Origin: Candidatus Thorarchaeota archaeon
GTDB lineage: Archaea; Asgardarchaeota; Thorarchaeia; Thorarchaeales; Thorarchaeaceae
DNA: 64,000 nt
Assembly (NCBI GenBank): GCA_003345555.1
Contig: PRDJ01000010.1
Location: forward strand, 1 to 64,000
Direction: 5' to 3'
Under the pieces are notes generated by a model. It did not search any database. It was not told where the DNA came from and saw nothing but the letters and a program-made list of their open reading frames with translations. Of this stretch, positions 1 to 64,000 are shown piece after piece. A program made the position numbers and the translations under genes. The first letter of the stretch is position 1, and each line of letters begins with the position of its first letter.

Positions 1-279
1 TTTGGCGGGGCTCGTTCTGCAGGGAGAAGTAGGATATCCAGTTTCCGATCAGCAATGAAGGAGAAGGCGAAGTCTGCTCCAGTTTCGGCGCAGGCTGCTT
101 TCAAGAAGGCCGACAAGGCGCTGGCGGGCGAAGAGGAAACAATAGCTCGCCAGGAGGAACAGATGAGACAAGCTCCTGCTGGTGCTCCTTCGGCCGCCGC
201 TGACCAAGCGGTCACTGAGAATCTCAGGCAGATGAAGCGAGCATCAAGAGAGCTGTTTGGGGAGGAAGAAAAGGAGTAA
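1..279 (+). CDS. Unrecognised protein, 3' part (5' end outside window or start at 55)
   Basis: The reading frame is open from the first base of the window to a TAA at 277-279, so this may be the tail of a longer protein. The first in-frame ATG is at 55 and would give 74 residues. The visible sequence is rich in Lys, Glu, Ala and Gln, has no hydrophobic segment, and ends in an acidic stretch (FGEEEKE). It looks like a helical or disordered charged tail. I do not recognise a family. It lies upstream of, and on the same strand as, the Roadblock/LC7-GTPase group, but 173 bases separate its stop from the next annotated start, so co-transcription is only a guess. Confidence 0.45.
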   Translation, partial: FGGARSAGRSRISSFRSAMKEKAKSAPVSAQAAFKKADKALAGEEETIARQEEQMRQAPAGAPSAAADQAVTENLRQMKRASRELFGEEEKE

Positions 280-318
280 GTTTCCAAGATGTGCTAGCAT
301 GGAAGGAGGTCATTGTCG

Positions 319-459
319 ATGCACTTGTTTGTGCCAATCCCTTGTCTTCGCCATTCCTTGCGCCGAGAAAGCAGAGCCGTTGCTCGGAAGGAAATTGCGC
401 AATCGAAGACCTTGTTGCCACAAGTCTCAAATACCCAAGCGTGGCGTAGGAGATGGTAA
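319..459 (+). CDS. Candidate small basic protein, 46 aa, upstream of Roadblock gene
   Basis: A short ORF starts at an ATG at 319, preceded at 305-310 by GGAGGT with an 8-base spacer, which is a good Shine-Dalgarno. It encodes 46 residues, strongly basic at the C-terminus (ends WRRRW). It stops at 459, 32 bases before the Shine-Dalgarno-supported start of the first Roadblock gene. No homology is recognised and the composition is not typical of its neighbours. The ribosome binding site is the main support. It may be a leader peptide or chance. Confidence 0.25.
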   Translation: MHLFVPIPCLRHSLRRESRAVARKEIAQSKTLLPQVSNTQAWRRRW

Positions 460-491
460 ATGCACAATTGACAGTAACGAGGAGTTCGCAG

Positions 492-791
492 TTGGTAAGT
501 CAAGACAAGCTCCGGTCGATTCTTTCTAAGCTTAAGGCGCAGCAAGGAGTGCGAGGAGTTGTTGTCACCAACATGGAGGGACTCCCTCTGAGTAGTGACC
601 TTGACCCTGACACAACCGAAGCCGTTGCTGCAATCATAACCTCTCTTGTGGGCAAGGCGCTTGATGCAGTGAGAGAGCTACGAGAGGGGTCACTGTCATT
701 CCTGACCCTCGACACATCAAAGGGCCAAATCAACATAGCCCCTGATGTGAAGGAGGGGTTGATACTAGTCGTCCTCAAGAAACAAAGCTGA
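492..791 (+). CDS. Roadblock/LC7 domain protein 1
   Basis: Single-domain Roadblock/LC7 protein of 99 residues. It has the usual pattern: N-terminal helix (KLRSILSKL), the first strand with V-RGVVVTNMEGLPLSS, a central helix (AVAAIITSLVGKALDAV), then strands ending in LILVVLKK. Such proteins form homo- or heterodimers that bind Ras-like GTPases; in bacteria MglB is the GAP of MglA. I chose a TTG start at 492 because GAGGAG (479-484) lies 7 bases upstream. The in-frame ATG at 453 gives a longer N-terminus but its only GGAG abuts the codon. Next gene, 16 bases downstream, is another Roadblock protein, followed by a GTPase, so a regulator-GTPase module is likely. Confidence 0.85.
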   Translation: MVSQDKLRSILSKLKAQQGVRGVVVTNMEGLPLSSDLDPDTTEAVAAIITSLVGKALDAVRELREGSLSFLTLDTSKGQINIAPDVKEGLILVVLKKQS

Positions 792-807
792 ATGGAGACA
801 TATTGCC

Positions 808-1275
808 ATGAGCGATCCGAAGGTGTTCGACAAGATCCTCACAGACATCATACGCCAAGACAAGGGGATAAAGAAAGTCATTCTTGTGGACAAGACAGGG
901 CTCACCATAGCGAATGTGAGTAAGCTAAGCTATTTTCCAGTTGATACCGACAGCATAGGTGCCATTGCCAGTGCTGTGTTCTGCGCAAGCGAGGAGCAGG
1001 GCAAGAACCTCCAAATCGGAGAGCTTGAAATTGTGACCTCTGAGTTCTCAGAAGGCAAGATTTTCGCTTCGTCGTGCGGGAAAGGAGTACTATGCGTTGT
1101 ATCTGAAGCAGAGGTCAACATCGGACTGATACGACTGATTATGAAGAAACAGGGCGTGCAGCTTTCTGACGAATTGGACAAGTTCTTAGCAGTTGAACCG
1201 ATGGCACCAACAAAGAGCAAAGAGCTAGATGAGGAGGACCTGAAGTCCGCTCTTGCAGAACTTGAGAAAGTGTAG
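808..1275 (+). CDS. Roadblock/LC7 domain protein 2 with acidic C-terminal extension
   Basis: 155 residues. Residues about 5-115 fit a Roadblock/LC7 fold: helix FDKILTDIIRQD, strand KKVILVDKTGLTIAN, helix IGAIASAVFCASEEQ, then strands GKIFASSCGKGVLCVVSE and a helix IGLIRLIMKK. After it comes about 35 residues of charged tail ending in EEDLKSALAELEKV, probably a helix that could dock a partner. It begins 16 bases after the preceding Roadblock gene, so the two are probably co-translated. Function is inferred from the family and from the small GTPase gene next door. Confidence 0.8.
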   Translation: MSDPKVFDKILTDIIRQDKGIKKVILVDKTGLTIANVSKLSYFPVDTDSIGAIASAVFCASEEQGKNLQIGELEIVTSEFSEGKIFASSCGKGVLCVVSEAEVNIGLIRLIMKKQGVQLSDELDKFLAVEPMAPTKSKELDEEDLKSALAELEKV

Positions 1276-1520
1276 GCTCCATCATCATCACACTCTGCCT
1301 AGGCGAGCAAGTCTCTCCCTACATAACGGACAAAGGCTTTTATGAGAGTACAATGTTAAGTCAGCCCGCACCCCGACATGGGGCGCCAAGCTCGGGGATT
1401 GACGCTCCTTTCTAAGAGCGCAGGCAGTACCCGATGGAGAATCATTCTGCCATTGACCGAATAGCAGTGCTGCCATCTCCGAACCCCAAAGGGTCCACGA
1501 CAACGACATAGCAGCGAGGT
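1276..1520 (+). promoter_or_regulatory. Long leader/promoter region of the MglA-like GTPase gene
   Basis: 245 bases without a gene. A TATA-like element, CTTTTATGAG, is at about 1337-1346, which would place transcription start near 1365 and leave a leader of about 155 bases before the GTG start at 1521. The leader holds two short inverted repeats: CCCC (1371-1374) with GGGG (1380-1383), and CGCTC (1403-1407) with GAGCG (1416-1420). Long leaders are unusual in this window. No small ORF with a good ribosome binding site is seen here. Confidence 0.3.
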
Positions 1521-2090
1521 GTGAAAGTGCGCAAGGACGACAAAGGCCGGATTCATCTCAAGCTTGTATTCTATGGTCCGAGCCTAGGTGGCAAGACAAC
1601 GGCGCTTCGCTGGCTCTATGGGAAAGTTGAAGGGCTCCAGAAGGGAGAGTTCACAGCAATCGAAGACGAGACCAATCGTACTCTGTTTTTTGACTATGTT
1701 CCGATGAGTGCAGGAGGCCGTGTTCTTTTCGATGTATTCACTGTTGCAGGACAGAAACGACACAGACATCAGAGGAAGGTCGTACTCCAAGGCGCCGACG
1801 GGATTCTATTCGTCGCAGACTCGTCGCCTGATCAAAGAGAAGAGAATGTAGAGAGCTTCGAGGAGCTCAAGCTGTTCCTGGGAGACGCACTTGGCCGCGA
1901 GATCCCTATTGTTGTTATGTTGAACAAGCGGGACCTGCCTAACCGGATGTCACGCGATGAAATGCTCGACCTTCTTGGACTCGGCGGAAACGTGCCAATC
2001 TATGAGACGATTGCCGTTCAAGGCGTGGGCGTCAAAAGAGCTTTCCAGGCCATAGCAAGAGAAGTCATACTTAAGAGAATGTACAAGTAA
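1521..2090 (+). CDS. MglA/Arf-like small GTPase
   Basis: Ras-superfamily GTPase of 189 residues, GTG start. P-loop GPSLGGKTT at residues 19-27. The G3 region reads TVAGQ (74-78), where Asp is replaced by Thr as in bacterial MglA (TVPGQ), and G4 is NKRD (135-138). MglA-type proteins switch polarity and cooperate with Roadblock proteins that act as GAP or effector. No lipid-modification motif (C-terminal Cys box) is visible, so membrane attachment, if any, must be through a partner. It sits between Roadblock genes (808-1275 upstream, 2110-2481 downstream), which supports a functional pairing. Asgard genomes carry many such GTPases; the exact role here is unknown. Confidence 0.88.
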   Translation: MKVRKDDKGRIHLKLVFYGPSLGGKTTALRWLYGKVEGLQKGEFTAIEDETNRTLFFDYVPMSAGGRVLFDVFTVAGQKRHRHQRKVVLQGADGILFVADSSPDQREENVESFEELKLFLGDALGREIPIVVMLNKRDLPNRMSRDEMLDLLGLGGNVPIYETIAVQGVGVKRAFQAIAREVILKRMYK

Positions 2091-2109
2091 TCGCACTTAG
2101 GTGAGTCTG

Positions 2110-2481
2110 ATGAGCGAGTCGCGGGGCGATACACTCGAGGGAGTCCTGAACGAATTACAGGGTAGTATTCCCGAAATAGAGGCTTGTGCAATAGTCAGTG
2201 TTGAAGGGCTCCCCATTGTCTCAGCCCTGCCGACTGATGTTGACGAAGCCAAGCTTGCTGCAATCACGGCAGCAATGCTCACACTGGGCGAAAAGGCAGC
2301 AGTTGAGCTCGGAAAGGGAAACCTCGAACAGGTCAATGTTAAGGGCGCCAACGGCTGGGTGTTGGTAATCCAAGCAGGAATGAATGCATGCCTTACTGTG
2401 TCTACTACGGCCAATGCAAAGCTCGGCCTTGTCTTTCTAGACATGAAACGCGCAGCTGAGAAGGTTGCGCAGCTGATTTAG
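2110..2481 (+). CDS. Roadblock/LC7 domain protein 3
   Basis: 123 residues from the ATG at 2110, chosen because AGGTGA (2099-2104) lies 5 bases upstream; the in-frame GTG at 2101 lies inside that Shine-Dalgarno. The fold pattern is MglB/LC7-like: helix LEGVLNELQ, strand ACAIVSVEGLPIVSALP, long helix AKLAAITAAMLTLGEKAAVELGKG, strands around GANGWVLVIQAGMNACLTVS, and final helix. Alanine-rich central helix and ELGKGNLEQV are typical of archaeal Roadblock proteins. It follows the GTPase stop by 19 bases, so GTPase and regulator are very probably made from one transcript. Confidence 0.88.
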   Translation: MSESRGDTLEGVLNELQGSIPEIEACAIVSVEGLPIVSALPTDVDEAKLAAITAAMLTLGEKAAVELGKGNLEQVNVKGANGWVLVIQAGMNACLTVSTTANAKLGLVFLDMKRAAEKVAQLI

Positions 2482-2552
2482 CGGCCATGTTTCTACTAAC
2501 ACTAAATCTATGAGCCGCTTTTTCCGCTACTATAGTAAGGTCGTGCATCTAA

Positions 2553-3320
2553 TTGAATCTGGCCGGACCAGTGTATAGGCTCTATGAATATTGGCTGTCT
2601 CGCCAGCTCAGCAAGGAGAAGGCGCCTCGACATGTGGGCATAATCCTTGATGGTAATCGACGATATGCAAAGGAACATGGCTTCGATGTGCCATGGATAG
2701 GACACCGCAAGGGTGCTCAGAAAGTCATGGAAGTCCTGCGCATTCTTTGGGAGGCCGGCGTAAAGGTATGTACGATCTACGCTTTCTCGCTTGAGAACTT
2801 CCAGAGAAGCAGAGAGGAAGTTCGTGAGATAATGGCCATCGCACGACAGAAGTTCGCCGATGTTGTAGGTAACCCGGATGTTAAGCGACACAAAGTCAGG
2901 ATTAAGGCGATTGGTAGGGTGGATCTTCTTCCTCCGGAAGTAAGGGATGCTATCCATAAGGCCGAGGCAGAGACCGAGATGTATAGCGACCATATCCTCA
3001 ATGTCGCAATAGGTTACTCAGGAAGAAGCGAGCTTGTCGATGCAGTCAGAGCAATTGGAGAAGAAATCAAATCAGGTAAGACTTCTCCCGCTGATATTGA
3101 TGAGCGCGTCATTGAAAGCCATCTCTATACAAACGGTGTCCCAGACCCTGACCTAATCATCCGGACATCTGGTGAAGAGCGGCTCTCTGGATTCCTTTTA
3201 TGGCAATCCGCGTATTCCGAGCTCTATTTTGTGCAAATATACTGGCCTGCCATAAGACGGATTGATATCTGGCGCGCCCTGCGCTCATATGAAACTCGTT
3301 CGCGCCGGTTTGGCAAGTGA
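2553..3320 (+). CDS. uppS: Cis-prenyltransferase (UppS/DHDDS family)
   Basis: 255 residues, TTG start; no good Shine-Dalgarno. It adds isopentenyl diphosphate units in cis to an allylic primer to make the long polyprenyl carrier lipid used for N-glycan assembly. Family marks: HVGIILDGNRRYAKEHG with catalytic Asp33, the segment YAFSLENFQRS, and the C-terminal signature LIIRTSGEERLSGFLLWQ followed by SELYFV..WP. Length matches the family. It probably supplies dolichol-type carrier for the GlcNAc-1-P transferase encoded at 47354-48391, although the two are far apart. It follows the Roadblock cluster on the same strand. Confidence 0.93.
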   Translation: MNLAGPVYRLYEYWLSRQLSKEKAPRHVGIILDGNRRYAKEHGFDVPWIGHRKGAQKVMEVLRILWEAGVKVCTIYAFSLENFQRSREEVREIMAIARQKFADVVGNPDVKRHKVRIKAIGRVDLLPPEVRDAIHKAEAETEMYSDHILNVAIGYSGRSELVDAVRAIGEEIKSGKTSPADIDERVIESHLYTNGVPDPDLIIRTSGEERLSGFLLWQSAYSELYFVQIYWPAIRRIDIWRALRSYETRSRRFGK

Positions 3321-3370
3321 GAGACCAGTAGGAATATTGTTCGCAATCTCGGGCGGCTCTAGTGACACAG

Positions 3371-3382
3371 TCTTTTATATGC
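3371..3382 (+). promoter_or_regulatory. TATA-type promoter of the 404-aa unknown gene
   Basis: CTTTTATATGCC lies about 90 bases before the ATG at 3469, in the 148-base gap after uppS. It is the only clear TATA-like run in that gap and predicts transcription starting near 3400. Confidence 0.4.
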
Positions 3383-3468
3383 CTCATCTCTTTCGACAAC
3401 GGACGTACATAATCTGGCAGATTCCAATCACTGTGCAAGATTATGAGTCCGACTGACGTGAAGAAGGC

Positions 3469-4683
3469 ATGGATTTGGTCCGGCAACCTATTGAGGTATA
3501 CCGCGGATTGGTTGAAGTCCGCCTTGCAGACGGAATCATCGGACACATCTCTCCACTGGTCAGTCGGTTTTCAAATGACATATTTGCGGGTCAGAAGACT
3601 GCCGATCACTTGACGAGATTCCTAGCATTGTTCTCGCGCTTCACTGCTTTCTTGAGTTCCAGCGCTACGGCCAATTTGGACAATCTCGAAATGGCTGTAG
3701 ACTTACTCGATTACTTCACTTCCACATCGAAGTGGTGGGTAATCTCGAGAAAGAAACCTTGTATAATTCCAAGGCCACCATCGCGAGACCCTCGAGATTT
3801 CTTGAAATCGATTGCCGACATTCAGCTTGGCAGCGATGCTTCAGGTCGGATTACCACGTCGACTGAGAAGCTGTCACAATTCCTGTCTGAGCACGGGATT
3901 GCGGATGGTCGAACGCGACAAGCACTCTGTGAGAGCTTTGGATCAATCTGGACCCTGCTAAGCGGCTTTGTCTGTAGAAGTCAAGGTCGGGGCGCCATCT
4001 CAGAAGCCGACTTCGAAGCTGGCTATGACACATTCAGGGTTATGTTGTTCTATGTTCCCATCGAAGACTTCATGGCCCTCACAGCCATTAGGAGGGTTGG
4101 AACCAACGATAAGCTCCCACGGATTGCACGAATAGCCGTGGCTGCAGGGTTCGAGCGTAAGCTTGATTCTTCGGTCGCAGCACGTCTTGAGAGACTGCAC
4201 GGAGAGAATCTCGCAAAGGTCGCGGTCCTGACCTCGGGCGCTTCTCGTGCTGTACTCACGAACTCGCTTCGGTTCATCGCCCAACTTGCTACTGCTGAGA
4301 AAGGAGTGCCCAGCATTGAGGACACCGAGTACGAAACCATGATAGAGCAGGCCATCGAGATACTTCAGAAAGCAGGCGTAGACTCTTCCCTCTTTCAAGA
4401 CGAGAACGCAGTTGCCAAGCTGTTCAAGAGTCTGCGCATTTCTGATGAGATGGCTGAACGGATTAGTCTCGTAACTAGGCGTCTTGAAGGGCTCATAATT
4501 GACACTGCAGGGAGTCATGATTTTCTTCTTCAGTACTCAAGGCTGGTTCCCCGCCTAGTGTCGCTCCTACTGCTGCTTGCCAGCGGAACGAGACCTCCGT
4601 CCGACACTCCTCTGCAAGATGTAGATATGAAGAAGGGTCTGATGTCTCTAAATCAGCTGCTCAGTGAGCGGAGCTCTCCTTAG
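3469..4683 (+). CDS. Unknown helical protein, possible AAA+ lid-like segments
   Basis: 404 residues, almost all predicted helix; no signal peptide, transmembrane segment, Walker motif or cysteine cluster. An in-frame TGA at 3454-3456 forces the start to the ATG at 3469. Two stretches resemble the helical lid that follows AAA+ domains in archaeal ATPases: around residues 45-85 (LTRFLALFSRFTAF then LEMAVDLLDYF) and about 160-200 (ISEADFEAGYDTFRVMLFY). The C-terminal half has a long helical segment with IEQAIEILQKAGVD. I infer a scaffold or adaptor made of lid-like helical bundles without the ATPase core; this is weak. It runs tail to tail into acdB with a 23-base overlap. Confidence 0.7.
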   Translation: MDLVRQPIEVYRGLVEVRLADGIIGHISPLVSRFSNDIFAGQKTADHLTRFLALFSRFTAFLSSSATANLDNLEMAVDLLDYFTSTSKWWVISRKKPCIIPRPPSRDPRDFLKSIADIQLGSDASGRITTSTEKLSQFLSEHGIADGRTRQALCESFGSIWTLLSGFVCRSQGRGAISEADFEAGYDTFRVMLFYVPIEDFMALTAIRRVGTNDKLPRIARIAVAAGFERKLDSSVAARLERLHGENLAKVAVLTSGASRAVLTNSLRFIAQLATAEKGVPSIEDTEYETMIEQAIEILQKAGVDSSLFQDENAVAKLFKSLRISDEMAERISLVTRRLEGLIIDTAGSHDFLLQYSRLVPRLVSLLLLLASGTRPPSDTPLQDVDMKKGLMSLNQLLSERSSP

Positions 4684-5407
4684 GTTTTGTGCCCTCGATT
4701 AGTATCCTTGCGTCTACAACAAGCGCACCCTTGCCCTTGTCATAGACAAAAGTGGGGTTACAGTCGAGTTCTATTATCTCAGGGTTTTCTTTCACCATCT
4801 TCGAGATAGACATTATCACGTTCACCAATGCATCCACGTCACGAGGAGGTTGGCCACGGACTCCATCCAGTATCTTCGCTGCTTTTATCTCGCCTACCAT
4901 TTCGCGCGCGTCGGACTCTGTCATCGGTATGAGCCTGAAGGTCACATCTTTCAGGACTTCCACGAAGATGCCTCCGAGGCCAAACATCAGGGCATGCCCG
5001 AACTGTGGATCGCGAGTGACACCTATGATGACTTCAGTGCCTTGGTCGGCAAAGTCGGAAATGAGAACTCCACGGCTGAGGTCGACTTGGATGCCCTTTT
5101 CGCTGCCGTATTTCCTAGCGCTCTCCATAATCTCTTGAAACGCTTTTCTAACCTCGCTATCGTCCTTCAAGTTTACCTTGACCCCTCCGGCATCAGACTT
5201 GTGGAGAATATCCTTAGACAGTATCTTGAGGACAACAGGGTATCCAATCTTCCTAGCCTTCGTGACCGCCTCGTCAGCAGACTTCGCTGTGTCATAGGCC
5301 GGAACACCGATACCGTATCCTTTCATGATGTCTTTTGCTTCGTTTTCCAATATGAAGGTCCGACCCTCCGCGAGGGCAGTCTCGAATATCTTCTTCGCAG
5401 CTTTCAT
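4661..5407 (-). CDS. acdB: Acyl-CoA synthetase (ADP-forming), beta subunit
   Basis: 248 residues, the ATP-grasp subunit of ADP-forming acetate/acyl-CoA ligase, which conserves the energy of acetyl-CoA (or other acyl-CoA) as ATP while releasing the acid. Visible marks: N-terminal helix then YGIGVPAYDTA, KIGYPVVLKILSKDILHKSDAGGV, the ATP-grasp core GVTRDPQFGHALMFGLGGI and IIELDCNPTFVYDKG near the end. Length fits the separate archaeal beta subunit. It lies 46 bases downstream of the alpha subunit on the same strand, so they form an operon. The C-terminus overlaps the convergent unknown gene by 23 bases. Confidence 0.93.
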   Translation of the reverse strand: MKAAKKIFETALAEGRTFILENEAKDIMKGYGIGVPAYDTAKSADEAVTKARKIGYPVVLKILSKDILHKSDAGGVKVNLKDDSEVRKAFQEIMESARKYGSEKGIQVDLSRGVLISDFADQGTEVIIGVTRDPQFGHALMFGLGGIFVEVLKDVTFRLIPMTESDAREMVGEIKAAKILDGVRGQPPRDVDALVNVIMSISKMVKENPEIIELDCNPTFVYDKGKGALVVDARILIEGTKPKESSAH

Positions 5408-5453
5408 CCAAACATCAGGCCTCTATCTCTTCAATCGCAGAGTAATGTCCGTT

Positions 5454-6905
5454 TTATCTTTTCTCAGTCTCCGAAGTCTGTTTGAATTCTTTGCCGTACC
5501 TAATCTTGCCATATTCTACAAGTGCGCCTGCAGCCACTGCCGCTTTTTCGCCCGTCGCGTATGTGGGAGTCCCCATGAGCTCCATAATCTCTCCTGCCTT
5601 GGTTGTGAAGGCTCCTCCCATAGATACAACGACAAATGGTTTTCCTGACTGACGTTGGTAATTGGATATGACATTGGTCACATCCATACCCAAGGAGGGC
5701 GTCTGTAGTAGCATACCGACAACAAATGCGTCGTACTCGTCGCTCTTTAGTGCTTCATCGAACACTGCGTCATAGCGACTGGCATCTGTGTCACCCACAA
5801 CATCCACCGGGTTGTGCCAAGCACAATAAGCAGGCAGTCTCGACTTGAATCTGTTTTCAAGCTCTGGGGAGGGTTTCGGTACTGACAGTCCAAGCGCCTC
5901 AAGAGCGTCTATTGTCATGACTCCGAGTCCACCACCATTCGTGACCATCAATACCCTGTCTCCTTTTGCAGGTGGCTGCATCGCGAGGGCCTTGGCCATG
6001 TCAAACATATGCTCGAAATTGTCCGCCCTAATCACTCCGGCCTGTCTATAGGCCGCATCTGCTATTTGATCCGAACCAGCGATGGCTCCAGTGTGGGAGC
6101 TAGCAGCCGCACGAGCACGCCTTCCTTTGCCCGATTTTACTACGAGAACAGGCTTGCGAGCGGTCACAGTCCTTGCAGTATCGAAGAAGGTTCTGCCCTT
6201 TTCTCGGTCGTAGCCTTCTGTATAGTAGCAGATAACCTGTGTCGAAGGGTCATCTCCTAAGTAGTACAGAAGATCGTCGTCGTCAACATCGCATTTATTG
6301 CCCAAGCTGATGATTTTGCTGATACCGATTCCTAGCTGAGATGTCCAGTCGGAGATTGCTGCTGCAAAGGCTCCTGACTGAGATACCAAAGATATGTTGG
6401 CTACAGCACTGGACTTGGGTCTTCCGCAGCGATATTCGGGCAGGAAGAATGAATCGACATGAGTCTGGGTGTCTATAACGCCGACACAATTTGGTCCGAT
6501 TATCCGGATTCCATACTTCTTTGCGGTCGCAACCATCTCATCTTCAATAGCTGCGCCTGCTGGTCCGGTCTCTGAGAATCCTCCTGATATCACAATAGCT
6601 GCTTTCACACCCTTGCTTCCGATGTCTTCGAATACTCTTGGTGTGAGCCTAGCTGGTACAGCAACGATGACCATGTCCACCGGATTAGGTATCTCCTTTA
6701 AGCTCGGATAGCAGGGGACTCCGAGAACAGTCGTGTACTTAGGGTTCACAGCGTAGACTCTGCCCGTGTACTGCGGTTTGATGAAGTTCTGAAGGATCGC
6801 CTGACCTACACTATTGGGTGTGGCCGATGCTCCATAGACTGCAACACCCTTTGCATTGAAGAAGAAGTCAATGCCTTCAGTCTCAACACCCAATGACACG
6901 GTCAT
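5454..6905 (-). CDS. acdA: Acyl-CoA synthetase (ADP-forming), alpha subunit
   Basis: 483 residues. CoA-binding Rossmann domain (AVYGASATPNSVG near residue 22), succinyl-CoA-ligase-like domains (IIGPNCVG, SLVSQSGAF) and the phosphorylated histidine in SSHTGAIAGSDQ (His271). It carries the acyl-phosphate and phosphohistidine steps; the beta subunit transfers phosphate to ADP. ATG start at 6905. First gene of the acdA-acdB operon and divergent from the radical SAM gene at 7023. It would let the cell make ATP from acetyl-CoA or from 2-oxoacid-derived acyl-CoA, in keeping with a fermentative, ferredoxin-based metabolism also suggested by the AOR gene. Confidence 0.94.
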   Translation of the reverse strand: MTVSLGVETEGIDFFFNAKGVAVYGASATPNSVGQAILQNFIKPQYTGRVYAVNPKYTTVLGVPCYPSLKEIPNPVDMVIVAVPARLTPRVFEDIGSKGVKAAIVISGGFSETGPAGAAIEDEMVATAKKYGIRIIGPNCVGVIDTQTHVDSFFLPEYRCGRPKSSAVANISLVSQSGAFAAAISDWTSQLGIGISKIISLGNKCDVDDDDLLYYLGDDPSTQVICYYTEGYDREKGRTFFDTARTVTARKPVLVVKSGKGRRARAAASSHTGAIAGSDQIADAAYRQAGVIRADNFEHMFDMAKALAMQPPAKGDRVLMVTNGGGLGVMTIDALEALGLSVPKPSPELENRFKSRLPAYCAWHNPVDVVGDTDASRYDAVFDEALKSDEYDAFVVGMLLQTPSLGMDVTNVISNYQRQSGKPFVVVSMGGAFTTKAGEIMELMGTPTYATGEKAAVAAGALVEYGKIRYGKEFKQTSETEKR

Positions 6906-7022
6906 GGATATTCTGCTCTCCCAGCTAGTCCCTTCTTAGGATATTAGTTATACTTGTGGGTGTCACGCATCTTATATCGATACCCTAATAGCAACTGCTA
7001 GGGAACTCATCGCGAATCTGTG
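6906..7022. promoter_or_regulatory. Divergent promoter region acdA / radical SAM gene
   Basis: 117 bases between two divergent starts. For the plus-strand gene, CTTATATCG at about 6971-6979 is a good TATA box, predicting a start near 7000. For the minus-strand acdA, an AT-rich stretch at about 6938-6951 (TATAACTAATATC on that strand) could serve. Confidence 0.45.
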
Positions 7023-8024
7023 ATGACCTTCTCCATTCTCACTGATGGCGCCGCTCTGATGACGGCGTCGGCTTCAGAATTCAAACATTCGATGGCTAAG
7101 GGTTTTGACATCAGAGTGGCGCACTTTGGCCGGGACTTGATGTGCTACAGTCCTACCGCATACCCGTATAGAATCAGAGATCATTCGCAGTCAAATCGCA
7201 GCAGCTTTGTTTCGTTCAGTGTGACTGGTACCAGTTGTGCGCTAAAATGCGAGCATTGTGGAGGTCGTCTCCTTCATAGTATGGAACCTGCTAAGACGCC
7301 TGATTCACTTGTCAGGAAATGCAGGATACTGAAGGAGCATGGAGCCGAGGGCGTTCTGATAAGCGGTGGCTCGGACTCAGCGGGTCATGTACCAATCGAC
7401 AAGTATGCTGATGCGATACAGACAATCAAAAGGGACCTAGGACTGAAGGTTGTTGTCCATACTGGCCTTGTTGGTGAGGGCACAGCTAAGTCATTGGCAC
7501 TTGCACATGTCGATGCGGCAATGTTGGATATCATAGGTGATGAACGCGTAGCCACGGCGGTCTACCACGTACAAGACGGCCCTGAGAGAACCGAGAAATC
7601 TCTCATTATGTTGGAGCGACAGGGGATACCTGTTGTTCCTCACATTCTTGTTGGTCTCAATTATGGGCGATTGGGCGGCGAACTAGAGGCACTACAAATG
7701 ATTTCTTCGAGAAAACCAGCTGCAGTAGTTTTCATTGTTTTCAGCCCAATCCGGGGCACAATCATGGGGCATTTCTTGCCGCCGCCAGCTGAGGTTGTAG
7801 GCCGCTTGCTGACTATTGCCCGTCTTGGTCTACAATCGACACCCATTCTCTTGGGCTGCGCCCGCCCCATGGGTCAGCATAAGATTGAGTCAGATATTCT
7901 TGCTGTCAGATGTGGCATAAATGGAATAGCATATGTCAGTCAGGAAGGGGTCGATGCAGCACGTAGAGTGGGCCTAAGCCCGGTCTTCAGAGATATATGC
8001 TGCAGTCTCATTTACCAAGAATAG
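7023..8024 (+). CDS. Radical SAM protein, COG1856-like (possible lipoyl synthase LipS subunit)
   Basis: 333 residues from the ATG at 7023 (an adjacent GTG at 7020 is possible). The cluster-binding motif CALKCEHC (CxxxCxxC) lies at about residues 74-81 and is preceded by VSFSVTGTS; downstream GVLISGGSDSAGHVP is the SAM-binding strand. The layout fits the biotin-synthase-like archaeal family COG1856, to which I recall the LipS proteins of Thermococcus being related. If so it would insert sulfur into octanoyl-lysine to make lipoyl protein, and the glycine cleavage genes at 53-56 kb would need that cofactor. That assignment is inference. Its end overlaps the convergent membrane protein gene by 17 bases. 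Confidence 0.75.
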   Translation: MTFSILTDGAALMTASASEFKHSMAKGFDIRVAHFGRDLMCYSPTAYPYRIRDHSQSNRSSFVSFSVTGTSCALKCEHCGGRLLHSMEPAKTPDSLVRKCRILKEHGAEGVLISGGSDSAGHVPIDKYADAIQTIKRDLGLKVVVHTGLVGEGTAKSLALAHVDAAMLDIIGDERVATAVYHVQDGPERTEKSLIMLERQGIPVVPHILVGLNYGRLGGELEALQMISSRKPAAVVFIVFSPIRGTIMGHFLPPPAEVVGRLLTIARLGLQSTPILLGCARPMGQHKIESDILAVRCGINGIAYVSQEGVDAARRVGLSPVFRDICCSLIYQE

Positions 8025-8601
8025 CGGACCGTTTGCTTTTCAGAAGCGATCCAGCTATCTCATAGCCCAAATCAAACATCCATATACCTACGGCACTGGG
8101 AAACAGGCCGGGCCAAAGGATACAGAGGAGTAGTGCCGAGAGCTTCAGGGTGAAGCGGTGTCTGAAGAACCATGCAGCGTTTGAGATCTTTGAGAATCCT
8201 ATGACTCCTTGAGTTCCAGACTCCATGATTCCATGACCCACCTCATCGATGGCTGCCGCAAGCAACAGCATGATGAGAAGAGCCCACCAGTCAAGCCAAG
8301 CTGTGACTACGGGAATGCCTCGAATGGCCAGCAATAGCCCAATTAGTAAGAAGCCCGCCATGAACTGGGGTTTGTCGACCTTGCCGGTCAACAGCACGCC
8401 AATCACAACTGCACCAAGCATGGCCATATCCCACTGTGACAGTGTCATTACTGTACCAAAGAATAGGCCCGAGAGTCCAAGCGGGAACCAAGCAAGGTTA
8501 GGTCGATTCAGCTCGTCAAGCAAGTCGTCTCCTGTCTTGAGCGTCAATCCCGCCGACCAGTACATCGCAAGGTAAATGATCCACCACATACTCTCTGGCA
8601 T
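8008..8601 (-). CDS. Multi-pass membrane protein, unknown
   Basis: 197 residues with about five or six hydrophobic segments (for example MWWIIYLAMYWSAGLTL, LGAVVIGVLLTG, FMAGFLLIGLLLAI, WWALLIMLLLAAAI, LSALLLCILWPGLF). A conserved-looking acidic patch KTGDDLLDEL sits after the first segment and AAIDEVGHG after the fourth, which could be metal ligands. No family recognised. The ATG at 8601 directly follows GAGGA, and a second ATG at 8589 is an alternative start. Confidence 0.65.
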   Translation of the reverse strand: MPESMWWIIYLAMYWSAGLTLKTGDDLLDELNRPNLAWFPLGLSGLFFGTVMTLSQWDMAMLGAVVIGVLLTGKVDKPQFMAGFLLIGLLLAIRGIPVVTAWLDWWALLIMLLLAAAIDEVGHGIMESGTQGVIGFSKISNAAWFFRHRFTLKLSALLLCILWPGLFPSAVGIWMFDLGYEIAGSLLKSKRSAILGK

Positions 8602-8741
8602 TCCTCAGGAAGTCATTGCTGAGGTGGCTCCTCAGTCTAACTATGACTCGTCGCAGGGCACGAATGCCCTCAGATAGCCAAGATCATCACCGGAGCCATG
8701 TCAGTGTCTGATGATTCTCTGATAAAAGTTGAGGGCTGCAC

Positions 8742-9026
8742 TCATAATAGAGTCACGGGAGTCCCCAAAGCCTGTCCCGGCAGGTTTGTCCGAAACTTCG
8801 CTCTGACTGCGCCGCTGTTGCCATGCACACCCAAGACTTTCCCAAGGAACTCGATGCCATTGGGCGAGACCCACTTGACATTCCGGCCCACAAGAGCGGC
8901 TGCGGCGGCCTTCGAGTCAACAGTATCAAACTCTAGTATGACTTGGCCAAAATGCTGAAGATGCTTTCCTCTGCGATAGCTGACTACAGTACCCGTGTGG
9001 CCCTTCAAGACTTTGCCTGCTGACAT
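8742..9026 (-). CDS. rpl35ae: Ribosomal protein eL33 (L35Ae)
   Basis: 94 residues from the ATG at 9026, chosen because GAGGAA lies 6 bases upstream; the longer reading frame to 9110 adds 28 residues foreign to the family. The protein has the family pattern: GKVLKGHTGTVVSYRRGKH, then VILEFDTVDSKAAAAALVGR, then VKWVSPNGIEFLGKV, then HGNSGAVRAKF and the hallmark LPGQALGTPV. It is a small beta-barrel protein of the large subunit found in archaea and eukaryotes. It follows a membrane protein gene on the same strand with a 92-base gap. Confidence 0.93.
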   Translation of the reverse strand: MSAGKVLKGHTGTVVSYRRGKHLQHFGQVILEFDTVDSKAAAAALVGRNVKWVSPNGIEFLGKVLGVHGNSGAVRAKFRTNLPGQALGTPVTLL

Positions 9027-9118
9027 TAGCGATTCCTCGCTGAGTGGGTTCTCGAGGCCTCTTGTCAGACACCATTTAAGACTTACTAAATGATGATATC
9101 GAATGCCCAATCCTTTCG

Positions 9119-9760
9119 TTACTCTATTTCGGCTCCTCGCTCCGAGCCCGTGCTTTTCATGGGGACTCTCTCGCCGCGGCGCACTCGCTCTGCTAGCATG
9201 TCCAGTTCTTTTGCTTTCTCCATCAACACGTCTCGCGCAGACCAGCCAACAGGATCCTCGGTCAACGCGATTCTGAAGAGCGCAAACCAGTATCGTCCAT
9301 CCGGCACCTGCAACGGATTCAGGAGGTTGTCAATAACCGTTCTTACTTGACTCACTTTATCAGTTGCAGCATTGATATTATCATACAGCTCTTTCTCGAT
9401 GCGGACGAGTCCTCCAACTCGTCTAGCTGTCTGAATCGGAGCTACAATCGATAGTATCATTACCAGAGCAAGGACCGGCAAAGCCCCCATGAAGTAGCTC
9501 ATATCTGCCTGCGTGAATGTCACATAGAGGACCAGCAGTACGATGGCACTATCAACAATGATGGCCTCAAGCACAACATTGCCCGGTGCCGAAAGGTGCC
9601 AACCGTAGAACCGCTCCGATGCGGAAGAGGGCTTTCGGAAGTTGGTAATACTGCGGATGTACCTTTCGCGCCCCCACCGGGTCAACAACATCCAGACCCC
9701 CTGGACCACCAAACCTGCTATCAAAACGAAGTACCAGTAGCCCGCAGCAATCATCTGCAT
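9119..9760 (-). CDS. Membrane protein with C-terminal cytoplasmic helix, unknown
   Basis: 213 residues from the ATG at 9760; the reading frame continues to 9838 but the extra residues are not hydrophobic and precede the natural first membrane helix. Three hydrophobic segments: YWYFVLIAGLVVQGVWMLL, VLEAIIVDSAIVLLVLYVTF, and YFMGALPVLALVMILSIVA. The rest (from about residue 115) is charged and helical (LVRIEKELYDNINAATDKV, LMEKAKELDMLAERVRRG), probably cytosolic. No known family. It ends 92 bases upstream of the eL33 start on the same strand. Confidence 0.65.
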   Translation of the reverse strand: MQMIAAGYWYFVLIAGLVVQGVWMLLTRWGRERYIRSITNFRKPSSASERFYGWHLSAPGNVVLEAIIVDSAIVLLVLYVTFTQADMSYFMGALPVLALVMILSIVAPIQTARRVGGLVRIEKELYDNINAATDKVSQVRTVIDNLLNPLQVPDGRYWFALFRIALTEDPVGWSARDVLMEKAKELDMLAERVRRGERVPMKSTGSERGAEIE

Positions 9761-9923
9761 GCTGGCTTCTTTGCCCTTGCGCCCGTTTAAGCCTATTGAA
9801 CTAAATACAAGTACTTTCGCCAATCCCTCCGGGCCCAAATCCTACTTTCGGGCTCACGATGGAAACCCAAAAGCTTGAATCAAAGCCGCGCCCTATCCCA
9901 TCGTTGAGAACTCGTTCTTAGGC

Positions 9924-9968
9924 GCGCGAGCCCGAACATAGCCCTCCCGGATTGGTTCGAGCTCGCGC
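9924..9968. repeat. Imperfect inverted repeat between membrane protein gene and dys
   Basis: GCGCGAGC (9924-9931) pairs with GCTCGCGC (9961-9968); after one mismatch, CGAAC (9933-9937) pairs with GTTCG (9955-9959). This gives a 13-pair stem with one mismatch and a 17-base loop, far stronger than other intergenic repeats here. It sits in a 271-base divergent gap. It could be a structured RNA or a regulatory hairpin. Confidence 0.5.
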
Positions 9969-9992
9969 CCATCTTATCCGTTTGACAGAATG

Positions 9993-10001
9993 CTTTATCA
10001 C
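9993..10001 (+). promoter_or_regulatory. TATA box of the deoxyhypusine synthase gene
   Basis: GCTTTATCA about 35 bases before the ATG at 10032; the predicted start is only a few bases before the ATG. The gene has no Shine-Dalgarno, so it is probably near-leaderless. Confidence 0.5.
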
Positions 10002-10031
10002 CGCCCGACAGCGTTCGACTAATTGATCATC

Positions 10032-10967
10032 ATGGAGCGGGTAAAGTACATCGACCCACAGAGAAACATGTCCGTTGCTGAGCTCGTGCACGCGATGCAG
10101 GACGTTGGAGTGCTCGGCGCTGGTCGTCTTGGCAGGGCTACCGCAATCGTGTCGAGAATGTTTGAAGATCCGGAATGTTTCACTTTCCTTTCGATGTCCG
10201 GTCCAATGGTTCCGGGCGGGCTAAGAAACATGATAGCTTACCTCGTGAGAGAGGGGTACATTGATGCGATAGTTACGAGTGGTGCGAACATCGTACATGA
10301 CCTCGTCGAAGCATACGGTGGCGCACACTATCGTGTTCCCCAGGAGAGGGACGACATCGAGCTCAGGCAGATGGGCATGGGCCGGATTGCTGACATAATC
10401 GTACGTAACGAAGACTTTGAACTCTTTGAAAAGATGATGTATAGGTTTCTAGACTCTTTGTCTCAGAAAAAGCGAGTCACTCTTGCACCAAGCGAATTCC
10501 TGACAGAACTTGGAGACACGTTGACTGACAAGACGTCTATACTGCGCCAGGCTGCACTCAAGAAAGTCCCAATCTTCTCGCCGGGACTGATGGACTCAAT
10601 GCTGGGCTTTCACATGTACACCTATAGCACTATGCAGCCTCTGTCACTTGATTTCGTTAAAGACCTCCGAATACTTGGTGAGATGATTACTGCAACGAAA
10701 AGGACGGGGGCAATCATGCTTGGGGGCGGCCTTGCTAAGCATTTTGCGATGGGCAGCACGATCCTGCGAGGCGGCCTTGACATGGCGATACAGATAACAC
10801 TTGACCGGCCAGAAGGAGGAAGCTTGAGCGGCGCCCCTATCGCGGAAGGAATCTCGTGGCAAAAGGTTCAGACAGATGCGAACTATGAAACGGTCATAGG
10901 CGACGCAACAGTGATTTTCCCGCTAATGGTGATTGCTGCAATCTCTTCAGAAATGACACATCGATGA
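10032..10967 (+). CDS. dys: Deoxyhypusine synthase
   Basis: 311 residues from the ATG at 10032 (a TTG nine bases earlier is unlikely). The enzyme moves the aminobutyl group of spermidine to a lysine of aIF5A, using NAD. Visible: the NAD-binding segment LSMSGPMVPGGLRNMI, IVTSGANIVHDLVEAYGG, the substrate-site region IFSPGLMDSMLGFHM, GGGLAKHFAMGS, and EGISWQK with the catalytic lysine at residue 278. Length is in the archaeal range. No aIF5A gene is in the window. Confidence 0.95.
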   Translation: MERVKYIDPQRNMSVAELVHAMQDVGVLGAGRLGRATAIVSRMFEDPECFTFLSMSGPMVPGGLRNMIAYLVREGYIDAIVTSGANIVHDLVEAYGGAHYRVPQERDDIELRQMGMGRIADIIVRNEDFELFEKMMYRFLDSLSQKKRVTLAPSEFLTELGDTLTDKTSILRQAALKKVPIFSPGLMDSMLGFHMYTYSTMQPLSLDFVKDLRILGEMITATKRTGAIMLGGGLAKHFAMGSTILRGGLDMAIQITLDRPEGGSLSGAPIAEGISWQKVQTDANYETVIGDATVIFPLMVIAAISSEMTHR

Positions 10968-11146
10968 TACGGGCCCTGTCTTCGTGGATTGAGTCACTCT
11001 TCTGTCAGAATACTGCTTAGCCATTCGTAACGTTGTCTGCCGTATAGTGCCCGTCGCCCGTCCTCGGGTGGTACCATCCTTCTCAAGCAGACTTGGATAC
11101 GCCACATGAATCAGCGGGCACGAGGTTCTCCAAGCCATGCCATAAT

Positions 11147-11158
11147 CCTTTTATTCGG
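11147..11158 (+). promoter_or_regulatory. TATA-type promoter of the uL16 gene
   Basis: ATCCTTTTATTC in the 254-base gap before the uL16 ATG at 11222 is the best promoter-like run, predicting a leader of roughly 40-45 bases that ends in AGGTGA. The rest of the gap (10968-11140) holds only a short hairpin (CCCG/CGGG) and no supported ORF. Confidence 0.4.
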
Positions 11159-11221
11159 TCCGCAGGGCGTTTCGCTGAGTCCCACTACGTACGGCCATAG
11201 ACTACGTATCAGGTGAGAACA

Positions 11222-11764
11222 ATGGGTAAGCGTCCCGGGCGTTGCTATAGGGAATGTGATCGGCCACCATTCATGCGTGGTAAATTCATTCACAGACAAC
11301 CAGCATCCAAGCTGGTCAGCTTTGACATGGGCCAGCCCAATGGTGACTTTGAGGTAGAGATGTCTCTCGTTGGTCTTGAGCGATGCCAGATTAGGAATCA
11401 AGCCCTTGAGGCCGCACGTATCGCAGCGAACAGGCACATGTCCAAGAAGACCGCGAAACAGAAGTTCCACCTGCGAATTCGTGTCAAACCATATCAGTGG
11501 CTTCGCGAAAACAAAATGGTTACTGGGGCAGGAGCAGACCGAGTACAAGATGGCATGCGAAAGGCGTGGGGCAAGGTTATTGGCAGTTCTGCACGTATTC
11601 GTCCCGGCCAAGCCATAATCACGATACGCGTCAACAGAGATCAGATTCAGACTGCTCACGAAGCACTCGAGAAAGCCGCTCCAAAGATACCTACGCCATG
11701 TAGAATAGTCTTCGACCGAATCGACCCTGAGCTGAGGAGAAAGCTCGGTTACGGCGCAGAGTAG
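11222..11764 (+). CDS. rpl10e: Ribosomal protein uL16 (archaeal L10e)
   Basis: 180 residues from the ATG at 11222, preceded by AGGTGA (11211-11216) with a 5-base spacer. The family sequence is clear: KRPGRCYRECDRPPFMRGKFI at the N-terminus, then LVGLERCQIRNQALEAARIA, HLRIRVKPYQWLRENKM, the loop GAGADRVQDGMRKAWGKVIG near the peptidyl-transferase centre, and RIRPGQAIITIRV. It is a core large-subunit protein. Its last 16 bases overlap the convergent trmJ gene. Confidence 0.96.
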   Translation: MGKRPGRCYRECDRPPFMRGKFIHRQPASKLVSFDMGQPNGDFEVEMSLVGLERCQIRNQALEAARIAANRHMSKKTAKQKFHLRIRVKPYQWLRENKMVTGAGADRVQDGMRKAWGKVIGSSARIRPGQAIITIRVNRDQIQTAHEALEKAAPKIPTPCRIVFDRIDPELRRKLGYGAE

Positions 11765-12489
11765 TCCTTGTCCTTTTCTAGTACAAGGTCTCTCAGCACG
11801 CGAGCGAATCCGGTCATTGTGAAAGCTTCTCTCCCTGTAATGTAAGACCTGCTCAACAGATTCCTGAAGACCCGTTTCATTATTGGCTTCCTGTGTTCAG
11901 GGATTGGAAGACAATCCATTACTTCATCGATGAACTTGCACACCTGGTCCCGTTCCTGCCTTGTTGCTGGCCGGGCACCGGACAGGGCTTGTTTCCTCTT
12001 CGGCACGTATCTCACGAAGAGGTCATACAGGGTAACTGCGACTGCATGGCTCAGATTTATGCTTGGATACCTTGCAGAGGTGGGTATCGAGAAGACCAAA
12101 TCACAAGCATCGATTTCTTCATTGGTCAGTCCGGAGCTCTCTCTGCCAAAGACCAATGCAACTTTTCCATTCAATGATGTAGGGTCAGGGAGTTCGGTCA
12201 ATGATACAACGGCACGCGTCACGCTGAGGTTCCCGCCAGCCCTTGCTGTAGCAGCCCATGCCACATGAGTCCCTTCAAGGGCAGACGGCAAGTCTGGGAA
12301 TATCTCCGCGGATTCAAGAATATCCAGTGCATGAACCGAGTATATTCTTGCCTGCTCATCCTCTCTAGGGTCTGCACCGACTATACTGAGATTGGAAATC
12401 CCGAAGTTCGCCATCGCCCTTGCTACGAAACCAACATTGCCGGGGGTTTCTGGTTGGACGAGGACGATAATCAGTTCTGGTAGCTCCAT
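11749..12489 (-). CDS. trmJ: tRNA/rRNA 2'-O-methyltransferase, TrmJ family (SPOUT)
   Basis: 246 residues with the SPOUT knot: IIVLVQPETPGNVGFVARAM at the N-terminus, LVFGRESSGLTNEE and SIPTSARYPSINLSHAVAV forming the SAM-binding knot. The C-terminal helical part (CKFIDEVMDC... KPIMKRVFRNLLSR) is the TrmJ type, which methylates the ribose of residue 32 in several tRNAs. ATG start. Neighbour of another SPOUT methyltransferase gene, TrmY, two genes downstream on the same strand side, which groups tRNA modification here. Confidence 0.9.
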   Translation of the reverse strand: MELPELIIVLVQPETPGNVGFVARAMANFGISNLSIVGADPREDEQARIYSVHALDILESAEIFPDLPSALEGTHVAWAATARAGGNLSVTRAVVSLTELPDPTSLNGKVALVFGRESSGLTNEEIDACDLVFSIPTSARYPSINLSHAVAVTLYDLFVRYVPKRKQALSGARPATRQERDQVCKFIDEVMDCLPIPEHRKPIMKRVFRNLLSRSYITGREAFTMTGFARVLRDLVLEKDKDYSAP

Positions 12490-12531
12490 AGACTTTCCTG
12501 CCTCGCCGCGATTATACCTCGCAGGAGCCAG

Positions 12532-13719
12532 CTATGTGTGCAACAGCTGGAGTATGTCGCGATCCTGAAGTGGGTAGCTCAGACCTACTTGTCTTCGCTT
12601 AATCTTGTCGTTCTCTCTGAAAATGACTGCGGCTCGGAATCTCTCAACGAACAGCTGTTTGTGTACCTTCCGAGCTGCGTCTTCAACGACAGCGCCCTCG
12701 GGGAGGATAATGGGCTTCTCATCGGGGTCTTTGCCTGGGCTCTTGGTGTAGATGCGGAGGATATCCAAGTGATCAAACAAGGCCCACTTCATCGCCTCCA
12801 AGTTTTGTCCCTTGATGGCGGAGACCGGGACTATGTCGAACCTATCGCCGAACTTGGCCTTGAGTTCCTCATAGCGTTCGCTTGAGCCGGTGATGTCCCC
12901 CTTCGTGGCAATCACAAGGGCCCTCACGTAGACAACGCTGGCGTCGAACGCGTCGACAAACTGCTGAAAGGTTGCGGGTTTCTGAAAGCGGACGATGACA
13001 TTGGTAGCTTTGCGGGCTCTGAGATACTCTCGTACTTCCTCTATGTCGCCCTGATAGCTCTGGGCACCATAGATCATTTGTCCTCCCATGCCAACTCTCT
13101 CGACTCTCACAGCCGACTTCTCTTTGTTGAGCCTGATTCTCGACCTATCAATCTCCTCTAGAATCACACTCATTTGTGAGTCTATGTCCTGAGATAGGTC
13201 GACTATAATGGCAATACAATCAGTATTCCGTGCTAGGGCCATTGCTTGCCTACCGATGCCGGTTTCACGGCTGCCCTCAAAAACGCCCGGGAGTTCCACA
13301 AGCTGAATGTTGACATCTTCCAAAGTCATCATTGCAGGCACGGGCACGGCGGTTGTGAAGGGATGGTCGCCTATGGTGAGGTTTGCATTGGTCACCGAGT
13401 TGATCAGAGCGGACTTGCCACTGGTGGTCATGCCTACCAAGCAAACCTGCCCTGCTCCCTCCTTCTTGATTACTCCTTCTTCACTGCCTGAGCTTCTTCG
13501 TGTCCGTTCAATCTCCTTCTTCTTCTCAAGGTCTGCCTTGTGGCGAGCGAGCTTCTTTCGGTAGTCGGAGACCATTTTCTCCGCTCCCTTGTGGCCGGGA
13601 GCTAGTGACAGAAGCTTCTCCAGTTCTGCAATCTTCTGTTCCAGAGACTCTGCATCCTCATACCGTTGCCGCTGTGCTTCAAACTGGGGAGACACATTTG
13701 TGGGCACTCGAGACCACAC
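12532..13719 (-). CDS. OBG/DRG-type GTPase with C-terminal TGS domain
   Basis: 395 residues, GTG start. N-terminal coiled coil (residues about 10-75), then a G domain with P-loop GMTTSGKS (96-103), Walker B/G3 as ELPG (142-145) where most relatives have DxPG, and G4 as TKGD (272-275) instead of NKxD. A C-terminal TGS-like beta domain ends in QVGLSYPLQDRDILQLLHT. The order (coil, G, TGS) is that of the DRG/Obg group, which act on ribosomes. The altered G3 and G4 suggest a divergent subfamily, though TKxD still can contact guanine. It lies between trmJ and trmY. Confidence 0.85.
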   Translation of the reverse strand: MWSRVPTNVSPQFEAQRQRYEDAESLEQKIAELEKLLSLAPGHKGAEKMVSDYRKKLARHKADLEKKKEIERTRRSSGSEEGVIKKEGAGQVCLVGMTTSGKSALINSVTNANLTIGDHPFTTAVPVPAMMTLEDVNIQLVELPGVFEGSRETGIGRQAMALARNTDCIAIIVDLSQDIDSQMSVILEEIDRSRIRLNKEKSAVRVERVGMGGQMIYGAQSYQGDIEEVREYLRARKATNVIVRFQKPATFQQFVDAFDASVVYVRALVIATKGDITGSSERYEELKAKFGDRFDIVPVSAIKGQNLEAMKWALFDHLDILRIYTKSPGKDPDEKPIILPEGAVVEDAARKVHKQLFVERFRAAVIFRENDKIKRRQVGLSYPLQDRDILQLLHT

Positions 13720-13759
13720 ACACGAGTACTCGATTACAGAGACGATGTGAAGGATGCTA

Positions 13760-14353
13760 TTATGAACCTTTCTTCAGGAGCGATGTCTCAAGCGGGTCGC
13801 AGTGGAAGTTTACGTCAAGAATGAACCTTTCAGGGTTTGAGGGGCGATGTAGCAACACTGACCAAGTACTGGCACGTTGACGCGAAATCACATCCGCCAA
13901 GTCGTACACGAATAATCCTTCTCTTGACACATTTTTCCAATCATTACTATGCGCAGACGAATCCGCAATATGAACACATTGTGCAGACCAGCCTCTAACA
14001 AGGTTCGGTAAGTCGGTTCTGGACAGCACTATACCATTATCCATGAATCTGACTGTACCAAGATGCATCTTGTCTAGCAGAAGCATCGCCTTGAGCAAGA
14101 AGGAAGAAATCGAACGCTCGTCGGGTGATACCCTCTTGATTCTCCCTCCCGAGAAGGATATGACCCGGAGATCGGCATCGTCGCCGACACATACGCTTAC
14201 TTCAACATTTCTTCGAATGCTACCAGAGAGAAAGAGGGCGACATTGACGCACCTGCACGCAACAACCGTCTCTCTGCTGTTGAGACCCGACTTCACCTGC
14301 TCAACATCAATTGGAATGTCTCTGAATCCTACGGCGAAGCGACGGGCAATCAA
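13760..14353 (-). CDS. trmY: tRNA (pseudouridine54-N1)-methyltransferase
   Basis: 197 residues, TTG start. The N-terminal half has the family pattern: LNSRETVVACRCVNVALFLS matches the conserved R-D-L-CRC-N-ALFLSG block, then IRRNVEVSVCVGDDADLRVISFSGGRIK and the VSPDERSISSFLLKAM block. SPOUT fold; in archaea it methylates pseudouridine 54 in the T loop. The C-terminal knot reads FVYDLADVISRQRAS with weak conservation. Between the TGS GTPase and SRP54 on the same strand. Confidence 0.85.
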   Translation of the reverse strand: MIARRFAVGFRDIPIDVEQVKSGLNSRETVVACRCVNVALFLSGSIRRNVEVSVCVGDDADLRVISFSGGRIKRVSPDERSISSFLLKAMLLLDKMHLGTVRFMDNGIVLSRTDLPNLVRGWSAQCVHIADSSAHSNDWKNVSREGLFVYDLADVISRQRASTWSVLLHRPSNPERFILDVNFHCDPLETSLLKKGS

Positions 14354-14387
14354 TCTAACACGTCCGCAAGATAAGTGGGTTTACCTC

Positions 14388-15731
14388 TCAAATGCCGGGC
14401 AACCCGGGAACACCTGGCACGGCTCCTCGTCTACCCCTTCTTGACTTCCCAAAGGCCTTCAGCATTTTCTTCATCTGTTCATATTGTTTGAGAAGTTCTT
14501 TCACATCGCTTTGTCGAGTTCCGGAGCCCATTGCTACTCGCCTGATTCGTGATGATTTGATGATTCTTGGATCGTCCAGTTCTTCGCGCGTCATGGAATT
14601 CATAATAACCTCAAACCGTTTCAGATTCTCCTCCTGAAGCTCTGCCACATTTTCCGGCAACTTGTACTTCAGGCCGAGCATCTCCATGACCTTTCCGATG
14701 GGGCCCATTTTCTTGAGCTGCTTGAGCTGAGCCATCATGTCTGTTAGCGAGAATTGGCCTTTCATGATGCGCTTTGCAGATTCCTCGTCGATTTCGACCT
14801 GAGCCTCTCTGACTTTCTCAATCAGGCCTTTGATATCTGACATACCCAACAATCGGCCTGCAAACTTCGTCGGATTGAAGGGCTCAATTGCATCAATGCC
14901 CTCTCCTGTACCGATGAACTTTATCGGTGCTTGAGTGGCTGCCACAGCCGACAATGCCCCGCCTCCCTTTGCACTGCCGTCCAATTTGGTTACTATAATC
15001 GACCCAATATCCGTTGCATTCTTGAATGCCACGGCCTGAACGCCTGCCTGTTGGCCTAGAGTTCCATCCACAACGAGAATTATCTCCTGTGGGTTGACAG
15101 CCTTAGCAATCTCCTGCATTTCCTTGATTAATCCGGCCTCTTCCCGATGGCGGCCTGCCGTGTCCAGCAGAATCAGCTCAATACCTTTGCTCACCATTTC
15201 TTGGTAGCCTTTCTTTGCAAGCTTTACCGCGTTCTTTTCGGTCTCGTCTCCATAGAAAGGCACACTCGATTTCTCAGCCAGTTGTTTGAGCTGAGCATAT
15301 GCACCTAGGCGAAAATTGTCTGCACATATCACACCGGTCTTGATACCGCGTTTCTGATAGTACCGGGCCAGCTTGCCCACACATGTAGTCTTTCCTGAGC
15401 CTTGGATGCCTACCATCATGACTAGGTTGGGCTTGCCGGGGTTAATCGTTAGGGGAACGGCCTTTTCGCCGAGGAAGTAGGAAAGACTGTCCCAGACGAC
15501 TTTTACAATGTGTTCTCTTCGGGAGACTCCCCTGGGAAGTGATTCATCGAGCGCAAGCTTCTGAACCCTGTCAGTAATCTGCATTACCAGATTCACATCC
15601 ACGTCTGCCTGTAGTAGGGCACGCTGGATGTCTTTCACTAGTTCTTTGACCAGTTCCTCGTCTATTACGCCCGCTCCGAACAGCTTCTTGAGCGCTGAAT
15701 TCAGGGCTTTGCCTAGGGCTTCGAGGACCAC
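14388..15731 (-). CDS. srp54: Signal recognition particle 54 kDa protein
   Basis: 447 residues, GTG start with GGTGG six bases upstream. N domain (1-80), G domain with GIQGSGKTTCVGKLARYYQK, DTAGRH, TKLDGSAKGGGALS, and M domain ending in a methionine-rich tail (MAQLKQLKKMGPIGKVMEMLG, EQMKKMLKAFGKSRRG). It binds signal sequences and 7S RNA at the ribosome and docks to FtsY. Length and domain order match archaeal SRP54. Divergent from pyrI. No 7S RNA gene was recognised in the window. Confidence 0.97.
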   Translation of the reverse strand: MVLEALGKALNSALKKLFGAGVIDEELVKELVKDIQRALLQADVDVNLVMQITDRVQKLALDESLPRGVSRREHIVKVVWDSLSYFLGEKAVPLTINPGKPNLVMMVGIQGSGKTTCVGKLARYYQKRGIKTGVICADNFRLGAYAQLKQLAEKSSVPFYGDETEKNAVKLAKKGYQEMVSKGIELILLDTAGRHREEAGLIKEMQEIAKAVNPQEIILVVDGTLGQQAGVQAVAFKNATDIGSIIVTKLDGSAKGGGALSAVAATQAPIKFIGTGEGIDAIEPFNPTKFAGRLLGMSDIKGLIEKVREAQVEIDEESAKRIMKGQFSLTDMMAQLKQLKKMGPIGKVMEMLGLKYKLPENVAELQEENLKRFEVIMNSMTREELDDPRIIKSSRIRRVAMGSGTRQSDVKELLKQYEQMKKMLKAFGKSRRGRRGAVPGVPGLPGI

Positions 15732-15807
15732 TTCTTACCACCCTTTTCGGTCCCGGACACTCCCCTGTATTCTGCATATCAAGCTTGGCATCCATTGTCT
15801 AGAGCAA

Positions 15808-15817
15808 ATGCTAAAAT
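15808..15817 (+). promoter_or_regulatory. TATA-like element upstream of pyrI
   Basis: TGCTAAAATG, about 45 bases before the pyrI ATG at 15858, with GGTGAG near 15848-15853 as ribosome binding site. The 126-base divergent gap is shared with srp54. Confidence 0.35.
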
Positions 15818-15857
15818 GCGGCGGTATTCTCTGTCTTCGGCAGATACGGTGAGAACC

Positions 15858-16349
15858 ATGGCTACAACCCCAATCGATGAGAAACTAAGGGTCGACAAAA
15901 TCAAGGATGGCACAGTCATAGATCATATCAGGGGAGGTCATGCTCTTGAGGTGCTTGAGATTCTAGGCATTACAGGGAAAGAGGGCGCTATTGTAAGCCT
16001 AGCTATGAATGTAGCTAGTTCCAAGATGGGCCGAAAGGATATAGTGAAAATTGAAACAAGGTTTCTCGATAGCGCCGAGGTGGCAAAGATTGCATTGGTG
16101 GCCCCTGAGGCCACGATAAACCTGATACGTGACACTAAGGTCGTAAAGAAGACTCGTGTTCAGCTGCCAAATATCATCAGCGATGTCATCAAATGCCCGA
16201 ATACACGTTGCATCACCAATCAAGAACGTGAGCCAATAACTGCAAGCTACCAAGTAGTATCCAAGTCCCCAATACAGCTGAAGTGCCTCTACTGTTGGAC
16301 ACTGGTCAGTGACGAAGAAATCATATCCCAGTTCACTGTCAGGAAATGA
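15858..16349 (+). CDS. pyrI: Aspartate carbamoyltransferase regulatory subunit
   Basis: 163 residues from the ATG at 15858, with GGTGAG about 5 bases upstream; an earlier in-frame ATG at 15795 adds 21 residues foreign to the family. It binds nucleotide effectors and zinc and holds the catalytic PyrB trimers together. Conserved: TVIDHIRGGHALEVLEILGI (nucleotide site), IKCPNTRC and CLYC (four-cysteine zinc site), and LPNIISDVIKCPN. PyrB, often adjacent in archaea, is not in the window, so catalytic and regulatory genes are unlinked or beyond it. Confidence 0.95.
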   Translation: MATTPIDEKLRVDKIKDGTVIDHIRGGHALEVLEILGITGKEGAIVSLAMNVASSKMGRKDIVKIETRFLDSAEVAKIALVAPEATINLIRDTKVVKKTRVQLPNIISDVIKCPNTRCITNQEREPITASYQVVSKSPIQLKCLYCWTLVSDEEIISQFTVRK

Positions 16350-16447
16350 AAGGCTGCTCAGCCGTGCGTGGTGGAGATGATTGGCTCTCATCTATGGCTG
16401 CAGACCGTTGCTGCAACCTGCGACGCCAGAATCAGGTGCGTGCAGAA

Positions 16448-16458
16448 CCCTTTTTAAT
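16448..16458 (+). promoter_or_regulatory. TATA-type promoter of the A-ATPase F-A genes
   Basis: ACCCTTTTTAATGG, about 50 bases before the ATG of atpF. It lies in a 152-base gap after pyrI and is the only good candidate there. Confidence 0.45.
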
Positions 16459-16501
16459 GGGGTATCAGTGGCGCCCTTGAACAAGCTCGACGTGAAGTCC
16501 C

Positions 16502-16825
16502 ATGGTAAGTGATAAGATTGCTGTCATAGGTGACAGGGACACAGTCATCGGCTTTCGCATGGTCGGAGTCAGTGAGGGTTCGATGCCCAAGTCCCCGGAG
16601 GAGACTCGAAGAAAGCTGCTTGAGTACTTCAGAAATCCACGAATGGGATTAATCCTCATTACTGAGCGCCTCGCGTCGACAGTGGAAGACACGATCATTG
16701 AGCTGTCTCAGGCTCCAGTGCCTGTTATCTTACTCATTCCAGATAGACTGGGATCCACAGGCACGCACGAGACTGTATTGAAAGAGCTGATACGCAGGGC
16801 CGTTGGTGTTGAGATTAATGTCTGA
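16502..16825 (+). CDS. atpF: A-type ATPase subunit F
   Basis: 107 residues. It has the F-subunit pattern: KIAVIGDRDTVIGFRMVGV at the start, then a helix with ETRRKLLEYF, GLILITERLASTVEDTI, and VILLIPDRLGSTG. Subunit F is part of the central stalk that couples ATP synthesis to rotation. It directly precedes subunit A, as in most archaeal operons (E-C-F-A-B-D), but the other stalk subunits are not here. Confidence 0.9.
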   Translation: MVSDKIAVIGDRDTVIGFRMVGVSEGSMPKSPEETRRKLLEYFRNPRMGLILITERLASTVEDTIIELSQAPVPVILLIPDRLGSTGTHETVLKELIRRAVGVEINV

Positions 16826-16852
16826 TAATTCTGTATGAGGGATCTACCTACA

Positions 16853-18658
16853 ATGACCCAAAAAGCTGGACGAATTGAGAGCATTGCCGGACCAGTCGTA
16901 AGATGCAGCGGAATCCACAATATTCGGATGTACGAGGTTGTACGTGTAGGTAATGAGAAGCTGATTGGCGAAGTTATCGAAGTGGGCGAGCACGAATTCA
17001 CAGCTCAAGTCTATGAAGAGACTTCCGGTTTGGCCCCCGCAGAACCCGTGATTTCTACGGGAGACGCACTATCCGTGGAACTTGGTCCGGGTTTGTTGGG
17101 CTCTATCTATGACGGTATTCAAAGACCTTTGCCCGAACTGCGTTCTATGTCAGGAGACTTCATCACTAGAGGCCTTACGGTGGAAGGCTTAGATAAGAAG
17201 AAGAAGTGGCCCTTTGTTCCCGTCATCAAGGTCGGCAGTCATGTTGTACCTGGTGATATCATCGGCGAAGTCGCTGAGACTGGCATAATCACTTCCAAGG
17301 TTATGATTCCTATTAGTGTCGAAGGCGAGATTGTAAGCATTGTTCCCAAGGGTGAGTACTCAGTCGTCGATACTGTATGCAGCGTGAAGGATGGATATGG
17401 AGACGTACACGACGTGGTGATGATGCAGAGGACACCCGTCCGAACCGGTCGCCCATTCAAAGAACGAATTGCCATGGACACACCTCTCATTAGTGGACAG
17501 CGTGTAATTGATACATTCATGCCTCAGGCCAAAGGAGGCACGGGGGCAATCCCGGGCGGGTTTGGGACTGGAAAGACCGTCACACTTCACCAGTTTGCAA
17601 AATGGGCCGATGCTCAAGTCATTGTGTACGTTGGTTGTGGAGAACGCGGCAATGAAATGACAGAGGCTCTCGAGGAGTGGCCAAAGCTGAAAGACCCAAA
17701 GTCTGGTCGCCCCCTGATGGAACGGACCGTCCTGATTGCAAACACATCAAACATGCCAGTCGCAGCACGAGAGGCTTCTATATACGTGGCAGCAACAATC
17801 GCGGAATACTTCAGAGATCAGGGTTATGACGTTGCCCTCATGGCAGATTCTACTTCTCGTTGGGCAGAAGCACTTCGTGAAATATCAGGCAGACTGGGTC
17901 AGTTGCCGTCCGAAGAGGGATACCCTGCCTATCTTGGCTCGCGCCTTGCACAGTTCTATGAGCGTGGAGGGAGAGTGAAGACGCTTGGCTCTGGAGAAAG
18001 GCTTGGGTCGGTGACGATGTGTGGTGCGGTTTCGCCGCCGGGTGGGGACTTCTCTGAACCGGTTACACAAGCAACTCTACGCATTGTGAAGGTCTTCTGG
18101 GCCCTAGACAAGGACCTTGCCGCTCGAAGATTCTTCCCTGCCATTAACACGCTTACGAGCTACTCGCTGTATCACGGCAACTTGGAGAAATGGGACAGAG
18201 AGAACCTCGGGCCAGATTGGCCAGAGCTCGTCGCTGAAGCGACGGCGCTGCTTCAGAAGGACAACGAACTGCGTGAGATAGTCCAGCTTGTCGGTCCTGA
18301 TGCGCTTCCTGAATCGGAGCGTGCAGTCCTCGAGGCCGCGAGGATGATTAAGGAAGACTTCCTAACTCAGAGTGCAGTACACGAAATTGACACCTATTGC
18401 CCCATAGGCAAAACCTACCGTATGCTTCGCATTATCGTAATATTCTCACGCAAGATGGCCGAAGCCGTCAAGATGGGCGTGCATGTTCGAAGGATTCTCG
18501 AGTTCAGTGTGCTGGATAATATAGCCCGCATGAAGATTGCGCCTTGGGACACCTACAACAAGACGATGGACACTATCGAGAGCAAGATGGAACGAGAGTT
18601 TGAGGCTCTGTTCAAAGAGATGTCCGCCACAGGTGCGCCATTACCTGCAGCATCATGA
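16853..18658 (+). CDS. atpA: A-type ATPase catalytic subunit A
   Basis: 601 residues from the ATG at 16853 (an in-frame ATG at 16835 would add six residues and has no better ribosome site). Catalytic nucleotide-binding subunit of the A1 head. Visible: N-terminal barrel AGRIESIAGPVVRC, P-loop [47 protein letters not shown], and SPPGGDFSEPVTQ. The length is as expected and no intein is present. It follows atpF by 27 bases. Confidence 0.97.
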   Translation: MTQKAGRIESIAGPVVRCSGIHNIRMYEVVRVGNEKLIGEVIEVGEHEFTAQVYEETSGLAPAEPVISTGDALSVELGPGLLGSIYDGIQRPLPELRSMSGDFITRGLTVEGLDKKKKWPFVPVIKVGSHVVPGDIIGEVAETGIITSKVMIPISVEGEIVSIVPKGEYSVVDTVCSVKDGYGDVHDVVMMQRTPVRTGRPFKERIAMDTPLISGQRVIDTFMPQAKGGTGAIPGGFGTGKTVTLHQFAKWADAQVIVYVGCGERGNEMTEALEEWPKLKDPKSGRPLMERTVLIANTSNMPVAAREASIYVAATIAEYFRDQGYDVALMADSTSRWAEALREISGRLGQLPSEEGYPAYLGSRLAQFYERGGRVKTLGSGERLGSVTMCGAVSPPGGDFSEPVTQATLRIVKVFWALDKDLAARRFFPAINTLTSYSLYHGNLEKWDRENLGPDWPELVAEATALLQKDNELREIVQLVGPDALPESERAVLEAARMIKEDFLTQSAVHEIDTYCPIGKTYRMLRIIVIFSRKMAEAVKMGVHVRRILEFSVLDNIARMKIAPWDTYNKTMDTIESKMEREFEALFKEMSATGAPLPAAS

Positions 18659-18725
18659 TGAGATCTATCCGATTGCTTGCTTTGGAGTGGTATTTATCAC
18701 GTAACGAGACAAGCAAATCGTTGAC

Positions 18726-19277
18726 ATGAGTCGCTTGGATGAATTGCTGAGCCTTGAGGAAGAGATACGGCAGTGCAGAAGATGTCCTCTTTACAGGACC
18801 CGCAAGAATGCAGTTCCAGGTGAAGGAGCCGCGGAGCCACGGATTATGTTCGTGGGCGAGGCCCCCGGCGCCAGTGAAGATGAATCCGGTAGGCCATTCG
18901 TGGGCAGGTCGGGTGAATTGCTCACCGAGCTAATCGTCGGACTAGGTCTTTCAAGGAATGAAGTATTCATTACTTCAATTCTGAAGTCGCGCCCCCCGAA
19001 CAATCGATCTCCCAATCGGGCGGAGATTGACGCTTGCCTCCCATATCTCAGGCGCCAGTTCGAGATACTGAATCCAAGAATCGTAGTTCTCTTGGGGAAT
19101 ATCGCGGTTTCAGCGGTCATAGGTCATTGGAAGGTATCCGAGTGTCATGGTCGTTCATATGATACAGAAGGCAGGATCTTCTTCATGACGTATCATCCCG
19201 CCGCTGCACTACGATTTCCCAGAATCAAAGAAACGATGAATGGAGACTTCAAGGTTCTTCGAAGTATGCTGGGCTAA
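18726..19277 (+). CDS. Family 4 uracil-DNA glycosylase with altered Fe-S ligand
   Basis: 183 residues. It removes uracil from DNA. Motifs: CRRC (Cys17, Cys20), active-site FVGEAPGASEDESGRPFVGR, KSRPPNNR and the helix-cap TYHPAA. In family 4 enzymes four Cys ligate a [4Fe-4S] cluster; here the third, normally in K-C-RPP, is Ser88 (TCG at 18987-18989), while Cys104 is kept. A TATA-like GTATTTATCA at about 18692-18701 makes a near-leaderless transcript likely. It stands between the A-ATPase A and B subunits, an unusual place for it. Confidence 0.92.
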   Translation: MSRLDELLSLEEEIRQCRRCPLYRTRKNAVPGEGAAEPRIMFVGEAPGASEDESGRPFVGRSGELLTELIVGLGLSRNEVFITSILKSRPPNNRSPNRAEIDACLPYLRRQFEILNPRIVVLLGNIAVSAVIGHWKVSECHGRSYDTEGRIFFMTYHPAAALRFPRIKETMNGDFKVLRSMLG

Positions 19278-19312
19278 GTGGCAGTTATATTCATTCAAGA
19301 GCACCTCCTAAC

Positions 19313-19834
19313 GTGAGTGACTGGAGTATTCTCTTGGTAACCATTCTCCCTTTGCAGGCTCTCCCAGCTGGTCCAAGTTTCCCAACTTGGGCGGCCATCA
19401 TGGAGAAAATTCTCAGTGGACTGTACGGATTTGCAGTAAGAGGATATCTTCTATTCGTCTTATTGGGTTTCATCATTTTCATGACGGGCCTCAATGATGG
19501 TCTCGCCAAGGCACTGATCGCATCAGGTATTGTTCTATACATAGGTGGTCCGTATTTCATCGGCATATGTGCAAGGTTGGCGAATATCGAGAACCCGACA
19601 CTTGAGACCGCAACCAGTACATGGGTCAGCGTATTCGGTATGTTCGACAGTGAAATGGTGGCAGTAATCGTCTTTCTAGGCGACATCCTCTTCGCCATTT
19701 GCCTGCTTTCAGGCGCAATACTCTATCTCACACCATCATCGAACGACCTTAGGGCAAAGGGGCATTCGCTTACGGTGAGAGCATTGATGCTAGCGCCGGT
19801 TCTTGTTTTCTTCAATGTCTCTCCATGGATTTGA
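19313..19834 (+). CDS. Small membrane protein, unknown, four TM helices
   Basis: 173 residues with GTG start; a TATA-like GTTATATTC about 26 bases upstream suggests a leaderless message. Hydrophobic segments near residues 5-20, 45-62 (YLLFVLLGFIIFMTGL), 68-85, 115-135 (MVAVIVFLGDILFAICLL) and 155-172. The end, ILYLTPSSNDLRAKGHSLTVRALMLAPVLVFF, has the same layout as the C-terminus of the small protein at 62964-63215 (ILWFT..QSKGKALVLSGVLLAVVVQYF), so they may be distant relatives. Function unknown. Confidence 0.7.
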   Translation: MSDWSILLVTILPLQALPAGPSFPTWAAIMEKILSGLYGFAVRGYLLFVLLGFIIFMTGLNDGLAKALIASGIVLYIGGPYFIGICARLANIENPTLETATSTWVSVFGMFDSEMVAVIVFLGDILFAICLLSGAILYLTPSSNDLRAKGHSLTVRALMLAPVLVFFNVSPWI

Positions 19835-19899
19835 GTGTCGTGCCTGACGTAACTCTTAAATGAAGGCCACCCACGGTCCTTTTGAAGGACCCGGCCTGG

Positions 19900-21312
19900 A
19901 TGGTCTCGCTGATGGCAAAGAAATCAGTCATTGAATACCGCACAGTCTCTGATGTTAGCGGACCGCTTCTTATTGTAGAGAATACTCACAACGTTAGCTA
20001 CAACGAGGTCGTAAGAATTAGGTCACCCTCGGGAGAACTCCTGACAGGAACCGTGTTGGAGACGGGTCATGGAAGAGCAGTCATACAGGTCTTTGAAGGC
20101 ACAAGCGGGCTCGATGTGGACGTCACATCGGTGCGATTTACGGGCGAGACTCTGAAGCTCCCGGTATCAACTGAGATTCTCGGTCGCGTTCTCGACGGGT
20201 CGGGAAATCCACTCGACAAAGGTCCCCTGCTGACTGCTGAAGATCATTGGGACATAAACGGGTCGCCAATCAATCCATATGCCCGACAGTATCCCCATCA
20301 GCCCATCCAGACGGGCTTGTCTGTGATTGACGGCCTCAACACCCTGATTCGAGGGCAAAAGCTGCCCATCTTTTCGGGTTCCGGCCTTCCGCACAACAGA
20401 ATTGCAGCTCAGATTGTCAGGCAGGCAAGGATTCCCGGTGAAGAAGGCCAGTTCGCCATTGTGTTTGCAGCCATGGGAATCACGGCCACAGAAGCACAGT
20501 ACTTCATGAAATCTTTCGAGGAGACTGGTGCGCTCGAGCATACTACTATGTTCCTTAACCTCGCCAATGACCCGGCAATCGAACGCATAATCACGCCACG
20601 TGCAGCCCTCACTGCAGCAGAGTACCTAGCATACCAATCAGACATGCATGTTCTGGTAATCCTCACCGACATGACGAATTATGCTGAGGCTCTGCGTGAA
20701 ATCAGTGCAGCAAGATCGGAGGTCCCCGGGCGTCGCGGCTACCCCGGCTATCTGTACACAGACTTGAGCTTGATTTACGAACGAGCGGGACGTATTCATG
20801 GCAGAAAGGGAACAATCACACAGATGCCCATTCTATCGATGCCCCAAGACGACATGACTCACCCAATCCCTGATCTTTCGGGGTACATCACTGAAGGACA
20901 GCTTCCTCTCAGCAGGAGTCTTCACAGACGGGGCATATATCCACCCATAGACCCTGGCCCCTCACTAAGTCGACTGATGAAAGAGGGCATAGGAGAGGGC
21001 ATGACGCGTTTCGATCATAAGGAGATACAGGCACAGCTATACTACGGGTACTCCGAAGGTCGTGACCTCAGGGACCTTGTTGCGGTTGTCGGTTCAGAGG
21101 CCTTGACGGAGCGAGATCAGAAATACCTGAAGTTCGCTGACAAATTCGAACAGCAATTCATCAACCAAGGCGAGTTTGAGGACCGGTCGTTTGAACAGAC
21201 TCTTGACCTCGGATGGACTTTGCTCAGCGATTTTCCAGAGAGGGAGCTCAAGAGATGTGATCCCGAGACCATCTTGTGGGCCAAAAAGAAAGGTGTGTAC
21301 AAACCGAGCTGA
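19900..21312 (+). CDS. atpB: A-type ATPase regulatory subunit B
   Basis: 470 residues from an ATG at 19900 with AAGGA ten bases upstream; TTG at 19882 and ATG at 19912 ([10 protein letters not shown]) are alternatives. Non-catalytic head subunit: [20 protein letters not shown], degenerate P-loop [14 protein letters not shown], and SIYERAGR-like [25 protein letters not shown]-like CTCTTAAATG at about 19852-19861 gives it its own promoter. It is separated from subunits F and A by a glycosylase gene and a membrane protein gene, and no subunit D follows, so the ATPase genes are split. Confidence 0.96.
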
Positions 21313-21352
21313 TACGTTGCGACAGCGTCACCGCCTCGTCGGCAGTCGCGTC

Positions 21353-21715
21353 TCACTTGACGCCATAACGAAGATAGTGGTCTCTTTCTTTCTTCGCTCC
21401 GAAGCTTCTGAGGCCCTCTTCTTTGAGCTGCCTCCTCATGGTCTTGGCTTGGGTTTCAGTTAGTTCCCTGCGCTTAACCATGAACTCGATTATTTCTAGT
21501 GCCTCGGATTCAGTATCGCATCGTCGAATGAAGTCGACGACATCCGGTAAGAATGTCTCCTCACGACCTTCAGATGCAGACTCCTCAGAATCTGTAGATT
21601 CGGACTCCTCAGATACAGTCCTTATGCCGCCCACTCTGAATGTCTTGGTCTTTCCTTCCTCAAGTTCGTCCCTCAAGGCCGGAAATTCATTACCAAGCAC
21701 CCTTTTCTTAGCCAT
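21353..21715 (-). CDS. DUF2095 family protein
   Basis: 120 residues from an ATG with GGTGA six bases upstream. N-terminal EFPALRDELEEGKTKTFRV, an acidic Ser/Glu-rich linker at about residues 35-55, then the conserved end: FLPDVVDFIRRCDTESEALEIIEF, KRRELTETQAKTMRRQLKE and LRSFGAKK. I recognise the C-terminal pattern from archaeal DUF2095 proteins of unknown function. It converges with atpB. Confidence 0.8.
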   Translation of the reverse strand: MAKKRVLGNEFPALRDELEEGKTKTFRVGGIRTVSEESESTDSEESASEGREETFLPDVVDFIRRCDTESEALEIIEFMVKRRELTETQAKTMRRQLKEEGLRSFGAKKERDHYLRYGVK

Positions 21716-21819
21716 GGTCTTTCACCGGGCCATCGACATGCAATCAGTTGTACTATTATGAACCATCCGAAATATGCCTTATGAAGATTAGGCTGACGGC
21801 TCTTGCCGAATTCAAGCGA

Positions 21820-23346
21820 TTAGCTCTTGATGAAGGCCCACGGAAGGTCTCCCTGTTGGCCCCTCTGTTCATTGGCCATAGATAACAACGGTATTCCCGA
21901 GTCCCTCTGTGCCTTCCGCCATCCTCCATAACCCGGATGTCTAGCTGCTATGAGGATAGCTTTTCCTAAGGACCTGTCACCTATCGAAAGTGCTGCCTGA
22001 ATCCGCGCATTCCTCGGATCTAATGGTTCAACATACGCATGTGGGACTCCATGGAGGCCTTTCTCTATGATTCTAACCCTGGATCGGATGACCTCAATTG
22101 GTGCTTGCGCCTCGCGTTCCCACTTCGTCTGAGCTTTCGGCACGAAGGGATTCACACTGACCGTAATTCGCATGCTTGCCAGCTTGCCGAGGCGGCTCAC
22201 AAGCATTGGAATAGCAGCAACGTCCTGTTCACTCTCTCCTGGTAGTCCGATTATGAAATAGAGCTTCAGTGCGTTGAATCCAGACTCGGCAGCTAGTTTC
22301 ACTGTGTGCTCGATATCTTCGTCGGATAGTGCTTTTCCGGTGCTGCGTCTGAGCTCAGGTGAGCCGGTTTCGGGAGCAATCGTAAGAGTCCGCTGTTCCC
22401 CTTTTGCCAATGAGGAGAGGAAACCTTTCGACACCGAGTCAGCTCTTAGTGAGGGCACTGAGAGTTGGTAACCTTGGTCCACAATCCAAGCGGCGAGTTC
22501 TTCGAAGCCCTCAGAGCTGCCCAAGGAAGAGGAAATCAAGGAGACCTTGTGCACAGGAGTTTCGGCCAATCCCTTCGTAATGATTTCCTCAAGTCGATTC
22601 AATGATCTTGTTCTCCAAGGACGGCAGACATGACCGACCAAGCAGAACTTGCACGAATGACCACATCCTCTCGTCGCTTCGACCAGAAGAGACTTTCCGA
22701 ACACCGGCTCAAGTTTGTCGCCTTCTGCAACCTCAGGCACAATCTGCGCTGTAGGATGGAAAAGCGCATCCAAGTCGCTTATGATCAGTCTGCGCACTTC
22801 GGACGGCATGGCTCTTGGCACATATAGTCCGTCCGTCTGCGCCAACTGTTCGAGAGCTGCTGTCCGTGAGTCTGTTCCAGCCACGGAATCAATGATCTTG
22901 TGTATGACTATATCCCCCTCCCCGATAGCAAATGCATCGACAAAGTCGACGTATGGCTCGGGGTTGGAGCTTGGAACGGGCCCCCCTACAAGCACAATTG
23001 GGTCTGATTCTGATCTATCTGCTGCAAGAGCCGGAATGCCTCCCAGCTCGAGCATCTGAATCAGGTTGACTATATCTTCTTCATACGTAAGTGAAAAGCC
23101 CACAACCTGGTTGTCCTTCAGTGGTCTGCTGCTTTCCATCGAATGGCATGGAGAAGGCACATCATACCTGAAGTAGCGTTCACATGATGTATCCTTCCTG
23201 TCGTTTAGAATGGAGTAGAACAAGTGCGTTGCGAGGCTGGTCATCCCGGTCCGGTAGGTTGACGGATACGCATATCCGAATAGCACCTCTACTTTTCTTG
23301 CGTCCTTCCGAACGACATTGAATTCCCTAATCTTCGAGGCACGCAC
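21820..23346 (-). CDS. B12-binding-type radical SAM protein
   Basis: 508 residues, GTG start. N-terminal part resembles the cobalamin-type domain (VVGFSLTYEEDIVNLIQMLE, GGPVPSSNPEPYVDFVDAF with GEGD), then the cluster motif CGHSCKFC with EATRG before it, and conserved ITIAPETGS and FIIGLPGES. This order is typical of archaeal COG1032 proteins of unassigned substrate. The 3' neighbour upstream is glmU (23357), 10 bases away, so the two are an operon; a link to sugar-nucleotide or lipid modification is a guess. Confidence 0.88.
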   Translation of the reverse strand: MRASKIREFNVVRKDARKVEVLFGYAYPSTYRTGMTSLATHLFYSILNDRKDTSCERYFRYDVPSPCHSMESSRPLKDNQVVGFSLTYEEDIVNLIQMLELGGIPALAADRSESDPIVLVGGPVPSSNPEPYVDFVDAFAIGEGDIVIHKIIDSVAGTDSRTAALEQLAQTDGLYVPRAMPSEVRRLIISDLDALFHPTAQIVPEVAEGDKLEPVFGKSLLVEATRGCGHSCKFCLVGHVCRPWRTRSLNRLEEIITKGLAETPVHKVSLISSSLGSSEGFEELAAWIVDQGYQLSVPSLRADSVSKGFLSSLAKGEQRTLTIAPETGSPELRRSTGKALSDEDIEHTVKLAAESGFNALKLYFIIGLPGESEQDVAAIPMLVSRLGKLASMRITVSVNPFVPKAQTKWEREAQAPIEVIRSRVRIIEKGLHGVPHAYVEPLDPRNARIQAALSIGDRSLGKAILIAARHPGYGGWRKAQRDSGIPLLSMANEQRGQQGDLPWAFIKS

Positions 23347-23356
23347 AGTGCAGTCC

Positions 23357-24643
23357 TCAATTCTCTGGATTCAGATGGATGATTCTCTTAGGCTCCTCAG
23401 CAATCACTAGAACCCCCGGTGGAATGTCTCGGTCAACAATGACACCAATACCTGTGCGAGCATCTTGATGGAGTACAACACCAGGACTGAGGAGAGTGCC
23501 AATTCCAGTCTTCACATTGTCTCCGATGACAGCACCCATCTTGCGGAGGCCGGAGCTAAGTCTCTGGTTCTTGACCGTGACTCGGACTGGCTGGTCATCG
23601 TGCCGCAGATTGGCGGTGATTGTTCCCGCGCCGAAGTTCGACTTGCGGCCTATGATACTGTCGCCGACGTAAGACAGATGTCCAATATGAGTATCGTCCA
23701 TTATTATGCTGTTCTTGATTTCGACAGCGTTTCCGATTCTCACTCCATGCGAAAGAGATGTACTTGCACGAATGTAGCAATTGGGCCCCACCACGCAACC
23801 CGATCCAACGAATGCCGGGCCTTCGATATAGGCTCCACTCTTGATAGTCGCACCTCTCTCAACAATAACGTTTCCTTTGATTACAGCGCCATTCTCAACA
23901 TCGCCCTCGATTTTCCTTACGGCAGCATTTAGTACAAGCTGATTGCCCTTTAGAAGGTCCCAGGGCTTACCGACATCTAGCCACCAAGAGGGCAGGCGAT
24001 AGGCTCCGACAGTGCCCTGCTTTATCATCATCATTATAGAATCTGTGATTTCGTACTCGCCACGGGGTGATAGCCCGGTCTTGTCGATGGCGTCCCATAG
24101 CTTTGGTCCTGCAACATAAATGCCTGCGTTGACGAGTTTGCTGTTGCTCTGTTCGGGGGTTGGTTTCTCGATCAGGCCCGTTGCTCTATCATGATCTACA
24201 GTTACGACTCCATATGGAGAAGGGTCATCGACTGGGGTCACTGAGAGAATCGTGTCAAATTTCCCTTTGCCATGAAGCGTCATCAAACCCGGGAAGGTAT
24301 CCGGCCCGATCATGACGTCCCCATACATGAGGATTATCGGTTCGTTGTGGGCGAATTCTCGTGCGTGCGCGGCAGCGTGGGCCGTCCCCTTCCGCTCTTT
24401 CTGAAACACATACGAGATTTTCATTGGCGCCCAATCACGAGAGTCAATTACTTTCTGCATTTCCTCTCCATGGTAACCGAGTACAACAAGCGTTTCTCTG
24501 ATTCCTGCGGATCTAAGGCCTCTCAAAGTATGGAATATCAAAGGCTCTCCGGCAACTGGGAGAAGGTGCTTGGCCATATTGGCAGACAATGGCAGCATGC
24601 GCGTGGAATCACCTGCTGCCAGCAAAGCTGCCTTCACTATCAT
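23357..24643 (-). CDS. glmU: Bifunctional sugar-1-P nucleotidyltransferase/acetyltransferase (GlmU type)
   Basis: 428 residues from the ATG at 24643; a TATA element CTTTATCA on the minus strand ends about 25 bases upstream, so the message is near-leaderless and the longer frame to 24721 is not used. N-terminal nucleotidyltransferase signature LAAGDSTRMLPLSANMAKHL with LLPVAGEPL, then a left-handed beta-helix of hexapeptide repeats (VVGPNCYI..., GVRIGNAVEIKNSIIMDDTHIGHL, YVGDSIIGRKSNFGAGTITANL). This layout makes UDP-GlcNAc from glucosamine-1-P, UTP and acetyl-CoA. UDP-GlcNAc is the substrate of the transferase at 47354-48391. First gene of an operon with the radical SAM gene. Confidence 0.92.
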   Translation of the reverse strand: MIVKAALLAAGDSTRMLPLSANMAKHLLPVAGEPLIFHTLRGLRSAGIRETLVVLGYHGEEMQKVIDSRDWAPMKISYVFQKERKGTAHAAAHAREFAHNEPIILMYGDVMIGPDTFPGLMTLHGKGKFDTILSVTPVDDPSPYGVVTVDHDRATGLIEKPTPEQSNSKLVNAGIYVAGPKLWDAIDKTGLSPRGEYEITDSIMMMIKQGTVGAYRLPSWWLDVGKPWDLLKGNQLVLNAAVRKIEGDVENGAVIKGNVIVERGATIKSGAYIEGPAFVGSGCVVGPNCYIRASTSLSHGVRIGNAVEIKNSIIMDDTHIGHLSYVGDSIIGRKSNFGAGTITANLRHDDQPVRVTVKNQRLSSGLRKMGAVIGDNVKTGIGTLLSPGVVLHQDARTGIGVIVDRDIPPGVLVIAEEPKRIIHLNPEN

Positions 24644-24783
24644 AGATGATTCTTGGATTCTGAAGGATGATAAAGAGTTTGCATTGTGCCCAAGGCGGTG
24701 TACAGCTTGGCTTCTGGCCATAGCATCCGGAACTGGGCCACTGGTAGAGGCATAGCAGGCTTCCGCAGGCGCAGACTGAATGG

Positions 24784-24800
24784 CGCCGTCTGTGACGGCG
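24784..24800. promoter_or_regulatory. Palindrome next to the TATA box of a wHTH gene
   Basis: CGCCGTC (24784-24790), TGT, GACGGCG (24794-24800): perfect 7-base arms, 3-base loop. It is 5 bases from a TATA-like TTAATATAG (24806-24814), so it covers the position of the TFB element. It is in the divergent gap between glmU (minus) and the wHTH gene (plus). A regulator operator is the simplest reading, the neighbouring wHTH protein being a candidate. Confidence 0.45.
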
Positions 24801-24902
24801 ATAAGTTAATATAGATTGAAGTATCTAGTGATCCCATAGAGAAAGGAAATCTTAGACCCCTTGAGGTGTGTCTCGGGGTCCTCGATTAGGAGAATGTTCA
24901 CA

Positions 24903-25148
24903 ATGATGACTGACATAGAACTCGCGGAAGAAATCAAGGACATGAAGCTAACAAAGAGTCAGATAATTGTCCTTGACATTCTTAGAAAGACCGGCAGGGG
25001 AGGCGTCACACCAAAGCAGCTCCTAGACAAGGTCTCATTTGCCCCTAGGACTGTCCGGTATGCACTCAGAAAGTTGCTCAAGAAGAATCTGATCAAGCGA
25101 GTACCCTGCTTGCAGGATATGCGGCAGTGGATCTACGTGCCCGCCTAG
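24903..25148 (+). CDS. Winged-helix DNA-binding protein, 81 aa
   Basis: Starts at the ATG at 24903 with AGGAG (24888-24892) ten bases upstream; ATGs at 24894 and 24906 are alternatives. The sequence is a compact MarR/ArsR-type winged helix: SQIIVLDILRKTGRGGVTPKQLL then SFAPRTVRYALRKLLKKNLI (recognition helix TVRYALRKLLKK). No ligand domain or metal cysteines. It might regulate its own promoter and the divergent glmU operon through the palindrome at 24784-24800. A second wHTH gene follows 118 bases later. Confidence 0.8.
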   Translation: MMTDIELAEEIKDMKLTKSQIIVLDILRKTGRGGVTPKQLLDKVSFAPRTVRYALRKLLKKNLIKRVPCLQDMRQWIYVPA

Positions 25149-25183
25149 GTTCAGAGCACTGATCTAGCCCTGTGAAACGTTGC

Positions 25184-25213
25184 TCTAGCACATGAAGCGT
25201 GTCGTGTGTTAGA
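25184..25213. promoter_or_regulatory. Inverted repeat upstream of ArsR-type regulator gene
   Basis: TCTAGCACA (25184-25192) and TGTGTTAGA (25205-25213) are reverse complements with one mismatch, separated by 12 bases. It is about 55 bases before the ATG of the regulator at 25267. It may be its own operator; no other function is evident. Confidence 0.35.
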
Positions 25214-25266
25214 ACCCACATCTGAGCCCACTTGTCGAGCGATTCAAGAACTCAAGGAGGAAGAAA

Positions 25267-25923
25267 ATGGAGTACGTCAGAGTACTAGCTGGCAAGGATG
25301 CAGCTGCAGCAATCCGTGCACTCAACGACGAATGCCGGAGGCAGATTCTCTCTCTCCTCAAAAGCAGGAGAATGTCAACTTCAGAAATAATCGAGTTTCT
25401 TGAACATCAGCATCCTGACAGACGTATCAAGCCTCAGACCGTTAGGTATCACTTGAAGGAACTCGAACACGGGGGACTGATTCAGCAAGACGGATACGAA
25501 CCTGCCGGAGAGAAGGATACACACATAATGAAGAAGGTCTGGAGAGCTGCAGCAGAGAACATATTCATAGCCACTAGCCGGACAGGCGAAAGCGCGCCCC
25601 GACCGCCAACCAAGCTGAACATCACAGACCTGATGCGCAAGCTCGGGTTTGAGATTTCAGACGAAAGTACTGTGAAGGAGGCCACCAAAAGGTACGTTGA
25701 GTGGGATTCGCTCTGGCAACAAGGCCGAGAAGCCTCTGAGGAAATCCTCCTTAAGATGCCACAGCTCGACCTTGAGGAATACCTCACACTACGGAGGCTC
25801 CTCAGCGTCATCCTGCTACACGACGCCGATTACACCCGCTATTGGGAAGTCAGCAAGGCCGTGAGCGACATGTTCCGCAGAATATACCTCGAAGGCATCG
25901 GGAAAAACCCAGAGGTCTATTAG
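25267..25923 (+). CDS. ArsR-type winged-helix regulator with C-terminal domain
   Basis: 218 residues, with the very good ribosome binding site AAGGAGG seven bases before the ATG. Residues about 10-80 form the wHTH: AIRALNDECRRQILSLLKSRRMST, then IKPQTVRYHLKELEHGGLI. The remaining 130 residues are helical and acidic, possibly a dimerisation or sensor part. The pattern NDECRRQIL is typical of ArsR-like archaeal regulators. Regulated targets unknown; possibly itself and neighbours. Converges with Hef. Confidence 0.85.
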   Translation: MEYVRVLAGKDAAAAIRALNDECRRQILSLLKSRRMSTSEIIEFLEHQHPDRRIKPQTVRYHLKELEHGGLIQQDGYEPAGEKDTHIMKKVWRAAAENIFIATSRTGESAPRPPTKLNITDLMRKLGFEISDESTVKEATKRYVEWDSLWQQGREASEEILLKMPQLDLEEYLTLRRLLSVILLHDADYTRYWEVSKAVSDMFRRIYLEGIGKNPEVY

Positions 25924-25929
25924 GTTACC

Positions 25930-28251
25930 TCATCCCGTCGTGTTCTCTTCTCGATGTGATGGATATTCTAACGTAAGCATGTGTCTCAAACGACTGGCCG
26001 TTTTTGGCCCCACACCCTTTACTTTCATTAGTTCGTTCTCATCCGCTGTGAAAGTCTTCTCAAGTGTACCGAATTGTGTGAGAATAGACCGGGATATTAC
26101 TGTATCAATGCCCGGAAAGCCCGAGAGTATGTACTCCAGAGTCTCTGCGTCCGTACCCTTGGTCTCAGGCGACCTAGTACGCAATATCCTCTTTGATTCA
26201 ACCTGCTCGAGGTGTGCAATCCTGTAAAGGATATTGGCTGTCTCCTGAGCGTTGCGCGCCCACAGAATGGGAATTCGAAGTCGTATCGCTATGGATGCAA
26301 GTGCTCCGTATATTGACGCGGGATTGACGGCTCTCAGTCCTGTCAGCTGTTCTCCTTCGATGATCAGTACCGGCCTACGATAAGTGGACTGCAAGGCGCT
26401 GAGCTGGACAAACAGTCGCCCGTCTATAAGAGACTGTATGAAATCGCCAGATTCCTTCCGTTCAATGCCTACGTCTTCGGAAGCTATGTAATCACCTACC
26501 TCAAGGCTCTCGCCAGATATGGAAACATCGAGACGCGCAAGTTCTCTCGCAACAGCTGTTGGCAGTTCTCTTGAATCGACGATAAGCTTCACTCGTGCAT
26601 CTGGGGTGGTGGTTTTGCTCTCTGTCTCTCCGTCCTGCCTTTGCGTTCGACCCAAATCCTGAGGGAACTCCTCCAAGCTTGTCTGTTTTTCTTGGGGCTT
26701 CTCTTCTGCCTCCTTAAGGGCCGATGGCATCTTCTTCAACTTGTTAATCACACTCCAATGATAGAACTCGTCATGAGTTCCTCTGGCTACGAAAATCACA
26801 ACGCGACCCGGTAGTCTTCTACCCGTACGGCCACGACGCTGAATGTATGGAACAACTGACGGAACACAATCGTAGAAGATTACAAGATTGCACTCAGGAA
26901 TGTCAAGCCCTTCTTCGCCCACCTGAGTGGCCACAAGCACATTGAACTCGCTGTTGCGAAAACCATCCAATACCTCGATTTGCTTTTTCTGACTGAAACC
27001 GCGGTCGGAGCCTTTGGAACTCTGCCCGACGAAGCGGCTTACTCTGGCATCATCGAGTTGCTCTATTACCTGACAAACCTCTGCTGCCGTATCGCGAAAG
27101 CGAGTGAATACAAGTATGCGTGAATCCAAGTCAGTTGACAGTTGCTCCCCTATGATTTCGAGCAAAGCATCTGCCTTGGGATGACGATAACCCTTTGTCA
27201 CAAGTGCGTCCAATAGGCTTTCGAACTGCATGAACTCGGACCTAGAGACTAGGTCTTTGACACCTTTGGAGCTTCTCTTGTTACGAGCTTCCTCGTGCAT
27301 GCCTTGGACGTATCTCTGAGTTGGTCCTATCCCCTGCGTTCCGACAAATTCTATTAGATGGACTACTCTCAATGCTGCCGTCAAGTCACGGATTATCAAA
27401 TAGAGATGGGGTGGGGGTTTCGTATAGGACCCTATTTCCTTACGAACTTCAGTCTGAACCCGGAGTATCTCTTTCCTGCTAAGTCGTCGGCTGTCAGGCA
27501 GAGCATAACCATAGTTCAGTACTCGGGAAGTGTAATCTTTGAGCAATCCAAACAGCATCTCTCTTAGCACTTGGATTTCAGAAGGCAGAGTAACGTAACG
27601 GATGTCTGTGGCAATTGCGACCACGTAGTCGCGTACATCAGGACTGTCTTCATTCCGCACTTCGATGTGGCCAAGTCTCAGGTTTTCACATACCTTTCTG
27701 ACCTGCTCGGCGTCATGGCCCGGTGATGCAGTGAGACCCAAGGAGCGCGGAAATCGAGCCTGTTTTTCATAGAGCTCCGCAATGAAAGTGTAAGCGTAGT
27801 TGCCCACACCGCGATGCGCCTCATCGTAGACAAGGAGTGACACATCGCCAAGAGTATAGCTCTGTTGCACCAAGTCATTCTGAAGGGCTTGAGGCGTCAT
27901 GACAATAACGCGAGCCCGCGACCACTCCGCCCGACGCTGTTCAGGTGGATCCTGACCAGTCATGCAAATGACTGAATCTTCTTCAATATCAAGCATCTGT
28001 CTTAGAGTTCGGGCCTGTTGATCAACAAGCGGACGAGAGGGAGCAAGGAACAATATCTTGGAATTGGGATATTGATTCAGTCGTTTTGATGCAGCAAGAG
28101 CTGCGATGACGGTCTTACCAAGACCCGTACTCAATACGATCAGAGTGTTTTCGCTACCGGCGATTTCTGAGAGCACAACTTGATACTCTCTGTATTCGAC
28201 GGTCTCTTTCCTAATCAGCGGCATCTCAACAAAGGACGGTGCTGCTGCCAT
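25930..28251 (-). CDS. hef: Hef-type DNA helicase/XPF nuclease
   Basis: 773 residues, MAAAPSFVEMPLIRKETVEY at the start. Superfamily 2 helicase domain with STGLGKTVIAALAASKR, DEAHRGVGNYAYTF, ASPGHDAEQVRK and QRRGRTGRRLPGRVVIFVARG, then an XPF-type nuclease with catalytic ERKESGDF, and C-terminal helix-hairpin-helix repeats (FPGIDTVISRSI, VKGVGPKTASRL). It processes stalled replication forks, cutting fork and flap DNA. Full-length with both activities apparently intact. Divergent from a small PRC-barrel-like gene. Confidence 0.95.
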   Translation of the reverse strand: MAAAPSFVEMPLIRKETVEYREYQVVLSEIAGSENTLIVLSTGLGKTVIAALAASKRLNQYPNSKILFLAPSRPLVDQQARTLRQMLDIEEDSVICMTGQDPPEQRRAEWSRARVIVMTPQALQNDLVQQSYTLGDVSLLVYDEAHRGVGNYAYTFIAELYEKQARFPRSLGLTASPGHDAEQVRKVCENLRLGHIEVRNEDSPDVRDYVVAIATDIRYVTLPSEIQVLREMLFGLLKDYTSRVLNYGYALPDSRRLSRKEILRVQTEVRKEIGSYTKPPPHLYLIIRDLTAALRVVHLIEFVGTQGIGPTQRYVQGMHEEARNKRSSKGVKDLVSRSEFMQFESLLDALVTKGYRHPKADALLEIIGEQLSTDLDSRILVFTRFRDTAAEVCQVIEQLDDARVSRFVGQSSKGSDRGFSQKKQIEVLDGFRNSEFNVLVATQVGEEGLDIPECNLVIFYDCVPSVVPYIQRRGRTGRRLPGRVVIFVARGTHDEFYHWSVINKLKKMPSALKEAEEKPQEKQTSLEEFPQDLGRTQRQDGETESKTTTPDARVKLIVDSRELPTAVARELARLDVSISGESLEVGDYIASEDVGIERKESGDFIQSLIDGRLFVQLSALQSTYRRPVLIIEGEQLTGLRAVNPASIYGALASIAIRLRIPILWARNAQETANILYRIAHLEQVESKRILRTRSPETKGTDAETLEYILSGFPGIDTVISRSILTQFGTLEKTFTADENELMKVKGVGPKTASRLRHMLTLEYPSHREENTTG

Positions 28252-28350
28252 GCTTCTTCTCGACCATATGGATGTCTTGTCTATCAGACCTTTGATAATA
28301 CACAGTGTAAAAAGCCTCCTACATACATCCAGCTGAAGGAGTCAGATAGG

Positions 28351-28686
28351 ATGACCGCAAAGGAACCATTGACCAGCATTGAAGCCGAACTGTATGAGCT
28401 CAGCATGCCTGGCCGACTTCTGGGAAAAGAAGTGCTCGACAACAGGGCGCGGAGGATTGGCATAGTCCGGAGTATAAGAATCGGGCTGAATCCGACTCGC
28501 TCTGAGCTAATTGTGAAGGGTGCAGAGGTCGAGTTTCCTGTTGACTTCGGTAAGGTTGAGACTGTAGGCACGGTCGTACAACTGAACTCAATGGTGAAAG
28601 ATGCCGAAGAGATTGAAGTTCACGATGTGATCAGGCTTCAGAAGGAAGTACTGGACGACATGCGCAGCTACTTGGCTGGACGGTAG
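28351..28686 (+). CDS. PRC-barrel-like small protein
   Basis: 111 residues from the ATG at 28351, with GAAGGAG (about 28336-28342) eight bases upstream; a longer frame to 28180 runs into the divergent hef start and is not credible. Middle part LLGKEVLDNRARRIGIVRSI fits the PRC-barrel beta strands found in ribosome maturation proteins. The rest is VETVGTVVQLNSMVKDAEEIE and a C-terminal helix. Weak family assignment; it may take part in RNA or membrane binding. TATA-like GTGTAAAAAG upstream at about 28306-28315. Confidence 0.65.
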   Translation: MTAKEPLTSIEAELYELSMPGRLLGKEVLDNRARRIGIVRSIRIGLNPTRSELIVKGAEVEFPVDFGKVETVGTVVQLNSMVKDAEEIEVHDVIRLQKEVLDDMRSYLAGR

Positions 28687-28757
28687 TATCCAGCCACAAC
28701 TCCCTTCGAATATGTTAATAGCCTCAGAAGATGCTCCCCACATTCGGAGCGGTTCCA

Positions 28758-29579
28758 ATGGATCTTACGGTTGAGAAACTGGCTCGGATGATTGATCATA
28801 CAGAGCTGAAACCAGAGGCAAAACACGAGAAGATAAAGCAGCTTTGCGAGGAGGCTCTTGCTTACAGATTCGCGGCAGTCTGTATCAATGCCAGCCATGT
28901 TCAGTATGCGGTCGAGATGTTGAAAGATTCGGACGTCAAGGTCGCCTGCGTTATCGGTTTTCCTCTCGGCGCGACCCTCTCAGAAGTGAAAGCCTACGAG
29001 GCAAAGGAAGTCGTTAGACTGGGCGCCCAAGAAGTCGACATGGTAATGAATATTGGCGCTCTTCGTGACAAGAACTATGATCTTGTGAAAACTGACATGG
29101 AAGCCGTGGTTAAAGCAGCTGGGGATGCGCATACCAAAGTAATCCTAGAGACGGGCTTTCTCACTGATGACGAAAAGAGAAAGGCCTGCTTGCTTGCAAA
29201 GGAGGCCGGAGCGTACTTTGTCAAGACATCAACTGGTTTTGGTCCTATGGGCGCAACTCCTTATGACGTACGGTTAATGCGTGAGACAGTAGGTCCTGAC
29301 ATGGGTGTGAAAGCTGCTGGGGGCATTCGCAGCTTCAAAGACGCAATCCAAGTGATTGAAGCAGGAGCTGATCGCTTGGGCTGCAGTTCCAGTGTCGCAG
29401 TGGTAGAGGACTTTCGCTGGGCTCAGTACAGCGACATTTGGATGCAGCATGACAAACCGTGTTGGACATGTCCCAGTCGGCAGGCAAACTTGGCGAAACA
29501 ACCCAAGGACGTCTATCTTTACTACAAGCAGCGTTGTCTGACTTGCCCCGACCGGGAACAGAATATCTTCAACGACTAG
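28758..29579 (+). CDS. deoC: Deoxyribose-phosphate aldolase with four-cysteine C-terminal tail
   Basis: 273 residues from the ATG at 28758, with GGAG eight bases upstream. Splits deoxyribose 5-phosphate to glyceraldehyde 3-phosphate and acetaldehyde. Active-site Schiff-base Lys156 in FVKTSTGF, Lys185 in KAAGGIR, and VVRLGAQEVDMVMNIGAL. The core ends near residue 220; then a tail of about 50 residues carries CWTC (235-238) and CLTC (260-263), a likely zinc or Fe-S site that typical DeoC lacks. The stop TAG overlaps the AGGAGG of the AOR gene, so translation of both is coupled. Confidence 0.94.
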   Translation: MDLTVEKLARMIDHTELKPEAKHEKIKQLCEEALAYRFAAVCINASHVQYAVEMLKDSDVKVACVIGFPLGATLSEVKAYEAKEVVRLGAQEVDMVMNIGALRDKNYDLVKTDMEAVVKAAGDAHTKVILETGFLTDDEKRKACLLAKEAGAYFVKTSTGFGPMGATPYDVRLMRETVGPDMGVKAAGGIRSFKDAIQVIEAGADRLGCSSSVAVVEDFRWAQYSDIWMQHDKPCWTCPSRQANLAKQPKDVYLYYKQRCLTCPDREQNIFND

Positions 29580-29590
29580 GAGGAGCAATC

Positions 29591-31387
29591 TTGTCAAAGT
29601 CACTATCTGGTAAGTATGCGGATGCAGCAATACTGCATGTGTCTCTGACTGACAGAAGTATCCGGAGAGAGCCTTTGTCTCCTGGTCTGTTCAAGGGATA
29701 TCTCGGCGGTCGCGGTCTTGGCGTTAGGACGCTATACGATCGTTTGGAGCCTCATTTGGACCCGATGTCGCCAAGCAACCTGCTGATTTTTGCTGTCGGC
29801 CCTGTAACTGCGACAAGTGTGCCTACTGCAGGCCGCTTTGCGGTCATTACGAAGTCACCCTTGACTGGTACAGTATTCGATTCTCATGCCGGCGGTTCGT
29901 TTGGAGCACATCTGAGACGCGCAGGGTATGCCGCTATCGTGTTGGAGGGCCGCTCCACATCTCCTGTCTATCTTTGGATTAACGATGACAGGACCGAGAT
30001 AAGAGATGGTTCTGGTGTCTGGGGAAAGGACACGAGTGTGACCACCAGTCAGCTCCTTCAAGAAACAGATTCGCAAGCGGAAGTGGCGTGTATAGGTCCC
30101 GCTGGAGAGCACGGAGTCAAGCTGGCCGCAATAATCACTGACCGACATCGTGCTGCTGGACGTGGCGGCGTTGGGGCAGTCATGGGGTCAAAGAATCTGA
30201 AAGCTGTGGTTGTCCGAGGGACGACCAAAGTGGCAGTTAGCGACGAAGAAGGTCTGAACAAGACCGTCGAGCGAGCCCGTCGTCTCATAAAGAAGAATCA
30301 GGTAACCGACAAGTCGCTGCCAATCTACGGGACGCCAGTCTTGGTTAGTCTTATCAATGAGCATGGAATGCTGCCCACCTTCAATTTCCAAGAGGGAACA
30401 TTCAACGATGCTGAAGGTGTTTCCGGAGAGAAACTGCTAGAACGCTTCTCCGTTCGCCAGTATCATTGCTTCGGGTGCCCTATTGGCTGCGGGCGGATAA
30501 GTCGACTTGGCGGGGAGGAGGTCGGTGGACCCGAATATGAGAGCCTATGGGCATTGGGTCCGGAGTGCGGCATAAACGACCTCGAGTGGATTATCACAGC
30601 GAACAATCGCTGCAATCTCATGGGTCTCGACACAATATCCGTCGGGAGCACTGTCGGTTGTGCAATGGAACTTACTCAGAAGGGCAAGCTGGATTCTTCC
30701 CTCAGATTTGGTGAGACCGAAGGCGTACTCGAGCTCATTGACGATATTGCATTCAGAAAAGGTCTAGGAGCAGAGCTCGGCGAGGGATCCAGAGCCTTTG
30801 CTTCGAACCATGGTTCTCCAGAATTGGCCATGCAGGTCAAGGCTCTTGAGCTGCCGGCATATGACCTCCGAGGGGTTCAAGGCCATGCGCTGGGTTCTGC
30901 AACTTCCAACCGCGGCGGCTGCCATCTGAGGTCCTATCTCATTGGACCTGAGGTTATGGGCGCTCCGGTCCTTGTAGATCGCGACCGGACAGAGGGTAAG
31001 CCAGAGTTGGTTATTCTCTTTCAGAATCTCTCGGCCGCTATGGACTCGATGGTGCTCTGCAGATTCACAAGTTTCGCTTGGAGTATCGACGACTATGCCG
31101 AGATGCTGACCAACTGCACCGGGGTTCGGATCTCTGGTCCTAGTCTTCTTGTCATCGGAGAGCGTATCTGGAACCTTGAACGTTTATTCAATAACCGGGA
31201 GGGTTTCACTTCCCGAGATGATCAGTTACCGCCGCGTTTCTTCAAACCGCTACCTGAAGGCGGTTCACGGAATCGAGTTGTCCATCTCGAAGAGATGCTG
31301 CCCAAGTACTATGCTCTCCGGGGCTGGGACAAAGAAGGTCGTCCAACTAAGGAGCGGCTCAAACGCGTTGGTATTGACAAGACCTAG
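29591..31387 (+). CDS. aor: Aldehyde:ferredoxin oxidoreductase (tungsten, AOR family)
   Basis: 598 residues from the TTG at 29591. GGAGGAG overlaps the deoC stop (29577-29579) five bases upstream; the longer frame to 29459 is inside deoC. Oxidises aldehydes to acids with ferredoxin, using tungstopterin and a 4Fe-4S cluster. Visible: GGRGLGVRTLYDRL, SHAGGSFGAHLRRAGYAA, GVGAVMGSKNLKAV, cluster ligands CFGCPIGC (Cys293, 296, 300) and the distal Cys in DSMVLCRF. Placed directly after DeoC, it could oxidise the acetaldehyde DeoC releases; AcdAB then handles acetyl chemistry. That pathway is inference. Confidence 0.95.
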   Translation: MSKSLSGKYADAAILHVSLTDRSIRREPLSPGLFKGYLGGRGLGVRTLYDRLEPHLDPMSPSNLLIFAVGPVTATSVPTAGRFAVITKSPLTGTVFDSHAGGSFGAHLRRAGYAAIVLEGRSTSPVYLWINDDRTEIRDGSGVWGKDTSVTTSQLLQETDSQAEVACIGPAGEHGVKLAAIITDRHRAAGRGGVGAVMGSKNLKAVVVRGTTKVAVSDEEGLNKTVERARRLIKKNQVTDKSLPIYGTPVLVSLINEHGMLPTFNFQEGTFNDAEGVSGEKLLERFSVRQYHCFGCPIGCGRISRLGGEEVGGPEYESLWALGPECGINDLEWIITANNRCNLMGLDTISVGSTVGCAMELTQKGKLDSSLRFGETEGVLELIDDIAFRKGLGAELGEGSRAFASNHGSPELAMQVKALELPAYDLRGVQGHALGSATSNRGGCHLRSYLIGPEVMGAPVLVDRDRTEGKPELVILFQNLSAAMDSMVLCRFTSFAWSIDDYAEMLTNCTGVRISGPSLLVIGERIWNLERLFNNREGFTSRDDQLPPRFFKPLPEGGSRNRVVHLEEMLPKYYALRGWDKEGRPTKERLKRVGIDKT

Positions 31388-31433
31388 GTCAAGCCGCGTT
31401 CGTGACGAATGACCAAGACCATGAAGATGGGGA

Positions 31434-33395
31434 TTGATTCAACTGGCAAGAGGACTGAACCGCGGAAGGAAGTTTCGTCGTGGACATGCACCGTACCTGA
31501 CAAGAATCAGGTTCTATTGGTGTGAGAGCTGCAATGTTCCCCGAATCGCCAATACCCGGTGCTCTGTTTGTGGAGGCTCGCCAAGACCTGTTGGGTTATC
31601 CCCTCCTGGTGATCCCTATCCGGCGATGGATGGCCATCTTAAACGCGCAAAGAAGACCATCGACCGGCAGTTTGGAGATGGCATTGGCCAAGCGTTGTTG
31701 CCCTCCACGAAGACCATAGTCATGAATAAGGTGTCATCACTGGATGCCATGTATGAAATCATTGTTGATGGTCATGTGGTAGGTCGATTGAGATTCGATA
31801 TTCCTCAGTGTGACTATACATTCGTGCTGTCACTTGAGGGTGGCCGAAGGATTGGTGCCTTGAGGGCTCAGAAATGGGTCTCATGTCAAGATGGTGTTCT
31901 AGAGTACCTCAAGAAGGGGGCCAACCTACTGGTTCCTGGTATCATAGACTGCGACACGGCCATTGATGCAGGTGATGAAGTTTGGCTGATGGACTCGCAG
32001 CACCAAGTGATTGGCGTGGGAGTGGCCCGCATGACGGGCGCGCAGATAAGAGAATCCAAGACAGGCTATGCTGTCAAGATACGAGAAGTGGATGATCCAC
32101 GCGAACAATCACTCAACACCCATGCTTCCTCGTGGGACGGGGCTGTAGATGCAAACCTTGCTGACTTGCGTGCGATAGAAGCCGAAGCTATCAGCTTCAT
32201 TCGAAGCACCTCTGAGCAGTTGGGTACTAACGTAGTGGTGGGATTCAGTGGAGGAAAGGACTCTCTCGTAACCTATCTTCTTTCTGAGAAGGCCCTGAAT
32301 AGGAGTCCTCCCGTGTTTTTCACTGACACGGGCCTAGAACTGCCTGAGACCGTATCCTATGTGAGGGAGTTTGCCAATAGCCGCAGTGTGCAAATCATTG
32401 GACACAGTGCCGGCGAGCAGTTCTGGAACTCTGTCGAAGTTTTCGGTCCGCCTGCTCGCGACTTCCGCTGGTGCTGCAAGGTGCTGAAGCTTGGTCCAGC
32501 AGCAAAATCGATAGCAGAAGAGCTAGGTGGAAAAGCCTTAGTTCTCATGGGTCAGAGAAAGCTGGAATCCTTTCAACGTTCTGTCGAACCTAGAGTAGCA
32601 TCTAATCCGTGGGTTCCGGGGCAGCTTTCTGCAAGTCCAATCCACAATTGGAATGCGCTCGAAGTATGGTTGTACGTCTTCAAAGAAAAGGCAAAGTTCA
32701 ACCTGCTCTACAACAGAGGCTTTCTGAGGATGGGATGCTACCTCTGTCCAGCCACTCCCATGGCTGAGCTCGAGAGTCTTGCGGAGACACATCCTCTTCT
32801 TTACGAACGGTGGTATGGGAAACTGAGGGAGTGGGCAGAGAGATACGGGTTTCCAGAAGAATGGGCTAAGCTCGGTTTTTGGCGATGGAAGAAACTGCCG
32901 AACGGTCAAATGAACTTGATTAATGAATTGGGACTAAAGGTGAAGGCCGATCGGCAAGCGCCATCGCAGACCTTGGAGCTAAACATTGTGAAGGGAGTCT
33001 CTCCATGCACGTCTTCTGGCTTCAGCTTGGAAGGTCAGTTCTCCACAGGAGTAGATCTCAACAGAGTCTCAAAGATCATGCCCATCTTTGGCACTACTCA
33101 CTATTCTGAGGATTTGGGCGCTCTCAGGACAAACGCCGACGATGCCAATATAACGCTCTTTAGTTCGGGCTCTCTAATCGTACGTGGTGACAATGAAGAA
33201 AAAGTTGGACTAGTAGCTGGCCAACTGGAGCGCGCCGTCCGACGCGCTATGTTTTGTCAAGCGTGTGGCTCCTGTGTACCACAGTGCGAACAGGCCGCGT
33301 TGGACCTGCAGGAAGGCAGAATATCGGTCGACGAGAGCAAGTGCGTTCACTGCTTGAAATGTGATAGCTGGCCATGCCCCACTTATTTGGGGTAG
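31434..33395 (+). CDS. PAPS-reductase-like PP-loop protein with Zn-ribbon, PUA and Fe-S domains
   Basis: 653 residues, TTG start (an in-frame TGA at 31422 rules out an earlier start). Domain order: zinc ribbon (CESC...CSVC, about 30-50), PUA-like RNA-binding domain (about 110-210), PAPS-reductase-like ATP pyrophosphatase domain with PP-loop GFSGGKDSLVTYL (about 275) and CCKVLKLGP, and a C-terminal double ferredoxin-like part (CQACGSCVPQCEQA ... CVHCLKC). Related COG0175 proteins occur in methanogens. A role in RNA- or cofactor-thiolation is plausible because of PUA plus PP-loop plus Fe-S. It follows AOR by 46 bases and may be co-transcribed. Confidence 0.88.
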   Translation: MIQLARGLNRGRKFRRGHAPYLTRIRFYWCESCNVPRIANTRCSVCGGSPRPVGLSPPGDPYPAMDGHLKRAKKTIDRQFGDGIGQALLPSTKTIVMNKVSSLDAMYEIIVDGHVVGRLRFDIPQCDYTFVLSLEGGRRIGALRAQKWVSCQDGVLEYLKKGANLLVPGIIDCDTAIDAGDEVWLMDSQHQVIGVGVARMTGAQIRESKTGYAVKIREVDDPREQSLNTHASSWDGAVDANLADLRAIEAEAISFIRSTSEQLGTNVVVGFSGGKDSLVTYLLSEKALNRSPPVFFTDTGLELPETVSYVREFANSRSVQIIGHSAGEQFWNSVEVFGPPARDFRWCCKVLKLGPAAKSIAEELGGKALVLMGQRKLESFQRSVEPRVASNPWVPGQLSASPIHNWNALEVWLYVFKEKAKFNLLYNRGFLRMGCYLCPATPMAELESLAETHPLLYERWYGKLREWAERYGFPEEWAKLGFWRWKKLPNGQMNLINELGLKVKADRQAPSQTLELNIVKGVSPCTSSGFSLEGQFSTGVDLNRVSKIMPIFGTTHYSEDLGALRTNADDANITLFSSGSLIVRGDNEEKVGLVAGQLERAVRRAMFCQACGSCVPQCEQAALDLQEGRISVDESKCVHCLKCDSWPCPTYLG

Positions 33396-33490
33396 TCGCG
33401 GACTCGCCGTTGGTTGAAGACTGAAGCAAAGAGCTGGAGGACAGGTCCCTGCCTGTTTTCGTAATATGACGATTGGGGATTCCTCTTCTA

Positions 33491-33510
33491 CAAAAGATTA
33501 ATTAAAACGT
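33491..33510 (+). promoter_or_regulatory. AT-rich promoter before the GT-C-like gene
   Basis: ACAAAAGATTAATTAAAACG is the most AT-rich run between 33396 and 33568 (173 bases with no gene) and places a start near 33530. The rest of the gap holds no supported ORF. Confidence 0.5.
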
Positions 33511-33568
33511 CAGCCCGGGAGCCGATACTAGTTCTTTTTCGCACCAAGAATTACGGCGGTCTCCTAGA

Positions 33569-34909
33569 ATGCTTAGCGCCATCTCATACAAGATATACGA
33601 GATGCGAAAATACTTGGTTCTAAGCATCATCATATCCATAATTGCAATACCAATAGCAGACTCCTTTGTAATCGAGCGTGACCGCAACAGGAATGAGATG
33701 TACGGCGAGGCATTCTGGATTTACGGGTTCGGAGTCTATAACATGACGGACACAGAGGTCGCTGGAGCTCTGCCGGCATTCAACGACACCAGACATACGT
33801 TACCTTCCTATCTTGGCACTGTCACATACGAGTACCCTGTGTTCGGTCTAATCTTCTTCGCTATAGCTACTTGGCTGTTCCCGGGCCAAGAGAGTCAGCT
33901 TCAACACTGGTGGTTGAACTTCCTGCTGGTTCTTGTCTTCAATCTCAACTTGGTGCTGATAGCCATTCTGCTGAAGGACAAAATCTACATCACGAGTTGG
34001 GCGCGTACATTCTTCGGCGGATACTACGTCTACGGCCTGTTGATGTCGGCCGGGGGCGGCAAGAACGAGCCCCTTGCTGACTGCTTGATGCTGATGGCGC
34101 TCGTACTCTGGAAAGAAGGTCAGATGGGAAAAGCGATGTTTGCACTCGGCCTTGCTGTCCAGACCAAGGTATACCCCGGAGTGATCTTTCCGCTTCTCTT
34201 CCTAGACTCGCCAGTATCGTCTGTCTGGTTCATGCTTTCCATGCTCCTCACAGTGATTCCGTTTCTGTTCTTGGGAGCCAATTTCGATTCACTGGTATCC
34301 CATTTTCTGAACACCACAACCTACTCGTCCTACGTTGTGAACCCGATGTACCCGGGTCTCTGGCTTGGCACTCCCGATTTCACACACGATCCAGTGACCT
34401 ATTACTTGTGGCCTCCGGCGCTGATACCGCTCATCCTCTATGCCGCGTTCATGCTCTACACAGTCCGCCTTTACATTCCTAGAAGGAGTGAGTTCCGAGA
34501 CAAGACGCTGCTCCAGAAGGTCCGTGTTTTGATGCCCCTCTATGTGTACCTTCTTCCTTCTATAATGTTCATCTATCGCTGGGTCATGCCTTGGTATCTC
34601 TTCTGGCTCGGCGTCGCGATTTTCGCTTTTGAAAACGATAAGCAGGCAGTCGGTTACCTGAAGGAACTAACCGTCGTAGGCCTGCTGTATGTCTATGGAG
34701 TAGCATGCAATTGGTGGTATTTTGTTAGTGGCCCTCTTCCGGATTTCATGGGCCACTTCACATCCGGCTGGGAAACACTCCTAGGGCTAGCGTTAATGGG
34801 CTTTCTTACATTCGTGTCTTACCGCGTATGGAAGTGGACCTACGAACACAGAGAACAGAAAGTGCGTCTCATTCATGAAGCTCAGGATCGGGGCGAGCTT
34901 GTGATTTGA
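33569..34909 (+). CDS. Polytopic membrane glycosyltransferase-like protein (GT-C/DUF2029-like)
   Basis: 446 residues with about ten hydrophobic segments, beginning YLVLSIIISIIAIPIADSF. After the first helix comes RNRNEMYGEAFWIYGFGVYNMTD, a long first outer loop with acidic residues, which is where GT-C enzymes bind polyprenyl-phosphate sugars. Also YPGLWLGTPDF and KTKVYPGVIFPLLF-like segments (VQTKVYPGVIFP). The sequence resembles archaeal mannosyltransferase-like membrane proteins of the GT87 type, but I cannot name a substrate. It could use dolichyl-phosphate sugars in N-glycan or glycolipid assembly. It overlaps convergent ribL by 41 bases. Confidence 0.75.
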   Translation: MLSAISYKIYEMRKYLVLSIIISIIAIPIADSFVIERDRNRNEMYGEAFWIYGFGVYNMTDTEVAGALPAFNDTRHTLPSYLGTVTYEYPVFGLIFFAIATWLFPGQESQLQHWWLNFLLVLVFNLNLVLIAILLKDKIYITSWARTFFGGYYVYGLLMSAGGGKNEPLADCLMLMALVLWKEGQMGKAMFALGLAVQTKVYPGVIFPLLFLDSPVSSVWFMLSMLLTVIPFLFLGANFDSLVSHFLNTTTYSSYVVNPMYPGLWLGTPDFTHDPVTYYLWPPALIPLILYAAFMLYTVRLYIPRRSEFRDKTLLQKVRVLMPLYVYLLPSIMFIYRWVMPWYLFWLGVAIFAFENDKQAVGYLKELTVVGLLYVYGVACNWWYFVSGPLPDFMGHFTSGWETLLGLALMGFLTFVSYRVWKWTYEHREQKVRLIHEAQDRGELVI

Positions 34910-35372
34910 GTGCTCGTTCTCTGCCGTTCTCGCTGTAGTATTCGATTATCCTTCTTCTGATAATAGTAGAAGAAGATAGTCCGCTCACCTTTCCCTTCTC
35001 AAGCCGTACTATCTTCGTATGTAATCCGTGTTCCGTGATGCTTCTCTCCAGCGCCTCGACGTCAGTCCTCTGGTCGTACCCCAGTGCGACGATATCGGGC
35101 CGGTTGTCAACTACGATTGAGGTATGGTCGTCGGTGTCGTATCCTAGGATTGCTCTGTCAACGATTTTCAAAGACTCAACTAGCCGTCGTCTCTGTTCTT
35201 CAGGAAAAACAGGCGGCGCCCCTCTTTCTCTCTGTATCGTTTTATCCAAAGCAACAACAACAATGAGCTCGCCGTCCGGTCCAGCCAGCTTCTTGGCCTG
35301 TTCGAGATACGCCAAGTGACCAAGGTGAAGAATGTCGAACTTGCCCGCAGTCAGCACTTTCTTGGCAGTCAT
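34869..35372 (-). CDS. ribL: FAD synthetase, archaeal RibL type
   Basis: 167 residues, nucleotidyltransferase fold with GKFDILHLGHLAYLEQAKKLA (HxGH motif), VVALDKTIQRERG, RRRLVESLKIVDRAILGY and the C-terminal KGKVSGLSSSTIIRRRI. Archaeal RibL adenylates FMN to FAD and has an HxGH motif followed by a basic tail; the length agrees. Glycerol-3-phosphate cytidylyltransferase is the alternative within the same superfamily. First of four minus-strand genes (34869-38547) but not evidently one operon. Its tail overlaps the GT-C-like gene by 41 bases. Confidence 0.85.
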   Translation of the reverse strand: MTAKKVLTAGKFDILHLGHLAYLEQAKKLAGPDGELIVVVALDKTIQRERGAPPVFPEEQRRRLVESLKIVDRAILGYDTDDHTSIVVDNRPDIVALGYDQRTDVEALERSITEHGLHTKIVRLEKGKVSGLSSSTIIRRRIIEYYSENGRERALKSQARPDPELHE

Positions 35373-35401
35373 AGGCAGGTGACCCCCAAGGGCAGCCTCA
35401 T

Positions 35402-35662
35402 CTAGTCCTCATCAACGGCTAGGAACTCGGTACCTTCTCCGATTATCTCGATGCGCCGTTTTGTTTTTGTGATTTGGCTTACATGTATGAGTCCATTGAT
35501 CTCCAGCTGCATGAGAGCAGAGTTCAACTCGGCTTCGCTTGGTTCGGCTCCGAGTTCCTTCTTGAGTGCACGGTTTAGTTCATCGTCAAGTGTCACACCG
35601 TGACGCTTCTTCAGTATGGTTACTACAAGGCTTCTAAGCGGTACCGCATTCCAACCTGACAA
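35402..35662 (-). CDS. Small winged-helix-like protein, 86 aa
   Basis: TTG start at 35662. LRSLVVTILKKRHGVTLDDELNRALKKELGAEPSEAELNSALMQLEINGLIHV looks like helix-helix-helix plus wing (SQITKTKRRIEIIG). The fold is winged-helix-like but I cannot assign a family. It sits between cdc48 and ribL, 20 bases after the cdc48 stop, so it may be co-transcribed with cdc48. No metal ligands. Confidence 0.7.
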   Translation of the reverse strand: MSGWNAVPLRSLVVTILKKRHGVTLDDELNRALKKELGAEPSEAELNSALMQLEINGLIHVSQITKTKRRIEIIGEGTEFLAVDED

Positions 35663-35682
35663 TTCGTATCACTTTCCATTGT

Positions 35683-37875
35683 TCATATGTATCCCGGGGG
35701 CCCGGCAGAAATTGTCGTCGTCCTACGTAGCTCTTGGTTAATCTTCTGGAAGCGCTGAAGGTCTTCCGGTCTCACTGATGGATGAATCGACTTCAGCGCG
35801 TCATCGAAATTCCTCCAAGTGACTCTCTCAGCATTCATGTTTTCTCTGAGTGCGCGCATTCCTGCTTCTCTGCATAGCGCTTCGATGTCTCCTCCAACGA
35901 AATATGGAGTGAGTTCGACGAGCTTCTTGATGTCAACATCTGAGTCAAGAGGCATATCGGCCGTGTAGATTTTGAATATCTCTTCCCTGCCTTTATCGTC
36001 GGGCGCACCGATGTAGACAAACCGATCGAATCGACCGGTGCGAAGAAGGGCTGGGTCAATAAGATCAGGCCTGTTGGTTGCAGCCAGCACAAGCACATCT
36101 TTTGTGGTTTCCAACCCGTCCATTTCTGTCAGAAGTTGGCTAATGACTCTCTCAGTAACGTGACTATCGCCGGCGCTGAATCCTCTTGTGGGAGCTATGG
36201 CATCTATTTCGTCGAAGAATATGATTGCCGGTGCTGCAGTCCTAGCCTTCCGGAAAATCTCCCGAATTGCTTTCTCGCTCTCACCCACCCACTTGGAGAG
36301 GAGTTCCGGTCCCTTCACACTGATGAAGTTCGCTTCGCTCTCTGTAGCCACAGCCCTTGCCAATAGAGTCTTTCCGCATCCGGGGGGGCCAAATATCAAC
36401 ACCCCCTTTGGAGGTGTGATTCCCATGCGCCGAAATGCCTCGGGTTTCTTCAGAGGCCATTCAACTACCTCAATCAACTCCTGTTTCTCTGCAGACAGGC
36501 CACCTATCTCTTCCCATCTAACGTTGGGTATCTCTATGAAGACCTCTCTGACAGCAGAAGGCTGCACTTCTCTGAGAGCTCCGGCAAAATCCTCGACGTT
36601 GACCTCGAGTTGATCGAGGACCTCCTGAGGTATTTCCTCCTCCTCGAGATTTATGTGGGGAAGGTATCTCCTCAGGGCTTTCATGGCGGCTTCTCTGCAG
36701 AGGGCCTGGAGGTCAGCACCTACAAACCCGTGTGTGACCTTGGCGAGATCCTGCAAGTCAACTCGGTTGTCACCGTCTGTTGTGAGCGGCATGCCTCTAG
36801 AATGAATGTGGAGAACCTCTAGCCTGCCTGCTTCGTCAGGAACTCCAATCTCTATCTCTCGGTCGAATCGTCCCGGTCGCCTCAAGGCCGGGTCTAGTGC
36901 ATTGAGTCTGTTCGTCGCTCCAATGACGACTACCTGTCCCCGAGCCTTCAGACCGTCCATGGTAGCAAGCAGTTGGGCGACTACTCGGCGCTCCACCTCT
37001 CCTTGAACTTCCTCTCTCTTCGGCGCTATGGCATCCAGCTCATCGATGAAGATAATGCTTGGAGCGTTCTCTTCAGCGTCCTCGAATATCTTCCTCAGCT
37101 TCTGTTCAGACTCGCCATAGAACTTTGACATGATTTCCGGGCCGTTGATATGAGTGAAATTCGCCTCTGACTCACTGGCTACAGCTTTGGCGAGAAGCGT
37201 CTTCCCTGTGCCCGGCGGTCCATGTAGTATGAGCCCTCGTGGTGGATCTATTCCAAGTCTCTTGAAAATCTCGGGATGGCGCATCGGCAACTCGACCATT
37301 TCCCGGATTCTCTGGATTGGCTCTGCGAGTCCACCGATTTCCTCGTACGTGACTTGAGAAGCGCCGGCTGCCTCCCCTGTCGGCTTTTCTGCAATTCCAA
37401 GGATGGTCGAGTGCTGTACTACGACCGTGCCTACAGGCTTTGTCGAAGTAACCTTGAATGGAATTGCTCGTCCAAGAATCGGTATGAAGACAGTGTCTTG
37501 AGCGCTAACAGGGCAGTTCAAGAGTTTGCGTTTGACGAATTCCTCGAACCTCGGCTCAGGACGGATTGGCACTGAAGTCGGAGCCAGTGTCACGTTCCTA
37601 GCGGGTTCTTCGTTTGCCCGTGCAACTGTCACTTTCTCACTAAGGCTTACGCCAGCATTTCTCCTAATTCGGCCATCCATTCGAATTATCTCGCGGCCCT
37701 TGTCCCCCTGGTACGCAGGCCAGGCAATGGCTGCGGTCATCCTCTTGCCTTTGATTTGTATGATGTCTCCTGTTCTTACGGCGAGGTTCTCCATGGACAC
37801 GGCGTCAATCCTTACGATGAACCTACCAATGTCTCTATGCTCGGCCTCAGCCACTTTGAGTACAATCTCCACCAC
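35683..37875 (-). CDS. cdc48: Cdc48/VCP-like double AAA+ ATPase
   Basis: 730 residues, GTG start with GGAGG about 12 bases upstream. N domain ([19 protein letters not shown]...), then D1 with P-loop [22 protein letters not shown], Walker [15 protein letters not shown], and D2 with [22 protein letters not shown] and [15 protein letters not shown]. Both Walker B Glu residues are present, so both rings should hydrolyse ATP. It unfolds and extracts ubiquitin-like tagged or other proteins for the proteasome. C-terminal [12 protein letters not shown]. No adjacent cofactor gene. Confidence 0.97.
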
Positions 37876-38091
37876 TGGCTTGACACATCCTCCAAAGTAT
37901 GAGCTCGATTCCAGGAAACAGTGACAGCATGCGTCTGTGTCCTTGGACGTCCTTGTCCTATTTGTTCTTGTCTTGCTCTCTTGAGCATTTCTCTGCCCAC
38001 AAGAACTTCTATGCGGGAGTACGGCGTCTTCGTGCTCGACGCGGCAGAAATCTCATATAAACTCTGAGATGAAGAGAAAAGCATTATTCAC

Positions 38092-38373
38092 CTAGACCCT
38101 AGAAACCATCTCAACTTCGACCTGTGCCACGCCTTTCAGAGCCTTGATTGATTCTTCGACGTCATCTGTACCGCCTAGTGATTCATCCTTGGCCACATTC
38201 ATCCTGAGCGCCTTGAGGCCGAAAGCTATAGGCACTATCTCTGTCGCCCTTATCTCCGTACCCTTCGGAATCACTTTTCTTATACGCTTGAGCAGATTGT
38301 CCAAACTGACATCAACGTCTTCGGGCAGAATCTTTAGGGTAATGACTACTCTGGCCACAGTTAGCACACTCAT
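38092..38373 (-). CDS. ef1b: Translation elongation factor EF-1 beta
   Basis: 93 residues. VARVVITLKILPEDVDVSLDNLLKRIRKVIP, FGLKALRMNVAKDES and GVAQVEVEMVSRV are the conserved archaeal EF-1 beta elements. It exchanges GDP for GTP on EF-1 alpha. The Zn-ribbon gene at 38380 ends 6 bases upstream on the same strand, a conserved archaeal pair. A 216-base gap without a gene (37876-38091) separates it from cdc48; a TATA-like AGTTTATATG occurs there on the minus strand. Confidence 0.95.
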   Translation of the reverse strand: MSVLTVARVVITLKILPEDVDVSLDNLLKRIRKVIPKGTEIRATEIVPIAFGLKALRMNVAKDESLGGTDDVEESIKALKGVAQVEVEMVSRV

Positions 38374-38379
38374 TTCTAC

Positions 38380-38547
38380 CTATGGGCCCTCAAAACCGCA
38401 ACTGGGGCACTTGTACCTATTAGAGAAGCGTCTGCAGGACTCACAGCGCCATATCGTGAAACTGCCGCAGGCCGGGCATTGAAACTTGACGCTGTTCTCC
38501 CTTGGGGAGACCGAACCGTGACACGACGTGCATCTGATTGCTTTCAT
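38380..38547 (-). CDS. Two-zinc-finger RNA-binding-like protein (HVO_2753 type)
   Basis: 55 residues from the ATG at 38547; the longer frame to 38568 adds seven residues and is less likely. Two CPxCG-type zinc ribbons: [26 protein letters not shown]. The family is found in many archaea directly before EF-1 beta, as here (6-base gap). Haloarchaeal HVO_2753 has two zinc fingers. Function unknown, probably in translation. A shared TATA (TTTATAAAT) at about 38613-38622 may serve this gene and fen1. Confidence 0.85.
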
Positions 38548-38611
38548 GATCGACAAGATAATCACCAAGGAACTCCAGAGAGTGCTAGTCCTCAGCCTCG
38601 AGCGGAGGGGT

Positions 38612-38622
38612 TTTTATAAATC
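38612..38622. promoter_or_regulatory. TATAAA-type element between Zn-ribbon and fen1 genes
   Basis: GTTTTTATAAATC reads as a TATA box on both strands, in the 194-base divergent gap. On the minus strand it is about 70 bases before the Zn-ribbon ATG; on the plus strand it is about 120 bases before fen1. Confidence 0.4.
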
Positions 38623-38741
38623 TACCGAAGAGTCGATGATTGGTAATTAACCTAGAACACTCGATGTGCTGGGATGAGCGGCTCAAACCATATATGGACG
38701 GCCTGCGAGCACCGTGACAGCCCGATTCTGGAGTTGATTCA

Positions 38742-39755
38742 TTGGGAACCAAGCTTGGTGATATCATTAAGGCTGACGTAATATCACTGCGTCAGCTTTC
38801 AGGTCGTGCCATTGCAATAGATGCCTACAACACAATCTACGCTTTCCTATCGACGATTCGTCAGCCTGATGGGACTCCTTTGATGGATAGAAAGGGCCAC
38901 GTAACCAGCCATCTGAGTGGGCTTTTCTATCGAAACCTCAATCTACTTGAAAACGGTGTGCGTCCGATATACGTATTCGATGGTACGGCCCCCGTATTGA
39001 AGGCAGGCGAAGTCCAGCGTAGACGTGAAGTGCGTGATGCCGCTTACCAAGCATGGCAACAGGCCAAGGAAGAGGGACGCATCGAAGATGCTAGAAAGGC
39101 CGCGCAGGCGAGCTCCAAACTTACGTCAGATATGGTGGACGAAAGCAAGGGTCTAATCTCTTCGCTTGGCATTCCGGTCGTTCAGGCTCCGTCTGAGGGC
39201 GAGGCAGTCGCCGCACAGATGGCAAGAGAAGGACATGCATGGGCCAGTGCGAGCCAAGACAATGATTCTCTTCTCTACAACTGTCCTAGAATGATTCGCA
39301 ACCTGACAATCAGCGGACGGCGCCGAATAGCAAGATCGAACGCGTACAGGACCATTGAGCCCGAACTAATAGACTTGGATCTGAACCTGAAGCTGCTAGG
39401 CATCACCAGAGAGCAGCTCATTGACATAGCGATCCTTGTCGGCACTGACTACAACTCGAGTGTGAAGGGAATCGGTCAGAAGACGGCGCTGAAACTGGTG
39501 CGAAAGCACGGCGCACTCGAGAGAATCGTAGCCGAAACAGATACGAAACTAGACTTCGAGTTTCAGGAGATACGCGACATATTCCTAAACCCGCCAAAGA
39601 TACACTTGGATTCTCCCAAGTGGTCTGCCTTGGAGCCTGAGAAGATTGTCAAAATCCTTTGTGATCAGCATGACTTCAGTCTGGACAGAGTTGAAGGGTC
39701 TATGAAGGAGTTTGTCGGTTCATCAGAACAGAGGTCATTGACGGACTACTACTAG
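38742..39755 (+). CDS. fen1: Flap endonuclease 1
   Basis: 337 residues, TTG start (MGTKLGDIIKADV in mature reading). It removes 5' flaps in Okazaki fragment maturation. Conserved: N region GRAIAIDAYNTIYAFLSTIRQ, the metal-binding VQAPSEGEAVAAQMAREG, DNDSLLYNCP and GTDYNSSVKGIGQKTALKLV (helix-hairpin-helix). The C-terminus ends EQRSLTDYY, close to a PCNA-interacting box (QxxLxxYY would be expected, here Q-R-SLTDYY is near this form). Followed 82 bases later by an RPA32-like gene. Confidence 0.97.
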   Translation: MGTKLGDIIKADVISLRQLSGRAIAIDAYNTIYAFLSTIRQPDGTPLMDRKGHVTSHLSGLFYRNLNLLENGVRPIYVFDGTAPVLKAGEVQRRREVRDAAYQAWQQAKEEGRIEDARKAAQASSKLTSDMVDESKGLISSLGIPVVQAPSEGEAVAAQMAREGHAWASASQDNDSLLYNCPRMIRNLTISGRRRIARSNAYRTIEPELIDLDLNLKLLGITREQLIDIAILVGTDYNSSVKGIGQKTALKLVRKHGALERIVAETDTKLDFEFQEIRDIFLNPPKIHLDSPKWSALEPEKIVKILCDQHDFSLDRVEGSMKEFVGSSEQRSLTDYY

Positions 39756-39837
39756 CCCGAGGTCCTCAGTTGCTGTATTCCGAGAACGATAAATACCGAC
39801 TCAGACATCAACGGTTGCGAACAGGTGGATTATAGTC

Positions 39838-40554
39838 ATGCGAGAGCGACTGGTCGCCGTCAGAGCATCTGTTGCTGACATAATAAATGGCACATATAGC
39901 GAAGACGATGGGCCCAAGATTGTGTCTCCATTGGGGGTCGAGCTAAGACGTGTGGTGCTTGTTGGAGTCGTCGTAGATCGCTACTCTGGCCAAGGGAACT
40001 TCGCGAGCGTGACGCTTGATGACGGAACAGAGACCATCCGGGCGAAGGCTTGGGGTGCTGAGTCTACATCGCTGGAGGCAGTTGTACTCAACACACTTGT
40101 TATGATTATAGGGAAGGTTCGGCAGTATGACAACGAGGTCTACGTAGCTCCTGAGATTGTCCGTGAGTTGACGGATCCGAACTATCTCACACTTCACAAC
40201 CTTGAACGCCTCAGGGCTATGATTACTCGCAGCGGGATATCCACCGCCGAGACGAGCCTAGCCGAAGAAGACGTGATAGGCACTACTGTCTCTGTTGAAG
40301 CACGTCCTGCTGCAACCGCTTCTGAGGTTTCGGCTTCGGTTGAAGATACTTCCTCTGAACTAAGGCCGAAGCAGATTCTTCAATTCATACAGAAGCATGC
40401 GAAGTCCGATGGCGTGCCGATTGAGGACATTGTTGCCTTCTTTGAGAAGAAGGGCCACTCCAAGTCTCAAATCCAGCTAAAGGTGATTGACTTGCAGGGG
40501 GAAGAGAGAATCAGAGAAGTGAAGGTCGGGCGCTACGTCTTGACGGATACGTAA
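39838..40554 (+). CDS. RPA32-like protein (OB-fold plus C-terminal winged helix)
   Basis: 238 residues from an ATG with AGGTGG nine bases upstream. Residues about 40-120 form an OB-fold: VVLVGVVVDRYSGQGNFASVTLDDGTETIRAKAWGA and VMIIGKVRQYDNEVYVAPEIVREL. A linker rich in Ala, Ser, Val and Glu follows, then a C-terminal winged helix (PKQILQFIQKHAKSDGVPIEDIVAFFEKKGHS). OB plus wHTH is the arrangement of eukaryotic RPA32, which binds single-stranded DNA and partners. Placed after fen1, it fits lagging-strand work. The RPA70-like partner is not in the window. Confidence 0.85.
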   Translation: MRERLVAVRASVADIINGTYSEDDGPKIVSPLGVELRRVVLVGVVVDRYSGQGNFASVTLDDGTETIRAKAWGAESTSLEAVVLNTLVMIIGKVRQYDNEVYVAPEIVRELTDPNYLTLHNLERLRAMITRSGISTAETSLAEEDVIGTTVSVEARPAATASEVSASVEDTSSELRPKQILQFIQKHAKSDGVPIEDIVAFFEKKGHSKSQIQLKVIDLQGEERIREVKVGRYVLTDT

Positions 40555-40643
40555 CCGTGGCTGGATTCATATCTCCCCGAGTTGAATGTGGTCCGTGTTG
40601 TTCTAACAGAAGATTCAATAGAGCAAGGGTTGTCGACACGAAC

Positions 40644-41057
40644 ATGGACGACTACGAGAAGATGCTCCAGCGAGCTAGGTCTCAAGTACCTGCTGATGCC
40701 TTCAAGCGCTCAGGAGAGCGTTTTCAGGTCCCGAAGGTTCAGCTGATGGTACAGGGAAACAGGAGTATCTGGCAGAACTTCCACGAAATCGTAGAGGTCC
40801 TCAATAGGCCGGGAAAAGAGGTCCTCAAGTACATCTCCGGACAACTTGCGACGGCTGGCGGTTTCGAAGGCAGCAACGCTGTCTTTCAGGGCAAGTTCAC
40901 TGCTGACGCGGTGGACGACGTCCTAGCTCATTATGTTGACTACTATGTGATATGCCCGGTCTGTGGACGCCCCGATACAACCGAAGTGAGGGACGAAAGC
41001 GCCTATTGGCTGAACTGCTCTGCATGTGGAGCGAGGACTTCAATCCGGCCGGTCTAG
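40644..41057 (+). CDS. Translation initiation factor aIF2 beta
   Basis: 137 residues from the ATG at 40644 (a frame to 40557 adds 29 residues unlike the family). MDDYEKMLQRARSQVP, PKVQLMVQGNRSIWQNFHEI, VLKYISGQLATAGGF and the C-terminal zinc ribbon with CPVCGRPD and CSACGAR are conserved. It is a subunit of the ternary complex carrying Met-tRNAi to the small subunit. Start of a run of translation genes. Preceded by the RPA32-like gene. Confidence 0.94.
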   Translation: MDDYEKMLQRARSQVPADAFKRSGERFQVPKVQLMVQGNRSIWQNFHEIVEVLNRPGKEVLKYISGQLATAGGFEGSNAVFQGKFTADAVDDVLAHYVDYYVICPVCGRPDTTEVRDESAYWLNCSACGARTSIRPV

Positions 41058-41243
41058 AGTGGGAGGTACACCACTGGGGTCTTGGGTCCAGACTTCTGGT
41101 CCACAATACTTTATAGCCATCTCAGGCACTCAGTTCTGAGACCGCCGACATTGCTGTGAGCGTAATCGAGAGTCTCACTGGTGTCCAACAGTCTTGAGTG
41201 TTCACAAACGTTTCCAAGCAATTCAATCGTTGAGGGTCACACA

Positions 41244-41543
41244 TTGGCATCTGTCTATATGCGTGTGCGAGAGACATCAGAGCATTATGTTGTTGCTATA
41301 TGCGACAAGGACCTGCTAGGTCGAACATTGGTAGAGGGCAAAATCAAGTTCAAGGTAAGCCAGGAGTTCTATGGTGGAGAGCTTGTCGAGATAGGCACAT
41401 GTCTTCAGCATCTCAAGAAAGCCACGATTGCGAATATGATTGGCAGTGAGACGGTGAAGGCTGCCATTGACGCAGGAATAGTCCACAAGCAGGCTGTGAT
41501 ATATATTGACGGCCACCCTCATGCACAATGGGTCCGGCTGTAG
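41244..41543 (+). CDS. DUF424 family protein
   Basis: 99 residues from the TTG at 41244, with GAGGGT (41232-41237) six bases upstream; ATG at 41259 and GTG at 41181 are alternatives. Sequence: YVVAICDKDLLGRTLVEGKIKFKVSQEFYGGELV, then LKKATIANMIGSETVKAAIDAGIVH and PHAQWVRL, a typical DUF424 pattern. Family function unknown, and it is common near aIF2 beta. TATA-like ACTTTATAG at about 41107-41115 in the 186-base gap before it. Confidence 0.88.
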   Translation: MASVYMRVRETSEHYVVAICDKDLLGRTLVEGKIKFKVSQEFYGGELVEIGTCLQHLKKATIANMIGSETVKAAIDAGIVHKQAVIYIDGHPHAQWVRL

Positions 41544-41656
41544 GGGTCTGCGGTGGCTCGCTCCCGTCACCACGACTTGAATGCACGCTCCTGTTGCCGG
41601 TTGTTATGGAACAATCCTCCACATTTTAAGTGCAAGATGATGTAAGACGTTGGGTG

Positions 41657-42769
41657 ATGGTGTTGGCGGCTCCCTGCTATATCTGCGGCAAGCCTGCAGT
41701 ACTTGATGGTCTCTGTGCCGAGTGCTACGATGGCGCACATCCGCTGGTCCACGTAGCGTCACCCTTGGAAATTCAGACGTGCAAACGATGCGGCTCCGTT
41801 AAGGTGCCTGGCGGGTGGAAGACGATTATACTCTCCTCCTCTGAGGCTGACGAGCTTGTAAAGCGGCAAATCGACAGGCTCCTTTCCCAGCAGGTCGAGC
41901 GCATGGTCAAGACCGCTGAGGTCTCATACGAGATTGAGAACAGGCTGGACAGAGTTGTACACATCCGCCTGAAAGCAGTCGGTCAGTCCCATCCTGCATT
42001 AGCACCGCATGAGGAGGAGTATCCTGTTGAGGTGCGTCTAAGCTATTCTACGTGCGACACCTGTGGCATGATCAGTGGTGGCTACCATGAGGCAATCCTT
42101 CAGATCCGGGCCGATGGTCGGGATGTCACAGAGGCGGAGGAGCAAGAGATGCTTGACATTGTCACACGAATAGCAGCGAAGGAATATGGTCGCGATTCGA
42201 AGGCTTATGCCACTGAGCGAGACAAAACGCGGAAGGGATTTGACCTCGAACTAGGTTCGGAACATATGTGCCGGCTTGTTGCAGACGAAATCCAGTCTGC
42301 ATACCTGGCCGAGAGAAAAGAGAACTACAAGCTGGTCGGCCAAGAAAAGGGGGGAAAGAGGAAGTATCGGGTAACAATACTCCTCAGGCTACCTAGATGG
42401 ACAGTTGGCGACTTCGTGAAGGTTGGAGACAAACCATGTCAAGTAGTCGCTGTTGGCAAGGGAAGCCTAACGTGTCATGATCTTGCCACAGGCGAGAGGT
42501 TCACGATTACGCCCAAGAGCTCAAGTTGGCGCCTACTGGCTTTCGCCGCTCCCGAATCCGATAAGCGTCAATATCAAGTTCTGTCTAGAGCATACGGACA
42601 GCCTGCCCAGCTGATGGACGCAAGGACTTTCGAAATGACCGACATCAATCAGGAGCAACTGGATCCTGATTTAGTCCCGGGTGAGACCGCCTTCTTCATT
42701 ATCATAGACAACAAGCTTTACGCTTTGCCCAAGGACCACTCCTTGTCTCCTCCTGCGAGTTCGGAATAG
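41657..42769 (+). CDS. nmd3: NMD3 family 60S export/maturation factor
   Basis: 370 residues from the ATG at 41657; a TATA-like ATTTTAAG near 41623-41630 puts transcription at about the ATG, so it is probably leaderless (a GTG at 41630 would be inside the TATA box). N-terminal zinc ribbons: CYICGKPAVLDGLCAECY, TCKRCG, STCDTCGM. It follows the NMD3 layout: cysteine-rich head, then EMTDINQEQLDPDLV-like beta domains. Eukaryotic Nmd3 carries the 60S subunit out of the nucleus; in archaea a large-subunit maturation role is inferred. It lies between DUF424 and aIF1A. Confidence 0.94.
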   Translation: MVLAAPCYICGKPAVLDGLCAECYDGAHPLVHVASPLEIQTCKRCGSVKVPGGWKTIILSSSEADELVKRQIDRLLSQQVERMVKTAEVSYEIENRLDRVVHIRLKAVGQSHPALAPHEEEYPVEVRLSYSTCDTCGMISGGYHEAILQIRADGRDVTEAEEQEMLDIVTRIAAKEYGRDSKAYATERDKTRKGFDLELGSEHMCRLVADEIQSAYLAERKENYKLVGQEKGGKRKYRVTILLRLPRWTVGDFVKVGDKPCQVVAVGKGSLTCHDLATGERFTITPKSSSWRLLAFAAPESDKRQYQVLSRAYGQPAQLMDARTFEMTDINQEQLDPDLVPGETAFFIIIDNKLYALPKDHSLSPPASSE

Positions 42770-42965
42770 TGGAATTGAGGGAACGCCGTTCATTAGTGAG
42801 GCATCTCCTTGACCATCGCCTTACAAGAGAGGCTACTGCGGGTCGAACGCAGAGTTACTGCATACTCATGGTTCGCAACGTGTCGGTACGCTTAAATGCC
42901 GTCTCAGGGACTCGACGTAGAAGGCCCGAAGACCGTGTTGGCCGGCCGCAGAACGGAGGATTATC

Positions 42966-43298
42966 TTGTCCAAGGAACCGGGTGTGAAAACCGATGCGGA
43001 GTCCTCACCTGAAGAGCTCGTGAGAGTGAGGGTTCCAAAACGGAATGAAGGCGAGATGTTTGGAGTCATAGTCCAAATGCTCGGATTCGACAGGGTCCGG
43101 GTCAGATGTGAGGATGGAGAGGTCCGCGTCGGACGCATTCCCGGAAGGATGAAGAAGAGAGTCTGGATGAGGATAGGAGATACGGTATTAGTAGTACCTT
43201 GGGACTTCCAGTCAGACCAGAAATGCGACGTGATTTGGCGATACAAGGACAATGAACTCGACTGGTTGAAGAAACGCGGTATCCTCAAGATGTTCTAA
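42966..43298 (+). CDS. Translation initiation factor aIF1A
   Basis: 110 residues, TTG start with GGAGGA four to five bases upstream. OB-fold: VRVPKRNEGEMFGVIVQMLGFDRVRVRCEDGEVRVGRIPGRMKK, with VLVVPWDFQSDQKCDVIWRY. It stabilises initiator binding at the small subunit A site. TATA-like CGCTTAAATG upstream at about 42886-42895. Followed 64 bases later by rio1, a well known archaeal neighbour. Confidence 0.95.
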   Translation: MSKEPGVKTDAESSPEELVRVRVPKRNEGEMFGVIVQMLGFDRVRVRCEDGEVRVGRIPGRMKKRVWMRIGDTVLVVPWDFQSDQKCDVIWRYKDNELDWLKKRGILKMF

Positions 43299-43362
43299 TG
43301 TCAACTGCTTTTTGATGTGATAGCGTTCACTTTACGTCATCTGGCTTAACACCAGAGCATTC

Positions 43363-44181
43363 ATGCAGGGCTTGAAATTGAAGAGCATCGACACGAAATA
43401 CAAACAGATTGAGTCCGACATCGAACGCCGTAGAACGAAACGGCGGAAAGATGACGACGAGTTCAAGGTCGTAGAGGGCGTCATAGACCCTCCAACTCTC
43501 AAAGCCGTGTACAAACTGCTGAGTCGCGGCACTCTTCGCGCCCTCCACGGCGCAATCAGTACTGGCAAGGAAGCGAGCGTCTACCGCGGGGAGGACAGAG
43601 ATGGGCGATCCTTGGCAGTGAAGATATACAGAGTTACTACCGCTGAGTCGGATTTCATGCTTGATTACATCGTTGGCGATCCGCGTTTCAAGAATGTCCG
43701 GCGCAGACACCGGTCATTAATCCCTATGTGGGCGCTCAAGGAGTACAAAAATCTGCAACGGTACGACGAAGCAGGGGTTAGAGTGCCCAAGCCAATCGAC
43801 ATACAGAGAAATGTGTTGGTCATGGAATTCATTGGCGATGCTCAAGCCGGTGTAGCTGCCCCTCTCCTGAAGAACGTCACAGTTGTCTCCCCTGTAGATA
43901 CTTACGACGAGATAATAGAAATGATTGAGACGGGCTACAAGAAGGCCGGCTTGGTCCACGCTGACCTGAGCGAGTACAATATTCTGTGGCATAATGGGCC
44001 TGTGATAATCGATGTCTCGCAGGCTGTATTGACAAGTCACCCCAACGCGCAGCGATATCTCTACCGAGACCTTCAAAACATAACCAACTTCTTCAAGAAG
44101 ATAGGAATCGAACCTGAGGATCCTCAGGTAATAATGAAGGATATTCTATCCGCTGGTGGGCAGCACAATGGCGTTTCGTGA
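43363..44181 (+). CDS. rio1: RIO1-type serine kinase
   Basis: 272 residues. Atypical kinase needed for late small-subunit maturation. ATP loop STGKEASVYRG, lysine in AVKIYRV, the catalytic loop VHADLSEYNIL with Asp, and metal-binding IIDVSQAV. N-terminal helix KQIESDIERRRTKRRKDDDEF and VVEGVIDPPTLKAVYKLLS are RIO1-type. ATG start, near-leaderless. Its stop overlaps the start of the KH-domain gene by 14 bases, so both are co-translated. Confidence 0.96.
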   Translation: MQGLKLKSIDTKYKQIESDIERRRTKRRKDDDEFKVVEGVIDPPTLKAVYKLLSRGTLRALHGAISTGKEASVYRGEDRDGRSLAVKIYRVTTAESDFMLDYIVGDPRFKNVRRRHRSLIPMWALKEYKNLQRYDEAGVRVPKPIDIQRNVLVMEFIGDAQAGVAAPLLKNVTVVSPVDTYDEIIEMIETGYKKAGLVHADLSEYNILWHNGPVIIDVSQAVLTSHPNAQRYLYRDLQNITNFFKKIGIEPEDPQVIMKDILSAGGQHNGVS

Positions 44182-44734
44182 AACCATCAAGGTGCCGGTG
44201 GAAAGAATCGGCGTCATAGTAGGGCACGATGGTAGAGTCAAGAGCAGGGTTGAGGAGCTTACCAATGTTCAACTTGAAGTCACTCCGGATGGTGCGGTAA
44301 TAATCACAGCCGTACCGGATGCTGGTGACCCGGTTCTTGCTTGGAAAGCTCGTGATATTGTGCGGGCTATGGCTAGAGGTTTCAGTCCCAGTAACGCATT
44401 GACTCTGATTGACGAGGACTCAAGACTGCTCGTGATTTCCCTCCGCGACAGCGTTGGCACTTCGCCGGATCAGCTGAAGAGAGTTGCCGGCAGGATAATA
44501 GGAGAACGAGGTCGTACGAGGAGAGTCGTGGAGCAAATCACTGAAACCAAGATATCGGTGTATGGTCACACAGTGTCTATAATTGGAACTGACCCCGGTA
44601 TCGAGTATGCCGCGCGAGCTGTCAACATGCTGATTGAAGGATTGCCACATGCCAACGTGTACAAATACCTAGAAAGCATGCGAAGGTCCATGAATCGAGA
44701 GAGAACTGAGATATGGGAGACTTCACAGGAGTAG
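44168..44734 (+). CDS. KH-domain RNA-binding protein, PNO1/Dim2-like
   Basis: 188 residues from the ATG at 44168. Two KH domains: first RIGVIVGHDGRVKSRVEELTN, second VAGRIIGERGRTRRVVEQITE. This two-KH arrangement is the archaeal homolog of Pno1/Dim2, which binds near the 3' end of the small rRNA in maturation. Overlap with rio1 supports joint action. Ends 63 bases before top6B. Confidence 0.94.
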   Translation: MAFRETIKVPVERIGVIVGHDGRVKSRVEELTNVQLEVTPDGAVIITAVPDAGDPVLAWKARDIVRAMARGFSPSNALTLIDEDSRLLVISLRDSVGTSPDQLKRVAGRIIGERGRTRRVVEQITETKISVYGHTVSIIGTDPGIEYAARAVNMLIEGLPHANVYKYLESMRRSMNRERTEIWETSQE

Positions 44735-44755
44735 AGTCGTGCCTCCTGTAATACC

Positions 44756-44768
44756 GGCTCTAATAAGA
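44756..44768 (+). promoter_or_regulatory. TATA-type promoter of top6B-top6A
   Basis: GGCTCTAATAAGA about 30-35 bases before the ATG at 44798 predicts a near-leaderless message for topoisomerase VI. Confidence 0.45.
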
Positions 44769-44797
44769 CAAACCAACGCTTCCTCGATGCGAGCAGC

Positions 44798-46321
44798 ATG
44801 AGTGAAGAGGTGCAGTTGGCGGCCGTCTTCAATAGTATATCTCCTGCAGAGTTCTTCTACAGAAACCGCCATATGGCCGGCTTTGGGAACGCCACATTGG
44901 CCGTCTACTCGACAGTGCGGGAGCTCGTGGAGAATAGCCTCGATGCCTGCGAAGATTCAGGACGCTTGCCGTTCATTATCGTTGACTTGGTTGATGAATC
45001 TCATGATTTTGTTTCAGTTACCGTTGCTGACAACGGAACTGGAATTCCCTACCAACATGTATCCGAATCTTTTGGAAAAATGCTATTCGGAAGTAAATAT
45101 GACACTCGCCAGAAGCGTGGAACCTTTGGACTCGGCGCTACAATGGCAGTACTCTACGGACAGATTACGACAGAGCATGCGGTAGAGGTGCACACTCAGA
45201 CTGGGACTTCCGGAGGCCATGCATACCGACTCCTGATTGACATAGAGCACAATGTACCTATTGTGGAGTCGGATAGCACTCTGGATCGAGATGGCCCGGG
45301 GACCACTGTGACAATACACATCAAGGGCGATCTCAAACGTGCTCAAGACAGGATTCTTGAATATCTGCGCATGACAACGATTGTCACTCCACACGCTAAG
45401 GTCTTACTCAGGATAAATCGCATCGCAACAGCTACGTTGGGACGCTGGACAGAACAGCTGCCGTCTGTTCCCGTTGTGTCAAAGCCGCATCCACGAGCTG
45501 CTGACCTTGAGATGCTCAAGAGGTTGATTGCAGAGAATAAACAGAAGTCAGTGAGGAGTATTCTGGTCGAATCATTCCAGCAGGTTGGTGACCACACCGC
45601 TGCTAGGCTGCTAAGGCACGCAGCACTCGACTCACGAAAAGTCGGCTGGTCTCTCAGTCGTGAGGAGATCTCACGACTTAGCGCGGCTCTGAAGAGCTTC
45701 GACGGGTTCGCACGTCCGGACGGCTCATGCCTGAGTCCTGTGGGTAGAGACTCATTCCTGACATCAGTGAAATCCGTGTTTCCGGTCTCATTCTGCAGTT
45801 ATGGGCGGAGAGGGCCGTCGGAATGGGAAGGTAACCCGTTTGTTGTTGAGGGGGTTCTAGCTTCAGGCGACAGCGTCGACGAGTCAGATGTTCCCGTTCT
45901 CTACAGGTTTGCGAACAAGGTCCCTCTTCTGTACGATGCAAGCGACGATGTTTTCATGAAGGTTCTGAAGAAGATTGACTGGTCCAAGTATTGCGTACGT
46001 GGTGCTCGCCAAGTCTATGTCTTTGTTCATCTGTCTTCAACGAGAATACCATACAGGGCCGCTGGAAAACAATCGATCGCGCTCGTACCTGAAATTGAGG
46101 CCGAAGCGCTTACTCTGCTCAGAGGTCTTGCTAGGGAATTGGGCAAATCTGCAAGGGAATTGGGTCACCGAGGCCGCAGCGTGAAGAAGATGCATGAGTT
46201 CGCGAAATCGTTCAGATTGATAGCGAAGTTTGGCGCTTCTCTTGCAGAGTCTGACATTCCACCCACTGAACGTCTGATATCGGGTTTATTTGAGGGGAGT
46301 GATAATGGTCGAGTCGACTAA
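44798..46321 (+). CDS. top6B: DNA topoisomerase VI subunit B
   Basis: 507 residues. GHKL ATPase: VRELVENSLDACED, DNGTGIPYQHV, RGTFGLGATMAVLYG, and a transducer part further on. Type IIB topoisomerase relaxing supercoils and decatenating DNA. ATG start. Its stop lies 17 bases inside the top6A frame, so both subunits are translated together. Length near that of archaeal TopoVIB. Confidence 0.97.
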   Translation: MSEEVQLAAVFNSISPAEFFYRNRHMAGFGNATLAVYSTVRELVENSLDACEDSGRLPFIIVDLVDESHDFVSVTVADNGTGIPYQHVSESFGKMLFGSKYDTRQKRGTFGLGATMAVLYGQITTEHAVEVHTQTGTSGGHAYRLLIDIEHNVPIVESDSTLDRDGPGTTVTIHIKGDLKRAQDRILEYLRMTTIVTPHAKVLLRINRIATATLGRWTEQLPSVPVVSKPHPRAADLEMLKRLIAENKQKSVRSILVESFQQVGDHTAARLLRHAALDSRKVGWSLSREEISRLSAALKSFDGFARPDGSCLSPVGRDSFLTSVKSVFPVSFCSYGRRGPSEWEGNPFVVEGVLASGDSVDESDVPVLYRFANKVPLLYDASDDVFMKVLKKIDWSKYCVRGARQVYVFVHLSSTRIPYRAAGKQSIALVPEIEAEALTLLRGLARELGKSARELGHRGRSVKKMHEFAKSFRLIAKFGASLAESDIPPTERLISGLFEGSDNGRVD

Positions 46322-47357
46322 TACTCGTGATATCCTTGTTCAGTTAGGAAAGAAGGTTGTCCAGAGTATTCTGAATGAGGAGTTTCCCCGCCTCGAGATA
46401 CCTGATCGAAGTACCGACAACATAGTTTTCGACCCAGAACAGGGGCAATTTGTCCTCGGTACCACCCGTGTAATGCGAGATTCCAGCAAAATAAGGCATG
46501 TCAAGAGCTTTGCGCAATTGGTCTGGGTCGCCTCGTTCGCGAAGGACCTCTTAGATGCCTCACGGACCAGTTCACTTAGAGATCTTTACTACTCAAGCGA
46601 AGCGTTCGGTGTCAAGTTCGTTGACCAAGCCGAATCCGACCGTATCGTGGCCGACCTTGAGTCTCTGAGCGGGATGGCCCGCGAAGATTTCGGGGTCTTT
46701 CCAGAGGAGCATTCATCAGTATATGGCCAAGTGACGATGCGCTACACAGTGCCCGGGTATCTCGGGCGCGAAGTGGATCTCACTGTGAGTCCAGATGGCC
46801 TGCCAATAGGACCTGCTTTGATGACAGCTGAGCCTGTGAAGTCCAACGCAGAGATTGTGCTTGCTGTTGAGTGTGGAGGTATGTTTGCCAGACTTATCGA
46901 GACGAGGGCTTGGGAGCGGTTCAAAGCAGTGCTAATTCATCTTGGCGGGCAGCCCCCGCGTTCAACACGGCGATTAATGCGTCTGCTTCATGACAGGTTG
47001 GATTTGCCGGTCTACATTTTCACTGATGGAGACCCTTGGGGTATGCATATCGCACAAGTCATCATTACCGGAAGTGCAAACGCGGCTCACATCAGGGGGC
47101 TCACGATTCCTGATGCTAGATGGATTGGTGTCACGCCGGAAGACATCGTTGAGTATTCACTGCCATGCGATTCAATGAATGACGCCGATATTAAGCGACT
47201 GGACGAGTTGGCTCTCGACTCTAGGTACACGGGACCTGAATGGCAACAGCACATTAGTGGCTTCAAAGATCTGCGAAGAAAAGCAGAGCAGCAAGCTTTC
47301 AGCAGATATGGCATGGACTACGTGGTCGACACCTACCTGGCTGACAAGCTCGCCTAG
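46305..47357 (+). CDS. top6A: DNA topoisomerase VI subunit A (Spo11-like)
   Basis: 350 residues from the ATG at 46305, which follows GAGGGGAGTGATA. DNA-cutting subunit: catalytic tyrosine in LRDLYYSSEAFG (Tyr95/Tyr96), Toprim acidic motif IFTDGDPWGMHIA. Wing-helix domain in the N-terminal half. It overlaps top6B by 17 bases and the convergent glycosyltransferase gene by 4 bases. Confidence 0.97.
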   Translation: MVESTNTRDILVQLGKKVVQSILNEEFPRLEIPDRSTDNIVFDPEQGQFVLGTTRVMRDSSKIRHVKSFAQLVWVASFAKDLLDASRTSSLRDLYYSSEAFGVKFVDQAESDRIVADLESLSGMAREDFGVFPEEHSSVYGQVTMRYTVPGYLGREVDLTVSPDGLPIGPALMTAEPVKSNAEIVLAVECGGMFARLIETRAWERFKAVLIHLGGQPPRSTRRLMRLLHDRLDLPVYIFTDGDPWGMHIAQVIITGSANAAHIRGLTIPDARWIGVTPEDIVEYSLPCDSMNDADIKRLDELALDSRYTGPEWQQHISGFKDLRRKAEQQAFSRYGMDYVVDTYLADKLA

Positions 47358-48391
47358 AGCCAACCTATTCCTAACGGGTGCGCCAACAGAAGAAGGAACA
47401 CACCAGTATAGGCAACCAGAATCTGAAGCAAAATCAGCAGCTTGACGTTCTTCTTCTCAGTCATTCTCTTTGACAGGTACGGCAGAATCCAGTACATCGT
47501 GTACGGTCCGGCAACTTCGAGAGTTCCATCCTGACGAGGAGCGGCGAACTTTGCATATCCGGCACCCGAGCGTCTGACATGTAATCTGTAGAAGATGTAG
47601 AGTAGGAAGTTTATGAAGTACGTGCTGAAAAGTATCACTGCGAGTCGGTCCATGTTTCCTAGAATCAGCGCAGTGGCTAGGGTCGCACCCAAAGGCAGGT
47701 TTCCGACGTCACCTGACAGAATCTTAGCGGGATATCTATTGAAGAAAAGGAATGCAAGTGATGCGCCAAACAAGGCCGCTGCCACCGTAGCGGCATTTGT
47801 TCCTGCATCTGTGATATTCTCTCCAGAGAAAAACGGGGTGAGTATGACATAGACCACAACTGCCGAGGAATTAACGCTTGCAAGTCCGGCTTCCAAACCA
47901 TTCATGCCAGCATACATATTGGTTGCATCGATTATGAACGTCATGAAGAGCGGCACGACTACCAGAGGATACAGCACGCCTAGATTCACTGTTCCAATCA
48001 AAGGAAGTGAGAAAGTGGGAATTCCAGTGGCCATTGCTACCATCGGGATAGAGGCAAGCATAGGCAGCACTATCTTTGTCCTGTTCCTGAAATCCAGATT
48101 GTCATCGAGGACTCCTATCATGCCCGCCATAAGAATGGACACGAGGGCAGCGAGAAGAGACGGGTCTACCACGTTTTCTTCTTGGAACGTAGTAATGCCT
48201 ACTACCACTAACAGACTGGTTACGATTGCAAAGAGGATAACGACCCCTCCTCCCTTCGGGATCTCTGGCCTACTCGGTTTATGGACATCGGTTCCAGTCC
48301 ATCCCTTATCTGTAAACATCCTTATCGCCTTGGGCGTAACTGCCAGTACGATCAGGAAGGAGACCATAAGAGCAATGAGGATCATGAGCAT
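47354..48391 (-). CDS. aglH: Dolichyl-phosphate GlcNAc-1-phosphotransferase (AglH/Alg7 type)
   Basis: 345 residues from the ATG at 48391, with GAGGGT six bases upstream. About ten transmembrane segments. Motifs: GVLDDNLDFRNRTK (DDxxD-type), NMYAGMNGLEAGLASV close to the eukaryotic NVYAGINGLE, and FFNRYPAKILSGDVGN. It moves GlcNAc-1-P from UDP-GlcNAc to dolichyl phosphate, the first step of N-glycan assembly. Divergent from the gene for a large N-glycosylation-sequon-rich membrane protein. It overlaps top6A by 4 bases. Confidence 0.92.
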   Translation of the reverse strand: MLMILIALMVSFLIVLAVTPKAIRMFTDKGWTGTDVHKPSRPEIPKGGGVVILFAIVTSLLVVVGITTFQEENVVDPSLLAALVSILMAGMIGVLDDNLDFRNRTKIVLPMLASIPMVAMATGIPTFSLPLIGTVNLGVLYPLVVVPLFMTFIIDATNMYAGMNGLEAGLASVNSSAVVVYVILTPFFSGENITDAGTNAATVAAALFGASLAFLFFNRYPAKILSGDVGNLPLGATLATALILGNMDRLAVILFSTYFINFLLYIFYRLHVRRSGAGYAKFAAPRQDGTLEVAGPYTMYWILPYLSKRMTEKKNVKLLILLQILVAYTGVFLLLLAHPLGIGWL

Positions 48392-48482
48392 GTACAAACC
48401 CTCGATGGAGGGGTGGCCACTTGTCCTGTTATTACACTTTTCGGACCATGCTTATCAAAGTACAACTTTCGTATCTACGAAA

Positions 48483-48491
48483 CGTATTTAA
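48483..48491 (+). promoter_or_regulatory. TATA-type promoter of the 985-aa protein
   Basis: ACGTATTTAAC about 90 bases before the TTG start at 48578, in the 186-base divergent gap shared with aglH. GGTGA stands seven bases before the TTG. Confidence 0.45.
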
Positions 48492-48577
48492 CGAATTCAG
48501 AAGCTCGACCGAATCGTTTGCGACAAGCCGGGCCAGATACGACCTGTCGCTGACAATTCAACCCACGGTGACAAGTC

Positions 48578-51535
48578 TTGAGCCTGTTGTGTAGAAGGGT
48601 TGCCGCCCTAATGCTGCTCGTACTGCTTACTACGAGCTGTATCATGATGATTGTGCCATCGAGTGAGTATTCTGTCTCACATACGCAAGATCTCAACGCA
48701 CTACGAGCAGTAACAACCGCTCAATCTTCGCTGAATGCCTCGGTTCCATATGTAGATGTTCATTACGGTCATGCGGACGGAATTATCGACCCGACCGAAT
48801 ATGCCTACAACTACACCGATCCTGTGACTGGAATCACAATCTGTCTGGAGCACAATTCAACAATCCTCTTTGTAGGTCTGTCTGCTCACACCTCAGGTTG
48901 GGTCGCTTTCAGTTGGAAGAACGGCACTTCAGACTTCGCTGCAGAAGGCATCAATGGAAGTGATGTGGTGTTTGGATATGCACCTGGAACTCCTCACTCG
49001 GATTACCAAAGAGTCACAGGTGCTCAACCCATCACGGTACACTACAAGCTAATAATGAGAAACGGTACAGTCCTTCAAGAGGGAAATGCACCTGATGATT
49101 CCTCCACGAAAGTGTTTAGCAACGAAGGGCTCCTTCCGGCTTACAAGGCTAATATCTATGGTATGCGAATAGGCGAGGTGCGCCATTTCGTAATTCCTGC
49201 ATCTCAAGGTTATACTAGTCCAACGGACACGCTGTACGGCCAAGACTTGGAGTATATTGTCCAAGTCACCCGAATCGGCAGCAATTTCACAAACCCCGCT
49301 CAAACCAGTCGAGTCTCGTACAGCTATGGTCATGGGGTAAGCACGCTGCAGCATCTGGTCTACGCAAATCAGAGCAGGATACTATCCGCCAATGCTAGTG
49401 ACAATGGCGTCACTACCCAAGTCGAGTATTACATCAAGATGAACGGGACGGGCTCCGAAGGCATTGCCCTACAGAACTCAACAAGTCTGAGCTTCCCGTT
49501 TCTTCTCATGTTTTCCAGCAGTGAGGATTTAGATGCTTTGCCCACTCAACACAGTGACTGGTCATACCCTCTTGAGGTTCAGATGATACCCAATGCAGCG
49601 CCCTTGCTCCTGCTTCAGAGTCCCAAGGTAAATGAATCGCTGACATGGGTTGCCGACATAGCTCTGAACGCGACTGATAACACGTTCGTCAGGAGGGCAT
49701 TCTACAAAGTAGACGAAGGGAACTGGACGAAGCTGAATCACAACTTCAACACATCATTATGGGAAGCCGTGGTCGCCCTTGCAAAGTACTCAAATGGGAC
49801 TCACTTGTTCCGATTTAATGCTACAGATCCATCGAATCTAACATCAGTTGTGTCGTTCAACCTTACAATTAGCCGGCCATACCTTTCGCTATTGGGGATG
49901 CGTCTGAGTGTCAGTCGGACAGTGAGCGACTTGACCTATCACACGACGCAGGTGGCCGATGTGTTTACAATCGTGAACAACGGCTCTGCGCCGATTAGCG
50001 CATTTGAGATGTACCTGCCTTCCACATACATGTCCAACTTCCTCTCCCTATCCGCAGAGGACGGTTCCAAGAGGCCACTCAGCGTTATACGACTCAATAA
50101 CACCGGGGAGCTGATGCATTGGCGAATCTATCTGTTCGAGCCAGCTGGGTTCGGGGAGTTGCACACTGTCAAGACCATCATGTATCTGCACTCTATCGAC
50201 GCTCTGAACGATTTCAGCAACAATCGCTACCAGATAGCATTCTTGAAGTACCCTGTGGTCCCGTATGTTTTATCTTCTGCAACGTTAACCCTTGCCCTTC
50301 GGAGCGGCGAAACTGGTCTTGGATCATCTCCTGAGGGACGAGCCAGCGATCTCCCTCCAATGACAATAACGCCGTTCACGTTTCTGATGACTTCGTATTC
50401 CCCGATGATACTGGCAACTAGAGTAACTGACATCACAGTGGATCCTTGGGGCTGGCTGACGTATCAGGAGACAATCACAATCAAGAACACAGGGCCCGCA
50501 ACCGAGAGCTCCATAGTGTTGACTATCCCTGCATATTCCTCGAATATCAAAATATACGACACAGTGGGTCTCCTCACATCTACGCAACTCTCTCTTCAGG
50601 GCAAACCTTGGAATAGTTCAATCTCTCTCACAGTCAACCTCAAGACCGACCGATTCGGTGACGACTTCTGGCCAGGCAATGAATACACTTTCCAGCTTTC
50701 ATACAGGCTCTTGTCCTCTGCTCATCAGAATTCAACTCCCGCTGGCGACGTTCTGAGAATCCCGGTGAGCGATCTGGGAAACCTGAGAATCACCAAGCAA
50801 ATCATCAATCTGATTTTGCCCATCTCGGTTAGCGTGCGGGAAGTATCTTCGGGCTATAGGCTCCTCTACGGTGTCTTTGGCACCATACTTAGGTATACAG
50901 TATACAATACGACCTCGTACAATTCGCCTGAAATATCGTTGAGCTATGACATCTCCGTTTGGACTGTGGCAAGGCCATTGATGTTCTCGCTAATCGTGGG
51001 CTTGGTAGCAATCGCCTACATATCTTACAGAAAGCTCTGGACTCCGGCAGCGGTCGCAGCCGAGGCTGGGTCAGAAGCTCCTACAACCGCAACCAAGCAG
51101 GCCCTCGCTCCACCCGAGCTACTACGGAAATTCGCTGCCACCTACTCGAAGAAGACGTCACTTGAGCTGGATTTGGAGAGACTCGAGGATGATTTGAAGA
51201 GAGGCAAAGTGAAGAAGAGAGAGTTCATGGTTCGGGATAGCGATATCAAGTCACAAATGGATGGAATAGACAAGGACTTGATTGCGCTCAAGAATGAAGT
51301 TGTCTCACACGGGCCGAAGTACAGGGATATGGTAGCTCAGCTAGATCTTCAAGAAGAACGAATCGCAGGTGCCAAAGCCGGTCTCAGGCAGCTTCTGCTT
51401 CGCAGAAAGAAGCAAAAAATCAGTTCTGGTGCCTTTGAAAGGACTCGTCAAGACTACCTCAAAGCTATCAAGAAAGCCGTAACAGCTACTGACCGAATAC
51501 TCCTGACAATTCAGGAGGAAGCAGGGGAGGTCTAG
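48578..51535 (+). CDS. Large exported DOMON-FKBP-ribophorin-I-like protein with cytosolic coiled coil
   Basis: 985 residues, TTG start with GGTGA 7 bases upstream. Order: signal peptide (about 1-30), DOMON-like domain (about 58-135; GWVAFSWKNG, GSDVVFGY), FKBP-type fold (about 145-235; YGMRIGEVRHFVIP), beta-sandwich region, two ribophorin-I/Ost1-like beta segments (about 437-575 and 607-795), transmembrane helix (797-817) and a helical tail 850-985. There are 24 N-X-S/T sequons, all before the transmembrane helix and none after. FKBP and transmembrane calls are confident; DOMON and ribophorin calls are inference. Next to aglH, it may belong to an oligosaccharyltransferase or glycoprotein-folding complex. 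Confidence 0.75.
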   Translation: MSLLCRRVAALMLLVLLTTSCIMMIVPSSEYSVSHTQDLNALRAVTTAQSSLNASVPYVDVHYGHADGIIDPTEYAYNYTDPVTGITICLEHNSTILFVGLSAHTSGWVAFSWKNGTSDFAAEGINGSDVVFGYAPGTPHSDYQRVTGAQPITVHYKLIMRNGTVLQEGNAPDDSSTKVFSNEGLLPAYKANIYGMRIGEVRHFVIPASQGYTSPTDTLYGQDLEYIVQVTRIGSNFTNPAQTSRVSYSYGHGVSTLQHLVYANQSRILSANASDNGVTTQVEYYIKMNGTGSEGIALQNSTSLSFPFLLMFSSSEDLDALPTQHSDWSYPLEVQMIPNAAPLLLLQSPKVNESLTWVADIALNATDNTFVRRAFYKVDEGNWTKLNHNFNTSLWEAVVALAKYSNGTHLFRFNATDPSNLTSVVSFNLTISRPYLSLLGMRLSVSRTVSDLTYHTTQVADVFTIVNNGSAPISAFEMYLPSTYMSNFLSLSAEDGSKRPLSVIRLNNTGELMHWRIYLFEPAGFGELHTVKTIMYLHSIDALNDFSNNRYQIAFLKYPVVPYVLSSATLTLALRSGETGLGSSPEGRASDLPPMTITPFTFLMTSYSPMILATRVTDITVDPWGWLTYQETITIKNTGPATESSIVLTIPAYSSNIKIYDTVGLLTSTQLSLQGKPWNSSISLTVNLKTDRFGDDFWPGNEYTFQLSYRLLSSAHQNSTPAGDVLRIPVSDLGNLRITKQIINLILPISVSVREVSSGYRLLYGVFGTILRYTVYNTTSYNSPEISLSYDISVWTVARPLMFSLIVGLVAIAYISYRKLWTPAAVAAEAGSEAPTTATKQALAPPELLRKFAATYSKKTSLELDLERLEDDLKRGKVKKREFMVRDSDIKSQMDGIDKDLIALKNEVVSHGPKYRDMVAQLDLQEERIAGAKAGLRQLLLRRKKQKISSGAFERTRQDYLKAIKKAVTATDRILLTIQEEAGEV

Positions 51536-51586
51536 CAGAGCTGTTCAGCAATTCTTATCATGTAAGGCAGGCACTGAAGAAACTGT

Positions 51587-52456
51587 ATGGGGCGCAAAGC
51601 CATGGCCAGAGGAACAGCATTCGACCGTGAAAGGGTCAGCGTCCGCAGTCTCCTGAAACCGGGTACCAAGGCGCTGGAAATGTATCAGTATCTAAGCATG
51701 TCGCCAAAGGTCCAGACCTACTTACGAAGTGCAAATCGGATGGCGGTGTCGAGACTGGGCTATACAGACCATGGTCCAACGCATGCAGAAGTGAGCACAT
51801 GGAATGCTCTCACGGCATTTGATATCCTGTCCGACACCTTTCAGCCCAATGTGGTTGCAGAAGGAATAGGTGACATTGACGATGCACGCATGGTGGTCCT
51901 TGCTTCCACGTACCTTCATGACATAGGCATGGTTGTTCATCGGAACGAGCATCCACAAGCTGGAGTCTTTCTAGCCAGTAGCATCCTTGAAGATAAGCTC
52001 GGAGCACTCTACGAGGATCCCGCAAAAGCAACCGACATACTGTCTTTTGTGCTCCACGGCGTATATTCGCACGATGACGATACTCCGTGCCTGACTTTCG
52101 AGGCCGGCGTGACCAAGCTAGGCGACGGCTGCGATATGACGAAAGGAAGAACATCGATACCCTATCAGCAAGGCAAGGTCGACATCCACTCAGTGAGTGC
52201 CATGGCGATCAATGATGTGTACCTGGAACATGGCGAAGAGAAGCCGCTTCTGATATCCGTCGACATGGACAACCCTGCGGGTGTTTTTCAAGTTGAGGCG
52301 GTTCTTGAGAAGAAGGTATCAACATCGGGATTGGAAGGCAATCTGGCCATAGTAGTACTAGTCAACGGCGAACGGCTGGTTCTTTCGCAAGTCAAGAGAC
52401 TGTTCAGGGTCCAGATGACGGATTCGCCGCCTGAGATGAGTGTCAAGGAAAAATGA
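51587..52456 (+). CDS. HD-domain phosphohydrolase (COG3294-like)
   Basis: 289 residues. Metal-binding motifs: YTDHGPTHAEVS, YLHDIGMVVHRNEHP (HD), VLHGVYSHDDD, and EAGVTKLGDGCDMTKGR, the last typical of COG3294. Activity is hydrolysis of a nucleotide phosphate; the substrate is unknown. The C-terminus is a beta-rich part (about 185-275). Its stop TGA at 52454-52456 touches the 3' CCA of the convergent tRNA-Gln at 52457. Confidence 0.85.
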   Translation: MGRKAMARGTAFDRERVSVRSLLKPGTKALEMYQYLSMSPKVQTYLRSANRMAVSRLGYTDHGPTHAEVSTWNALTAFDILSDTFQPNVVAEGIGDIDDARMVVLASTYLHDIGMVVHRNEHPQAGVFLASSILEDKLGALYEDPAKATDILSFVLHGVYSHDDDTPCLTFEAGVTKLGDGCDMTKGRTSIPYQQGKVDIHSVSAMAINDVYLEHGEEKPLLISVDMDNPAGVFQVEAVLEKKVSTSGLEGNLAIVVLVNGERLVLSQVKRLFRVQMTDSPPEMSVKEK

Positions 52457-52564
52457 TGGTAGCCCCGCAAGGATTCGAACCTTGGTTTCCGGGGATCTTC
52501 TTCGCATGGCACAAGGCAATGCAAAACCAAAGCCCGGAATGCTTGACCACTACACCACGGGGCT
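52457..52564 (-). tRNA. tRNA-Gln(TTG) with intron, CCA encoded
   Basis: Acceptor AGCCCCG/CGGGGCT, discriminator A, encoded CCA (52457-52459). Anticodon stem CCGGG/CCCGG; loop CTTTGG gives TTG with T33. Exons about 52527-52564 and 52460-52494, intron about 52495-52526 (32 bases) at the canonical 37/38 place. T arm CAAGG-TTCGAAT-CCTTG. TATA-like GATATATC at 52591-52598. It abuts the HD gene stop. Confidence 0.92.
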
Positions 52565-52596
52565 AGTGCAATCAGGCGCACATCGCGTCAGATATA

Positions 52597-52917
52597 TCAG
52601 GTTTGGGATGTAAGCCCAAAGGGTATACCCTTCTTGAGTATATCGACTGGCACACGATCTTTCCATCTCTCTAGAAAAGCGGTCTCCTCACTTTTCTGTC
52701 GCCCTTGCATTCTCAAATCGTCCGGAAGCATGCACGCAATCCCATCGATGACAGGGTACCACCGACCGCATTTGGGACAGGTGATAAGTGCCTCATCGAT
52801 TTCTTCACTACTCGACCCCTCGACTTCCACATTATGGGACCTGTATACCTCAAGACGGAGCTTGTTCCTACAGTCACTGCGAGGACACGCAAGGATATCC
52901 ATCAGCCAGCGCTTCAT
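52597..52917 (-). CDS. Trm112-like methyltransferase partner
   Basis: 106 residues, ATG with GGTGA seven bases upstream. MKRWLMDILACP, then the zinc site with CRNKLRLEV and ITCPKCGRWYPVIDGIACMLP are typical of Trm112, a small zinc protein that stabilises tRNA and protein methyltransferases. The extra C-terminus is helical. A TATA-like GGTTTTAAATC on the minus strand near 52956-52966. Confidence 0.9.
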   Translation of the reverse strand: MKRWLMDILACPRSDCRNKLRLEVYRSHNVEVEGSSSEEIDEALITCPKCGRWYPVIDGIACMLPDDLRMQGRQKSEETAFLERWKDRVPVDILKKGIPFGLTSQT

Positions 52918-53058
52918 TCTGTTTTCACCGCCGATACATGTTCGATTAGTCGGAACGATTTAAAACCAATGCCGCGGGCACGGTCGTGACTAATCCAAAG
53001 ACGTATTTGGCTTACGCATTGCGCGGTACCTCGTGTCAAACTAGGGCGGTGCAGTACA

Positions 53059-54462
53059 TTGGATTTTAGACATCCGTATCTCCCGATCACACAAGAAGAT
53101 GAAAAGTTGATGCTCAAGTCGATTGGACGCGCATCAATGGAAGAGCTCTTCAGTACCATTCCGGAGAAATATCGACTGAGACGGGATCTCAAGATACCGG
53201 ATTCGCACAGTGAACTTGATGTTACACGCAGAATACAGGAGCTGGCCAATAAGAACCGGCCGATGGGAGACGGCCGAATATTCCTGGGCTCAGGAGTTGG
53301 ACTGCACTACATTCCTGCGGCTGTCCCTGCCCTTGCGGGAAGGTCCGAGTTTGTCACTGCGTACACCAGCTACCAACCAGAAATCAGTCAAGGCATGCTT
53401 CAAACACTGTTCGAGTATCAGAGCCTGATGGCAGAGATCCTCGATATTGATGTCGTAAACAGCAGCATGTATGACATGGCCAGCGGTATTGCGGAAGCAG
53501 CAAGGATGGCGGTTCGGGTTGCTACGCACCGTTCACGAATCTTAGTTCCTGGTACAATCAACCCACGCCACTACAAGGTGCTGTTGACCTATACAGAACC
53601 TGCCAATATCGAAGTCGAGAAAGTTGAATACGACTCGAAGACTGGCCTGATGTCAATAAGTGATCTCAAGTCGAAAATGGACGAAAATGCTGCAGGAGTC
53701 TACATTGAGAACCCGAGCTACTTGGGATTCATCGAGACTCAGGTTGATTCGATCAACAAGATTGTGCATGACGCGGGTGCGATACTCATTGCCGGCGTGG
53801 ATATTCTTTCGCTGGGCATAGTTAGGCCTCCAGGCAGCTATGGTGCTGATGTTGTTGTGGGTGAAGGCCAAGAACTTGGATTGCCCATGTCATATGGAGG
53901 TCCTCTTCTTGGAGTGTTCGGATGCAAGATGGATAGGAAGCTTGTCTACCAAATGCCAGGCCGACTTGTCGGCATGACGCGGACCATGGCGGAACCATAC
54001 GAGCGGGGTTTTGTGTTGACTCTGAGCCCTCGGGAGCAGCACATTCGCAGAGAGAAGGCTACTAGCAACATCTGCTCAAACGAGGCATTGGCAGCCGTAA
54101 CCAGCGCCATCTACCTTTCACTTCTCGGTCCCGCTGGACTAGACCAAGTCAGTGAGGCAATAGCTTTCAGGTCCAACTACGCGGCGAAGGAACTTGGTTC
54201 AATACCCGGCGTCGTGGCTCCCGCTATTGGGAGGTCTATTTGGAAGGAATTTGTTGTCAGATTCGAGAAAGGGCCGTCGGCTCGGGCCGTGCATGAAGGT
54301 CTTCTTGCACGGAACCTACACGGAGGCACGATTCTGACAGATGAATTCCCGGCCCTCGGTGAATCAATGCTATTCAGTGTTACCGAGGTGCACAGCAAGC
54401 CAATCATAGATGAGCTTGTCAAAACGGTTAAGGACATCGTGACACGAGGAGGTCGACGGTAA
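53059..54462 (+). CDS. gcvPA: Glycine dehydrogenase (decarboxylating) subunit 1
   Basis: 467 residues, TTG start. First half of split P protein: FRHPYLPITQEDEKLMLKSIG, GSGVGLHYIPAAVPALAGR, EFVTAYTSYQPEISQGML, and LGLPMSYGGPLLGVFGCK. It decarboxylates glycine with subunit 2, which carries PLP. Overlaps gcvPB by one base (TAATG), so translation is coupled. H and T proteins are not in the window. Confidence 0.96.
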   Translation: MDFRHPYLPITQEDEKLMLKSIGRASMEELFSTIPEKYRLRRDLKIPDSHSELDVTRRIQELANKNRPMGDGRIFLGSGVGLHYIPAAVPALAGRSEFVTAYTSYQPEISQGMLQTLFEYQSLMAEILDIDVVNSSMYDMASGIAEAARMAVRVATHRSRILVPGTINPRHYKVLLTYTEPANIEVEKVEYDSKTGLMSISDLKSKMDENAAGVYIENPSYLGFIETQVDSINKIVHDAGAILIAGVDILSLGIVRPPGSYGADVVVGEGQELGLPMSYGGPLLGVFGCKMDRKLVYQMPGRLVGMTRTMAEPYERGFVLTLSPREQHIRREKATSNICSNEALAAVTSAIYLSLLGPAGLDQVSEAIAFRSNYAAKELGSIPGVVAPAIGRSIWKEFVVRFEKGPSARAVHEGLLARNLHGGTILTDEFPALGESMLFSVTEVHSKPIIDELVKTVKDIVTRGGRR

Positions 54463-56027
54463 TGACTGGTCGTACTATCAGTGGCACTGGTCGTCAAGCC
54501 AAGTGGGACGAGCCCCTGATCTTTGAGAGGGCGACGCCTGGCGTTCTTGGGCATGTCCTTCCGTCTGTGGAAGATGGCATAAGAAGAGCAATTGGCTCGC
54601 TAGAAGCTATTCTTCCCAAAGAAATGCAGCGCGCTGAGAGTCCTAGACTGCCTGAGGTCTCGGAACTGCAGGTCACGCGTCACTACACACGACTGTCTCA
54701 GATGAATTTCGCAGTCAATGTTGGAACCTACCCACTCGGAAGCTGTACGATGAAGTACAACCCGGCCGTGAACGACTGGGCTGCCGCGAATCCGGGCTTC
54801 TCTCTTCTTCATCCGTTACAGGATGTTACAACAGTGCAGGGCGCATTGGAAGTGATGTGGGAACTTGAGCAGTGGTTGGCAGAGATAACTGGGATGGACG
54901 CAGTGACACTCCAACCAGCTGCAGGAGCTCATGGAGAACTCACAGGCGTTCTCATCATGCGACAGTACCACAAGTGCGTGACGAATGAGTGCAGCCAGCG
55001 AAATGAGATGCTGATACCTGATGCAGCTCATGGCACGAATCCGGCCTCTGCAGCTATGGCCGGATACAATGTTGTCGTAGTGCCTTCGAACAAGGATGGC
55101 CTTGTTGATCTTGACGCGTTGAAGAGCGCGGCGGGTCCACACACTGCCGGTCTCATGCTCACCAATCCGAACACGATTGGGCTATTCGAAAGCAACATCG
55201 AAGAGGTTGCCGGGATTGTGCACGATGCAGGCGGGCTGCTCTACTATGATGGTGCCAATTTCAATGCCATCGTAGGAGTTGTCAGACCAGGCGACATGGG
55301 GTTCGATGTTGTGCATCTGAATCTTCACAAGACGTTCTCAACGCCTCACGGAGGCGGCGGCCCCGGTGCTGGCCCTGTGGGCGTCAAGCAGAATCTTGCG
55401 GAGTTCCTGCCGGTGCCGCGTATCGTCCGAAAGAAGGATGGTGCGTTTGACTTGAAGTACGACCTTCCTCGTTCAATCGGGAAGGTTCATGGCTTCTACG
55501 GCAATTTCGGTGTTCTCCTCCGAGCCTACTCGTACATATACACGATGGGCCGACAGGGGCTCAAGAGGGCATCCGAGACAGCAGTTCTCAATGCCAACTA
55601 CTGCGCCTACCATGTCAGCCGCATTCCCGGGTTCAGTTTGCCCTATTCCCAAGATGCACCACGAATGCACGAGTGTGTCGTTTCTGCTGAAAGCCTCAAG
55701 GCCGAGACAGGAGTCGCAGCTATGAATGTGGCCAAGCGCCTCTTGGATTACGGAGTTCACGCTCCGACAATCTACTTCCCTCTGATAGTACCTGAGGCAT
55801 TGATGATTGAGCCCACTGAATCTGAATCAAAGCAGGAAGTTGACGCGCTTATCGACAGTATTCGACAGATATCCGAAGAAGCGCATCGAGACCGTGAGAC
55901 AGTAATGAATGCACCACATTCCACAGCACGTGGACGCCTTGATGAATACAGAGCCGCTCATCCAAAAACGTTGACTCTATCATGGCGCATGCATCTAGCA
56001 CGCGGTCAAGAGGAAGATGACAGCTAG
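54462..56027 (+). CDS. gcvPB: Glycine dehydrogenase (decarboxylating) subunit 2
   Basis: 521 residues, ATG shared with the upstream stop. PLP-lysine at residue 290 in NLHKTFSTPHGGGGPGAG; also DAAHGTNPASAAMAGY and YPLGSCTMKYNP. Together with GcvPA makes the glycine decarboxylase that loads aminomethyl on lipoyl-H protein. Lipoyl synthesis may use the LipS-like radical SAM gene at 7023. Confidence 0.96.
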   Translation: MTGRTISGTGRQAKWDEPLIFERATPGVLGHVLPSVEDGIRRAIGSLEAILPKEMQRAESPRLPEVSELQVTRHYTRLSQMNFAVNVGTYPLGSCTMKYNPAVNDWAAANPGFSLLHPLQDVTTVQGALEVMWELEQWLAEITGMDAVTLQPAAGAHGELTGVLIMRQYHKCVTNECSQRNEMLIPDAAHGTNPASAAMAGYNVVVVPSNKDGLVDLDALKSAAGPHTAGLMLTNPNTIGLFESNIEEVAGIVHDAGGLLYYDGANFNAIVGVVRPGDMGFDVVHLNLHKTFSTPHGGGGPGAGPVGVKQNLAEFLPVPRIVRKKDGAFDLKYDLPRSIGKVHGFYGNFGVLLRAYSYIYTMGRQGLKRASETAVLNANYCAYHVSRIPGFSLPYSQDAPRMHECVVSAESLKAETGVAAMNVAKRLLDYGVHAPTIYFPLIVPEALMIEPTESESKQEVDALIDSIRQISEEAHRDRETVMNAPHSTARGRLDEYRAAHPKTLTLSWRMHLARGQEEDDS

Positions 56028-56103
56028 GCTCTGTCCGGTTTGGCTCGGGCCGATTAAATTTCACCGAAAGCGTTAGAGGCTCAAAGGAGATCTTGCAGTA
56101 GCA

Positions 56104-56475
56104 ATGAGAATTGAGAAGAAAGCCGGGCGCCACTCCATAATTCTGGATGCGAGCGCTATTGGCCGGGATCTGTTGGTCGTGATTTATGGTGGCGATGAAC
56201 ACCACATAGGCGCAGTTACGGTTGCATATCCGACAAAAAGCCCGAACAGGGGGGACACAACGGTAAGCCTCAGTTCGATAGGTATGCCGGGTCACAAAGA
56301 CTACATCTTAGCTAACTCGGCCGCAGAGAGAATATGTCATGCACTAGGTGTTGTCACGACAGTCGTGGCTGGAATTCACATGGACAATGCGTCACGAGAC
56401 GAGATTGAGGGGGCTGTGAAGACGGCAGGTCTCATGGTGGATGAGATGATATCTCTGCACAAGAGGTCCACCTAG
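56104..56475 (+). CDS. LpdD-like prenyl-FMN/chaperone-type protein
   Basis: 123 residues. LVVIYGGDEHHIGAVTVAYP, DTTVSLSSIGMPGHKDYILANSAAERIC and VVAGIHMDNASRDEI are the pattern of LpdD-like proteins, recorded with gallate decarboxylases and as possible prenylated-flavin chaperones. No decarboxylase gene (UbiD) is nearby, so the role is open. AAAGGAG 14 bases upstream of the ATG is rather far. It precedes a MoaD-like gene by 21 bases. Confidence 0.65.
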   Translation: MRIEKKAGRHSIILDASAIGRDLLVVIYGGDEHHIGAVTVAYPTKSPNRGDTTVSLSSIGMPGHKDYILANSAAERICHALGVVTTVVAGIHMDNASRDEIEGAVKTAGLMVDEMISLHKRST

Positions 56476-56496
56476 AGAAACGATGGGGCAAGCACG

Positions 56497-56778
56497 ATGC
56501 GTATTACGTTCAAATCCTTCGGCCAGCTACGAAGAATTCTTGGCAATCAGTCATTGGAGGTTGATGTGCCCGAAGGGTCTACAGTAAGAAGGGCAATCGA
56601 GAAAGTGATCGCACTTGGGGGACCAGATTTGGAACGTTATATTATGGATGGGAATCGCATCTCTGGAAATCTGATATTGCTGCTAAACAAGAGAGATATC
56701 GACACGCTTGCCGGGGAAGATACGGTAGTAAAAGGCGGGGATGAACTGGCTGTATTGCCTCATGTGCAAGGCGGGTAG
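56497..56778 (+). CDS. MoaD/ThiS-like ubiquitin-fold protein
   Basis: 93 residues, ending in Gly-Gly. Ubiquitin-like beta-grasp: MRITFKSFGQLRRILG, VDVPEGSTVRRAIEKVI, LILLLNKRDID and DELAVLPHVQGG. The GG end takes AMP and then sulfur or forms isopeptide bonds. It could be a molybdopterin/tungstopterin sulfur carrier (needed by AOR) or a SAMP-like modifier. It ends 6 bases before the e-MtaB ATG, which itself is a sulfur-inserting enzyme, so sulfur relay to tRNA is another idea. Confidence 0.85.
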   Translation: MRITFKSFGQLRRILGNQSLEVDVPEGSTVRRAIEKVIALGGPDLERYIMDGNRISGNLILLLNKRDIDTLAGEDTVVKGGDELAVLPHVQGG

Positions 56779-56784
56779 TTGCAC

Positions 56785-58074
56785 ATGGACTTCAAGTTCT
56801 ATCTTGAGACCTATGGCTGTTCTCTGAATTCCGCTGACTCCGATCTTATTATGAGTCAGATGAGGAGAATGGGGGCAACCCGCGTCGACCGAGCAAGAGA
56901 GGCAGACGTTCTCATTATCAACACCTGCGGCGTAAAGGAGCGAACAGAGAACAGAATAATCTACAGAATTGAGGAACTGTCTCATCAGGGGGCTCCCTTA
57001 GTTATCGCAGGCTGTCTGCCTAAGATATCCTTTGAACGAGTGAGACAAGCAGATTCCCGGTTTGCAGCTATTATCGGTCCTCAGTCAATAGCAGCAATCC
57101 AGCCAATCATCAAGCGCGTCCTTGAGGGTGAACGGGGCGTCGTTAATTTGGACGCAGACTCCGCCTCGAAGTTGAGCTCATTTGAAGGACCACCCGGCGG
57201 CGTTGTGTGCACCGTGCCAATCTGCGAAGGATGCCTTGGGCATTGCGCCTATTGTGCAGTCAGGCTTGCCAGAGGGCATGTTAAGAGCTACAGGACATCC
57301 GAGCTACAGCGGGTGGTCGAGCGCTGCGTGCATCAAGGATATCGTGAGATACGCTTGACCGCTCAGGACGTCTCGGCTTTTGGACATGACACCAATGAGA
57401 ACCTTACAGGATTACTTAGAGCCTTGGACACTATTGAAGGCCAACATGTCTTTAGGCTCGGCATGTTGAATCCGAATCTTCCTAGTGACAAACTGCATGA
57501 ACTACTTGACGTAATGAAGTCCGACCATTTCTTCAAGTTCTTCCATATTCCTCTGCAATCGGGGAGCGACCGGATACTTCGTGCAATGGGCCGAGACTAC
57601 TCGGCTGCCGATTGGATGTCTGTTGTACAGTGCATTAGACGGGTCTTTCCTGGTGCGACACTTGCTACAGACATCATCGTGGGTTTCCCGGGAGAGTCGG
57701 AAGATGATTTTCAGGAAACAGTCGGTATTATCGAGAGTACGACTCCTGAGATAGTGAACATATCGAAGTACGGTGACCGTCCCGGGACCCCAGCATTTGT
57801 ATCGTCTGACAAAGTGAACACATCGGTTAAGAAAGCAAGGAGTCAAAGACTATCCATTGTCCGTGTTAAGTCGGCTCTCGAGGCGGACAATTCTTGGATT
57901 GGCTGGACTGGTCGCGTGATTGTCACAGAGGCTGGGCCAAGAGGCGGGGTTGTCTGTAGAAACTGGGCATATCGACGAATAGTAATCCACGAATCAGTGT
58001 GCTTGGGCGAAGATATCGAGGTTCGCATAGTTTCTGCCAATAGAACCTATTTCACGGGAGCGCCTCTGCCCTGA
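56785..58074 (+). CDS. tRNA t6A methylthiotransferase, e-MtaB/CDKAL1 type
   Basis: 429 residues from the ATG at 56785 (a TTG six bases earlier is possible). MiaB-type order: N-terminal Fe-S domain with ETYGCSLNSADSD, INTCGVKERTE, IAGCLPK; radical SAM centre CEGCLGHCAYC; TRAM domain at the end. It adds methylthio to t6A37 of tRNA. Follows the MoaD-like gene; its last 28 bases overlap the convergent oxidoreductase gene. Confidence 0.95.
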   Translation: MDFKFYLETYGCSLNSADSDLIMSQMRRMGATRVDRAREADVLIINTCGVKERTENRIIYRIEELSHQGAPLVIAGCLPKISFERVRQADSRFAAIIGPQSIAAIQPIIKRVLEGERGVVNLDADSASKLSSFEGPPGGVVCTVPICEGCLGHCAYCAVRLARGHVKSYRTSELQRVVERCVHQGYREIRLTAQDVSAFGHDTNENLTGLLRALDTIEGQHVFRLGMLNPNLPSDKLHELLDVMKSDHFFKFFHIPLQSGSDRILRAMGRDYSAADWMSVVQCIRRVFPGATLATDIIVGFPGESEDDFQETVGIIESTTPEIVNISKYGDRPGTPAFVSSDKVNTSVKKARSQRLSIVRVKSALEADNSWIGWTGRVIVTEAGPRGGVVCRNWAYRRIVIHESVCLGEDIEVRIVSANRTYFTGAPLP

Positions 58075-59060
58075 ACAGTGATATCAAGAACCTTCCCTGA
58101 CTTTGCGCTCGCCCTCGCGGCTTCCACAATGCGCAGGGCCGCGACACCATCTTCGAGTCCTACTTTCGGTGCTGCATTGGTCTCTATGCATTTCAGGAAG
58201 TCGTTCACCACTTCCTGCGCTGGTTCGCCGTATGCCTTTATGGTGAGACCCCTCTCAGGGAGCTGCAATGACCTGCTGTCAGAAGAAGGCGCCTGATCCA
58301 TATCCTGCACCGTTATAATCTGGGCAAACAAATCCAGCACAAGCGTTCCTTTTGTTCCGGAAATGTCCATGTATCTTCTTCTTCCTGCATACTGCCTTGA
58401 CAGGTGGAAGGTATGCTCGGTGCCGTTCTCGAACTTGACGATGACCGTAGCAACGTTCAAAATCCCGCCTTCGGAATTACACTGAGCATAGAGCTTTGCT
58501 CGACCTGTGCTTATCCTGGCCATTATGTCGAAGTCGTGCACACCTATGTCTTCGAGAACGTCGCCAAGTGACGGAAGCCTAGATGCTTGGACAAAACCTC
58601 TCCTATCATGGACAACGTTCCTAGGTGTGCCAATAGCACCCGACTGTATCAGAGACAATGCACGATCGACCACAGGATTGTAAACCTCGGAATGAGACAC
58701 GACAGTTGCGATGTTTCTGGAGCGCAACAAGCCTGCTACTCTGTTTGCGTCCTCAAGATTGCTGGCAAGTGGTTTCTCAATGAGTAGTCCCTTGACCGAG
58801 TCGTAGTTCTTGACTATCTTCTCCGTAATGGCTGCGTGTGTGGGTGTGGGAGTAGATATTATGACTGCATCCAGTTCTGCATCCTCGATCATGGACTCGA
58901 AATCATCGAACGCTTTCACATTGTATGTGGCTGCGATTTTCTTCGCTTTCTCGAAATCACTGTCTGCAATTGCAGTGAGCGCCCGCATGTTCCCGAGCAC
59001 TCTGGCATGAATCTGACCCATGCTGCCGACGCCGATAATCCCAATCCTTGCTGCGACCAT
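58047..59060 (-). CDS. Gfo/Idh/MocA-family oxidoreductase
   Basis: 337 residues. N-terminal Rossmann fold ARIGIIGVGSMGQIHARVLG, the EKP motif in GLLIEKPLASNL, and LEDIGVHDFDIMARIST downstream where the catalytic region lies. It oxidises or reduces a sugar or related compound with NAD(P); the substrate cannot be named. ATG with AAAGGAG eight bases upstream, and a TATA-like CCTTTATAGG near 59103-59112. Two palindromes upstream of the TATA box may bind a regulator. Confidence 0.9.
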   Translation of the reverse strand: MVAARIGIIGVGSMGQIHARVLGNMRALTAIADSDFEKAKKIAATYNVKAFDDFESMIEDAELDAVIISTPTPTHAAITEKIVKNYDSVKGLLIEKPLASNLEDANRVAGLLRSRNIATVVSHSEVYNPVVDRALSLIQSGAIGTPRNVVHDRRGFVQASRLPSLGDVLEDIGVHDFDIMARISTGRAKLYAQCNSEGGILNVATVIVKFENGTEHTFHLSRQYAGRRRYMDISGTKGTLVLDLFAQIITVQDMDQAPSSDSRSLQLPERGLTIKAYGEPAQEVVNDFLKCIETNAAPKVGLEDGVAALRIVEAARASAKSGKVLDITVQGRGAPVK

Positions 59061-59115
59061 GACTTAGGCTCCTTTGGGCTATGCCTTTGGGATAGCGCAT
59101 ATCCTTTATAGGTTC

Positions 59116-59145
59116 CCCCGCGGGGCATTCTCTTCTTGTCAAGAA
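59116..59145. promoter_or_regulatory. Tandem palindromes upstream of the Gfo/Idh/MocA gene promoter
   Basis: CCCCGCGGGG (59116-59125) is a perfect 10-base palindrome about 6 bases from the TATA-like element, and TTCTTGTCAAGAA (59133-59145) is an odd palindrome around one central base. They lie upstream of the minus-strand gene that starts at 59060. Likely operators, target regulator unknown. Confidence 0.4.
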
Positions 59146-59246
59146 CGCCAAGGCGTATCCGTGTTAGGTTTCAATTCTGCATTCCCAGTTTGCGCTCTAC
59201 AGTATAATGGATGATTGATGGATGTCATATGAGTTCAGAAGTGGTC

Positions 59247-59334
59247 TGGTGCGGAGGGAGGGATTTGAACCCTCGAACCCCTGCGAGACAGGCGCCTCAG
59301 GCCTGCGCCTTTGACCTGGCTTGGCAACCTCCGC
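59247..59334 (-). tRNA. tRNA-Leu(GAG), no intron, CCA encoded
   Basis: Acceptor GCGGAGG/CCTCCGC, discriminator A, CCA encoded (59247-59249). Anticodon stem CAGGC/GCCTG, loop CTGAGGC gives GAG. Long variable arm of 14 bases, typical of Leu. T arm GAGGG-TTCAAAT-CCCTC. A minus-strand TATA-like GATAAAAAG is about 45 bases upstream at 59378-59386. Confidence 0.95.
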
Positions 59335-59767
59335 AAAGAATGCAATGCCTGAACAAGCTCAGAGCCATGTGCGGCACTTTTTATCTTTTCGGCAGTTGCC
59401 ATGCCCTTCCACTATAGATGCTTCTATCTGTCCGACGATAACAGCAGGATTGAAAGAAGAACGAAACATTAGATATGAAAGTGCTCGGCCACGAGGCCGG
59501 GTTATGTTCGATTACCTTGTGGCCGCCGCGTACCACTCGAAAGGAGGGAGTGGTCTTTCCCGCTTGTTCTTCTGTTCTTCCTTCTTGTTATGCTTCACTG
59601 CATTTCACCTCCGCCCTCCTGCTCCGGGAAGTTGCTGCCTGAATGTTAAGAAGGCTGATGAAGTGTGCAGAGATTCTGCCCGATATCTGGAGAAGATGTT
59701 TGTCGTGTCCTCGGTCCGCCTATGAGCGCCGTTGCTGCAGATGTTGGACCTTGACCAAGAAGTGAGA
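59335..59767. other. 433-base gap between two tRNAs
   Basis: Between tRNA-Leu and tRNA-Thr. The plus-strand frame crossing it (59321-59725) has an odd, cysteine-rich composition and starts inside tRNA-Leu, so I do not accept it. The only supported element is the minus-strand small ORF at 59512-59598 with its ribosome binding site. A hairpin ACCACTC/GAGTGGT (59532-59538 with 59548-59554) falls within that ORF. I do not recognise RNase P RNA, 7S RNA or a C/D box RNA here. Confidence 0.5.
59512..59598 (-). CDS. Candidate 28-aa basic protein with perfect Shine-Dalgarno
   Basis: GTG at 59596-59598 is preceded by GGAGGTGA (59605-59612 on the plus strand, six-base spacer), the full complement of the 16S rRNA 3' tail, the longest match I found in the window. 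It encodes 28 residues: a Lys/Glu/Gln-rich start (MKHNKKEEQKNKRERP) followed by LPPFEWYAAATR, and a TAA stop. The Pro-Pro-Phe-Glu-Trp-Tyr end is unusual and looks structured. It lies in the gap between two tRNA genes on the same strand. Not recognised; no domain can be assigned. Confidence 0.45.
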   Translation of the reverse strand: MKHNKKEEQKNKRERPLPPFEWYAAATR

Positions 59768-59879
59768 TGGAGCCTCCGGCGGGAATTGGACCCGCGACTT
59801 TCCGCTGTTTTGGCCTACAGGTTGTCATGTTGCTGCAAAGCTTACGAGGCGGACGCTATAGCCACTAAGCCACGGAGGC
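59768..59879 (-). tRNA. tRNA-Thr(CGT) with intron, CCA encoded
   Basis: Acceptor GCCTCCG/CGGAGGC, discriminator U as usual in Thr tRNA, CCA encoded (59768-59770). Anticodon stem TCCGC/GCGGA; CTCGTA gives CGT. Exons about 59843-59879 and 59771-59806, intron about 59807-59842 (36 bases). T loop is TCCAATT, with C in place of the near-universal T55. TATA-like CTTTATTAG on the minus strand near 59909-59917, then a 13-base palindrome AACCGG-T-CCGGTT (59894-59906). Confidence 0.9.
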
Positions 59880-59944
59880 CTGACTTAGCCGAAAACCGGT
59901 CCGGTTCTCTAATAAAGGTTTATCATCAATCAGTGAAGGAAGTT

Positions 59945-60952
59945 ATGGAGGCATGGTTGTTGACAATCCGTGACGTGGGCGAGCGCGATTTCATTGCGAG
60001 TATAGCAAGCATGGTCAAGCAAGTAAAAGGCGCACGGCTTGAATTTGACGACGATGCGTCAGACATACCTCTTGCTGGCGGAACTCACATGGTTGTCAAG
60101 GTTGATACTTTCAATAGTGGGTCAGACTGGTTACCTGGCATGACCGAGGCCCAAGCCGGAAGGAAGACTGCAGTCTTGGTAATCAGCGATCTCGTGACGA
60201 AGGGTGCAACTCCAATCGCAAGCATGCTGTCACTGTGTGTCCCACCAGACCGCGATGCAGCTGGAGTCCAGGACATGATTCGGGGATTCTCCCAGTATTG
60301 TGTGCAAAGCGGGGCGAGTTTCGTCGGCGGTGACATGGGTCTCTCGTGCGAGACAGTCCTTACCGGCGTAGGACTGGGCACTGCACCTAGTAATGGAATT
60401 GTTCCGAGGGGCGGAACGAAGAAGGGCGACATTATCGCAGTAACCGGACTATTTGGGTTGACATCTGTCGCATTCAGAATACTGTTGGATGGTTTGGACG
60501 CTCCGAATCCATTGAAGGCGATGGCTCTCGCTGCAGCTTACAAACCCGAGCTTGACCTGACGCTAGTACGGATGCTTGCGAAGGAAGGGGCAATCACTGC
60601 ATCAATGGACAGTAGTGATGGCCTTGGAATCACGCTCAATACAATGGCTGCACACAGTCAGCTTTCTTTCGACATAGAGCAGCTTCCAGTTGCCCAAGGC
60701 GTCTCGGAGTTTGCGGAAGCGAACAACATCGGCCTTCTCGACTTGATTATGCGCGGCGGAGAGGAATTTCGTATTGTACTTAGCTTGCCCATCGACAAAT
60801 GGGACAAAGCAGTATCCATCGCGAGAAGAGCCCGCGCCGAGCTCATTCCTATCGGACACGCGCAAGATGGCAGCGGCGTGACGTGGAAGAGCCCTAAGGG
60901 TCCAATAACCATCCCTATGAAGGGTTACGATGACTTCAGGGAGTGGAGCTAG
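59945..60952 (+). CDS. thiL: ThiL-like (AIR-synthase/PurM superfamily) kinase
   Basis: 335 residues from the ATG at 59945, with AAGGA four bases upstream; the longer frame to 59732 passes through tRNA-Thr. PurM-fold: FDDDASDIPLAGG, VVKVDTFNSGSDWLPG, GRKTAVLVISDLVTKGATP, GGDMGLSCETVLTGVGLG, MDSSDGLGITLN and RGGEEFRIVL. These are ThiL-like motifs (thiamine phosphate to thiamine diphosphate), but the acidic DDD is also in other PurM proteins, so the substrate is inferred. Next gene starts immediately after the stop. Confidence 0.8.
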   Translation: MEAWLLTIRDVGERDFIASIASMVKQVKGARLEFDDDASDIPLAGGTHMVVKVDTFNSGSDWLPGMTEAQAGRKTAVLVISDLVTKGATPIASMLSLCVPPDRDAAGVQDMIRGFSQYCVQSGASFVGGDMGLSCETVLTGVGLGTAPSNGIVPRGGTKKGDIIAVTGLFGLTSVAFRILLDGLDAPNPLKAMALAAAYKPELDLTLVRMLAKEGAITASMDSSDGLGITLNTMAAHSQLSFDIEQLPVAQGVSEFAEANNIGLLDLIMRGGEEFRIVLSLPIDKWDKAVSIARRARAELIPIGHAQDGSGVTWKSPKGPITIPMKGYDDFREWS

Positions 60953-62677
60953 CTGGATCGGGTTGTCATTGTAGACGGCTATGTTGACGAGCCGACGTGC
61001 TTGGGTGTTCCTCCGTATATCAGCCCTTATCCGAGATACATAGCGGGCGCGATATGGACACACTCTCCTCAGACACAGATTCTCTACCAGACTATCGATC
61101 AGCTGCGAGAGGCAGCAGACGAGACGCGTTCAAGTTGGACTCATGCCGGAGCAGTCATGCTGATTGCAGGGATGATCGTACCGGGCAAGTACATCGGTGG
61201 AACTCCAATCTCCGTCAGGGAAGCAAGAGAGTTCTTTTCAGCACCTGAATCGGCTGGCATACCAAAGCTGTTGGTTGGCCCGTGGGCACGATTCGGTTGT
61301 GGGCTAGAGGGCGGAAGGTTTGCACTGGGTTCAGATGTCTTATCTCCACCATTCGATTACATTGTCCGAGGAGACGCCGAGATCGTAATTGGCAGAGCGG
61401 CGGAAGACGGGTGGGACTTTTCGGCTGTTGATCTTGATGAAACTAGAGGCAGTCCTCAGGACATCAGTGAATACGCTGTCAGAGGTAGCGCGATCGTAGA
61501 GCAGCATCCCGGCCATTCGATGGGCTATCTCATCTGTGAAATCGAGACTTACAGGGGATGTCCTCGATATGTATCAGGTGGGTGTTCCTTCTGTATTGAA
61601 CCCCTCTATGGGCTACCAGCACAACGTGAGCCAGAAGACATTATCAGGGAGATTGAGTCGCTATACAATCACGGCGTTAGAGCATTTCGGATTGGGAGGC
61701 AGGCGGATTTATTCACTTATGGTTCAACAGAGATGGGCGAGACTGAGTTTCCTACTCCTTCTCCTAGAATTATCGAGTCTCTGTTTTCCGGAATACGTAC
61801 AGTTGCACCGAAGCTGCAAGTTCTGCATATCGACAACGTGAACCCGGGAACGATTGCGGCACACCCCGAGGAGAGTAAGGCGGTTGCCCGCATTATCATG
61901 AAGTATCACACAGTCGGAGATGTGGCCGCGTTTGGTGTTGAATCGCTCGATCCTGAGGTGAAGAAACGGAACAACCTGAAGGTCACTCAGGAGGAGGCCG
62001 TGACAGCGATAAGGATTCTGAATGAAGTGGGCGGGCAGAGACCAGATTGGGAGCTTCCGCATCTCCTTCCCGGAATAAACCTACTGTATGGTCTGCCGGG
62101 CGAGAGCAAACGGACATTGGAGTACAATATGGAGTTCTTGCGGGAGCTGGTTACAGAGGGGCTTCTCGTGCGAAGAATCAACATCAGGCAAGTAATCAGG
62201 TTCCCCGGCACCCCAATCTCACGAGGTGAAAAGGGGCGGTTAAGACACAGTGAGTTCATACGACACAAGAGGGAGATCAGAGAGCAAATCGACCAGGTGA
62301 TGATTGCAAGAGTAGCACCCCTCGGCACAATCATCCGTTCTGTATATCCGGAACAACGTGAAGGGAACGTTCAACTGCTCAGGCCCCTAGGTACATATCC
62401 CCTGCTTTGTCACATGCCAATGGGACAGGAAGTATCTGAAGCGGCAGATGTGTTTGTCGTCGACCATGGGCCAAGATCCGTCACTGTTCTCCCCTTTCCC
62501 TTCCTACCCAATCGTGCTAGCATGGCTCAATGGAAGGTGGTGCCGGGAATTGGAGACAAGAGGGCTGCAAGCATGAAGAGCAGTGGGCCATGGCATGACT
62601 CACAGCATATGGAAGAGCGTCTTTCGATGGAACTGCCAAGCTGGTTCAAGAGGTGCCTGTCCTTTGAACCGGGTTGA
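60953..62677 (+). CDS. COG1031-type radical SAM protein with C-terminal helix-hairpin-helix
   Basis: 574 residues if started at CTG 60953, directly after the ThiL stop with GGAG (60945-60948) four bases upstream. The first ATG/GTG/TTG (61001) would lose VIVDGYVDEPTCLGVPPYIS, a part I recall as conserved in this family; none occurs upstream of it. Cluster motif CPRYVSGGCSFC. Other conserved parts: LHIDNVNPGTIA, GVESLDPEVKKRNNL, LLYGLPGES, RFPGTPIS. The C-terminus VVPGIGDKRAASM is a helix-hairpin-helix. Substrate unknown. Confidence 0.85.
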   Translation: MDRVVIVDGYVDEPTCLGVPPYISPYPRYIAGAIWTHSPQTQILYQTIDQLREAADETRSSWTHAGAVMLIAGMIVPGKYIGGTPISVREAREFFSAPESAGIPKLLVGPWARFGCGLEGGRFALGSDVLSPPFDYIVRGDAEIVIGRAAEDGWDFSAVDLDETRGSPQDISEYAVRGSAIVEQHPGHSMGYLICEIETYRGCPRYVSGGCSFCIEPLYGLPAQREPEDIIREIESLYNHGVRAFRIGRQADLFTYGSTEMGETEFPTPSPRIIESLFSGIRTVAPKLQVLHIDNVNPGTIAAHPEESKAVARIIMKYHTVGDVAAFGVESLDPEVKKRNNLKVTQEEAVTAIRILNEVGGQRPDWELPHLLPGINLLYGLPGESKRTLEYNMEFLRELVTEGLLVRRINIRQVIRFPGTPISRGEKGRLRHSEFIRHKREIREQIDQVMIARVAPLGTIIRSVYPEQREGNVQLLRPLGTYPLLCHMPMGQEVSEAADVFVVDHGPRSVTVLPFPFLPNRASMAQWKVVPGIGDKRAASMKSSGPWHDSQHMEERLSMELPSWFKRCLSFEPG

Positions 62678-62719
62678 GGTGACAGCGTAACTTGGGACGG
62701 AATGAACGAGAATGAGTTG

Positions 62720-62829
62720 TGGCGGGCCCGGCGAGATTTGAACTCGCGACTTCTAGCTATCCGACAAGGCCTGCCTGAAGACATGGCCTATAGAGGGCTA
62801 GCGCCCTGTCCTGGCTGGGCAACGGGCCC
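62720..62829 (-). tRNA. tRNA-Arg(TCT) with intron and C33, CCA encoded
   Basis: Acceptor GGGCCCG/CGGGCCC, discriminator G, CCA encoded (62720-62722). D stem GCCC/GGGC, anticodon stem CTAGC/GCTAG, loop CCTCTA so anticodon TCT and C in place of U33. Exons about 62791-62829 and 62723-62758; intron about 62759-62790 (32 bases). T arm GCGAG-TTCAAAT-CTCGC. TATA-like CTATAAG on the minus strand near 62884-62891; the leader has a GTCTC/GAGAC hairpin. Confidence 0.88.
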
Positions 62830-62963
62830 ACGACCGGTCTCTGTTCGCCGAGACAGATTCAGACTTCTCCCGATGGGCATTTCTTATAGACACTTCGGTG
62901 CACAACAGCCCTTTGCCTCTTCAAGGGCGTGTCCGTTTCGGGTCAGGTTGCCGCTCATGCGTT

Positions 62964-63215
62964 CTAGCCCAGAACGAATTCTGGAGGATACATGACAAAG
63001 TACTGTACGACGACAGCTAACAGCACTCCACTGAGTACTAGCGCCTTTCCCTTGGATTGATTCACATCAGTGAACCAGAGTATCGCCCCTGCAAGGACCA
63101 CGATTACCGATGAAACCGAACCCACGAAAACAAGGAAGCCCCAGACATCTGCCAAGTAACTTGCGATAATGCCTATGAAATCTGTCAATGGGCTTAGAAC
63201 CCGGAATAGCAGCAT
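62964..63215 (-). CDS. Small membrane protein, two or three TM helices
   Basis: 83 residues from the ATG at 63215, preceded by GGATGA; a TATA box TTATATC at about 63250-63257 on the minus strand lies upstream of this ATG but downstream of the alternative start at 63287, so 63215 is preferred. Segments: LADVWGFLVFVGSVSSVIVVLAG and ALVLSGVLLAVVVQYFV. The end resembles that of the 173-aa membrane protein at 19313. Function unknown. Confidence 0.65.
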   Translation of the reverse strand: MLLFRVLSPLTDFIGIIASYLADVWGFLVFVGSVSSVIVVLAGAILWFTDVNQSKGKALVLSGVLLAVVVQYFVMYPPEFVLG

Positions 63216-63328
63216 GTCGTCATCCGAAGACAAGTGTGTGTGAATCCGATATAAACTCCTGAAGACTGCAATGACTAGTTCCAACAATCACAGCTTGGCC
63301 CGTACGCATTTCATGCCATATAGACTGC

Positions 63329-64000
63329 TCACTTTCCCTGCATTCCCTCGCAGAAGGCGAGAATGTTCCTTCCGAGGTCTTCATGGTTATATCCTCCCTC
63401 CAAGAGGCCGAAGCGTCGTCCGCCACACCGCTGTTGGGCGAACTCGAAGACTAGGCGCCCTATTCTTCTGAAGGCATCAGTTGACAGATTGTGACCCCAG
63501 CAGTGTTCATACTCGTCGAAGCCTGCGGAAGCAGCGATTATGTCGACGTCTGGGCTGTTGTCAAGAGCAAGTTTGACATCAGAGAGATAGTTGTCATCAC
63601 CATGCCCCTCTGGGTTATGAATTATCACTCTCCTGTCTCCACCGAGGATGTTGACTGTTCCGTCTCCAAAGTGCAGGTCGAAGTCAAGAATGAACGCAGA
63701 GCTGATCAGACCGTGAGACAGGAGATGCAAGACAGCGATGGCAATGTTGTTGAAATAACAGAAGCCCCAATAGCTGTTGCGTGAAGCATGATGGCCGGGC
63801 GGTCGGATTAGGCCGAATGCCGGTTGTCCCTTGACTGCTATGTCTGCAGTCAAGATGGCCCCGCCTGCGGCAAGGGCCGCCATCTTGTAAGGCTGTCCAC
63901 TATGAGACGCGTCATCTTCTCCTTTGACACGATTGAGAACAGGCAGTGAATGTGCCTGAAGTATATCATTCTCTGAAGCAGGTTCCGGAGTTGTTAGTTG
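63329..64000 (-). CDS. Histone-deacetylase-family protein, 5' part beyond window
   Basis: The frame stays open to the window end, so the N-terminus is missing; 223 codons are visible. Metal and active-site motifs: RPPGHHA, DFDLHFGDG (Asp and His zinc ligands) and ASAGFDEYEHCW; end LLEGGYNHEDLG. It is in the class of archaeal/bacterial acetylpolyamine/acetoin utilisation deacetylases, zinc dependent, cleaving N-acetyl groups from lysine or polyamine. An ATG within the frame at 63883 is not the true start because upstream residues (HSGQPYK) fit the family. Confidence 0.9.
   Translation of the reverse strand, partial: QLTTPEPASENDILQAHSLPVLNRVKGEDDASHSGQPYKMAALAAGGAILTADIAVKGQPAFGLIRPPGHHASRNSYWGFCYFNNIAIAVLHLLSHGLISSAFILDFDLHFGDGTVNILGGDRRVIIHNPEGHGDDNYLSDVKLALDNSPDVDIIAASAGFDEYEHCWGHNLSTDAFRRIGRLVFEFAQQRCGGRRFGLLEGGYNHEDLGRNILAFCEGMQGK

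Follow-up and report, generated by a model that had tools for sequence, protein, structure and literature searches.

OST1 (ribophorin I), a subunit of oligosaccharyltransferase (OST), is among the clearest eukaryote-like parts of the translocon in Asgard archaea. Its occurrence in these organisms, which a preliminary description of the locus treated here had noted, is already documented in the literature (PMC10307638, PMC8813620, PMC11417166). Ribosome binding has been demonstrated for the OST1 of the Lokiarchaeon MK-D1 (WP_147663064.1), whose crystallized cytosolic domain (8WHN) is a ribosome-binding four-helix bundle (PMC11417166). On the extracytoplasmic side, the closest described parallel is mammalian. 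When proteins with long lumenal parts are made, FKBP11 joins the OST-A translocon as a ribosome-binding adaptor, its pocket occluded by a partner (PMC12804085). What FKBPs do at the glycosylating translocon is a live question in mammals.

The window analyzed here, a stretch of 64,000 nucleotides, comes from a member of the Thorarchaeia, an Asgard group related to the ancestor of eukaryotes. It contains an OST1 gene (Table 1) whose product has the same ribophorin beta domains, single transmembrane helix and cytosolic four-helix bundle as the MK-D1 protein. Fold, topology and ribosome-docking bundle are also those of eukaryotic ribophorin I/Ost1, at about 13% identity, but the solved eukaryotic chains that were matched have no FKBP, DOMON or Ig head. 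The new part appears to be the N-terminal ~430 residues (the head), in which an FKBP-interrupted DOMON is followed by an Ig-like domain. The combination had been suspected to be undescribed, and in agreement with this a search of mostly open-access literature returned no account of an FKBP or DOMON fused to OST1 and none of an FKBP within a DOMON. The arrangement would resemble FKBP11 in that a membrane anchor, with a cytosolic part that contacts the ribosome, keeps an FKBP at the exit of a translocon containing OST (PMC12804085). FKBP11, however, is a separate, recruited protein, whereas the Thorarchaeal FKBP belongs to the OST1 chain itself, inside a DOMON. A prolyl-isomerase-like fold fused to OST1 provides a natural experiment on the reason for having proteins of this kind at the glycosylating translocon.

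Table 1. Coordinates of the Thorarchaeal OST1 gene, its predicted domains and the adjacent gene in the window.
Feature	Positions	Strand	Basis or remark
Alg7/DPAGT1-like GlcNAc-1-phosphate transferase (Glycos_transf_4), divergent	47354..48397	-	Pfam E 3e-29
OST1 (ribophorin I), extended at the N-terminus by DOMON[FKBP]-Ig	48578..51535	+	985 aa, TTG start
Signal-peptide-like hydrophobic segment, residues ~1-30	48578..48667	+	Hydropathy; N-termini of relatives likewise hydrophobic
DOMON-like domain, first half, residues ~53-145	48734..49012	+	Profile alignments, model strands
FKBP-type domain inserted in DOMON, residues ~146-238	49013..49291	+	Pfam FKBP_C, Foldseek, PDB profile
DOMON-like domain, second half, residues ~239-336	49292..49585	+	Profile alignments
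Ig-like beta domain, residues ~337-434	49586..49879	+	AlphaFold strands, PKD-type Ig-like fold matches
Ribophorin I/Ost1 extracellular (lumenal-equivalent) beta domains, residues ~435-793	49880..50956	+	Foldseek, Pfam in relatives
Single transmembrane helix, residues 794-820	50957..51037	+	AlphaFold model, hydropathy
Cytosolic four-helix ribosome-binding bundle, residues 843-985	51104..51532	+	phmmer, model, PMC11417166

Overall anatomy of the protein

The reading frame runs through 985 codons without a stop, and the same TTG start is found in nearly all full-length homologues with a located start. This family-wide retention of TTG (position 48578) hints at constrained initiation. Export and a single membrane passage had been proposed from the sequence; a signal-like hydrophobic N-terminus was indeed seen, and the one transmembrane helix is placed by both the model and hydropathy. 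The earlier count of 24 N-X-S/T sequons was exact. All of them precede residue 780, most lie in the head and Ig regions, and the cytosolic part has none. Since 2000 shuffles of the extracellular residues gave 9.3 +/- 2.6 sequons with a maximum of 19, the excess is real. Aligned family members (n = 27) have 10-24 sequons each, and no member has more than one past the membrane helix.

The domains listed in the preliminary description (DOMON-like, FKBP and ribophorin I) were all recovered. The list lacked the Ig-like domain and missed the nesting of the FKBP in the DOMON, the confinement of the architecture to one family and the ribosome-binding identity of the cytosolic part. The latter had been taken for a coiled coil; the helices of the model and a sequence match to 8whn_A show it to be a four-helix bundle.

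Identity of the C-terminal part

An AlphaFold model of residues 434-985 (33 sequences, mean pLDDT 86) contains beta domains, the one transmembrane helix and four long helices. When this model was compared with the PDB by Foldseek, the first eight matches were all human or yeast ribophorin I/Ost1 (best 8b6l_O, E 3.4e-31; eighth 1.7e-17), and the ninth and later ones were unrelated beta proteins at E 1e-7 or worse. Because the top eight are without exception ribophorin I/Ost1, the C-terminal ~550 residues are, by predicted fold, ribophorin I/OST1 despite the weak Pfam signal of the single sequence. In that search the 985-aa protein reached 18.4 bits against Ribophorin_I (cut-off 25 bits), and 6/27 Thorarchaeal relatives matched at E<=1 (best 5.5e-8). 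Plain OST1 proteins of other Asgard families reached up to 4.6e-32 (112 bits). A Ribophorin_I search of the protein's own genome gave nothing over threshold, which is a limit of sensitivity and no proof of absence. The cytosolic part was recognized by sequence as well: in a phmmer search of PDB sequences, residues 842-975 matched 8whn_A, labelled ribophorin 1 superfamily, at E 2.5e-7.

The fold match to Ost1 bears out the ribophorin likeness noted from the sequence, and the model shows both the ribophorin-like and the FKBP fold whose absence would have told against the initial reading. The idea of an oligosaccharyltransferase partner can be put more strongly. One ribophorin copy was found per Thorarchaeal genome, and the protein is the Thorarchaeal OST1 subunit itself, not a mere partner of the enzyme. 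Within Thorarchaeia the four-helix bundle is the most conserved region (mean pairwise identity 0.70; the ribophorin beta domains reach 0.44) and has a mean net charge of +9. By homology, Thorarchaeal OST1 would dock on ribosomes and belong to the OST complex.

An FKBP nested in a DOMON-like domain

The head was modeled with AlphaFold from residue 48 to 440 (mean pLDDT 89.6, pTM 0.84). The FKBP-like fold suggested earlier was found consistently by three approaches. Pfam FKBP_C matched 27/27 family members (best E 1.9e-11; the 985-aa protein at cut-off), Foldseek of the head model matched the ER proteins FKBP2/FKBP13 (TMt 0.71-0.74), and an FKBP profile search against the PDB matched FKBP2/FKBP13 too. 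A lower-ranked Foldseek match is an entry of the FKBP11-bound human translocon.

The DOMON-like segment of the preliminary description proved real, but it is split in two around the FKBP. Evidence for this came from four Asgard proteins with an uninterrupted DOMON (L144-L147; Pfam E 4.9e-29 for L145, 8.3e-11 for L147 and 1.1e-9 for L146). With the FKBP removed, the head profile aligns to each of the four in one stretch through the junction, at 35-38 bits; with the FKBP left in, it aligns in two separate stretches. Bit scores are the safer figure here because the E-values of these alignments refer to a small ORF set. Pfam DOMON also matched across the junction in the FKBP-excised sequences of two relatives (E 0.025 and 0.0026), and in single, unexcised family members it stayed below cut-off (best 9.9e-4). 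Since excision yields one continuous alignment and non-excision two, the flanking stretches are judged from these alignments to be the two halves of one DOMON-like domain, with the FKBP nested between them. Foldseek of the head against the PDB did not single out DOMON structures, an outcome to be anticipated when a domain is interrupted. The DOMON profile with the FKBP excised had no meaningful PDB match. Within the second DOMON half, Pfam also matched Big_7 (residues 266-296), probably spuriously.

Compared with PF03351, the head shares strand order and motifs, in two halves, but is interrupted by the FKBP and has lost the haem methionine. The position of this ligand is Leu or Ile in 27/27 members, so the domain was not classed as a haem-binding DOMON; the His is kept in 24/27 and replaced by Arg in 3/27. 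The uninterrupted Asgard relatives keep Met and His, at what we take to be the positions expected of haem-binding DOMONs, which would favor a module with haem or redox activity that links OST to electron transfer. Given the missing Met and the His to Arg replacements, such a module on OST1 is highly improbable, and the haem-binding reading was rejected.

The Ig-like domain that follows was assigned from fold matches to PKD-type Ig-like domains and from strands in the model. Related domains occur in many other Asgard surface proteins.

Constraint on the head

Mean pairwise identity within Thorarchaeia is 0.63 for the first DOMON half, 0.56 for the FKBP, 0.52 for the second DOMON half and 0.45 for the Ig-like domain. 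The two DOMON halves and the FKBP thus exceed the ribophorin beta domains, and judged by these identities the head is under strong constraint. The first DOMON half and the FKBP have ~20 invariant positions each, including the pocket tyrosines. These figures bear on the proposal of a head that serves as structural spacer or shields the cell surface, in which glycosylated beta domains, with the FKBP and DOMON as inert scaffolds, hold OST1 in the envelope. The concentration of sequons in the head and Ig regions, the degenerate FKBP pocket, the lost haem methionine and the recurrence of this type of Ig-like domain across many Asgard surface proteins would all suit a spacer. A spacer should drift, however, and the first DOMON half and the FKBP are more conserved than the ribophorin beta domains, which makes this proposal unlikely.

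The FKBP pocket was mapped by hand to FKBP12 (Tyr26, Phe36, Asp37, Trp59, Tyr82 and Phe99). The equivalents of Tyr26 and Tyr82 are invariant across members and those of Trp59 and Phe99 are Tyr; the Phe36 equivalent is mostly Leu or Ile, and that of Asp37 is Gln or Glu in nearly all. Because the pocket residues are just partly kept, catalysis by this domain is doubtful. An active prolyl isomerase on OST1, catalyzing glycoprotein folding at the membrane, would be a stronger form of the view that the head engages nascent glycoproteins. The invariant tyrosines and the aromatic residues at the Phe99 and Trp59 positions are consistent with activity. So is the FKBP inventory of the genome: two FKBPs were found, and since the other is SlyD-like with no signal or membrane segment by eye, the one in OST1 is the only extracytoplasmic FKBP found there. 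The substitutions at Asp37 and Phe36 argue against an active enzyme, and in mammals a partner buries the site of FKBP11 at the translocon, which speaks against catalysis there (PMC12804085). On balance, an active isomerase is a minority prospect, to be held with some doubt. With strong constraint, a degenerate pocket and no haem methionine, it is concluded that the head is probably functional, yet neither a standard catalytic FKBP nor a haem DOMON.

Distribution and gene order

An OST1 profile matched in 215/228 Asgard genomes searched, including 45/45 good ones. Among the matches listed, OST1 frames outside Thorarchaeia (family f1) are about 566-708 aa long (shorter where cut) and without the DOMON[FKBP]-Ig head, whereas uncut Thorarchaeal frames are at least 981 aa. 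Each Thorarchaeal genome has one OST1, with the head present in every intact copy; the cut copies that were checked sit at contig ends. Full-length matches to the head profile are confined to Thorarchaeia, with single FKBP, DOMON or Ig domains matched elsewhere, and the searches found the fusion in none of the other Asgard lineages covered. It is a simple diagnostic trait for Thorarchaeia. Nearly all relatives are labelled Candidatus Thorarchaeota and a few Lokiarchaeota; those placed by genome belong to f1. Viral contigs and a first scan of genome contigs with the single protein sequence as query gave no relatives. One single-contig Thorarchaeal genome (G020, 86% complete) had no match to the OST1 profile; its STT3 and the C-terminal domain of STT3 lie in short separate frames, and these gaps are perhaps due to frameshift errors.

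The divergent neighbor had been called an Alg7/AglH-type gene, which is borne out: its best PDB match is human DPAGT1 (3.5e-20), ahead of MraY (2.7e-12). Gene order was compared in 20 Thorarchaeal loci with wide flanks, of which two are without the Top6 pair and one is cut by a contig end. The common order is RIO kinase, KH protein, (Top6B, Top6A), the Alg7-like gene on the opposite strand and OST1, followed by an HD protein, a Trm112-like gene (opposite strand), GcvPA and, in nearly all, GcvPB. Linkage to the Alg7-like gene, on which the initial reading had been staked, is present in 20/20. In other families plain OST1 either adjoins the glycine-cleavage genes GcvPA/GcvPB or has Trm112-like and Alg7-like genes nearby. 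The occurrence of these neighbors in distant Asgard families (L031-L042) indicates a long-lived cluster. Because Thorarchaeal and plain OST1 share gene neighbors, the plain protein is the positional orthologue and the fusion most likely arose at the ordinary OST1 locus.

Joining of two neighboring genes by an assembly or gene-calling artefact has a next to negligible probability. Its sole support would be a stand-alone head copy in one genome, and it is already refuted by the same continuous frame, without stops and in the same gene order, in dozens of independent genomes. The stand-alone copy is a DOMON[FKBP]-Ig protein of 586 aa found in one Thorarchaeal genome alone (L155:6129-7886 +; G019:C125). 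It has a C-terminal hydrophobic segment and no ribophorin part, and is probably a duplicated head.

Proposed role of the head

It is probable that Thorarchaeal OST1 carries its extracellular DOMON[FKBP]-Ig head as a hard-wired device for engaging nascent glycoproteins. We infer every function of the head, including that of the "glycoprotein chaperone" in the preliminary description. In the ancestor of Thorarchaeia, the N-terminus of OST1 would have gained the ~430-residue head, with an FKBP inserted into a DOMON loop, plus the Ig-like domain. By homology, the four-helix bundle would dock the complex on translating ribosomes, and the single helix and beta domains would lie beside STT3. The sequon-rich outer part is probably N-glycosylated itself. 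Positioned outside, near the translocon exit, the head would most likely make contact with chains emerging from the Sec translocon, either nascent or newly glycosylated. Its FKBP fold could serve as a peptide-binding (possibly isomerising) or adaptor surface and its DOMON-like fold as a glycan- or protein-binding one. The Thorarchaeal head would then do permanently a job similar to that of the recruited FKBP11.

STT3 and other Asgard FKBPs

Partner genes were found in the genome as well: one STT3 and, ~4 kb away on the same contig, an Ost3/6-like gene. This STT3, the only one found, has 952 aa, and its last ~175 residues have no Pfam match (G000:C26:2336-2863, at the end of the STT3 ORF; L160:73-2928 -, L195). 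The ~175-aa domain occurs in 41 Thorarchaeal genomes, at the end of frames of about 910-985 aa where these are complete; outside them, just two weak matches in family f15 were found. Compared with the OST1 DOMON set, its profile gave a probability of 96% (150 columns, 18% identity), which fell to 88% when only Thorarchaeal rows were used. On the strength of the 96% match, STT3 of Thorarchaeia may end in a lineage-specific DOMON-like domain, so that both OST1 and STT3 may carry such domains. Tentatively, Thorarchaeia could have rebuilt their OST with fixed extracellular reader domains, the OST1 DOMON[FKBP] and the STT3 domain jointly keeping nascent chains or new glycans in place at the active site. 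If true, this would be a built-in equivalent of the FKBP11- and malectin-type factors, which the eukaryotic OST recruits separately; we give the possibility less than even weight. Among Asgard families the length of STT3 frames ranges widely, from about 590 to 1646 aa, so that OST may have been elaborated in a lineage-specific way throughout Asgard archaea. The fusion on OST1 also shows that Asgard OSTs, far from being static forerunners of the eukaryotic complex, have extracellular modules peculiar to single lineages.

Extracellular FKBPs anchored in the membrane also occur in other Asgard families (L148, L149, L150, L151, L152, L153, L154 and L157). These stand-alone proteins outscore cytosolic FKBPs against the Thorarchaeal FKBP profile, and most share the segment YT.P.H.LYG..L with the OST1 FKBP, but they are separate small proteins of about 150-250 aa. 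L148, L152 and L157 end in a cytosolic zinc-finger-like tail, and L154 has the FKBP11 layout (signal peptide, FKBP, transmembrane segment and basic tail). FKBP12-like proteins of ~110 aa were also found in some Thorarchaeal genomes (L165, L166, L169, L171 and others) and in family f22 (L167 and L168). Their scores against Pfam FKBP_C, as high as 138 bits, far exceed those of other Asgard FKBPs, and they were possibly acquired horizontally.
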